This document shows, piece by piece, positions 1 through 39,300 of a stretch of 39,300 nucleotides of DNA. The notes below the pieces were generated by a model. The model had not been told where the DNA came from. It saw only the letters and a list, made by a program, of their open reading frames with translations, and did no database searches. The position numbers and the translations under genes were made by a program. The DNA is from Magnetospirillum fulvum MGU-K5 (GTDB lineage: Bacteria; Pseudomonadota; Alphaproteobacteria; Rhodospirillales; Magnetospirillaceae): positions 1 to 39,300 of the forward strand of contig NZ_AQPH01000030.1 of the NCBI RefSeq assembly GCF_000442515.1, written 5' to 3'. The number at the start of each line of letters is the position of its first letter. The first letter of the stretch is position 1.

Positions 1-21
1 CCAGGGACTCGTCCCTGGACC
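1..21 (+). repeat. Family A hairpin repeat, truncated by window edge
   Basis: The window opens inside a hairpin with an 8-base stem (CCAGGGAC / GTCCCTGG) followed by ACC. It matches the 3' half of the hairpin repeat seen more completely at 886-927, 6661-6703, 7988-8031, 22229-22271 and 22411-22453. The stem sequence differs from the other copies but remains self-complementary. The 5' half lies outside the window. Confidence 0.55.
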
Positions 22-100
22 CTAAAGATGGTAAAGTTGTCGCCAGTATTTAATCTAAAATGTGTTTTTTGCCGTCTAAATTATATCTTATGGTGGTGCC

Positions 101-589
101 ATGGATTGGAGAGTTGCTCGGGAAGATACCGTTAGAGAAATTCTACGAGAAGCGGAGCTTTACATTTCGGCTCAAGTTCAGCTGAGTATCGCTGCTGACC
201 AGCGTGCAGTTACTGTGTCAGGGGCGATTGCAACGATTTTGACGGCAATAACAGCCGCTGGGTTAGCTGCATTTTTAAGTTCTAGTCCAAATTTTGATAT
301 TGTGTATGCAGCAACAGTTTCGGGGACAATCATGATGATTGCCCTGTGTTGCGCGATCTACGCCGCGCGGCCTGTGCCATTTCGTCCACCGGGGAACTGC
401 CCGGAGATGTGGTATGATGATGACTTCGGAGTTAAAATTAATATCCAGCTTGGACATCAGGCGGAAATATACAATGCCTTTATTAAGGAAAACAATGCCA
501 CCCTTGCGCGAAATGCTGTTTGGATTAGGCTTTCTCTATTCCTAACAGTGGCGGCACCTATCGCAGGAGTTTTGGTTGCCGTGCTTTAG
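101..589 (+). CDS. Hypothetical membrane protein with three predicted TM segments
   Basis: A 162-residue protein of a family I do not recognise. The N-terminal ~35 residues are polar and helical (possibly cytoplasmic). Two hydrophobic segments follow at about residues 38-60 and 67-88, then a soluble stretch containing MWYDDDFGVKIN near residue 103, and a last hydrophobic segment at about 140-162 that runs to the C-terminus. This resembles small membrane effector-like or SLATT-like proteins in layout, but that is only a topological resemblance. Codon usage and base composition are clearly more AT-rich than in the rest of the window, which suggests horizontal acquisition. The ATG is preceded by a weak GGTGG-type ribosome site. 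Confidence 0.6.
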   Translation: MDWRVAREDTVREILREAELYISAQVQLSIAADQRAVTVSGAIATILTAITAAGLAAFLSSSPNFDIVYAATVSGTIMMIALCCAIYAARPVPFRPPGNCPEMWYDDDFGVKINIQLGHQAEIYNAFIKENNATLARNAVWIRLSLFLTVAAPIAGVLVAVL

Positions 590-725
590 GTGGAGAAATG
601 GAAATTATTTTCCACTTGGCTTAGCTGGGGGCTTCGGCGGTGGGGGCTTTGGTTTGTTGTCAAAAGCAATTGTTGGATTTGTGCGGATATTGCCCTTTGT
701 TACAGGAGGAGGCTTTTTGGGCTGA
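576..725 (+). CDS. Possible micro-ORF, Gly-rich hydrophobic peptide (49 aa)
   Basis: A TTG start at 576 lies six bases after an AGGAG, within the last codons of the preceding membrane protein gene and in another frame. The predicted peptide is glycine-rich and hydrophobic (GLAGGFGGGGFGLLSKAIVG, then a second hydrophobic stretch ending GGGFLG). This pattern would fit a small membrane peptide. No homologue is recognised; the overlap and the ribosome site are the only support, so it may be chance. Confidence 0.2.
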   Translation: MPCFRWRNGNYFPLGLAGGFGGGGFGLLSKAIVGFVRILPFVTGGGFLG

Positions 726-1014
726 ACATAAATTTCGCTATGCATGATATTTGCCCGTCGCGAGGGGGTAATATTATTTAATCCTATTCAAGGATCATCA
801 AAAAGTCACGCTTGATGTGACACTTATCAACATATTGGCGCTCCCTTGAACGCAGGATATTGACCATATTCAAGATTATGGAATTGGTTCCAAGGGCTGT
901 GCCCTTGGCGGGTTTGGGCAGAGCCCATTAATGCCGATGAATTCGCAGCTTGGGGCGTGACAGCGCCGCCGCCCGGTTTATCATGGGTCTTGCCATCGTT
1001 TCTGAAGCGGGATC
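726..1014. other. Intergenic region, AT-rich then family A repeat
   Basis: About 290 bases without a convincing gene. The first half is AT-rich and matches the composition of the gene at 101-589. A family A hairpin repeat lies at 886-927. I see no clear promoter for the phosphatase gene that starts at 1015. Confidence 0.5.
886..927 (-). repeat. Family A hairpin repeat, copy 2
   Basis: Read on the minus strand: a TGGGC-TCT-GCCCA hairpin, a short AACCCG linker, then a second hairpin with arms CCAAGGGC / GCCCTTGG, then AACC. The second stem differs from the commonest copy (CCAGGGGCC / GGCCCCTGG), yet each arm still pairs with its partner. Confidence 0.65.
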
Positions 1015-2679
1015 ATGCCGGTGACTGAGTCTTACACCCCCCCTCCCGTTCATCGCCGCCCTGTCGCGGTCTGGCGCGGTCTGTCGTTCAAACAAGCGGT
1101 GGCGACCCTGGTGATCGCCCTGGGATTGGGAGCGGTAACCGGGGCCTGGGACATGGTGTCGGATTACCGCCGCCTGCGCGCCGACGTCTCGTCCGGCGTT
1201 GCCGCCAACATGGCTCTGGTGCGCGGCATGGCCGCCGAAGCCGCCTTCATGCTGAACGGCGATCTGGCGCGCGAGGTCGTCGATGGTCTGGCGCTTGATC
1301 CGCTGGCGGCGGAAATTCGCCTCACCGATAATTTCGGCGGGGTGTTGGCCCAGAACGTCCGTCCGCCCGAGCCGGTGGCGTTTCCCGATCTGGCCAAAAC
1401 CCTGTTCGGTGATCTGGTCCCCCATTCGGTGGGGCTGCGCAACGGAAACGGCGGGGCGATGTCCGAGGTCGGGCGGCTTGACCTCAGGCTCGATCCCGGT
1501 CGCCTGCTCAACCGCTATCTCGGCCATATCGCCAGCAATGCCGCCGCCGGGGCCGCCCGCACCATCGTTTTGTGCCTGCTGGTGGTCGCGGTGTTCTACT
1601 GGCTGATTACCCAGCCGCTGTTGCGGATCATCGGCTCGATTGCCCGGGTCGATCCGGCCCGCCCTGGGGCCTTTCCGATCGAGTTGCCCCGCCGCCACCG
1701 CAACGATGAATTGGGGCGGCTGGGCGAGACGGTCAATGCCTTGTTGTCGGCCTCGCAAAGCGGATTGGACCAGCGCGACGCCGCCGAAGCCGAACTGGCC
1801 GCGCTGGCCCGCGATCTTGAGACCCGGGTGGTCGAGCGGACCGCCGAACTGGAGCGCGAGAAGCAGGGGGTCGAGCGAGCCAATGCCGAACTGGAAAAAG
1901 CCAACCGCTTCATTTCCGACGGCATCCGCTATGCCAGCCGGATTCAGACCGCTTTGTTGCCGGATTCCGCCGCACTCGAAGGGCTGGTCGATGAGATCGT
2001 GATCGGCTGGCGGCCGTTCGACATCGTCGGTGGCGATTATTACTGGATCGGCCGCTTCGGTGACAAAGCGGTGATCGCGGTGATGGATTGCACCGGCCAT
2101 GGCGTTCCCGGTGCCTTCATGACCGCCGTGGTATCGTCAATCCTCGCTCGCATCCTGCATCACCACGGTCATGACGATCCCGCCACCATCCTCGGCCTGC
2201 TCGACGGTCTGGTCCGTACCGCCCTGCGCCAGGATCGCGACGACGGTCCCGCCGACGACGGTCTCGACGCGGCGATTTGCGTCCTCGATGCCGGAAGCAG
2301 CCGTTTGTCCTTTGCCGGGGCCAATCTGCCGCTGACGATCTGGGAAAATGGCGAGATCCGCTCGATCCGGGGCGACCGCCGCAGCCTGGGCTATCGCGAG
2401 ACCCGGCCGGTGATCGCTTTTACCAATCATGTCGTCGAGATCGTGCCGGGCAGCACCTTCTATCTTTACACCGACGGCGTCACCGACCAGATCGGCGGCC
2501 CCACCCGCCGTCTGTTCGGCCGGCAACGGTTGCAGGACGCGCTGACCCGCTGCGGCGACCGTCCGTTGGAGGAGCAGAAGGATTATCTGCTGGCTGAACT
2601 CGATGCGTGGCGGGGCGAGCAACCGCGACGCGACGACATGACCTTCGTCGCCTTCCGGCCACGTCCCTCTAACGGCTAA
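1015..2679 (+). CDS. SpoIIE/PP2C-type serine phosphatase with HAMP domain
   Basis: A 554-residue membrane-bound regulator predicted to dephosphorylate Ser/Thr on a partner protein (often an anti-sigma antagonist or STAS protein). A TM segment at about residues 27-45 and another at about 183-199 bracket a periplasmic sensor region. A HAMP-like linker and a coiled coil (about 250-300) follow, then the PP2C domain. Metal-binding motifs are visible: GGDYYW near residue 340, DCTGHGVPGAFMT near 360, and a C-terminal RRDDMT. The layout is like Pseudomonas SiaA, but no siaB, siaC or siaD neighbour is present, so its substrate is unknown. A chemoreceptor gene lies downstream on the same strand after 177 bases. 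It is not evident whether the two are functionally linked. Confidence 0.85.
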   Translation: MPVTESYTPPPVHRRPVAVWRGLSFKQAVATLVIALGLGAVTGAWDMVSDYRRLRADVSSGVAANMALVRGMAAEAAFMLNGDLAREVVDGLALDPLAAEIRLTDNFGGVLAQNVRPPEPVAFPDLAKTLFGDLVPHSVGLRNGNGGAMSEVGRLDLRLDPGRLLNRYLGHIASNAAAGAARTIVLCLLVVAVFYWLITQPLLRIIGSIARVDPARPGAFPIELPRRHRNDELGRLGETVNALLSASQSGLDQRDAAEAELAALARDLETRVVERTAELEREKQGVERANAELEKANRFISDGIRYASRIQTALLPDSAALEGLVDEIVIGWRPFDIVGGDYYWIGRFGDKAVIAVMDCTGHGVPGAFMTAVVSSILARILHHHGHDDPATILGLLDGLVRTALRQDRDDGPADDGLDAAICVLDAGSSRLSFAGANLPLTIWENGEIRSIRGDRRSLGYRETRPVIAFTNHVVEIVPGSTFYLYTDGVTDQIGGPTRRLFGRQRLQDALTRCGDRPLEEQKDYLLAELDAWRGEQPRRDDMTFVAFRPRPSNG

Positions 2680-2856
2680 GCAGAGCGATCCATCGTATTT
2701 GTATAAAATTGCGAGTATTTCCCAGATTAAACATTCTCCACGTCTAATGTTTGATGACGTCAGACATCGGCGATTACAAAAGTAGAGAAGTGTGGTAGGG
2801 AGGTCGCAGGGGTAAATTATCAATCAAATTTATAAGGCGCTGGGGGATTTCGGGTT

Positions 2857-4545
2857 ATGGCTATCGAATTGCGTCGGATGCCGATCTACGTCCGGCTTGG
2901 TCTAATCGTAGTAGTTGCCGTCATTATCACGTTGTTCGATCTGGTCGGCAGTCTGCGGCAATATTCCGAAATGATACACAGCGCCCGGCTCGACCGGGTC
3001 AAGACTGCGGTCGAGGCGGCCCATTCGATCGCTGCCAGCTTTGCCGCCCGCGCCGCGAAGGGGGAGATGACCACCGAGGCGGCGCAGGACGCGGCCAAGG
3101 CGGCCATCCACGATCTGCGCTATGCCGGGAATGAATACGTCTTCATCGTCAGCCTCGACGGGGTGGTGCAACTGCAACCGTCCAATGACGGGCTGGTCGG
3201 CAAGAATCTGCTTGGCCTCAAGGACGTCAATGGAGTCGCCTTCATCGCCGAGACGGTCAAAGTCGTCCGCGAGAAGGGCGAAGGCTCGGTCGAATATCGC
3301 TGGCCCAAGGCGGGGTCGAGCACGCCGGAACCCAAGCTGTCCTTCGTTAAGGGAATCCCTGAATGGGGCTGGGCCATCGGCACCGGCGTCTATACCGACG
3401 ATATCGCCGCGACGGAGCAGGCTCTGACCCTGCGCGAAGGGGCGCGGGCGTTGGCGGAACTGGCGCTGCTGGTCCTGCTCGCCGCGCTGATCGGTCGCGC
3501 CATTGCCCGGCCGCTGCGGACGCTGACCAGCGAAATGCGGCGTCTGGCCGGGGGGGACCACTCCTTTGAAATTTCGCGGGATCAGGGGGCCGAAATTGGC
3601 GAAATGCAGGCGGCGGTGCAGGTGTTCAAGGACAATGCCATCGAGGTGCGCCGCCTGACCGAGGCCAACGCGGATTCCCAGCGTCAGGCCGAGGCCGCCC
3701 GCCACGCCCTGCTGCTGTCGCTGGCCGAGGAGTTCGAGCGCTCGGTCAACCGGGTGGTGGACGATGTGTCGAATGCGGCGGGGCAATTGAGCACCACCGC
3801 CGAAAGCATGGCGGCGGTCACCGACGACGCCGCACGCCAGTCCGACACCGTCGCCGCGGCGACGGAAGAAGCGTCGGCCAACGTTCAGACCGTTGCCGCC
3901 GCGACCGAGGAACTCAGCTCCTCGATCACCGAAATATCGCGTCAGGTCAATCAATCGGCGGCGATTTCGAATGCCGCCGTCGATGCCGCCCGCCACACCG
4001 ATACCATCGTGCGTGGCCTGTCCGAGGCGGCGCAAAAGATTGGCGACGTCGTCAATCTGATCAACGATATCGCGGCGCAGACCAATCTTCTCGCCCTGAA
4101 CGCCACTATCGAGGCGGCGCGGGCGGGCGATGCGGGCAAGGGCTTTGCCGTCGTCGCGGGCGAGGTCAAACACCTTGCCAATCAGACCGGCCGCGCCACC
4201 GATGAAATTGCCCAGCAGGTGTCGGGCGTGCAGGGCGCAACCCGCGAAGCGGTTGATGCGATCAGCGGGATCGCCAGCACGATCGAGGAAATCAGCCGGA
4301 TCGGCGCGGCGATCGCTTCGGCGGTCGAGCAGCAAGGCGCCGCGACCCAGGAAATCAGCCGCAACACCCAGCAGGCGGCGACCGGCACCGGGATCGTCAC
4401 CCAGACGGTTGGCCGGGTTGCCTCCGCCGTTTCCAAGGCCGGTCAATCGGCTCAGGAGGTGCGGGAGCAAGCCGGGCAGTTGGCCGGGGATTCCGCGGTA
4501 CTGAAGCAGGCGGTGGCCCGCTTCCTGGAGGGTATCCGCGCCTGA
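2857..4545 (+). CDS. Methyl-accepting chemotaxis protein (Cache sensor)
   Basis: A 562-residue chemoreceptor that would control CheA kinase at the inner membrane. TM1 lies at about residues 10-28. A periplasmic single Cache domain follows (about 30-190), with a typical [18 protein letters not shown] strand and a [12 protein letters not shown] ending. TM2 (about 193-213), a HAMP domain (about 214-270) and the long signalling helices come next. The hairpin tip is recognisable from [19 protein letters not shown] and [15 protein letters not shown]. There is no obvious C-terminal CheR-binding pentapeptide. The ATG follows a GGGGGA ribosome site. The 177-base upstream gap is AT-richer than its neighbours and probably holds the promoter, though I could not fix one. 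Ligand unknown; Cache receptors of this type often bind small organic acids. Confidence 0.93.
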
Positions 4546-4636
4546 TCCGATCGGACGTGGAGGCGGGGGGAAACCCCCAGGGTGTGCGCCGGGCTTGACT
4601 TTCGCCCGGCCCCGCCCGCACTCTTGCCTGACAGAC

Positions 4637-6637
<2,001 letters not shown>

Positions 6638-6660
6638 GCCGAAACGCGGGAGAAGGGATG

Positions 6661-6703
6661 TGGGCACCGCCCACACCCGCAAGGGGCCAGCGGCCCCTTG
6701 ACC
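6661..6703 (+). repeat. Family A hairpin repeat, copy 3
   Basis: A TGGGC-ACC-GCCCA hairpin, then ACCCG, then a hairpin with arms CAAGGGGCC / GGCCCCTTG and loop AGC, then ACCC. Compared with the copy at 22229, a C:G pair near the base of the second stem is replaced by A:T, a compensatory change. Confidence 0.7.
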
Positions 6704-6730
6704 CGCATCGGCTTGGTTTCCAAAGAAAAA

Positions 6731-6752
6731 GCGGGGCAATGCCCCGCTTTTA
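6731..6752. terminator. Bidirectional intrinsic terminator between thiC and ompA-like gene
   Basis: A perfect 7-base stem (GCGGGGC / GCCCCGC, loop AAT) is flanked by AAAAA on the left and TTTTATT on the right. It can therefore end transcription of thiC on the plus strand and of the OmpA-family gene on the minus strand. Confidence 0.85.
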
Positions 6753-6794
6753 TTGTGTCTTGGATCGAACCAAACCGTGTCGTGCCGACCCCAA

Positions 6795-7844
6795 TTACGG
6801 GAGAAGGACCTCGACACGACGGTTCTGCGGCTCACGGACACCATCGGGGGTGGCGACCAGCGGGTCGGACTTGCCCTTGCCGACGACGTCGATCTGAGCA
6901 GCCGGGATGCCGAGCTTCACCAGTTCGGCCTTCACGGCGTTACCGCGCTTGATCGACAGAGCCTGGTTGTAACGTTCGCTGCCCGACAGATCGGTGTGGC
7001 CGGTCAGGTCGATGCGGGTGATCGCGGTGCTCTTGGCGGTACCGGCGGCCTGCTGGATGATGCGAGCGGCTTCCGGGGTGATCACGGCCTTGTCGAAGTC
7101 GAAGAACACGATGAAGTTACGCTTCGCCGCGACCGGCTTGGCGGCAACCGGGGCCGGGGCCGGAGCGGCAACCGGAGCCGGAGCAGCCTGGACCGGAACC
7201 GGAGCGGGGGCCGGGGCGTTGAACTTGTAGGTGAAGCCGACCAGCAGGGCGTGGTCGTGGTATTCGTTGTCGAGATTGATGCCGTTATCGATGACCCGGG
7301 TGTTGTATTCGAGGGTGGCGAAGTAGCGATACTGCGCCTTCAGCTCGACATTGCGGCTGACGTCGTACCCGACACCGGCAAAGCCCTGATAGGCGAACTG
7401 CCAATCATTGCCTTTATAGATTTTATCGCCATAGATCTTGATCTTATCCGCATTGATGTTGGCGACGCCGACACCGGCACCGACGAACGGATGCCAACGC
7501 GAATCGGGCAGGAATTCATAGATACCGTTGGCCATCGTCGCCAGGACGGCAGTGTGGCCATTCAGCTCAATGCTGCCATTGGCCGTGTCCATTTTGTTCA
7601 GCGAGTTGTCGCGATAGCTCAGTTCGCCTTCGACTTTCCACGGGCCGAACGCGTAACCGACCTGACCCTGGGCCAACCAGCCGATGTCCGACGTATTTTT
7701 GCCGGTCTCACCCATGGCCCTTATCCGGCTGTCCTCAAGAAGGCTGGCACCGGTGTCGACGCCGACATACCACTGAGCATGGGCCAAGGTGGGCATCGTC
7801 GCAGCGACCGCAGCCGCGGCGAGCAGAGTTTTAAGGTTTTTCAT
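6795..7844 (-). CDS. OmpA-family outer membrane protein, paralogue 1
   Basis: A 349-residue outer membrane protein. The Sec signal peptide ends AHA before QWYVG. A beta-barrel of about 180 residues follows, typical of OmpA-like porins, then an Ala/Pro-rich linker (about 205-240) and a C-terminal OmpA peptidoglycan-binding domain. That domain carries the FFDFDKAVITPEA strand and the LTGHTDLSGSERYNQALS and RRVEVLLP motifs. The ATG at 7844 sits at the start of the signal peptide, and the upstream in-frame extension is not signal-like. Its ribosome site is weak. A close paralogue lies at 8667-9710 with an IalB-family gene between them. Differences between the paralogues concentrate in the barrel's loop regions. 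Confidence 0.92.
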   Translation of the reverse strand: MKNLKTLLAAAAVAATMPTLAHAQWYVGVDTGASLLEDSRIRAMGETGKNTSDIGWLAQGQVGYAFGPWKVEGELSYRDNSLNKMDTANGSIELNGHTAVLATMANGIYEFLPDSRWHPFVGAGVGVANINADKIKIYGDKIYKGNDWQFAYQGFAGVGYDVSRNVELKAQYRYFATLEYNTRVIDNGINLDNEYHDHALLVGFTYKFNAPAPAPVPVQAAPAPVAAPAPAPVAAKPVAAKRNFIVFFDFDKAVITPEAARIIQQAAGTAKSTAITRIDLTGHTDLSGSERYNQALSIKRGNAVKAELVKLGIPAAQIDVVGKGKSDPLVATPDGVREPQNRRVEVLLP

Positions 7845-7943
7845 TGTGGATAATTTTCTCGCATTACGGGTTTTGATGCGCGGAGGGCTGTGGCGTGATC
7901 TGATCTCGCGGGATACAGCCTTGAGCCGCGTCTCAAGGAAGAA

Positions 7944-7960
7944 GCGGGGCAATGCCCCGG
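7944..7960 (-). terminator. Hairpin, probable terminator of the IalB-family gene
   Basis: A CGGGGC / GCCCCG stem with an AAT loop repeats the core of the 6731 terminator. On the minus strand it lies about 80 bases beyond the stop at 8041 and is followed by CTTCTTCC, a weak U-rich tract. Confidence 0.4.
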
Positions 7961-7987
7961 TCAGATATGGCTCTGAGAGAGAATCGC

Positions 7988-8031
7988 AGGTCCAGGAGCC
8001 GCTGGCTCCTGGCGGGTGTGGGCAGAGCCCA
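7988..8031 (-). repeat. Family A hairpin repeat, copy 4
   Basis: Read on the minus strand: TGGGC-TCT-GCCCA, ACCCG, then a hairpin with arms CCAGGAGCC / GGCTCCTGG, then ACC. A central G:C pair of the commonest copy is an A:T pair here, so both arms changed together. Confidence 0.7.
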
Positions 8032-8040
8032 CGACCTCGA

Positions 8041-8574
8041 TTAGCGTTTGATCCCGCAGGCCTTGTCGGCGGCGGTCAGGGCGTCTCCGAATCCACCAAG
8101 ACCGATGGTGGCGGTGAGGTCGGCCCCTTTGGCCGGGCTGGCGCGCAAGGTGGCGTCCTTGCCCTTGCGCATCGAGGCGATGATCGCCTTGTCGGTGGTG
8201 GCGTCGCGAGCCCAGGCGCGGTCGCCGCGGGTGAACAGGGTGTACTTCATCGCACCGATCTGAAGCTCGGCGTCGGAGTCCTTTTTGAAGCCATAGGCCC
8301 CGTTCAGGCTGATCTCGTCCTGGCCCTTCGAGCCGGGGCGGTGGGTGACGATCAGGTAGGTGGTGGTCTTTCCCTTTTCCCCCCCGACGACCTTATCGGC
8401 GGCGGCGGCGAGGTAGCAGGTTTTGGCGGCACCGTCGCCATAGGTGAAGGATTCCCAAACTCCGAATTTTCCCAGTCGCTTGGTGGTATCGGCGGCGGCT
8501 GCGTTGGCGGCGACGGCCGGGCTTTGAAGGGCGAAAAGGGCAGCCAGGGCGGCGGCGGCAAGGCGGAACGTCAT
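8041..8574 (-). CDS. Invasion-associated locus B (IalB) family periplasmic protein
   Basis: A 177-residue exported protein of the IalB family, whose founding member in Bartonella is linked to erythrocyte invasion. In free-living alphaproteobacteria the role is unknown. A signal peptide of about 22 residues (cleavage near AVA-AN) is followed by an FGVWESFTY segment and a KTCYLAA strand, both typical of the family. Two cysteines (in KTCYLAA and near the C-terminus in KACGIK) could form a disulfide. The start follows a GAGGA ribosome site. It lies between two OmpA paralogues on the same strand but is bounded by apparent terminators on each side, so it is probably transcribed separately. Confidence 0.8.
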   Translation of the reverse strand: MTFRLAAAALAALFALQSPAVAANAAAADTTKRLGKFGVWESFTYGDGAAKTCYLAAAADKVVGGEKGKTTTYLIVTHRPGSKGQDEISLNGAYGFKKDSDAELQIGAMKYTLFTRGDRAWARDATTDKAIIASMRKGKDATLRASPAKGADLTATIGLGGFGDALTAADKACGIKR

Positions 8575-8612
8575 GGAATCCTCGTGATCAACTGATACCG
8601 GAACAAGAATCG

Positions 8613-8641
8613 AAAAGGGCCCAGCCTCGCGGCGGGGCCCT
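8613..8641 (-). terminator. Intrinsic terminator of OmpA paralogue 2
   Basis: On the minus strand the stem AGGGCCC / GGGCCCT encloses a GC-rich loop and is followed directly by TTTTCG. It lies about 25 bases after the stop codon at 8667. Confidence 0.75.
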
Positions 8642-8666
8642 CTCGTGACTGTCGTGCCGACCCCAA

Positions 8667-9710
8667 TTACGGGAGGACGATCTCGACGCGACGGTTCTGC
8701 GGCTCGCGGACGCCATCGGGAGTGGCGACCAGCGGATCGGACTTGCCCTTGCCGACGACGTCGATCTGCGACGCCGGGATGCCGAGCTTCACCAGTTCGG
8801 CCTTCACGGCGTTACCGCGCTTGATCGACAGAGCCTGGTTGTAACGCTCGCTGCCCGACAGATCGGTGTGGCCGGTCAGGTCGATGCGGGTGACGGCGGT
8901 GCTCTTGGCGGTACCGGCGGCCTGCTGGATGATGCGAGCGGCTTCCGGGGTGATCACGGCCTTGTCGAAGTCGAAGAACACGATGAAGTTACGCTTCGCC
9001 GCGACCGGCTTGGCGGGAACCGGGGCCGGGGCCGGAGCGGCAACCGGAGCCGGAGCAGCCTGGACCGGAACCGGAGCGGGGGCCGGGGCGTTGAACTTGT
9101 AGGTGAAGCCAACGAGCAGCGCGTGGTCGCGGTATTCGTTGTCGTTCTTGTGGCCGACGTTGACGCTCGACTTGGTGTCGTAATCGAGGGTGGCGAAGTA
9201 GCGATACTGCGCCTTCAGCTCGACATTGCGGGTCACGTCGTAACCGACACCGGCAAAGCCCTGATAGGCGAACTGCCAGTCGTCACCCTTGTAGATTTCG
9301 GTGTTGCCGACGCGAACCTTGCCCGCATCGACGTTGGCGGCACCGATACCGACACCGACGAAGGGATGCCACTTCGAGTCGGGCAGGAATTCGTAGATGC
9401 CGTTGGCCATCGTCGCCAGGGCGGTGGTGTTGCCGTGCGCCGACTTGTTGCCATCAATCTTGTTGAGGCCGTTGTCACGGTAGCTCAGTTCGCCTTCGAC
9501 CTTCCACGGGCCGAACGCATAACCAACCTGACCCTGGGTCAGCCAACCGATGTCCGACTCGGCCTTGTGCTTGCCGTCGAGGGCCTTCAGCTTGTTTTCC
9601 TCAAGAAGGCTGGCACCGGCGTCGACGCCGACATACCACTGAGCATGGGCCAAGGTGGGCATCGTCGCAGCGACCGCCGCAGCGGCGAGCAGAATCTTAA
9701 GGTTTCGCAT
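8667..9710 (-). CDS. OmpA-family outer membrane protein, paralogue 2
   Basis: A 347-residue outer membrane protein with the same layout as the gene at 6795-7844: signal peptide, beta-barrel, Ala/Pro linker, OmpA domain. The C-terminal ~150 residues, the signal peptide and the first barrel strand are almost identical to the paralogue. The barrel's loop regions differ, for example ENKLKALDGKHKAESD here against DSRIRAMGETGKNTSD there. The 24 bases around and past the two stop codons are also identical. The start is the first ATG of the signal peptide. A candidate promoter lies at 9766-9795. The two genes probably arose by duplication with later gene conversion. Confidence 0.93.
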   Translation of the reverse strand: MRNLKILLAAAAVAATMPTLAHAQWYVGVDAGASLLEENKLKALDGKHKAESDIGWLTQGQVGYAFGPWKVEGELSYRDNGLNKIDGNKSAHGNTTALATMANGIYEFLPDSKWHPFVGVGIGAANVDAGKVRVGNTEIYKGDDWQFAYQGFAGVGYDVTRNVELKAQYRYFATLDYDTKSSVNVGHKNDNEYRDHALLVGFTYKFNAPAPAPVPVQAAPAPVAAPAPAPVPAKPVAAKRNFIVFFDFDKAVITPEAARIIQQAAGTAKSTAVTRIDLTGHTDLSGSERYNQALSIKRGNAVKAELVKLGIPASQIDVVGKGKSDPLVATPDGVREPQNRRVEIVLP

Positions 9711-9765
9711 GTGGGGTAACCTTCCCGTAATGATGATGCCGCTACGCGGACGGCTATTGCGTGTT

Positions 9766-9795
9766 CTTATATCGCGCTGAGAGGGCGGGCGGCAA
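9766..9795 (-). promoter_or_regulatory. Candidate sigma-70 promoter for OmpA paralogue 2
   Basis: On the minus strand, TTGCCG (-35) and TATAAG (-10) are separated by 18 bases, with the -10 about 56 bases upstream of the start codon. Both boxes match four or more of six consensus bases. Found by eye only. Confidence 0.4.
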
Positions 9796-9863
9796 GGATA
9801 CCGCCGTGTGTCGCCGCGCTTCCTTCGCGAGCGTTGCTAATAAGCCACAGTGTGCGGAAAGTA

Positions 9864-9900
9864 CCCATACCCTGTCGCGACAATCGCGGCAGGGTATGGG
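9864..9900 (-). terminator. Long hairpin after pssA, probable terminator
   Basis: A 17-base inverted repeat, perfect except for one G:T pair, with outer arms CCCATACCCTG / CAGGGTATGGG and a three-base loop. It lies 40 bases past the pssA stop. It has no U-tract on either strand, so it may act as an RNA 3'-end stabiliser or a Rho-assisted terminator. Confidence 0.55.
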
Positions 9901-9939
9901 ATCCGTAATGTTGTGGAGTTCGGGGCTGTCGCGCCGGGA

Positions 9940-10743
9940 TCAGGACCCGGCCGGACTATCCGAGTCTGGGGTCAGTGCTGCGGTTTCGGCCTGCGCTTTC
10001 AGTCGGTGAAGCGAGCTGAGGGCCATCGGAATGGTGGCCAGATACAGACACCCCATCACCGACAGGGTCAGCCACGGCTCGGTGACCAGAAACGCCGCCG
10101 CCAGTCCGACGAACAGCAGGATCGGCAGCACCCATTTGTGGGGAATCCGCACCTTCTTGAACGAGAAGGTGGGGAGCTGGCTGACCATCAGGAACGAAAC
10201 GCCCAACAGGAAGATCGCGACGATGATCGGCTTGTCGAAGAAGCCCGACCCGAACTGGATGGTCAGGATCAGCGGCAACAGCACCAGTCCGGCGGCGGCC
10301 GGGGCCGGGACGCCGGTGAAGAAGTTCGATGCATAAGGCGGCAGATCGGGTTCGCCGATCATCGTGTTGAAGCGGGCCAGCCGCAGGGCGCAGCAGACCG
10401 AGAACAGCAACACCAACGCCCAGCCGAAGCCACCAGCGTCACGCATCGTCCAGAAATACAGCACCATCGCCGGAGCGACCCCGAAGCTGACGAAATCCGA
10501 CAGCGAATCGAGTTCGGCTCCGAATTTCGAGGTGCCGTGGAGCAACCGGGCGACCCGCCCGTCCAGCCCGTCGAGGATCGCGGCCAGAACGGTGGCGATA
10601 ACCGCCTCCCGCCACAGGCCGTGAACCGCGAACCGGATCGAAGTCAACCCGGCGCAAAGCGCCAGCAACGTCATCACGTTGGGTATCAGCCGCTTTACCG
10701 AAAGACCGGGGATGCGGGGCTGGCGCTTGCGACGGAAGATCAT
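9940..10743 (-). CDS. pssA: CDP-diacylglycerol-serine O-phosphatidyltransferase
   Basis: A 267-residue integral membrane enzyme that makes phosphatidylserine from CDP-diacylglycerol and serine, the first step to phosphatidylethanolamine. The CDP-alcohol phosphotransferase signature D-G-x2-D-G-x2-A-R-x8-G-x3-D-x3-D is intact (starting DGLDGRVARLL, ending ELDSLSD). Several TM helices follow. The ATG overlaps the psd stop codon by one base (TGATG), so translation is probably coupled. The N-terminus is basic (FRRKRQPR). The length fits the alphaproteobacterial subclass II enzymes. Confidence 0.95.
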   Translation of the reverse strand: MIFRRKRQPRIPGLSVKRLIPNVMTLLALCAGLTSIRFAVHGLWREAVIATVLAAILDGLDGRVARLLHGTSKFGAELDSLSDFVSFGVAPAMVLYFWTMRDAGGFGWALVLLFSVCCALRLARFNTMIGEPDLPPYASNFFTGVPAPAAAGLVLLPLILTIQFGSGFFDKPIIVAIFLLGVSFLMVSQLPTFSFKKVRIPHKWVLPILLFVGLAAAFLVTEPWLTLSVMGCLYLATIPMALSSLHRLKAQAETAALTPDSDSPAGS

Positions 10744-11612
10744 CAGCGGGTCTCGAACGGACGCGCGGCCTCGGTCGAGGCGAGATCGGCCACCACGGTT
10801 TCACCGGCGACGATCGACTGACCGGCGGCAACCAGGGTGGTGGTTCCGGCGGGCAGGTAGAGGTCGATGCGGCTGAGGTGATGGCTGCGCAGATGCAGCG
10901 AGGAAAGCCCGTTCTTGCCGTTCAGGCAGCATTTCAGGTTGCAGGCCGTGGTGCCGTCGCACAGCGCGTCTTTCTCGCCCTTGAAGAAGCGGCGATAGAG
11001 CTTGTCGCCCAGCTGCTTGATCGGCTCGACGTTGAAGCGCAGCACGCCGAAACGTTCACCGGCGACGACCTTCTGACCCTCGGTCAGGTCGAACGCGACG
11101 TCACGGGCGATCGCACCGGCATACTGCACCACCGCGACCTTGGCCCCATTGGCCCGGTCGAACACATAGGCGGCGCGGGTGTTCTCGGCCTCGGCCTCGG
11201 GCAGGGACACCAGATGGAACTGGCCTTCGGTGAACACGGCCTTCGACACGGTGGCGTCGGTGGGGACGCGGGCGATCTGGACCGAGGCCAGGCTGCGCAG
11301 GACGGTGATGCGCGGCAGCGGCGCGGTGCCCAGGCCCAGTTCGGCCGGGGGAACGGCGCTGTCGACCGCGCTGACGGTGCCATCGGCGGCGCCGACGATC
11401 AGGCCGTCACGGGTGGGGGTGACACGCTGGGGGTCTCGGAAGAACCAGACCGTCCACAAGGTGGCGAAGAAACCGAGCCAGCCCAAAAAGCCCCAGATGT
11501 GGCCGAGAATGTACGCGGCCACCGCAGCGGCGGCGATGAAGGGCCAGCCCGCGCGGTTGATGGGGAATGAGAGATACTTCTTTGTCAGGGTAGAAAAGTC
11601 CTGGGTCTGCAT
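10743..11612 (-). CDS. psd: Phosphatidylserine decarboxylase family protein, divergent active site
   Basis: Position before pssA and many family motifs identify a short-type (PsdA) decarboxylase: two N-terminal hydrophobic segments, VWFFRDPQRVTP, AADGTVS, VVQYAGAIAR, GERFGVLRF, RIDLYLPAG and VAGETVVADL. Normal members are about 210-235 residues; this one is 289. At the point where family members have RFGS-[RT]-VD, the site of self-cleavage that makes the pyruvoyl cofactor, there is RF, then about 53 inserted residues (194-246), then LSRID. The Gly is replaced by Leu although the Ser (247) remains. The insert holds Cys 218, 224, 228 and 229. The usual FDCHVNRSP strand reads LASVQIARVP, so the His is Gln 112. 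The start follows a strong GGAGGG. Either an unusual processing mechanism or loss of decarboxylase activity is possible. Confidence 0.8.
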   Translation of the reverse strand: MQTQDFSTLTKKYLSFPINRAGWPFIAAAAVAAYILGHIWGFLGWLGFFATLWTVWFFRDPQRVTPTRDGLIVGAADGTVSAVDSAVPPAELGLGTAPLPRITVLRSLASVQIARVPTDATVSKAVFTEGQFHLVSLPEAEAENTRAAYVFDRANGAKVAVVQYAGAIARDVAFDLTEGQKVVAGERFGVLRFNVEPIKQLGDKLYRRFFKGEKDALCDGTTACNLKCCLNGKNGLSSLHLRSHHLSRIDLYLPAGTTTLVAAGQSIVAGETVVADLASTEAARPFETR

Positions 11613-11633
11613 TTACACCCTCCGGATCATGGG

Positions 11634-11654
11634 CCCGGCCTCAATACGGCCGGG
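11634..11654 (-). other. Hairpin in the psd leader
   Basis: A 7-base perfect stem (CCCGGCC / GGCCGGG, loop of seven) lies just upstream of the psd ribosome site on the minus strand. A TATACA at 11665-11670 could be the -10 box, which would place the hairpin near the 5' end of the mRNA. The role is unknown; it could be a leader structure or the end of the LysM gene transcript. Confidence 0.35.
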
Positions 11655-11755
11655 ACATTGACTTTGTATACCGCCGCACCCGGGCCTTTTCACCCCGAAA
11701 GCAGTCCGAATATCAGGGTTATTCCCCCCGCTCGGGTCCGGCAGAGATTGCAATT

Positions 11756-12685
11756 TCATCGTTGGGGAAGAGTAAAAACCTGCCCTGGATAAATCAGGTC
11801 GGGATTGCGGATGCGGTCGCGATTGGCGGTGAAGATCGACGTATAGGCGGTCCCTTCGCCATAGACGCGCCGCGCGATCCGCCACAGCGACGTTCCCGCC
11901 GAAACCACCACTTCGCCCGCGCCGGGACGGGCCAGCGGCGCACCCGGGGTCCAGGGGGTTTCGATCCGGGCCAGCACCTTGCCCTTGGGATCGACCAGAT
12001 CCACCCGCAGCCGGTGGCTGTCGCCGCCCGGCTTCGCTCCGGCGATGCGCCAGTTGCCGTCGGCATCGGCCTCGGCGCGGCCCAGGAAGCCGTCATCAAG
12101 ATAGACGTGAACCCGGCTGCCCGCCGGGGCCTTGCCCGACACGAACAGGCGGCCCTTATCGTCGTGATCGACCAGATCGAGCGATAACGCGCCGTCGCTC
12201 AGCCCGCCCGGCCCTTGCAACAACAAGGTGCCGCCGGTCGGCGCGCTTTTCAGTACCAGCGCCGGTCCGGCACCGCGTTCGGGCACCACCAGCACCACCG
12301 GGTTTCCGGATTCCAGAACCTCGCCGTCGGGGTTGACCGCCCTCAGCCGCAATTCACGGCTGCCCGGCGGTAAGGCTTCGGCCGGAACGAACACCCATTC
12401 GCCCCGCGGATCGGCGGTGACCCGCCCCAATTCGGTGTCGCCGTCGAGAATGATGACCTGTGCCCCCGGCTGGGCGCGCCCGGCAATCACCGAATTACCC
12501 TCGGTACCGATGCGGACGACGTCGAAGCTGGGGCGTCGGGCGTCGGGGATCGGCGCGCTGGCGGGAGCGGCCGCCGGGATGGATGCCGTGGGCGCGACCT
12601 CTTCGCGCTCGTGCTCGAAGGCGAGCAGGGCGGCGACGATCGCGACGGCAAGTCCAAAGAAGGCGACGAGGGTTGGTCGGGTCAA
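11756..12685 (-). CDS. LysM-domain cell-wall protein with Ig-like repeats
   Basis: A membrane-anchored periplasmic protein of about 309 residues. It begins with a signal anchor (LVAFFGLAVAIVAALLAF), then a low-complexity Ala/Pro stretch, then two Ig-like beta modules. The first contains SVIAGRAQPGAQVIIL and the second LFVSGKAPAGSRVHVYLDD. A C-terminal LysM domain follows (SAGTSLWRIARRVYGEG to NPDLIYPGQVFTLP), expected to bind peptidoglycan. The chosen TTG at 12685 has GAGG at a good distance. A longer reading from TTG at 12718 adds 11 residues with a weaker ribosome site. The family is common in alphaproteobacteria and has no assigned pathway. It is divergent to the cytochrome b561 gene, with about 150 bases between them for both promoters. 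Confidence 0.8.
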   Translation of the reverse strand: MTRPTLVAFFGLAVAIVAALLAFEHEREEVAPTASIPAAAPASAPIPDARRPSFDVVRIGTEGNSVIAGRAQPGAQVIILDGDTELGRVTADPRGEWVFVPAEALPPGSRELRLRAVNPDGEVLESGNPVVLVVPERGAGPALVLKSAPTGGTLLLQGPGGLSDGALSLDLVDHDDKGRLFVSGKAPAGSRVHVYLDDGFLGRAEADADGNWRIAGAKPGGDSHRLRVDLVDPKGKVLARIETPWTPGAPLARPGAGEVVVSAGTSLWRIARRVYGEGTAYTSIFTANRDRIRNPDLIYPGQVFTLPQR

Positions 12686-12839
12686 AGGAGCCTCGAAGGC
12701 TATGACAGAACGGGGCAAAGCCTATCAGGTCGACACCCCGCTGTCACGGTCATGCGACGCGCACGGGCATTCCCTGACTGGAAAAGCCCCCTGAGCGGTA
12801 CTACCTTATATTACCGCCATCGATTGAAGGAGTGCAGAG

Positions 12840-13538
12840 ATGTCCAAGGCCGATCTCTCCATCGGTCCCACCCAACGCGTCCGGGTGTGGGATTTGCCGG
12901 TCCGTCTGTTCCACTGGTCGTTGGCCGCTTTGTTCGCCGTGCTGTGGATCAGCGGGTATAACGGCAAGCTTGGCCTTCATCTGAGCGCCGGGGCGTTGAT
13001 CCTCACCCTGCTGCTGTTCCGGCTGGCCTGGGGATTTGGCGGCAGCCCCACCGCCCGCTTTTCCGGCTTTATCCGTGGGCCGGGGACGGTGTTCACCTAT
13101 CTGCGCCGGGGCAAGGAATCCGGGGTCTGGTCCGGACTGGGCCATAATCCGCTGGGCGGTTGGAGCGTGACCGTCCTGATCGGGCTCTTGCTGCTCCAGA
13201 CCGGGACCGGCCTGTTCTCGACCGACGATATCGCCACCGACGGGCCACTGGCCTGGGCGGTGTCGAGCGGGACGGTGAAGTCGCTGTCGTCGCTGCACCG
13301 GCTGGGCGGCTGGGTCCTGCTCGGTCTGGCCGGGTTGCACATTTCCGCGATTCTCTATTATCGCTTCGGTAAGAACGAAGACCTGATCACCCCGATGATC
13401 GGTGGCGAGGCGGATTTGTCTCCCGACATCGCCGCCCGCGCGCCCAAGGAGCCGTTCGCCAGCGGGCAAAAGGCCCTGGGTCTGCTGATCCTGGCCGCGT
13501 TGCTGGTGTATGGCGGGCTGGCGATCTGGGGGCGGTGA
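12840..13538 (+). CDS. Cytochrome b561 family membrane protein
   Basis: A 232-residue diheme-type membrane protein expected to pass electrons between quinol and a periplasmic or soluble partner. The N-terminal RVWDLPVRLFHWSLA carries the first heme-ligand His. Other candidate ligands are His 43 (LGLHLSAG) and the His residues in SSLHRLGG and GLHISAILYY. There are four core TM helices plus a C-terminal TM helix (about 212-230), which leaves a loop between helices 4 and 5. The ATG follows GAAGGAG. It stands alone; a hairpin repeat begins seven bases past the stop. Confidence 0.88.
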   Translation: MSKADLSIGPTQRVRVWDLPVRLFHWSLAALFAVLWISGYNGKLGLHLSAGALILTLLLFRLAWGFGGSPTARFSGFIRGPGTVFTYLRRGKESGVWSGLGHNPLGGWSVTVLIGLLLLQTGTGLFSTDDIATDGPLAWAVSSGTVKSLSSLHRLGGWVLLGLAGLHISAILYYRFGKNEDLITPMIGGEADLSPDIAARAPKEPFASGQKALGLLILAALLVYGGLAIWGR

Positions 13539-13544
13539 TCCTTC

Positions 13545-13672
13545 ATACCAACCGGCCAATGACTTGGCCGGTTGTATTGTCCCTCGCCGGGCGGGCGCAT
13601 CCGCGCCCTTGGCCGCCGCCGCAATGGCGGCCGGATACCGGCCAGTCGCTTAAGCCGAGGCTTGGCCGGTAT
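13545..13672 (+). repeat. Family B composite palindromic element, copy 1
   Basis: In order: an outer palindrome (CAACCGGCCAA / TTGGCCGGTTG at 13549-13574), CCCTC, GCCGGGC, a hairpin GGGCGC-ATCC-GCGCCC, TTGG, a hairpin GGCCGCC / GGCGGCC, and a second outer palindrome with 10-base arms ATACCGGCCA / TGGCCGGTAT (13635-13672). The same order of parts recurs at 16221-16356 and 16394-16562 with different stem sequences. The first palindrome may also terminate the cytochrome b561 transcript. Confidence 0.7.
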
Positions 13673-13769
13673 CTTTCCTTGCCAAAACGAGGTCGGACGG
13701 TGTAAACGACCCCCTTTCAAGCGCGGCACCCCTGGAGGCCGCGCCTTTTGTCCTGTCAGGAGTAAATCC

Positions 13770-14396
13770 ATGTCTGATGCGATCTCTATCGTCGCTGAAT
13801 TGCGCGATCGGAGCGGAAAGGGGGCCGCCCGTGCCGTTCGTCGTTCCGGTAAGGTGCCCGGAGTCATTTACGGCGAAAAGCAGGCTGCCGTCCTCGTCCA
13901 GTTCGATCCCCGCGTTCTGTGGGCCCAGCTGAACAAGCCCGGTTTCTACACCCAGCTGTTCGACATCGATCTCGGCAACGGCACCCGCGAGCGCGCCCTG
14001 GCCCGCGACGTCCAGTTCCACCCGGTTTCGGACCAGCCGGTCCACGTCGATTTCCTGCGCGTGTCGGCCGACCATGCCATCCACGTCAAGGTGCCGGTCC
14101 ACGTCGCTAACGAGCTGAAGTCTCCGGGCGTCAAGAAGGGCGGCGTCGTCAATATCGAGCTGCACGAAATCGAGCTGGTGTGCAGCCCCGATGCGATCCC
14201 GCACGGCCTGACCGTCGATATCTCGGCGCTTGAGATCGGTCATTCGGTCCACCTGAAGGACATCGCTCTCCCCGCCGGGGTGAAGCCCTACCACCTGTCG
14301 CCCGAGGTCACCGTGATCTCGATCTCCGCGCCGACCGTTGCTCTGGCCGCGGCCGAGGGCGAAGCGGCTCCGGCCACTCCGGCGGCTGCCGGCTGA
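13770..14396 (+). CDS. rplY: 50S ribosomal protein L25 / general stress protein Ctc
   Basis: A 208-residue L25 of the long (Ctc/TL5) type that binds 5S rRNA. The N-terminal L25 domain (residues 1-95) contains [24 protein letters not shown]-terminal beta domain (about 100-190) follows, then an Ala-rich tail. The ATG at 13770 follows CAGGAG; an in-frame extension to 13572 runs back through a repeat and is rejected. It is followed one base after its stop by pth, a common bacterial pairing. Confidence 0.96.
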
Positions 14397-14397
14397 C

Positions 14398-15114
14398 ATG
14401 CTGTTACTGGTGGGACTGGGCAATCCCGGCCCGGACTACGCCAGGAATCGGCATAATATCGGCTTCATGGCGGCGGACCTTCTGGCCCGCCGCCATTCCT
14501 TCGGACCTTGGCGGTCGCGCTTCCAGGGCGAGACCGCCGAGGGAAGCATCAACGGCGAGAAGGTGTTGGCGCTAAAGCCTGCCACCTTCATGAATCTGTC
14601 CGGCCAGTCGGTGGCCGCAGCGGCCCGTTTCCTCAAGATTCCCCTGTCCGATATCGTCGTGCTGCATGACGAACTCGATCTGCCGCCCGGTCGGCTGCGG
14701 GTCAAGACCGGCGGTGGGGCCGGGGGACATAACGGCCTCAAAAGCATCGATTCCCATCTCGGCAAGGAGTATCGCCGGGTCCGGCTCGGCATCGGCCATC
14801 CCGGCGACAAGGATCGGGTGGCGGGCTATGTGCTGTCCGATTTCGCCAAGGCCGACGAAAGCTGGCTGCCGCCGCTGCTCGACGCCGTGGCCGAGTCCTT
14901 TCCGTTGCTGCTGAGTGGTGACGAGGCCGGATTCATGAACCGTGTCAGCGTCCTGACCCAGCCGCCGAAGCCCAAGAGTGTGCGGCCCCCCGCGCCGGCG
15001 CTCCCGTCGGGAGCCGCGCCCGCCGCGCCTCCCTCCGAACCGCCCCCGCCCTCTGGCGGTGCCTTGGCCGAGGCGCTGCGTGCGGCGATGACCAAACCCT
15101 TCAGGAAGGATTAG
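14398..15114 (+). CDS. pth: Peptidyl-tRNA hydrolase
   Basis: A 238-residue enzyme that releases peptides from stalled peptidyl-tRNA. Family motifs are present: [20 protein letters not shown] at the N-terminus (with the catalytic His), [20 protein letters not shown] and [12 protein letters not shown]. The normal domain ends near residue 190. A Pro/Ala-rich tail of about 45 residues follows and ends in a short amphipathic helix, which is longer than in E. coli. It begins one base after the rplY stop with no clear ribosome site, so it is probably translated by coupling. Confidence 0.96.
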
Positions 15115-15120
15115 ACCCCC

Positions 15121-16224
15121 ATGGGCTTCAATTGCGGCATCGTCGGCCTGCCCAACGTCGGCAAGAGCACCCTGTTCAACGCGCTGACCCAGACCGCGGC
15201 GGCTCAGGCGGCCAATTATCCCTTCTGCACCATCGAGCCGAATGTCGGCCGCGTTGCCGTGCCCGATCCCCGGCTTGACCAACTGGTTGTGATCGCCAAG
15301 AGCCAGAAGGAAATCCCGACCCAGCTTGAATTCGTCGATATCGCCGGTCTGGTGCGTGGCGCCAGCAAGGGCGAAGGGCTGGGCAACCAGTTCCTCGCCA
15401 ATATCCGCGAGGTCGATGCGATCGTCCACGTCCTGCGCTGTTTCGAGGATGGCGACATCACCCATGTCGAGGGCAATGTCGATCCGGTCCGCGATGCCGA
15501 GACGATTGAGACCGAGTTGATGCTGGCCGATCTCGATTCGCTCGAACGCCGCTTCACCCCGCTCGAGAAGAAGGCGAAGAACAACGACAAGGAAGCCAAG
15601 GCCCAGGTCGAGGTGATGGCTCCGCTGTTGGCCGCCCTGCGGGAAGGCAAGCCCGCCCGCACCGTCCGCTTCGACGACGAGGACCAGCGCCGGATCGTCC
15701 GCACCCTTGGTCTGATGACGACTAAGCCGGTCCTCTATGTCTGCAACGTCGATGAGGCCAGCGCCGCCACCGGCAACGATTTCTCGGCCAAGGTCGCCGC
15801 CTTTGCCGCCGCCGAGGGCAACAGCCACGTCGTGATCTCGGCCGCGATCGAAGCCGAAATCGCCCAGATCGGTTCCGACGAAGAGCGGGCCGAATTCCTC
15901 GAAACCCTGGGGCTGGGCGAAACCGGCCTGACCCGGGTGATCCGCGCCGGGTACGAGTTGCTCCACCTCGTCACCTTCTTCACCGTTGGTCCCAAGGAAG
16001 CCCGCGCCTGGACGGTGCAGAAGGGGGCCAAGGCTCCCAACGCCGCCGGGGTGATCCACACCGATTTCGAACGCGGCTTCATCCGCGCCGAAACCGTCGC
16101 CTATGACGATTTCATCGCCTGCGGTGGCGAGGCCGGATCGAAGGAAGCGGGCAAGATGCGGCTGGAGGGCAAGGAATACGTCGTTCAGGACGGCGACATC
16201 TTCCACTTCCTTTTCAACGTCTAA
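15121..16224 (+). CDS. ychF: Redox-regulated ATPase YchF (OBG family)
   Basis: A 367-residue OBG-family P-loop protein that binds ATP rather than GTP and associates with ribosomes. G1 (GLPNVGKSTLFNAL), the G3 region (DIAGLVRGASKGEGLGNQFL) and NVDE in place of the NKxD guanine motif are visible. A coiled coil lies at about residues 130-190, and a C-terminal TGS domain ends KEYVVQDGDIFHFLFNV. It lies six bases after pth, with AAGGA upstream, so it forms an operon rplY-pth-ychF, as in many proteobacteria. Its stop codon is inside the first arm of a repeat palindrome. Confidence 0.97.
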   Translation: MGFNCGIVGLPNVGKSTLFNALTQTAAAQAANYPFCTIEPNVGRVAVPDPRLDQLVVIAKSQKEIPTQLEFVDIAGLVRGASKGEGLGNQFLANIREVDAIVHVLRCFEDGDITHVEGNVDPVRDAETIETELMLADLDSLERRFTPLEKKAKNNDKEAKAQVEVMAPLLAALREGKPARTVRFDDEDQRRIVRTLGLMTTKPVLYVCNVDEASAATGNDFSAKVAAFAAAEGNSHVVISAAIEAEIAQIGSDEERAEFLETLGLGETGLTRVIRAGYELLHLVTFFTVGPKEARAWTVQKGAKAPNAAGVIHTDFERGFIRAETVAYDDFIACGGEAGSKEAGKMRLEGKEYVVQDGDIFHFLFNV

Positions 16225-16356
16225 AGCATGACGCATTCAATCTGCATCACGCTTTAGACGATTCAGATATCCCCCTCGCCGGGCGCCACCTCCGGTGGCT
16301 TGGCCACGGCCGCAATGGCCGCAATCGCATCGTGCGTCAGATTTGACGCACGATGC
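16221..16356 (+). repeat. Family B composite palindromic element, copy 2
   Basis: An outer inverted repeat with 15-base arms (13 match; CTAAAGCATGACGCA at 16221) ends at 16257. Then come CCCTCGCCGGGC, a hairpin GCCACC-TCC-GGTGGC, TTGG, a weaker GGCC hairpin, and a second outer palindrome with perfect 13-base arms (GCATCGTGCGTCA / TGACGCACGATGC, 16327-16356). The order is as in the copy at 13545, but stem sequences differ. The first arm overlaps the ychF stop and may be used as its terminator. Confidence 0.7.
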
Positions 16357-16393
16357 TCTAGACTGTTGGGGGCGTTTGCCCCCACACCCCCAA

Positions 16394-16562
16394 TCGGGAG
16401 GCTTATACCAAGCTGCACGGACCGGACCGATCCGTGCAGGCCCTCATTTGCCGGGCGCGGCCCATCCGGGCCGCTTGGCTTCGCGCCACGAGGCGCGCAG
16501 CCCTTCGGGCCTAACCAAACTGCATGAGTTCCACTCAATGCAGTTTGGTATTAGCCTCCCGA
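16394..16562 (+). repeat. Family B element, copy 3, with 18-base terminal inverted repeats
   Basis: A 169-base element bounded by TCGGGAGGCTTATACCAA and the reverse complement of TCGGGAGGCTAATACCAA (17 of 18 match). Inside are a CTGCACGGA / TCCGTGCAG hairpin, CCCTCATTTGCCGGGC, a hairpin GCGGCCC-ATCC-GGGCCGC, TTGG, a hairpin CGCGCC-ACGA-GGCGCG, GCCC-TTC-GGGC, and a near-perfect palindrome at 16511-16554. It has no coding capacity and no clear target duplication. It looks like a MITE or REP/BIME-type element. The remaining gap to 16649 holds another 9-base hairpin (ACCCCCGGG at 16595). Confidence 0.7.
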
Positions 16563-16649
16563 ACCCTCCGGATATCTAGCGTTTTGGGATCGTCACCCCC
16601 GGGCGTGACCCGGGGGTCGGCCATGACGGGTCGGCTGTTTCTAACTCAT

Positions 16650-16685
16650 TAAAATAAAAAGAAACGGGTCCGGGCGGTTGCCCGG
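16650..16685 (-). terminator. Intrinsic terminator of the small RHH-like gene
   Basis: On the minus strand a CCGGGC-AACC-GCCCGG stem is followed within six bases by TTTCTTTTTATTTT. It lies 30 bases past the stop at 16715. This supports the small gene as a real transcription unit. Confidence 0.75.
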
Positions 16686-16714
16686 CCGCGCAGCGGGATT
16701 TGTCCGCCCCGTCC

Positions 16715-16912
16715 TCAATCGATGCCGTAATCCTGGATGCGGACGACGTAATCGCTGCTGCCGCCCAACTGGCTGCGCAAGGTGGCGGCGTCCTCGCAAT
16801 CGATGACGAAGGTTCGGATCGCGTCGAGCGCGCATTCCTCGGGTTTACGGCCCAGAGTGCGGGCGGCGGTATACAGGCGCTGGGCGAGATCGAGGGGGAT
16901 GTCGATACGCAC
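16715..16912 (-). CDS. Small ribbon-helix-helix-like protein
   Basis: A 65-residue protein. The N-terminal strand RIDIPLDLAQRLYTAARTLG and the helix RKPEECALDAIRTFVIDCED resemble the beta-alpha-alpha fold of CopG/Arc-type DNA-binding antitoxins. A short tail (GGSSDYVVRIQDYGID) follows. A GTG start at 16912 has AAGGAG eight bases upstream; a TTG two codons earlier is too close to that site. No toxin-like gene is adjacent: prfC is divergent, and only repeats lie downstream. A good intrinsic terminator follows. It could be an orphan transcriptional regulator or a solitary antitoxin. Confidence 0.65.
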   Translation of the reverse strand: MRIDIPLDLAQRLYTAARTLGRKPEECALDAIRTFVIDCEDAATLRSQLGGSSDYVVRIQDYGID

Positions 16913-16973
16913 CGACAAGGCTCCTTTGCTATTTTCTTGATTCTCGCTCCGGTTCCGACGAAAACCCAGCACC

Positions 16974-18560
16974 ATGAGCTCGCTGACCGACCATATCGCG
17001 CTTCGGCGCACCTTCGCCATCATCTCCCACCCCGATGCGGGTAAGACCACGCTGACGGAAAAGCTGCTGCTGTTCGGCGGAGCGATCCAGCTGGCCGGTG
17101 CCGTGCGTGCGCGCGGCGAACAGCGCCGCACCCGTTCGGACTGGATGGCGATCGAAAAAGAGCGCGGCATTTCGGTGTCGGCCTCGGTGATGACGTTCGA
17201 GCATGAAGGGATGACCTTCAACCTGCTCGACACGCCTGGCCACGAAGACTTTTCCGAGGACACTTACCGCACCCTGACCGCCGTCGATTCGGCGATCATG
17301 GTGCTGGATGCGGCCAAGGGTATCGAAACCCAGACCCGCAAGCTGTTCGAGGTCTGTCGTCTGCGCGACGTGCCGATCGTCACCTTCATCAACAAGGTTG
17401 ACCGCGAAGGCCGCGAGACTTTCGATCTGCTCGACGAGATCGAGAAGACGCTGGCGCTCGATGTCTCGCCGGTGACGTGGCCGATCGGGATGGGCCGCGA
17501 TCTGAAGGGCGTTTACGACCTGACCCGCGATCGCGTCATCCTGTTCGATCCCGGTCGCGGCGATCACATCGCCGAAATCGGTCTCGATGCCACCCTGGAT
17601 TCGCCCGAACTCGACCGCGCCGTAGGCAAGGCGGCGGCGGAGAAGCTGCGCGAAGAGGTCGAGTTGGTCCGCGCTGGGTTCCCCGAATTCGATATCGAGG
17701 CGTTCCGCGCCGGTCACCAGACCCCGGTGTTCTTCGGCAGCGCGCTGAAGACCTTCGGTGTCGCCGAATTGCTGCGCGGCGTCGGCCGGTTGTCGCCGCC
17801 GCCGATGGCGCGCAAGGCCGCGACCCGCACCGTTGCTCCCGACGAGACCAAGGTCACCGGCTTCGTCTTCAAGGTCCAGGCCAACATGGACCCCAACCAC
17901 CGCGACCGGATCGCCTTCTTCCGAATCTGCTCGGGCACGTTCCGGCGCGGGATGAAGCTGCGCCACGTCCGCACCGGCAAGGCGATGGCTCTGGTCAACC
18001 CGGTGTTCTTCCTCGCCCGCGACCGTGAACTGGCCGAGGAAGCGTTCCCCGGCGACATCATGGGCATTCCCAATCACGGCCAGTTGCGGATCGGCGATAC
18101 CTTGTCTGAATCCGAGGATTTGAACTTCCTCGGCATCCCGACCTTTGCCCCCGAAGTGCTGCGCCGGGTTCGGCTCGATGATCCGATGAAGGCCAAGCAA
18201 TTGAAGAAGGCGTTGGAGGATCTGGCCGAGGAAGGCGTCAGCCAGGTGTTCAAGCCCCAGGACGGCTCGACCTGGATCGTCGGTGTGGTCGGACCGTTGC
18301 AGTTCGACGTGCTGACCACCCGGATCGAAAGCGAATATTCGATCAAGGCCGGGTTCGAAGAAGCACCGTTCGTCACCGCCCGCTGGGTCGCCTGCGATGA
18401 CGACGCGACGTTGCGCCGCTTCATCGATTCCAACAAATCCAACATGGCCGAGGATCGCGACGGCGGGCTGGTCTATCTCGCCCGCAATTCTTGGCAATTG
18501 ACCCGCGCCCAGCAGGATTTCGAAACCGTCCGCTTTACCGCGACCCGCGAACAGCATTAA
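16974..18560 (+). CDS. prfC: Peptide chain release factor 3
   Basis: A 528-residue translational GTPase that recycles RF1/RF2 from the ribosome after peptide release. G1 (SHPDAGKTTLTEKLL), G2 (RGISVSASVM), G3 (DTPGHEDFSEDTYR) and G4 (NKVD) are visible. Domains II and III follow, with GVVGPLQFDVL. The length fits the family. It is divergent to the small RHH-like gene with 61 bases between them, and a strong hairpin follows at 18588. Confidence 0.97.
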   Translation: MSSLTDHIALRRTFAIISHPDAGKTTLTEKLLLFGGAIQLAGAVRARGEQRRTRSDWMAIEKERGISVSASVMTFEHEGMTFNLLDTPGHEDFSEDTYRTLTAVDSAIMVLDAAKGIETQTRKLFEVCRLRDVPIVTFINKVDREGRETFDLLDEIEKTLALDVSPVTWPIGMGRDLKGVYDLTRDRVILFDPGRGDHIAEIGLDATLDSPELDRAVGKAAAEKLREEVELVRAGFPEFDIEAFRAGHQTPVFFGSALKTFGVAELLRGVGRLSPPPMARKAATRTVAPDETKVTGFVFKVQANMDPNHRDRIAFFRICSGTFRRGMKLRHVRTGKAMALVNPVFFLARDRELAEEAFPGDIMGIPNHGQLRIGDTLSESEDLNFLGIPTFAPEVLRRVRLDDPMKAKQLKKALEDLAEEGVSQVFKPQDGSTWIVGVVGPLQFDVLTTRIESEYSIKAGFEEAPFVTARWVACDDDATLRRFIDSNKSNMAEDRDGGLVYLARNSWQLTRAQQDFETVRFTATREQH

Positions 18561-18587
18561 CCGAACTTAACATCGACGACACTGGAC

Positions 18588-18606
18588 GGGGGGCGATTCG
18601 CCCCCC
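18588..18606 (+). terminator. GC-rich hairpin after prfC
   Basis: An 8-base stem (GGGGGGCG / CGCCCCCC, loop ATT) lies 27 bases past the prfC stop. Downstream bases are only mildly T-rich, so the termination efficiency is uncertain. Confidence 0.55.
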
Positions 18607-18642
18607 AGATTGTGGGCGATTTGTCGTAACCCCGGAAGGCTA

Positions 18643-19335
18643 ATGACCATGACCCCCCAGGAACGATCCTTGATCCAGAGCGTCTTTGACCGTTTGGCGC
18701 GTCTGGCGGGCTCTCCCAAGGATAGCGAGGCCGAGGCGCTGATCCTCGCCTCGATCAGACAGATTCCCGACGCTCCCTACCAGCTGGTTCAGGCGGTGGT
18801 GGTGCAGGAGCAGGCCCTCAACGAGGCCGAGGCCCGCATCGCCGAGCTTCAGCGCCAGTTGGCCGAAGCCCAGTCCCGCGCCGCCCAGCCCGCGCCGCAG
18901 CCTGCGGGTGGTGGGCTGTTCTCCGGCCTCAATCCGTGGGGCCGCTCGCGGATGCCGCAGACCCCCGCCGCTCCGGCGCCGGGCTATGCTCCGCCCGGTT
19001 TCGGCGGCGGTCAGCCTGCGTATGGCCAGCCCGGCTATCCCCAGCCTCAGCCCAGCCCGTGGGGCGGCGCGCCGTCGGCGGGCGGCAGCTTCCTGCGCAC
19101 GGCGGCGGGAACCGCCGTCGGTGTTGCGGGCGGCGTGATGCTGGCCGAGGGACTGTCCAACATGTTTGGCGGCCATGCCGCGGCGGCGGCCGCTGCGCCC
19201 CATGTCCCCCCTGCCGCCGACCCTGCGGCCGCTCCGGTGTCTTATGACACCCAGGTCGCCGATACCGGCGGCAATGACGGCGGCGATTATGCCGATAGCG
19301 GGTTCGACAGCGGCTTCGACGACAGCGCGTTCTGA
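18643..19335 (+). CDS. DUF2076 domain-containing protein
   Basis: A 230-residue protein of unknown function. The N-terminal helical part (MTMTPQERSLIQSVFDRLA to about residue 85) contains a short coiled coil (NEAEARIAELQRQLAEAQS) typical of DUF2076. A Pro/Gly/Gln-rich spacer follows. Next is a glycine/alanine hydrophobic patch (TAAGTAVGVAGGVMLAEGL, about 155-175), and the tail is acidic (DGGDYADSGFDSGFDDSAF). The start is either ATG 18643 or ATG 18649; the second gives the usual MTPQER start, while GGAAGG is compatible with both. The protein is neither clearly secreted nor enzymatic. Confidence 0.75.
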   Translation: MTMTPQERSLIQSVFDRLARLAGSPKDSEAEALILASIRQIPDAPYQLVQAVVVQEQALNEAEARIAELQRQLAEAQSRAAQPAPQPAGGGLFSGLNPWGRSRMPQTPAAPAPGYAPPGFGGGQPAYGQPGYPQPQPSPWGGAPSAGGSFLRTAAGTAVGVAGGVMLAEGLSNMFGGHAAAAAAAPHVPPAADPAAAPVSYDTQVADTGGNDGGDYADSGFDSGFDDSAF

Positions 19336-19348
19336 TCCTTGAACCCGG

Positions 19349-19379
19349 CGCCCGTTGACGGGGAACCGATCAACGGGCG
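19349..19379 (+). terminator. Hairpin after the DUF2076 gene
   Basis: A perfect 10-base stem (CGCCCGTTGA / TCAACGGGCG, loop of 11) lies 13 bases past the stop. It is followed by TCCGTCCTTG, a weak U-tract. The rest of the gap to 19606 holds the atp promoter. Confidence 0.55.
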
Positions 19380-19525
19380 TCCGTCCTTGATGGGGCCAAG
19401 GCGGTACGCCACCCCTTTGGGTTGGGCCTCTCACCCCTCCCCACCCGGCTTTCCCGGTTACCGTCACCAAATCGAAACGAAATAAGGCTTCTATTCCATG
19501 GAGTTAGGCCGGTTGGTTTCCGGCC

Positions 19526-19554
19526 TTGACACGGGTGGGCCTACCCCTTATGGT
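19526..19554 (+). promoter_or_regulatory. Sigma-70 promoter of the F0 ATP synthase operon
   Basis: A consensus TTGACA (-35) and TATGGT (-10) are separated by 17 bases. Transcription would start near 19561, about 45 bases before atpI. A GGTGCC / GGCACC inverted repeat (19552-19572) overlaps the predicted start and could be an operator or leader hairpin. Confidence 0.65.
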
Positions 19555-19606
19555 GCCCGCGCTTTTGGCACCGTCGGGCCAATGGGGGCTTTTCGAGGAC
19601 TACGGC

Positions 19607-19960
19607 ATGGCTGATCCCGAGACGACCCCGTCCCTGGAGGAGTTCGAATCCCGTCTGCGCAGCGCGCGGGCGCGGGAAAACGAAGATTCCGGACGGGAGG
19701 CGGAGCGCAAGGGCGGCCCCACCAGTATGGGGCTTGGCTTTCGCATCGGCATCGAACTTGTTGTCGGGCTGGTGATGGGGACGGGGTTTGGCTGGGTCCT
19801 CGACCTGTGGCTGAGAACCGGCCCTTGGTTGATGCTGCTGTTTCTCTTCCTGGGAGGAGCGGCCGGTGTCATGAATGTTCTCCGCGTCATGCGCGGCCTG
19901 GATCAGACGGTCGGTTTCGGCCAGGCGCAACGGCGCGCCGGACAGGCGCAGGACCATTGA
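19607..19960 (+). CDS. atpI: ATP synthase accessory protein AtpI
   Basis: A 117-residue two-TM protein encoded at the head of the F0 operon and thought to help assemble the c-ring. A polar N-terminal region (EEFESRLRSARAREN) precedes two hydrophobic hairpin helices (GLGFRIGIELVVGLVMGTGF and WLMLLFLFLGGAAGVMNVLR). The ATG has GAGGA upstream. An in-frame extension to 19526 overlaps the promoter and is rejected. Confidence 0.9.
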   Translation: MADPETTPSLEEFESRLRSARARENEDSGREAERKGGPTSMGLGFRIGIELVVGLVMGTGFGWVLDLWLRTGPWLMLLFLFLGGAAGVMNVLRVMRGLDQTVGFGQAQRRAGQAQDH

Positions 19961-19972
19961 AAGAGGCGTGCA

Positions 19973-20716
19973 GTGGCTAATCCAATCGAACAGTTCAAGA
20001 TCCTGCCGTTGGTTCCCCTCAAGGTCGCGGGCGTGGACATCTCGTTCACGAATTCGGCGGCGATGATGGTGCTGGCGGTCTGTCTGTCCACCCTGTTCCT
20101 GACGCTGTCGGTCCGCTCGCGCGCCCTGGTTCCGGGCCGCTGGCAGTCGCTGGCGGAAATCTTCTACGAATTCATCGCCGGAATGTTGCGCGACAATGTG
20201 GGGTCGGAAGGGCGGCGCTATTTCCCCTTCATCTTCACCCTGTTCATGTTCGTGCTGTTCGGCAACGTGCTGGGCTTGCTGCCGATCCCGGCGATCGGCT
20301 TCACCTACACCAGCCATATCATCGTCACCTTCGCCCTGGCGGCGGTGGTGTTTGTCGGTGTGACCCTGATCGGCTTTTGGCGTCACGGCTTCCACTTCCT
20401 GCGGATGTTCTTCCCGGAAGGTGCGCCGCTGGTGACCGCCGTCGTTCTGGTTCCGATTGAGATCATTTCGTACCTGTCGCGTCCGATCAGCCTGTCGGTC
20501 CGACTGTTCGCGAACATGACCGCCGGGCATATCATCCTGAAGATTCTGGGCGGCTTTGTCGTCACCCTGGGTTCGATGTATATCCTGCCGGGCGTTCTTC
20601 CCTTCGCCTTCCTGTCGGCGGTGACGGTACTGGAAATCGGTATCGCCCTCTTGCAGGCGTATGTCTTCACCGTGCTGACCTGCATTTACCTGCACGACGC
20701 CATCCACATGCATTAA
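19973..20716 (+). CDS. atpB: F0 ATP synthase subunit a
   Basis: A 247-residue membrane stator that forms the proton half-channels against the c-ring. The essential Arg lies in the LSVRLFANMTAGHI motif near residue 185. The C-terminal helix reads ALLQAYVFTVLTCIYLHDAI. The start is GTG, preceded by AGAGG. It lies 12 bases after atpI. The length fits alphaproteobacterial subunit a. Confidence 0.97.
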   Translation: MANPIEQFKILPLVPLKVAGVDISFTNSAAMMVLAVCLSTLFLTLSVRSRALVPGRWQSLAEIFYEFIAGMLRDNVGSEGRRYFPFIFTLFMFVLFGNVLGLLPIPAIGFTYTSHIIVTFALAAVVFVGVTLIGFWRHGFHFLRMFFPEGAPLVTAVVLVPIEIISYLSRPISLSVRLFANMTAGHIILKILGGFVVTLGSMYILPGVLPFAFLSAVTVLEIGIALLQAYVFTVLTCIYLHDAIHMH

Positions 20717-20770
20717 GGCCGGCGGCGGGTCCGCGGCTTGATTTTCTGTCCTTGAAGGAGCTTGAGGAAC

Positions 20771-20995
20771 ATGGATTACGAATCTGCGAAAGTGATCGGT
20801 GCTGGTCTGGCCGCCATCGGTGTGATCGGTTCGGGTGTTGGCGTCGGCTCGGTTTGGTCGTCGCTGATCGCCACTGTTGGCCGCAATCCGTCGGCCAAGT
20901 CTAACGTCGAGCTTTATGCCTGGATCGGCTTCGCGGTGACCGAAGCCATCGCGCTGTTCGCCCTGGTCATTTCGCTGATGATCCTCTTCAAGTAG
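20771..20995 (+). CDS. atpE: F0 ATP synthase subunit c
   Basis: A 74-residue two-helix protein forming the rotating ring. The RNPSA loop (GRNPSAKSNVELY) and the essential carboxylate in helix 2 (FAVTEAIALFALV) are present. No Na+-binding residue set is evident, so protons are the likely coupling ion. The ATG has GAGG upstream; an in-frame TTG three codons earlier is ignored because the conserved protein starts MDYESAK. Confidence 0.97.
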   Translation: MDYESAKVIGAGLAAIGVIGSGVGVGSVWSSLIATVGRNPSAKSNVELYAWIGFAVTEAIALFALVISLMILFK

Positions 20996-21116
20996 GACGG
21001 CGGTTCTCCTCGGAGGACGGGAACGGCGCCGCGCGGGAACTTCCCGGTCGCGGCCCACCCCGTCTTCGGGGGGAGAATAAAGCTCGCTCGTCCCTCATTC
21101 TCCAGGAGCTTCCGGG

Positions 21117-21611
21117 ATGCCCCAGTTCGACCCGGCATTGTTCACGCCGCAGCTATTCTGGCTGTTGCTCACCTTCATCGCGCTCTATGCGTTGATGGCC
21201 CTGGTGGCCCTGCCCAAGATTGGCGCCGTTCTCGACGAGCGTCAGCGCAGGATCGACGACAACCTCGACAAAGCCGCGCAGCTGAAGGCCGAAGCCGACG
21301 CCGCCGTGGCCGCCTATGAAAAGGCGCTGGCCGAGTCCCGGGCCCAGGCCCAGAAAGTCATTCGCGAAGCTGCCGACCGTCTTGCCCGCGAGGCGGACGA
21401 ACGTAGCCGCGCCCAGGCCGCGCATCTTGCCGACCTCATCAAGTCCGGCGAACAGCGGATCGCCGCCGCCAAGGCTCAGGCCCTGGCCAATGTCCGCACC
21501 GTTGCCACCGACGTTGCCGCTTCGGTGGTCGAGCGTCTGGTCGGTAAAGCGGCCAATCAGGCCAAGCTGGACGCTTCGGTGACCGCCGCTTTCGAGGAGC
21601 AGGGCCGATGA
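21117..21611 (+). CDS. atpF': F0 ATP synthase subunit b'
   Basis: A 164-residue peripheral-stalk subunit. One N-terminal TM helix ([17 protein letters not shown]) is followed by a long charged coiled coil. The short N-terminus before the TM helix and its position before the second b-type gene mark it as b', the form typical of photosynthetic and many alphaproteobacterial F0 operons, where b and b' pair as a heterodimer. It overlaps the next gene by four bases (ATGA). CAGGAG lies upstream of the ATG. Confidence 0.93.
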
Positions 21612-22144
21612 TCTCCACCGCTTATGCCGCGACGACCGAGGCCGCCGCTCACGCCGGTCCGTTCTATACCGAAGCCCATTTCTGGGTGAACGTCGCCTTC
21701 CTGATGGTGATCGGTCTGGCGTGGCGTCCGGTGGCCCGCGCCATCGCCGCCGCTCTCGACGCCCGGTCCGCCAAGATCAAAGGCCGGATCGACGAAGCCC
21801 ATCGCCTGCGCGAAGAGGCCCAGGAGCTGCTGGCGACCTATCAGCGCAAGCAGCGGGACGCGATGCGTGAGGCCGAGGAAATCATCGCCCACGCCAAGGC
21901 CGAAGCCGAGCGTCTGGCCCAGCAGGCCGCCCGCGATCTGGAAGTCCAGATGAAGCGGCGCGAGCAGATGGCGCTGGACCGCATCGCCCAGGCCGAAGCC
22001 CAGGCGCTGAAGGAAGTTCAGCACGCCGCCGTCGATATCGCGATCTCTGCCGCCACCAAGGTGATCGGTGAGACCCTGTCGGCCGGTCAGCGCGGCACCC
22101 TGGTCGATCAGTCGATCGGTTCTCTGTCGGGTAAGCTGCACTAA
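21608..22144 (+). CDS. atpF: F0 ATP synthase subunit b
   Basis: A 178-residue subunit b. An N-terminal TM helix ([20 protein letters not shown]) leads into a long Ala/Glu/Arg-rich coiled coil that reaches the F1 head. The start overlaps the b' stop by four bases, so translation is coupled. A terminator follows 30 bases after the stop, ending the operon. The F1 genes (atpHAGDC) are not in the window, as expected for organisms with separate F0 and F1 operons. Confidence 0.95.
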
Positions 22145-22173
22145 GCCGACCCGACATCAGGCTGGTATTTTTT

Positions 22174-22208
22174 AGGGCGGTCCGTCGCAACGGGCCGCCC
22201 TATTTGTT
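22174..22208 (+). terminator. Intrinsic terminator of the F0 operon
   Basis: AGGGCGG pairs with CCGCCCT across a loop that includes a GTCGCAAC, and ATTTGTTTG follows. It lies 30 bases past the atpF stop. Confidence 0.8.
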
Positions 22209-22228
22209 TGTGCGCGTCGTGGGGTATG

Positions 22229-22580
22229 TGGGCTCTGCCCACCCCCGCCAGGGGCCAGCGGCCCCTGGACCGGCGAGCCTTTGGCGCTGCGCGCTCGGCC
22301 AAAACCGGGGCAGCGGCCCATGCCCAAATCGTGATGACATCAGGGGAGGTTTGGAGGCGACAGCCTCCAAGCAGGGAGCGGGGCGGCAGCCCCGGAATGG
22401 GGTTAGAGCGTGGGCTCTGCCCACCCCCGCCAGGGGCCTGCGGCCCCTGGACCGGCGAGCCTTTGGCGCTGCGCGCCCGGCCAAAACCGGGGCAGCGGCC
22501 CATGCCCAAATCTTGATGAAACCAGGGGAGGTTTGGAGGCGAATGCCTCCAAGCGGGGTGTGGGGCGGCAGCCCCATAGG
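22229..22580 (+). repeat. Tandem pair of about 180-base units built on family A repeats
   Basis: Two direct copies, 22229-22410 and 22411-22580, fill the gap between atpF and pyrF. Each starts with a family A element (22229-22271 and 22411-22453: TGGGCTCTGCCCA, then CCAGGGGCC / GGCCCCTGG). It continues with a shared CGGCGAGCCTTTGGCGCTGC block and the sequence AAACCGGGGCAGCGGCCCAT. It ends with hairpins TTGGAGGC / GCCTCCAA and GGGGC / GCCCC. Differences between the copies are few and fall mostly in hairpin loops. There is no coding capacity conserved between them. Confidence 0.85.
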
Positions 22581-22583
22581 AGA

Positions 22584-22604
22584 GGGGGCGGAACAACCGC
22601 CCCC
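22584..22604 (-). terminator. Hairpin after pyrF
   Basis: A perfect 8-base stem (GGGGGCGG / CCGCCCCC) begins five bases past the pyrF stop on the minus strand. TCTCCTAT follows, a poor U-tract. Confidence 0.5.
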
Positions 22605-22609
22605 GCTGG

Positions 22610-23323
22610 CTACAGACCGAGTTCGCTGAGGATCCGCGCCGCCGCGATAGCGGGATCGGCGGCGGAGGTGATCGGGCGACCGATGACCAGGACGTCGGCT
22701 CCACGCTCGCGGGCTTCGGCCGGGGTCAGGAACCGCTTCTGATCGCCGGTTTCGCTCCAGGCCGGGCGAATGCCGGGGACGACCAGGGTGAAGTCCGGGC
22801 CGCATTCGGCGCGCACCGCTTCAATTTCCAGCGGCGAGCAGACGATGCCGTCGGCCCCGTTTTCCTGGGCGAGACGAGCGAGGCGGCGGACCTGATCATT
22901 GACCGCACCAGAGAAACCGACCGCTTCGGCGGCGGCCTGATCAAGGCTGGTCAGGATCGTCACCGCGATCACCTTGGGCCGGATCACAGCGTATTTGGCA
23001 GCGGTCTCGGTGGCGGCATCGGCGGCGGCGCGGATCATCTCGGCCCCACCCGAAGCGTGCAGGGTGGTGATCGAAACGCCGAGGCGGGTCACCGCGCGCA
23101 TCGCGGCGGCGACGGTGTTGGGAATGTCGTGCAGCTTGAGGTCGATGAACAGCGGCAACCCAAAGTCCTGGATTGCGGTCAGACCGGCCGGGCCATTGGC
23201 GGTGAAATATTCCAGTCCGACCTTCAGACCGCCGACCTTACCAGTCAGGGTGCGGGCCAAAGCGGCGGCGGAGTCGGGCTCGGTGGTGTCGAGGGCGACG
23301 AAAACGGGATTGGCGGCGGTCAT
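22610..23323 (-). CDS. pyrF: Orotidine 5'-phosphate decarboxylase
   Basis: A 237-residue TIM-barrel enzyme that makes UMP from OMP, the last step of pyrimidine synthesis. The catalytic DLKLHDIPNTV motif (Asp and Lys array) lies near residue 60. The phosphate-binding end reads VPGIRP and DVLVIGRPIT. The length fits group I bacterial enzymes. It is the last gene of an ihfB-lapA-pyrF series, 26 bases after lapA. Confidence 0.97.
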   Translation of the reverse strand: MTAANPVFVALDTTEPDSAAALARTLTGKVGGLKVGLEYFTANGPAGLTAIQDFGLPLFIDLKLHDIPNTVAAAMRAVTRLGVSITTLHASGGAEMIRAAADAATETAAKYAVIRPKVIAVTILTSLDQAAAEAVGFSGAVNDQVRRLARLAQENGADGIVCSPLEIEAVRAECGPDFTLVVPGIRPAWSETGDQKRFLTPAEARERGADVLVIGRPITSAADPAIAAARILSELGL

Positions 23324-23349
23324 GTCTTTACTCAGAAGAAAGGGAGGGC

Positions 23350-23649
23350 TCAGCCGCCGCCGTCGGGACGGCCTTTGATCGCGCCAAGCTGGCGTTCAAG
23401 GCTTTCGATCCGGCGGGCCTGATCGCGGGCGAGGCGGCGGGTCGGGGTGGCCGTAAGCCAGGACAGGGTGACGCCGCCGATCAATCCGATGACGAGGGGG
23501 AGGAGAACAGCCAGGAAGGCTGGCAATTCGACCGGCTCAAGCGGCAGCGGCCACAATTCGAGATGGACGGCGGCCCGGTTGGAAATGGCGAACACCGCGA
23601 TCAACAGGATCAGCGGAATTCCGACGGTCCAACCGAACAGACGGTTCAT
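23350..23649 (-). CDS. lapA: LapA (DUF1049) domain membrane protein
   Basis: A 99-residue inner-membrane protein with two TM helices (about 8-28 and 43-65) and a cytoplasmic basic tail with a short coiled coil ([14 protein letters not shown]). LapA-type proteins are linked to lipopolysaccharide assembly and LpxC control in E. coli; the role here is inferred. The start overlaps the ihfB stop by four bases (ATGA), so the two are co-translated. ihfB-lapA adjacency is also found in gammaproteobacteria. Confidence 0.85.
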
Positions 23650-23939
23650 TCGCCGTCCCCGCCGACATTGAGGCGTTCGCGCAATTGCTTGCCGGTCTTG
23701 AAGAACGGGACGGTTTTGGATTCGACGGCGACGGCCGCGCCGGTGCGAGGATTACGACCCTGACGGGGATCGCGTCGCTTGACCGAGAAAGCCCCAAAGC
23801 CGCGCAACTCGACCCGGTCCCCCCGAGCCAAAGCATCGGCAATTTCGTCGAAAATGGTGGTGACGATGCGTTCGACATCCCGCAAATACAGGTGGGGATT
23901 GCGTTCTGCCAAACGGGCGATCAGCTCCGACTTGGTCAT
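23646..23939 (-). CDS. ihfB: Integration host factor subunit beta
   Basis: A 97-residue DNA-bending protein that pairs with Ihf[16 protein letters not shown] and the beta-arm segment [13 protein letters not shown] are typical of IHF-beta rather than [15 protein letters not shown] closes the conserved region. It affects recombination, replication and sigma-54 promoters in related bacteria. The start is the only reasonable ATG. It is the first gene of the ihfB-lapA-pyrF run. Confidence 0.95.
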
Positions 23940-24033
23940 GGGTCAAGGTCCTCGCATTCAATCGGACTATCGTCGTGAATCATGCCCGAGCCCCCTGATT
24001 CCGTCAAGTCAAGTCATTGAGGCCCAAAGGTTT

Positions 24034-24528
24034 TTACTTTTCCCCTGCTGGTGGAGTGACGACTTCCCAGGTCCCGTCGCCGCCCCGGCAGGCGACGACG
24101 TCGCGGACAAAGGCGGGCGGGGCTCCGTCATCGCCTTCGGCCTGCTGGCGCAGGGTGCGGCAATCGCGGCCACCGGCATCGGTCCAGCCCGCGCCGATCA
24201 TCGTCACCTGACCGCGATGGTCGCGCAGGCTCCACGCCACCGGCTCGCCGGGACGGGCCGCTTCGGCGGCTTCAATCGTTGCCGCAGCCCACATCCGGCT
24301 TGGCGGCGGATCGACATACTCGCCGATCGCGCTGCCGACTGCCGCGCCGGCGGCGAGGCCGGTACCGGCAAAGGCCCAGGGGTAATGCGTGCCGATCGCG
24401 GCGGCGCGGCCGATCCCGGCACCCAATCCGGCCCCGGCGGCGGCTCCGGTCACCTGACCGTCGGTCGGTTCGGCGCATCCGGCCAATGCCACGGCGAGCA
24501 GAAGCGGAGAGACCGGGCCGAACCTCAT
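24034..24528 (-). CDS. Glycine-zipper outer-membrane lipoprotein
   Basis: A 164-residue predicted lipoprotein. A signal peptide with a lipobox (AVALAGC) is followed by a glycine-zipper hairpin (GAAAGAGLGAGIGRAAAIG and GTGLAAGAAVGSAIGEY), as in the Rick_17kDa / Pcp type. A short surface-antigen-like C-terminal domain has two Cys residues (RDCRTL and VACRGG) that could form a disulfide. ATG 24528 has AAGGAG seven bases upstream; a GTG two codons earlier is too close to it. It follows gpsA by two bases and is probably co-transcribed. Function unknown. Confidence 0.78.
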   Translation of the reverse strand: MRFGPVSPLLLAVALAGCAEPTDGQVTGAAAGAGLGAGIGRAAAIGTHYPWAFAGTGLAAGAAVGSAIGEYVDPPPSRMWAAATIEAAEAARPGEPVAWSLRDHRGQVTMIGAGWTDAGGRDCRTLRQQAEGDDGAPPAFVRDVVACRGGDGTWEVVTPPAGEK

Positions 24529-24530
24529 CG

Positions 24531-25532
24531 TCACACTCCTTCGCTGCGGAATGGCCGGGCCAGCAGAGCCCGGATCGCTCCGTCGAGATCAGCACCGCGA
24601 TTGAGCACGGCGTCGATCGCGGCACAGATCGGCATCTCGATCCCGGCGGCTGCCGCCATGCCCAGGACGGCGGCGGCGGAATGCACCCCTTCGGTGACCG
24701 AATGGCGGCAGCCCAGAATCTGCTGCAAAGTTTGCCCCTGCCCCAGGGCAAAGCCCAGGGAATAATTGCGCGATTGGGTTGAAGAGGCGGTCAGGATCAG
24801 ATCGCCCAGACCGGACAGGCCCATCAGGGTCTCGCGCCGTCCGCCCTCGGCCATCGCCAGCCGGGTCATCTCGGCCAGTCCCCGGGTGATCAGGGCGGCG
24901 CGGGCATTGTCGCCCAGGCCGCGCCCTTCGACGATGCCACAGGCGATCGCCAGCACGTTCTTGACCGCGCCGCCGATCTGGGCCCCGATCGGGTCATCGG
25001 ACAGGTAGGGGCGGAAGCTGGGGGTGCCCAGCGCCTCGACCAGCGCCTGCCCCAGGCCGGGATCGGCACAGGCCAGGGTCACGGCGGTGGGTAGCCCGCG
25101 CGCCACCTCGATCGCGAAGGTCGGGCCGGACAGCACCGCGACGGTCGCCTCGGGCAATTCCTCGCTGACCACCCGCTCCATCAGGGCGTAGGTTGACAGT
25201 TCGATCCCCTTGGAACAGATCACCGCCGGGGTGCCTGCCCGCCAGAACGGGGCCAGGGCACGACATCCGGCGCGGAGATGCTGGGCCGGGGTCACCAGCA
25301 GCACCGCATCGGCGCTGGCGGCTTCGGCCTGATCGGCGGTGGCGTGGATGCCGGGATCGAGGGTGATGCCGGGCAGAAACAGATCGTTGGTGCGGCGGGT
25401 ATTGACCGAGTCCACCACTTCGGGTTCGCGCGCCCACAGCGTCACCGACAATCCGGCCCGGCGGGCCGTCAACGCCAGCGCCGTCCCCCAGGCCCCGCCT
25501 CCCATGACACCGATCCGCTCGAAACCGCCCAT
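24531..25532 (-). CDS. gpsA: Glycerol-3-phosphate dehydrogenase [NAD(P)+]
   Basis: A 333-residue enzyme that reduces dihydroxyacetone phosphate to sn-glycerol 3-phosphate, the backbone of phospholipids. The Rossmann motif GVMGGGAWGTALAL is at the N-terminus. The catalytic Lys is in IGGAVKNVLAIACG, and the substrate loop reads GLSGLGDLILT. The length fits the family. It shares the phospholipid theme with pssA/psd, although they are far apart in the window. Confidence 0.96.
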   Translation of the reverse strand: MGGFERIGVMGGGAWGTALALTARRAGLSVTLWAREPEVVDSVNTRRTNDLFLPGITLDPGIHATADQAEAASADAVLLVTPAQHLRAGCRALAPFWRAGTPAVICSKGIELSTYALMERVVSEELPEATVAVLSGPTFAIEVARGLPTAVTLACADPGLGQALVEALGTPSFRPYLSDDPIGAQIGGAVKNVLAIACGIVEGRGLGDNARAALITRGLAEMTRLAMAEGGRRETLMGLSGLGDLILTASSTQSRNYSLGFALGQGQTLQQILGCRHSVTEGVHSAAAVLGMAAAAGIEMPICAAIDAVLNRGADLDGAIRALLARPFRSEGV

Positions 25533-25609
25533 TCTCGTGATCTCCCCCGACAGCCTAGACTGCTCGGTTTACCCTGTCGGTCCGGACGGGGCAAGCCGGG
25601 TAATCGTCG

Positions 25610-26575
25610 TTAGCGGCCATCGCCCGGTTCGTAGAGGCGGCGGACGATGAACAGGGGACGGCCCTTGACCTCGTCGAACACCCGGCCGAGATAGTCGCCG
25701 ATGATCCCAAGCGTCAGCAATTGCATCCCGCCCAGGAACAGCACCGAGGCCAGGATCGATTCATAGCCCGGGACGTCGATGCCCCACACCAGGGTGCGGA
25801 CGATGCGGAACAGGATGTAGAAGAAGGCCAGTGTCGAGATCACCGCGCCGATCACTCCCCACACCTTCAGCGGGAAGTTCGAGAACGAGGTCAGCCCGTC
25901 GAAGGCGAAGCGCAGCAGCTTCACCGAACTGAATTTCGACAGCCCGGCGGCGCGCTCGCCCTGGTGATAGATGATTTCGGTGTGGTTGAAGCCGACCCAG
26001 GCGAAGATGCCCTTCATGAAGCGAGAGCGTTCCGGCATCGCGTTGATCGTCTCGACCACCTTGCGGTCCATCAGGCGGAAATCGCCGACCTCACGCGGCA
26101 GGCGGACGTCGGACAGATGGTCGAACACCCAATAGAAGCCGTGGGCGAACACCCGCTCTTTCAGGCTTTGGCCGGTGCGGGCGTCGCGGCGGGCAAACAC
26201 GACGTCCCAGCCTTCGCGCCACTTCGCCAGCATCTCGCCGATCACTTCGGGCGGGTGTTGCAGGTCGGCGTCCATCGGCACCACCGTCTGGCCCCGGCTG
26301 TGGGCCAGTCCGGCCGACAGCGCCTTTTCCTTGCCGAAATTGCGCGACAGATCGACGATCCGCAGCGCCGGTTCGCTCTTCTGCATCGCCAGCAGGCGGG
26401 GCAGGGTGTCGTCGCTCGATCCGTCATTGACGCAGATCACTTCGACGGTGACTCCCAGCGCCGCCAGCGCGGGCATCAGTCGCCCGAACAATAACGGGAC
26501 GTTCTCGCCCTCGTTATAACAGGGGATCACCACCGACAAGACCGGGGCGGAAGTGTCGTCGTGCTGGGTCGTCAT
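25610..26575 (-). CDS. Family 2 glycosyltransferase (GtrB/ArnC-like, polyprenyl phosphate)
   Basis: A 321-residue inner-membrane glycosyltransferase. The GT-A domain (VVIPCYNEGENV, VNDGSSDDT, MDADLQHPPE) covers residues 1-230. Two TM helices at about 236-260 and 270-295 place it with enzymes that load a sugar onto undecaprenyl phosphate (GtrB, ArnC). The ATG overlaps the cobE stop by four bases, and the gene ends the metX-metW-cobE cluster. Neither sugar nor acceptor can be read from the sequence. Confidence 0.9.
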   Translation of the reverse strand: MTTQHDDTSAPVLSVVIPCYNEGENVPLLFGRLMPALAALGVTVEVICVNDGSSDDTLPRLLAMQKSEPALRIVDLSRNFGKEKALSAGLAHSRGQTVVPMDADLQHPPEVIGEMLAKWREGWDVVFARRDARTGQSLKERVFAHGFYWVFDHLSDVRLPREVGDFRLMDRKVVETINAMPERSRFMKGIFAWVGFNHTEIIYHQGERAAGLSKFSSVKLLRFAFDGLTSFSNFPLKVWGVIGAVISTLAFFYILFRIVRTLVWGIDVPGYESILASVLFLGGMQLLTLGIIGDYLGRVFDEVKGRPLFIVRRLYEPGDGR

Positions 26576-27027
26576 TGTCTGTCAGGTCCGCCACTTGCTT
26601 CACTGCCGTCAGCATCGCACCGACTGCGGACGAGAGCAACGCGCGCGCCCGCCACGGCAAAGGTGACGTGTCCGGCGGCGACGATCTTGGGCACCAGCAA
26701 TTCGGCGGCGGGACCGGCGGCGGCCAAGGCGGCGGCCTCGGCGACGCCGTGACAGCCGGTGGCGGCAAAGACGGCATCCGAGGGGTGACGCAGGCGCGGC
26801 GTCTCGTGTTCGAGCCGTGCGGCGGAAAAGGAGAGCAGCGGGAGGTCGAGAGCGGCGGCGAGCGCGACCAGCGCCGGTTCGGCGGCGCGACGATCAAGGC
26901 TGGCCAGCCCGGCCAGCGCCGTCGGGGACAGGGTCTGTGCCGTCAGCATCTCGGCGGTGAGGCGGAGCAACTCGGCCGGGTCAAGGCCGGAGCGGCAGCC
27001 GATCCCCAGCCACAGCCCGGCCTCCAT
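26572..27027 (-). CDS. cobE: Cobalamin biosynthesis CobE/CbiG C-terminal domain protein
   Basis: A 151-residue protein of the CobE/GbiG family. LGIGCRSGLDPAELLRL begins it, AALDLPLLSFSAARL and VFAATGCHGVAEAAAL are typical, and HVTFAVAGARVALVR ends it. CobE is needed for aerobic cobalamin synthesis, although its precise role was long unclear; the homologous CbiG domain opens the precorrin ring delta-lactone. The chosen ATG is four bases after the metW stop. No other cob gene is in the window. Linkage to metX/metW may reflect the use of B12 by methionine synthase (inference). Confidence 0.75.
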   Translation of the reverse strand: MEAGLWLGIGCRSGLDPAELLRLTAEMLTAQTLSPTALAGLASLDRRAAEPALVALAAALDLPLLSFSAARLEHETPRLRHPSDAVFAATGCHGVAEAAALAAAGPAAELLVPKIVAAGHVTFAVAGARVALVRSRCDADGSEASGGPDRQ

Positions 27028-27031
27028 CTCT

Positions 27032-27658
27032 TCAGGCGTCCCGCGACAGCACGAACAAGGCCTGATCGGCGAACAGGTTGGTGATCCCGGCGGCACGGGG
27101 CAGCGGCAGCACCCGCCCGTCGCGGTCGAGCGCGATCGACTTGTCGACCCGCACGTTCAATTCGCGGCACAGATCAAGGAAGTCGCGAATGGTGCAGAAA
27201 TGGATGTTGGGAGTGTCGTACCACTGATAGACCAGGGTGTCGGTGACCGGCATCGTCCCCCGGAACAACAGGTGGGCGCGGACCCGCCAATGGCCGAAAT
27301 TGGGAAACGACACGATCGCCCGCCGCCCGATCCGCAGCATGTTTTCCAGCACCTTGCGCGGCTCGTGAGTGGCCTGAAGAGTCTGGCTGAGGATGACGTA
27401 ATCGAACGCGCCGCTGGGATAATCCTTGAGGTCGGTATCGGCGTCGCCCTGGATCACCGACAGGCCATGGGCAACCCCGGCCGAGACCCCCTCCATCGAC
27501 AATTCGATGCCGCGCCCATCGACGCCGCGATTGCGGCCCAGCCAGTCGAGCAAGGCCCCTTCGCCGCAGCCTACGTCAAGCACGCGGGCGCCCGGCTCGA
27601 CCATCTCGGCGATCAGCTTCAGATCGACGCGCAACGGTCCATTGGCCAGGGTCATCAT
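27032..27658 (-). CDS. metW: Methionine biosynthesis protein MetW
   Basis: A 208-residue methyltransferase-fold protein that partners MetX in homoserine acylation in bacteria with the metXW pair. The SAM-fold motif reads [16 protein letters not shown] near residue 30; [15 protein letters not shown] and [12 protein letters not shown] are typical. The start overlaps metX by four bases. MetW has no proven methyltransferase reaction; it is thought to activate MetX. Confidence 0.95.
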
Positions 27659-28896
27659 CGTCCGTACCGCCTTTGTCCGGTGGGGGGCGGCAAGCCGCGA
27701 TGCGCGGCCGCGCCGTCAAGGAAGCCGGCCAGGGTGGCGTGAAATTCCGGCTCATCCAGCAGGAAGGCGTCGTGTCCCTTGTCCGAGAGAATCTCGACAA
27801 AGCTGACATTGGCCGCCACCGCGTTCAGGGCGTGAACCACCGCCCGGCTTTCCGGGGTGGGGAACAGCCAGTCGCTGGAAAACGACACGACGCAAAAGCG
27901 GGTCCGGGTGCCGCGAAAGGCGTTGGCCAGCACGCCCCCGCTTTCGGCGGCAAGGTCGAAATAATCCATCGCCCGGGTGATGAACAAATAGGAATTGGCG
28001 TCGAAGCGGTCGACGAAGGTCGATCCCTGATGGCGCAGATAGCTTTCGACCTGGAAATCGGCATCGAAGCCATAGGTGATCCGGTCGCGGTTCTGAAGAT
28101 TGCGGCCGAACTTCTGGTGCAGCGCCGGTTCCGACAGATAGGTGATGTGCGCCGCCATCCGCGCCACCGCCAGACCGCGCTTGGGCCGCAAGCCGTGGCT
28201 TTGGTAATCGCCGTCGCACCAGTCGGGATCGGCCATGATCGCCTGACGGCCGACTTCGTTAAAGGCGATGTTCTGAGCAGAATGACGAGCAGCGGTGGCG
28301 ATCGGAACCGCCGCGAACACCCGGTCGGGGTAGCTGTGCGCCCATTCCAGCACCTGCATTCCGCCCATCGAACCGCCGATGACGCAGAACAATTGGTCGA
28401 TGCCGAGATGGTCGATCAGCCGGGCCTGGACCTCGACCATGTCGCCGATGGTGATGACCGGAAAGGACAGGCCCCACGGCCGCCCGGTGGCGGGGTCGAT
28501 CTCGGCCGGGCCGGTGGTGCCCATGCAACTGCCCAGCACGTTGGAGCAGATCAGGAAGTAACGGTCGGTGTCGAGCAGCCGCCCCGGTCCGACCAGATCG
28601 GCCCACCATCCCGGCTTGCCGGTGATCGGGTGGGGGTCGGCGACGTAATGGTCGCCGGTCAAGGCGTGGCAGATCAGGATCGCGTTGGAGCGGTCGGCGT
28701 TGAGGTGGCCGTAGGTGCTGTAGGCAACGGTCACCGATCCCAGTTCGACGCCGCAATCAAGGCGGATCGGACGGTCAAGCCCCAGTTCGACGCGGCGGTC
28801 CGGCGGAAGGGTGGGGTCGCTCGGGGAAAGGGTTTCTTCTGCGCTCATCAGGTCGCTTATCATTTTCGCCCGGAGGCGGGCAACGAGCAAAGGCAT
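27655..28896 (-). CDS. metX: Homoserine O-acyltransferase
   Basis: A 413-residue alpha/beta-hydrolase that acylates homoserine at the start of methionine synthesis. The acyl donor may be acetyl- or succinyl-CoA and is not settled by eye. The nucleophile Ser is in [14 protein letters not shown]. The oxyanion region reads [10 protein letters not shown], and the Asp/His pair are in SFSSDWLFP and [11 protein letters not shown]. The N-terminal ~20 residues are uncertain: ATG 28896, 28863 and 28848 are in frame, and only the first has an AGGA-type site. No SAM riboswitch is evident in the 115 bases to the divergent gene. Confidence 0.94.
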
Positions 28897-29011
28897 GTCG
28901 TCACGTCCTAGCTAGGTTCGCCATCCCCCAGTGTCAATGTTTTCTTTGATTTCCGGGCGCGGGGGCACTAAACCTATCCCCCTTGAACAGGATTTCGATT
29001 ACCGCTTCGCC

Positions 29012-29893
29012 ATGACCCAGGACAGTTCCAGTCTCGACAAGCTCCGCCGTGAAATCGACCGCATCGACGAGTCGATTCACGATCTGTTGATTCAGCGCTC
29101 GGCGCTGGTCGAACGGATTGCCAATGCCAAGGGTGAAACGGTCACCGTACTCCGCCCCGGCCGCGAGGCCGAGATCTTGCGCCGTCTGCTCGCCCGCCAT
29201 CGCGGCCAGTTCCCGCGGATGGCCCTGGTGCGGATCTGGCGCGAAATGATCGGCGCGCTGTTGGCGATTCAGGCCCCGTTCGCCGTCGCGGTCCAATCCA
29301 CCGGGACCGGACCGGGAACCGATTTCGTTGAACTGGCCCGCAATCATTTCGGCGTGGTGGTGCCGCTTCAGGTCTGCCGCACCGCCGGTCAGGTGGTGCG
29401 CGCCGTCGCCGATGGCGAGGCCTCGGCCGGTCTGGTGCCGATGCCCGCCGGAATCGAACTGGCCGATGAGCCCGAACCGTGGTGGGCCAGTCTGGCCGTC
29501 GGCAGTGGCGAGGCGCCGCGCGTCGTCGCCCGTCTGCCCTTCGTGATGCCGCCGCAATCGACCGGCGCGGCCGAGCCGACCCAGGCGCTGGTGATCGCCT
29601 GCCGCGACCATGACGAGACCGGCGACGACCGCACCCTGGCGGTGCTGGAAACCGGCCCCGACGTCAGCCGCGACCGCCTACGCGCCGCGATGAGTGCCGG
29701 TGGGCTGGAGTCCGCCGGGTTGCTGGCGATCTGCCGCCGGGGCGATGTCTGGCTGCACCTGATCGAGATTCACGGCCATGTCGCCGTGGGCGATCCCCGT
29801 CTGGCGCGGCTGGCCGCGTTGCGTGAGACGGTCGCCCATGTCTCGGTGATCGGCGGCTATGCCACGCCCCTTCCCCCCGAGAGCATCGCCTGA
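29012..29893 (+). CDS. Chorismate mutase (AroQ) with prephenate dehydratase-like C-terminal domain
   Basis: A 293-residue protein. The N-terminal ~90 residues are an AroQ chorismate mutase: LDKLRREIDRIDESIHDLLI, RSALVERIANAKG, the basic residues near RPGREAEILRRLLARH, and RIWREMIGALLA. The rest resembles the periplasmic-binding-protein fold of prephenate dehydratase (FAVAVQSTGTGPGTDFVEL, ADGEASAGLVPMP). It lacks the clear TRF catalytic motif of PheA, so a full bifunctional P-protein is doubtful. The ATG at 29012 begins just before the mutase; an upstream GTG (28931) has no support. With hisC and tyrC it forms an aromatic amino acid cluster. Confidence 0.82.
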   Translation: MTQDSSSLDKLRREIDRIDESIHDLLIQRSALVERIANAKGETVTVLRPGREAEILRRLLARHRGQFPRMALVRIWREMIGALLAIQAPFAVAVQSTGTGPGTDFVELARNHFGVVVPLQVCRTAGQVVRAVADGEASAGLVPMPAGIELADEPEPWWASLAVGSGEAPRVVARLPFVMPPQSTGAAEPTQALVIACRDHDETGDDRTLAVLETGPDVSRDRLRAAMSAGGLESAGLLAICRRGDVWLHLIEIHGHVAVGDPRLARLAALRETVAHVSVIGGYATPLPPESIA

Positions 29894-29937
29894 GGTCGCT
29901 TAACGCCGTTTTTGTGCCGTAACCAGGAGTTTTGCCC

Positions 29938-31041
29938 GTGTCCGCTCCCGCGCCCCGTCCCGGCATCATGGATATCCGTCCTTATGTCGGTGGCGAATCC
30001 GCCCTTCAGGGCGTTAGCCGCGTCATCAAATTGTCCTCGAACGAGGGTGCCCTGGGGCCGAGCCCCAAGGCGATGGAGGCGCTCGCGGCGCTGGCTCCCG
30101 ATATCCACCGTTATCCCGATGGCGGTGCCGAGGAATTGCGGGCTGCGATTGCCGCCCGCTTCGGCTTCAAGGCCGAGCAGATCGTCTGTGGTGCCGGGTC
30201 GGACGAGTTGCTGGGCCTGCTGTGCCGTGCCTATGCCGGTCCGGGCGACGAAGTGCTGTATTCGGCCCACGGCTTCCTGATGTATGCGATCGCCGCCAAA
30301 AGCTGTGGCGCGACCCCGGTCGCCGCGCCGGAAATCGACCTGACCGCCAGTGTCGATAACCTGCTGGCGGCGGTGACGCCGCGCACCAAGATCGTGTTCC
30401 TCGCCAATCCCAACAACCCGACCGGCACCTATCTGCCGAAGTCCGAGGTGGCCCGGCTGCGCGCCGGTCTGCCCGACGAGGTGTTGCTGGTGATCGACGC
30501 TGCCTATGCCGAGTTCGTCTCGGAGCAGGATTATTCCTGCGGCAAGGAAATCGTCGAGGCGACCGACAACACCGTGGTCTGCCGTACCTTCTCGAAGATT
30601 TACGCGCTTGGCGGCCTGCGTCTGGGCTGGGCCTATTGCTCTCCCTCGATCGCGGGCGTGCTGAACCGGGTGCGCGGTCCGTTCAACGTCTCGTCGGCGG
30701 CGCTGGCCGCCGGTCTGGCCGCCTTTAACGACACCGAGCACTATGCCCGTGCCAAGTCGCACAACGAGGCGTGGCGCGCCTGGCTGACCGAGAAGCTGAC
30801 CGCGCTGGGTCTGACGGTGGTCCCCAGCGTCGCCAACTTCCTGCTGGTCCGTTTCCCGCAGGAGGCTGGACGCGATGCGAGCGCCGCCGATGCCTATCTG
30901 CGCGGCAAGGGGATCATCGTGCGCGGTATGGTCGGCTACGGCCTGGGCGACAGCCTGCGGATCACCATCGGCAATGCTGAGGAAACCGAGGCGGTGGCCG
31001 AGGCTCTGGCCGCGTTCTTTGCCGACGGACCGGCGGGATGA
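29938..31041 (+). CDS. hisC: Histidinol-phosphate / aromatic aminotransferase (HisC-type)
   Basis: A 367-residue fold-type I PLP aminotransferase. The PLP Lys is near residue 220 (CRTFSKIYALGGLRLGW). NPNNPTG and the C-terminal RGMVGYGLGDSLRITIG carry substrate and PLP contacts. The GTG start at 29938 lies eight bases after AGGAG; a TTG two codons earlier is too close. Its place between chorismate mutase and tyrC suggests that it also serves phenylalanine/tyrosine synthesis by transaminating prephenate, phenylpyruvate or hydroxyphenylpyruvate. It may be the second HisC copy known in related alphaproteobacteria. It overlaps tyrC by four bases. Confidence 0.93.
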   Translation: MSAPAPRPGIMDIRPYVGGESALQGVSRVIKLSSNEGALGPSPKAMEALAALAPDIHRYPDGGAEELRAAIAARFGFKAEQIVCGAGSDELLGLLCRAYAGPGDEVLYSAHGFLMYAIAAKSCGATPVAAPEIDLTASVDNLLAAVTPRTKIVFLANPNNPTGTYLPKSEVARLRAGLPDEVLLVIDAAYAEFVSEQDYSCGKEIVEATDNTVVCRTFSKIYALGGLRLGWAYCSPSIAGVLNRVRGPFNVSSAALAAGLAAFNDTEHYARAKSHNEAWRAWLTEKLTALGLTVVPSVANFLLVRFPQEAGRDASAADAYLRGKGIIVRGMVGYGLGDSLRITIGNAEETEAVAEALAAFFADGPAG

Positions 31042-31925
31042 CCACCCCGCCATCCTTCGACACCGTCTGTCTGGTCGGGATCGGGCACATCTGCGCTTCG
31101 CTGGCGCTGGCGTTGCGCGGCAACGGTCTGGCCCGACGGCTGGTGGCGTTGGAGATCGACCCCGAAGCCCGCCGCGTCGCCCTGGAAATGGGGCTGGTGG
31201 ACGAGGCCACCGACGACCCCGCCCGGGCGATCCCCGGCGCGGGGCTGGTGGTGGTCGGCGTGCCGGTGGGCGCGATGGACGCGGTCGGTGCCGCGATCGG
31301 GCCGCATCTGACCGCTGGCACGATCGTCACCGATACCGGCTCGGTCAAGCAGGCGGTGGTCCGCGACCTGGGTCCTCATATTCCCGACGGGGTGCATTTC
31401 ATCCCCGGCCACCCGATCGCCGGCACCGAGCATTCCGGGCCGGGGAGCGCCGTCGCCGGTCTGTTCGTCGGGCGGTGGCAGATTCTGACCCCGGTGCCCG
31501 GCACCGACGAGGCGGCGCTGGAGCGTCTGGCCGACATGTGGCGGCGGATCGGTTCGGACGTCGAGATCATGGATCCCCAGCATCACGACAAGGTGCTGGC
31601 GATCACCTCGCATCTGCCGCATTTGATCGCCTATACCATCGTCGGCACCGCCAGCGATCTCGAAGGTCATCTTCAGCACGAAGTGATCAAATTCTCGGCC
31701 TCGGGCTTCCGCGATTTCACCCGTATCGCCGCCTCGGACCCGGTGATGTGGCGCGACGTCTTCCTCAGCAACCGCGAGGCGGTGCTGGAGGTGATTCAGC
31801 GCTTCACCGAGGATCTGACCGCGTTGCAGCGGGCGATCCGCTGGGGCGAGGGCGAGACTCTGCAACAGAAATTCACCGAGACCCGCGCGATCCGCCGGGC
31901 CATCATCGATGCCCGTCAGGCGTGA
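31038..31925 (+). CDS. tyrC: Prephenate/arogenate dehydrogenase family protein
   Basis: A 295-residue NAD(P)-dependent dehydrogenase for tyrosine synthesis. The Rossmann motif reads CLVGIGHICASLALALR. GVPVGAMDAV, TDTGSVKQAVV and HFIPGHPIAGTEHSGPG are typical, and a helical dimer domain contains HHDKVLAITSHLPHLIAYT. The start overlaps the hisC stop by four bases (ATGA). Arogenate against prephenate specificity cannot be decided from the sequence. Confidence 0.93.
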   Translation: MTTPPSFDTVCLVGIGHICASLALALRGNGLARRLVALEIDPEARRVALEMGLVDEATDDPARAIPGAGLVVVGVPVGAMDAVGAAIGPHLTAGTIVTDTGSVKQAVVRDLGPHIPDGVHFIPGHPIAGTEHSGPGSAVAGLFVGRWQILTPVPGTDEAALERLADMWRRIGSDVEIMDPQHHDKVLAITSHLPHLIAYTIVGTASDLEGHLQHEVIKFSASGFRDFTRIAASDPVMWRDVFLSNREAVLEVIQRFTEDLTALQRAIRWGEGETLQQKFTETRAIRRAIIDARQA

Positions 31926-35305
<3,380 letters not shown>

Positions 35306-35402
35306 GGTGGCGAAAACCCCTCCGGGTAGGGTATATTCGAACGAGTCCAGTCATTGCGGACAGGTTTGCTGCAAGCGCGTTGGAATGAACGATATTTCGT
35401 AG

Positions 35403-36497
<1,095 letters not shown>

Positions 36498-36520
36498 AAA
36501 AACACAGGGAGCAAACACGA

Positions 36521-37716
36521 ATGAATATCCACGAGTACCAAGCCAAGCAATTGCTGGCCCGGTACGGCGTTGCCGTGCTGAAGGGGGGGTGGCTTACACC
36601 CCCGCCGAGGCCGGTCAGGTCGCCGAATCCTTGGGCGGCCCGGTCTGGGTCGTCAAGGCGCAGATCCATGCCGGTGGCCGCGGTAAGGGCCACTTCCTGG
36701 GCGACAGCTCGGGCAAGGGCGGCGTCCGTGTCGTCAAGTCGATCAAGGACGTCGAAGACACCGTCAGCCAGATCATGGGCAAGGTGCTCGTCACCGCCCA
36801 GACCGGCCCGGCCGGTCGCGAGGTCAAGCGCGTCTATGTCGAGCAGGGTTGCGACATCAAGCGCGAACTGTATCTCGGCATGCTGATCGACCGCGCCACC
36901 TCGCGCATCACCATCATGGCCTCGACCGAAGGCGGGATGGAGATCGAAGAGGTCGCCGCTCATCATCCGGAAAAGATCACCAAGGTCGCGATCGACCCGG
37001 TCCAGGGCTTCCAGGCCTATCACGGCCGTCAGATCGCTTTCAGCCTGGGTCTTGAAGGCAAGCAGGTCAATTCGGCGGTCAAGTTCATCGGCGCCCTGTA
37101 CAAGGCGTTCGTCGATCTCGACATGTCGATCGCCGAGATCAACCCGCTGGTCGTCTCGGGCGACGGCGATGTGATCGCGCTCGATGCCAAGATCAATTTC
37201 GACGACAACGCCCTGTTCCGTCACAAGGACGTCGAGGAACTGCGCGACGAGGCCGAGGAAGATCCGGCCGAACTCGAAGCGGCCCGTCATTCGCTCAACT
37301 ACATCAAGCTTGATGGCTCGATTGGCTGCATGGTCAATGGTGCCGGTCTGGCGATGGCGACGATGGACATCATCAAGTTGTATGGCGGTTCGCCCGCTAA
37401 CTTCCTTGATGTCGGCGGCGGGGCGACCAAGGAGCGCGTCACCACCGCGTTCAAGCTGATCCTGTCCGATCCCAACGTCGAAGGCATCCTGGTCAACATC
37501 TTCGGCGGCATCATGCGCTGCGACGTCATCGCCGAGGGCGTCATCGCCGCCGCGCGCGAAGTCAGCCTGAATGTCCCGCTGGTGGTCCGTCTCGAAGGCA
37601 CCAACGTCGAACTGGGCAAGAAGATCATGGCCCAGAGCGGCCTGCCCATCATCGCCGCCGACAATCTGGCGGATGCCGCCGAAAAGGTGGTTAAGGCCGT
37701 GAAGGAGGCTGCGTAA
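36521..37716 (+). CDS. sucC: Succinyl-CoA ligase beta subunit, apparent frameshift near the N-terminus
   Basis: The beta subunit of succinyl-CoA synthetase (ATP-grasp). The conserved N-terminus [19 protein letters not shown] reads in one frame from 36521. After KGG the frame moves into WLTPPPR, while the expected continuation, [19 protein letters not shown], is in the next frame. The shift lies in a run of seven G (36583-36589); eight G would restore a continuous 398-residue protein of normal length. The remainder is intact ([21 protein letters not shown]). The fragment open from GTG 36589 would lack 23 residues. A sequencing error in a homopolymer is the simplest explanation; a real mutation or a slippery tract are alternatives. 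Confidence 0.9.
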
Positions 37717-37718
37717 TC

Positions 37719-38594
37719 ATGGCCGTTCTCGTTAATTCCGAGACCAAGGTGATCTGCCAGGGCTTTACCGGCGCTCAGGGCACCTTCCATTCCGAGCAGG
37801 CGATCGCCTACGGCACCAAGATGGTCGGCGGCGTCACCCCGGGTAAGGGCGGCACCTCGCACCTCGACCTGCCGGTGTTCAACACCGTCGCCGAGGCCAA
37901 GGCCCGCACCGGCTGCAACGCGACCGTGATCTATGTCCCGCCGCCGTTCGCCGCCGACGCCATCCTTGAGGCGATCGACGCCGAGATCGAACTGGCCGTT
38001 TGCATCACCGAAGGCATTCCGGTCGCCGACATGCTGGCGGTCAAGCGCGCCCTGGTCGGCTCGAAGACCCGATTGATCGGGCCGAACTGCCCCGGCGTCA
38101 TCACCCCTGGCGAGTGCAAGATCGGCATCATGCCCGGTCACATCCACCGCCGCGGCAAGGTCGGCATCGTGTCGCGCTCGGGCACCCTGACCTATGAAGC
38201 GGTGGCGCAGACCACCGCCGCCGGTCTGGGTCAGACCACCTGCATCGGTATCGGTGGCGATCCGATTAACGGCACCAACTTCGTCGACAGCCTGGAAATG
38301 TTCCTGGACGATCCCGAGACCGAAGCGATCATCATGATCGGCGAAATCGGCGGCGACGCCGAGGTCAAGGGGGCCGAGCTGCTGCGCGACTCGAAGATCA
38401 AGAAGCCGACCGTCGGGTTCATCGCCGGTCGTACCGCGCCTCCGGGCCGTCGCATGGGCCATGCCGGTGCGGTGATTTCGGGTGGCAACGACACCGCCGA
38501 CTTCAAGATCGAGGCCATGCGGTCGGCCGGAATCGCCGTTGCCGAATCTCCGGCGGCGCTGGGTTCGACGATGCTGGCCCTGCTGAAGGGCTGA
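37719..38594 (+). CDS. sucD: Succinyl-CoA ligase alpha subunit
   Basis: A 291-residue CoA-binding subunit. The phospho-His is in [13 protein letters not shown] near the C-terminus. [17 protein letters not shown] and the [14 protein letters not shown] region mark CoA and active-site contacts. It starts two bases after sucC with GAAGGAGG upstream and is intact in frame. Confidence 0.98.
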
Positions 38595-38602
38595 TCCCGT
38601 TT

Positions 38603-38637
38603 CCCCGGTCCGACGACGTCGGAATGTCGGACCGGGG
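38603..38637 (+). terminator. Perfect hairpin between sucD and sucA
   Basis: Arms CCCCGGTCCGAC and GTCGGACCGGGG pair perfectly over 12 bases around an 11-base loop that itself contains GACGTC. It begins eight bases past sucD. No U-tract follows, so partial termination or RNA processing that lowers sucA relative to sucCD seems more likely than full termination. Confidence 0.5.
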
Positions 38638-38747
38638 GTCCATCGGCGATGCCGGTGGTTCGAGACGCAGGCCAGGGCGGCGTCCCGGCGGCGCCGCTCC
38701 GCCCAACCGTGAAAGGGGCGCGGGCGATCCCCGCGTTGATTCCCAGG

Positions 38748-39300
38748 ATGTCCAGATCCTCCGAGGAAATGTCCTTTCTGAGCGGCGGTAACGCCGTTTT
38801 CATCGCCGAACTCTATGGCCGTTATCTTGACGATCCGGCCTCGGTTGACCCGTCCTGGGTCAGATTCTTCCACGAATTACATGACGATCCCGGCGCGCTG
38901 GCTGGCGATTTCAAGGGACAGGGCGCGCTGAAGCGCGACCTCAAGGTGATCGGTGCCGCCGATCCCGACGCCCCCCCGCCCGCCAAGAAGGATGCCAAGG
39001 CCGCGTCCGCCGCTGTGGCTGCGTCTTCTGATCCGGCGGCGATCCGTCAGGCTCAGCTTGATTCGATCCGCGCTTTGATGCTGATCCGCTCGTATCGTGT
39101 TCGCGGCCATCTCCAGGCCGAGCTGGACCCGCTGGGGCTGTCGACTCCGGAACAGCATCCCGAGCTTGATTACCGCACCTATGGCTTTACCGATGCCGAT
39201 CTCGACCGCGAGATCTTCATCGACAACGTGCTGGGGCTGGAAACCGCCACCCTGCGCAAGATCATGCAGGTTCTGCGCGACACGTATTGTGCGCGCATCG
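38748..39300 (+). CDS. sucA: 2-Oxoglutarate dehydrogenase E1 component, 5' part
   Basis: The first 184 codons of the thiamine-dependent E1 subunit; the gene runs off the window. The lipoyl-partner N-terminal segment reads MSFLSGGNAVFIAELYGRYL, then DDPASVDPSWVRFFHEL, a flexible Pro/Ala/Lys linker, and LMLIRSYRVRGHLQAELDPLG, all typical of SucA. The start is ATG 38748 or ATG 38769; the second has GAGG only three bases upstream, and the first aligns with the usual extra N-terminal residues. It belongs to the mdh-sucCD-sucA operon. Confidence 0.95.
   Translation, partial: MSRSSEEMSFLSGGNAVFIAELYGRYLDDPASVDPSWVRFFHELHDDPGALAGDFKGQGALKRDLKVIGAADPDAPPPAKKDAKAASAAVAASSDPAAIRQAQLDSIRALMLIRSYRVRGHLQAELDPLGLSTPEQHPELDYRTYGFTDADLDREIFIDNVLGLETATLRKIMQVLRDTYCARI

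Follow-up and report, generated by a model that had tools for sequence, protein, structure and literature searches.

Compensatory base changes are usually taken as proof of a functional RNA fold. Palindromic repeats of Alphaproteobacteria include the rhizobial mosaic elements RIME/ABC, the Rickettsia palindromic elements (RPEs), which are an example of coding repeats, and Bru-RS of Brucella, and the repeats described here resemble them in this general character. MITEs are short, multicopy, mostly intergenic elements with terminal inverted repeats, short target duplications and empty sites. REP, REPIN and BIME sequences are GC-rich extragenic hairpins with a tagged stem, occurring in arrays and showing compensatory changes, according to PMC3116915 and PMC3733652. 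The E. coli intrastrand triplex repeat TM_ECO is GC-rich, CCCTC-containing and intergenic, lacks strand bias and lies at variable loci, as given in PMC4666352. Template switching is a documented origin of compensatory changes (PMC8794818).

The window analysed in this study is a stretch of 39,300 nucleotides from Magnetospirillum fulvum MGU-K5 (contig NZ_AQPH01000030.1, positions 1 to 39,300), and three composite elements within it are listed in Table 1. We consider these to be non-autonomous MITE/REP-like repeat insertions of 126-145 nt, in which a two-hairpin core is enclosed by outer hairpins, at a probability of roughly 0.78, and a MITE/REP-like composite repeat without Rfam match is the best reading of the family as a whole. 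A sequence-only reading had proposed one family of composite palindromes with a fixed order of parts, and that order (CCCTC, GCCGGGC, a hairpin with a TCC-containing loop, TTGG and a second hairpin, flanked by outer hairpins) was recovered at all three places, the common core being CCCTC-(ANNC)-GCCGGGC-HP2(NTCC loop)-TTGGC-HP3. The outer palindromes that it described hold for elements 1 and 2, as one hairpin at each end; the outermost arms of element 3 are foreign, since this element inserted into the loop of a terminator-like hairpin that already stood behind ychF, and the arms are those of that hairpin. Homology does not extend over the whole of the outer sequences: elements 1 and 3 are bounded by TACC...GGTA and element 2 by AAGCATG...GATGC, and because the ends of element 2 differ, two MITE-like types with one common core are recognised. 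Element 1 lies between a presumed cytochrome-b-like gene and a presumed L25-like gene, and the gene preceding elements 2 and 3 is presumed to encode a ychF-like GTPase.

Table 1. Positions of the three composite elements, their parts and the adjoining gene in the window
Feature	Position	Strand	Description	Basis
Element 1	13546..13671	+	126-nt composite, type II, ends TACC...GGTA	
Element 1, 5' outer hairpin	13549..13574	+	CAACCGGCCAA-TGAC-TTGGCCGGTTG	fold
Element 1 core	13579..13631	+	GTCCCTC-GCCGGGC-HP2-TTGGC-HP3; model R2 match at 13586-13613, E 6.3e-7	
HP2 of element 1	13593..13608	+	GGGCGC-ATCC-GCGCCC	pattern, fold
HP3 of element 1	13615..13631	+	GCCGCC-GCAAT-GGCGGC	fold
Element 1, 3' outer hairpin	13633..13671	+	ATACCGGCCA...TGGCCGGTA	fold
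Element 2	16224..16356	+	133-nt composite, type III, different ends, at ychF stop codon	
Element 2 core hairpin	16278..16304	+	GCCGGGC-GCCACC-TCC-GGTGGC-TTGGC; R2 match E 0.0035	
Element 3	16406..16550	+	145-nt composite, type I, TACC...GGTA	
Element 3 core hairpin	16450..16479	+	GCCGGGC-GCGGCCC-ATCC-GGGCCGC-TTGGC; R2 match E 2.7e-4	
Element 3 target, terminator-like hairpin	16396..16560	+	GGGAGGC (16396-16402) / GCCTCCC (16554-16560), split by insertion	
ychF-like GTPase gene (presumed)	15121..16224	+	ORF; elements 2 and 3 inserted at its 3' end	

The elements are mobile, their sites being empty in close relatives. Element 1 is missing at the orthologous site in locus L128 of genome G004; L127 of G006 has the element, and its core stem there is another one. 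Elements 2 and 3 are absent from G006, the neighbouring Pth protein of which is 96% identical; in L127 the site of element 2 is empty (ACGTCTAGATTG) and at that of element 3 the terminator-like hairpin is unbroken (GGGAGGCTTTGGCCTCCC). Element 2 is flanked by TCTA at 16220-16223 and 16357-16360, and element 3 by TTA at 16403-16405 and 16551-16553. The flanks of element 1, TCA and TCT, form an imperfect duplication, which counts against the MITE reading. For the bare core, the one site examined showed gain or loss between direct repeats, which likewise counts against that reading.

Matching 3-bp TNA duplications were found at 28 of 43 unambiguous TACC...GGTA composites, i.e. those of the 62 candidate pairs with a single GGTA candidate, the ones with several candidates being excluded, compared with 0-1 of 43 at offsets 1-6; when the pairing was shuffled 1000 times, the count averaged 9.2 and never exceeded 17. 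Sequences of the form TNA-TACC..GGTA-TNA numbered 43 in 2.0 Mb vs 0, 1, 0 and 1 for four control ends, and 31 of 32 TNA-bounded elements with an intact core matched at no fewer than 8 of the 12 terminal bases, the search itself having fixed 4 of these. Short length without a transposase ORF, terminal inverted repeats, target-site duplication and empty sites, four of the marks of a MITE, were found. Since the duplication is TNA, as with IS5/IS1031-like DDE transposases, we infer a mover of this kind: elements 1 and 3 would have been moved in trans by a putative DDE transposase cutting TNA targets. A scan of the fetched loci for an autonomous parent (500-3500 bp, TNA-TACC..GGTA-TNA ends) gave one weak candidate, L281, with 9 of 14 terminal bases, and one of four controls gave three candidates, so that L281 is no better than control; this outcome also stands against the MITE reading. 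None of 16 PF01609 loci in G000, G006 and G001, several of them cut by contig ends, had TACC..GGTA ends with a TNA duplication.

The family shares with MITEs the characters named above and differs from them in having two terminus types around one internal hairpin core, in a core that exists also without outer hairpins and in arrays, and in the lack of a parent IS in the loci scanned. Its core is also GC-rich, whereas MITEs are typically AT-rich according to PMC10969869. TM_ECO differs in its consensus, CCCTCNCCC..GGGNGAGGG (PMC4666352), which lacks the GCCGGGC/NTCC/TTGGC core. A REP/REPIN system, in which a RAYT (Y1 HUH transposase) moves a single-stranded hairpin, would account for short GC-rich hairpins in arrays that largely avoid predicted genes (111 lie outside them among 117 copies, not counting chance-like ones with a stem of fewer than 4 pairs and no CCCTC), and for the conserved 5' tag adjoining the stem; REPINs likewise show compensatory changes (PMC3116915). 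However, the RAYT gene that the sequence-only reading had suggested looking for was not found: PF01797 (Y1 transposase, RAYT) had no match in the 178-contig assembly of the own genome, in 12 of 16 same-genus genomes, or in G001, G021, G046 and G050, each of which has 94-125 core matches. Mobilisation by RAYT/IS200 was rejected on this absence; some core-rich genomes (G017, G040) do have a PF01797 match. None of the three elements contains GTAG, and CGTC occurs in element 2 only (by eye, in an outer stem). Composite ends with TNA duplication are a further difference from REP sequences, and a REP/REPIN origin is very improbable.

The core is widespread among relatives. With a cut-off of E<=0.1, a 28-nt model detected it in 43 of the 60 genomes, namely the own genome, 16/16 of the same genus, 16/19 of the same family and 10/24 of other families of the order. 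The core stretch of element 1 is common to Tistrella, Asticcacaulis and Niveispirillum plasmids, the best match of pTM2 spanning query 35-87, and other genomes carry the core without outer hairpins, also in head-to-tail arrays. The core pattern had 3 matches in the window vs 0.23 expected (3 was reached in 1 of 100 shuffles) and 47 in the own genome vs 4 for the reversed pattern. Compared with dinucleotide shuffles, 13545-13674, 16218-16362 and 16394-16540 (which ends before element 3 does) folded with z of -5.25, -6.83 and -4.08, respectively, and 0 of 200 shuffles folded as well in each case. A coding repeat was rejected, since core lengths of 27, 28, 29 and 30 nt shift the reading frame. 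A known Rfam RNA was likewise rejected: none of 7 loci reached a gathering score, and the six matches in 12500-17500 of the window were all sub-threshold. No description of the core was found in the literature searched, most subscription papers lying outside that search.

That the stems always pair, as had been claimed, is true of these three elements; elsewhere all six pairs of the 16-nt hairpin were formed in 176 of 196 copies, vs 11.5% with arms shuffled. These copies come from loci fetched without a pairing requirement, the outermost G-C pair being fixed by the search pattern in some of them, and this subset was preferred because a mixed sample (241 of 267 fully paired) included loci from a pairing-aware model. 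The covariation is real for a single family with a common core: its score was 0.403 vs 0.088 for shuffles and <=0.059 for slid partners, and double-changed cells numbered 82 vs 26.5. Weaker measures were pairs with a double change (6 vs 4.2, reached in 5/500 shuffles) and further pair types (15 vs 12.3, reached in 25/500). Seven of 70 distinct stems, and about seven own-genome copies with 4 of 6 pairs formed, pair only at the outer and inner positions around a TC/TC internal loop; other stems carry mismatches, and those among the 70 include 10 A-C and 4 G-T. The fold outlasts the letters, because the two sides of the hairpin change together. The contrast drawn with primary sequence is not supported in that form, as the GCCGGGC, NTCC and TTGGC columns are almost invariant, though the fetch pattern fixes them. 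The observation of covarying hairpins is confirmed and its interpretation partly supported.

Several explanations of the covariation have to be weighed. A structured RNA element acting in transcripts, as a 3'/5' UTR stabiliser, terminator or protein-binding site, with stems covarying by selection on RNA, would agree with the strong covariation and with a lower helix, GCCGG/UUGGC, that, as read from the sequence, is fully paired only on the + strand, with two conserved G-U pairs, the second pair of this helix being double-changed in three units of the L202 array (GGCGGGC..TTGCC). It would also agree with GAGGG lying exactly 9 nt 5' of ATG in 19 of 193 reverse-complemented copies, all with the four-base insert, which exceeds 3.5 per offset, offset 29 reaching 14; copies without the insert had no such peak (1 of 97), and of the 85 called start-facing genes only 8 have their start at this distance. 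The count at 8 nt (16/193) was discounted as mostly outer-hairpin sequence. Selection on a folded RNA, which the sequence-only reading had put forward beside single-stranded DNA, is nevertheless disfavoured, because copies occur in both gene orientations (48 sense, 42 antisense for the gene on the 5' side of the core) and mismatches show no G-T excess, and with the Rfam results above it is quite unlikely; a weak antisense bias in tandem intergenes (33 vs 18, p 0.049) counts against the MITE/REP-like reading. A link to GANTC methylation, as for the CcrM-associated intergenic repeat (CIR) of Caulobacter, likewise an alphaproteobacterial repeat lying between genes (PMC10969869), was rejected and is extremely unlikely: compared by GANTC association alone, GANTC was near 73/302 copies vs 69/302 controls.

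Nor does covariation compel selection, as template switching may rewrite one arm from the other. Pure mutational upkeep, i.e. a junk-DNA palindrome that owes its persistence to nothing but quasi-palindrome correction and gene conversion, agrees with orthologous or presumed orthologous stems differing by blocks (L011/L316, L025/L127, L093/L094, L106/L117), one orthologous pair resembling a template switch, with the left flank of L127 being rewritten almost as the complement of its right flank (GGCCCAAGC beside GCTTGGCC), and with uncorrected decay in the right arms of the L117 array (GGCCGC, GACCGC, GACCAC). We regard it as unlikely, given that NTCC, GCCGGGC and TTGGC are constant across types with different stems and outer parts; that flanks and loop hardly vary is not explained by mutational upkeep alone and suggests that the sequence is being read by some factor. 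L011 and L316 differ by a flip of two adjacent pairs, a change that one simple template switch acting on a perfect stem would not give, and this, like the near constancy of flanks and loop, counts against the MITE/REP-like reading; GAGACC, the outer form in L316, is found elsewhere in both genomes, and conversion from another copy is a possible source. In the composite MITE/REP-like reading preferred here, the core would be a module spreading between MITE types through insertion or recombination, its pairing would be upheld at the DNA level, as hairpin or cruciform, and perfect arms may be restored by re-templating, through template switching or the conversion of short tracts as the DNA is replicated, perhaps aided by a protein recognising loop and flanks. 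A further, tentative and rather unlikely proposal makes the core a self-replicating, class-wide alphaproteobacterial module, recognised as folded ssDNA via loop and flanks by a putative non-Y1 enzyme and hitch-hiking in unrelated MITEs; its stem would be continually re-templated, and therefore only shape and tags would be inherited.

An unclassified repeat places tens to over a hundred hairpins in an alphaproteobacterial genome, sometimes at Shine-Dalgarno distance from ATG. With hundreds of copies, some orthologous in close relatives, block-different stems, a fixed loop and flanks and demonstrable mobility, the family is a natural test bed for selection vs template switching as the origin of covariation, and a caution for covariation-based RNA discovery.

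The repeat is a real, mobile, composite palindromic element of alphaproteobacteria. The three elements (Table) described in the sequence-only reading were present as claimed, with CCCTC, GCCGGGC, a hairpin with a TCC-containing loop (HP2), TTGG and a second hairpin (HP3) in common. Their folds were better than those of shuffled sequence (three folded stretches, the third ending at 16540), and the core pattern was matched three times in the window against 0.23 expected, a number reached by 1 of 100 shuffles. The own genome (3.77 Mb, 178 contigs) gave 47 matches versus 4 with the reversed pattern, about ten of the 47 being chance-like as judged by eye. The core consists of CCCTC, 0 or 4 bases (mostly ANNC), GCCGGGC, HP2, TTGGC and then HP3, directly or past a spacer. 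Among 70 distinct HP2 stems, 45 were fully Watson-Crick and 7 had a TC/TC internal loop. HP3 often has a [TGC]CAA[TC] loop; such a loop lay at most 45 nt away in 168 of 340 copies, and in 113 of these 168 the inner four HP3 positions were fully paired. Some cores are boxed by outer hairpins (as in the window's three), some lack these, and others are repeated head to tail, one unit measuring about 60 to 110 nt in the arrays inspected. By eye, the HP3 loop appears to contain extra hairpin-like sequence at three fetched loci (L106, L119 and L008), which may be palindromes nested within palindromes. Near-identical sequence directly precedes truncated copies in L016 and L024 (own-genome contigs C9 and C27; first 480 bases, by eye), as if an insertion sequence had entered the repeat element.

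Coordinates of the repeat elements and of two further features
Feature	Sequence	Positions	Remark
Element 1	window	13546-13671	TACC...GGTA ends
Element 2	window	16224-16356	ychF 3' end
Element 3	window	16406-16550	TACC...GGTA ends; ychF 3' end
sucA-II match	window	16591-16779	sub-threshold, 24.8 bits (gathering 70); probably chance
Novispirillum array	L202	2980-3243	tag and lower helix altered jointly (GGCGGGC...TTGCC)

Covariance models were built from 8 own-genome copies (R1) and from 18 cores (R2, 28 nt). The family proposed from the window was recovered by R2 in the own genome (46 matches at E<=1, 37 at E<=0.1) and, at E<=0.1, in 43 of 60 genomes, namely the own genome, 16 of 16 of the same genus, 16 of 19 of the same family and 10 of 24 from other families of the order, several of these ten having a single match (in one case as weak as E 0.03). 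The top count per genome was at least 125, a lower bound that equals the candidates scored per genome. In a sample of the class, 12 of 142 genomes, own included, were positive at E<=0.01. The pattern scan of named genomes yielded at least 120 matching stretches, and the genera among the matches listed include Magnetospirillum, Paramagnetospirillum, Phaeospirillum, Azospirillum, Niveispirillum, Nitrospirillum, Roseomonas, Falsiroseomonas, Telmatospirillum, Tistrella and Erythrobacter. Pattern matches also occurred in 43 stretches of viral-database contigs, one of which (IMGVR_UViG_2708742415_000004, viral by database label; L263, L292, L295) had 21 matches in three stretches; its arrays are mostly homogeneous within, with stems unlike between arrays. 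Eight plasmid records matched (Tistrella 4, Asticcacaulis 3, Niveispirillum 1). Since these plasmid matches are confined to positions 21-91 of the 130-nt query, 7 of 8 beginning at 28 or later, what is widely shared is the core rather than the outer hairpins.

Comparison with two close relatives indicated mobility. Elements 2 and 3 are missing from G006 (Pth protein 96% identical), whose locus L127 is continuous across TCTA and across an intact GGGAGGC-TTTG-GCCTCCC hairpin; element 1 is missing from G004 (Pth protein 92%; L128), and the own-genome copy of L018 from G006. Identical TNA 3-mers directly outside TACC...GGTA were found in 28 of the 43 composites with one GGTA candidate, versus 0 or 1 at offsets 1-6. 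Shuffled flank pairing gave a mean of 9.2 TNA matches, because most flanks are T-N-A, and a maximum of 17 in 1000. Elements bounded by TNA-TACC and GGTA-TNA numbered 43 in 2.0 Mb versus 0, 1, 0 and 1 for control ends; 32 had an intact core by the strict pattern, 8 a degenerate core, and 3 were short and coreless (by eye). The ends of element 2 are different and its duplication is TCTA (or CTA), which means that the core is shared by at least two MITE types. One bare-core site matched 17 genomes; among the seven relatives' loci compared, the unit was present in G004, left a 5'-part remnant in G006 and was absent from five. The own-genome unit there is flanked by direct repeats of its own 5' part, an arrangement in which recombination can alter the number of units.

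Pairing was counted on loci fetched by pattern alone, to limit circularity. Among 196 copies whose hairpin spans 16 nt, 176 kept all six Watson-Crick pairs, against 11.5% once right arms were shuffled among copies, and 32 of the 47 distinct stems in this set were fully paired. The count of copies with six pairs was 119 of 132 for the genome_contigs subset, in which the search pattern fixes the outermost pair. The covariation claimed from three copies held in 48 distinct rows (96 matches in 80 loci outside the R2 training set), with a covariation score of 0.403 versus 0.088 (sd 0.013) after shuffling and no more than 0.059 when partners were slid. Double changes occurred at six pairs, as many being reached in 5 of 500 shuffles; this alignment was model-fitted and so leans to structure, and related rows are non-independent. 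The lower helix GCCGG/TTGGC is almost invariant, one pair being doubly changed in three units of the L202 array, probably a single event.

The orthologues L011 and L316 (flanks 97%) have GCGGGC-ATCC-GCCCGC versus GCCCGC-CTCC-GCGGGC, with T-A versus G-C on both arms of the outer hairpin and few other differences over 300 aligned bases. The L316 stem occurred once among the fetched loci of G006, alongside one near-identical relative, and was not found in the fetched own-genome loci; conversion from another copy is possible, because its outer GAGACC form is found elsewhere. Element 1 (L025) and its orthologue in L127 have core stems that differ en bloc, and the L127 left flank GCCGGGC is replaced by GGCCCAAGC, a near complement of the right flank GCTTGGCC, which we interpret as the footprint that would be expected of a template switch. 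Among other flank-matched pairs, stems were, for example, unchanged in L054/L105, L065/L331, L116/L206 and L274/L289 and changed in L093/L094, L106/L117 and L102/L121; they also changed in L089/L110, L109/L162 and L243/L273, whose flanks of just 71-89% make orthology less sure. In the L117 array the arms are decaying, without repair.

Selection on a folded RNA had been offered as one source of the covariation. Were a transcript the functional form of the core, one orientation to genes should predominate; of 95 copies (one per locus, strand and configuration), 48 had a sense gene 5' of the core and 42 an antisense one, and A-C mismatches exceeded G-T (10 versus 4) among distinct stems. Both observations weaken the RNA reading. 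Tandem intergenes held 33 antisense and 18 sense copies (p 0.049), and of the 95, 29 were in convergent and 9 in divergent intergenes. Placement and orientation counts rest on a custom codon-usage gene caller; in L001-L125, 6 of 117 copies lay inside predicted genes, and the gene 3' of the core had its stop codon toward the core in 67 of 94 and its start codon in 27, a bias in placement. Among 193 copies with the four-base insert, 19 (antisense, gene-upstream; including L107, L110, L240, L241, L244, L267 and L302) place GAGGG, the complement of CCCTC, exactly 9 nt before ATG, against an average of 3.5 per offset elsewhere (14 at offset 29); these copies may provide a ribosome-binding site.

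As for the mover, the suggested RAYT was not borne out, a Y1 transposase search giving no match in the 178 own-genome contigs, in 12 of 16 same-genus genomes or in G001, G021, G046 and G050; a search for a long element with TACC..GGTA ends gave no convincing case. The TNA duplication presumably resembles those of IS1031-type IS5-family members and PIF/Harbinger elements. The repeat is of the MITE/REP kind and, as far as literature and database searches reach, undescribed, its notable trait being a covarying hairpin core common to different MITE types. The likeliest candidate reading is selfish DNA whose hairpin shape is upheld at the DNA level.
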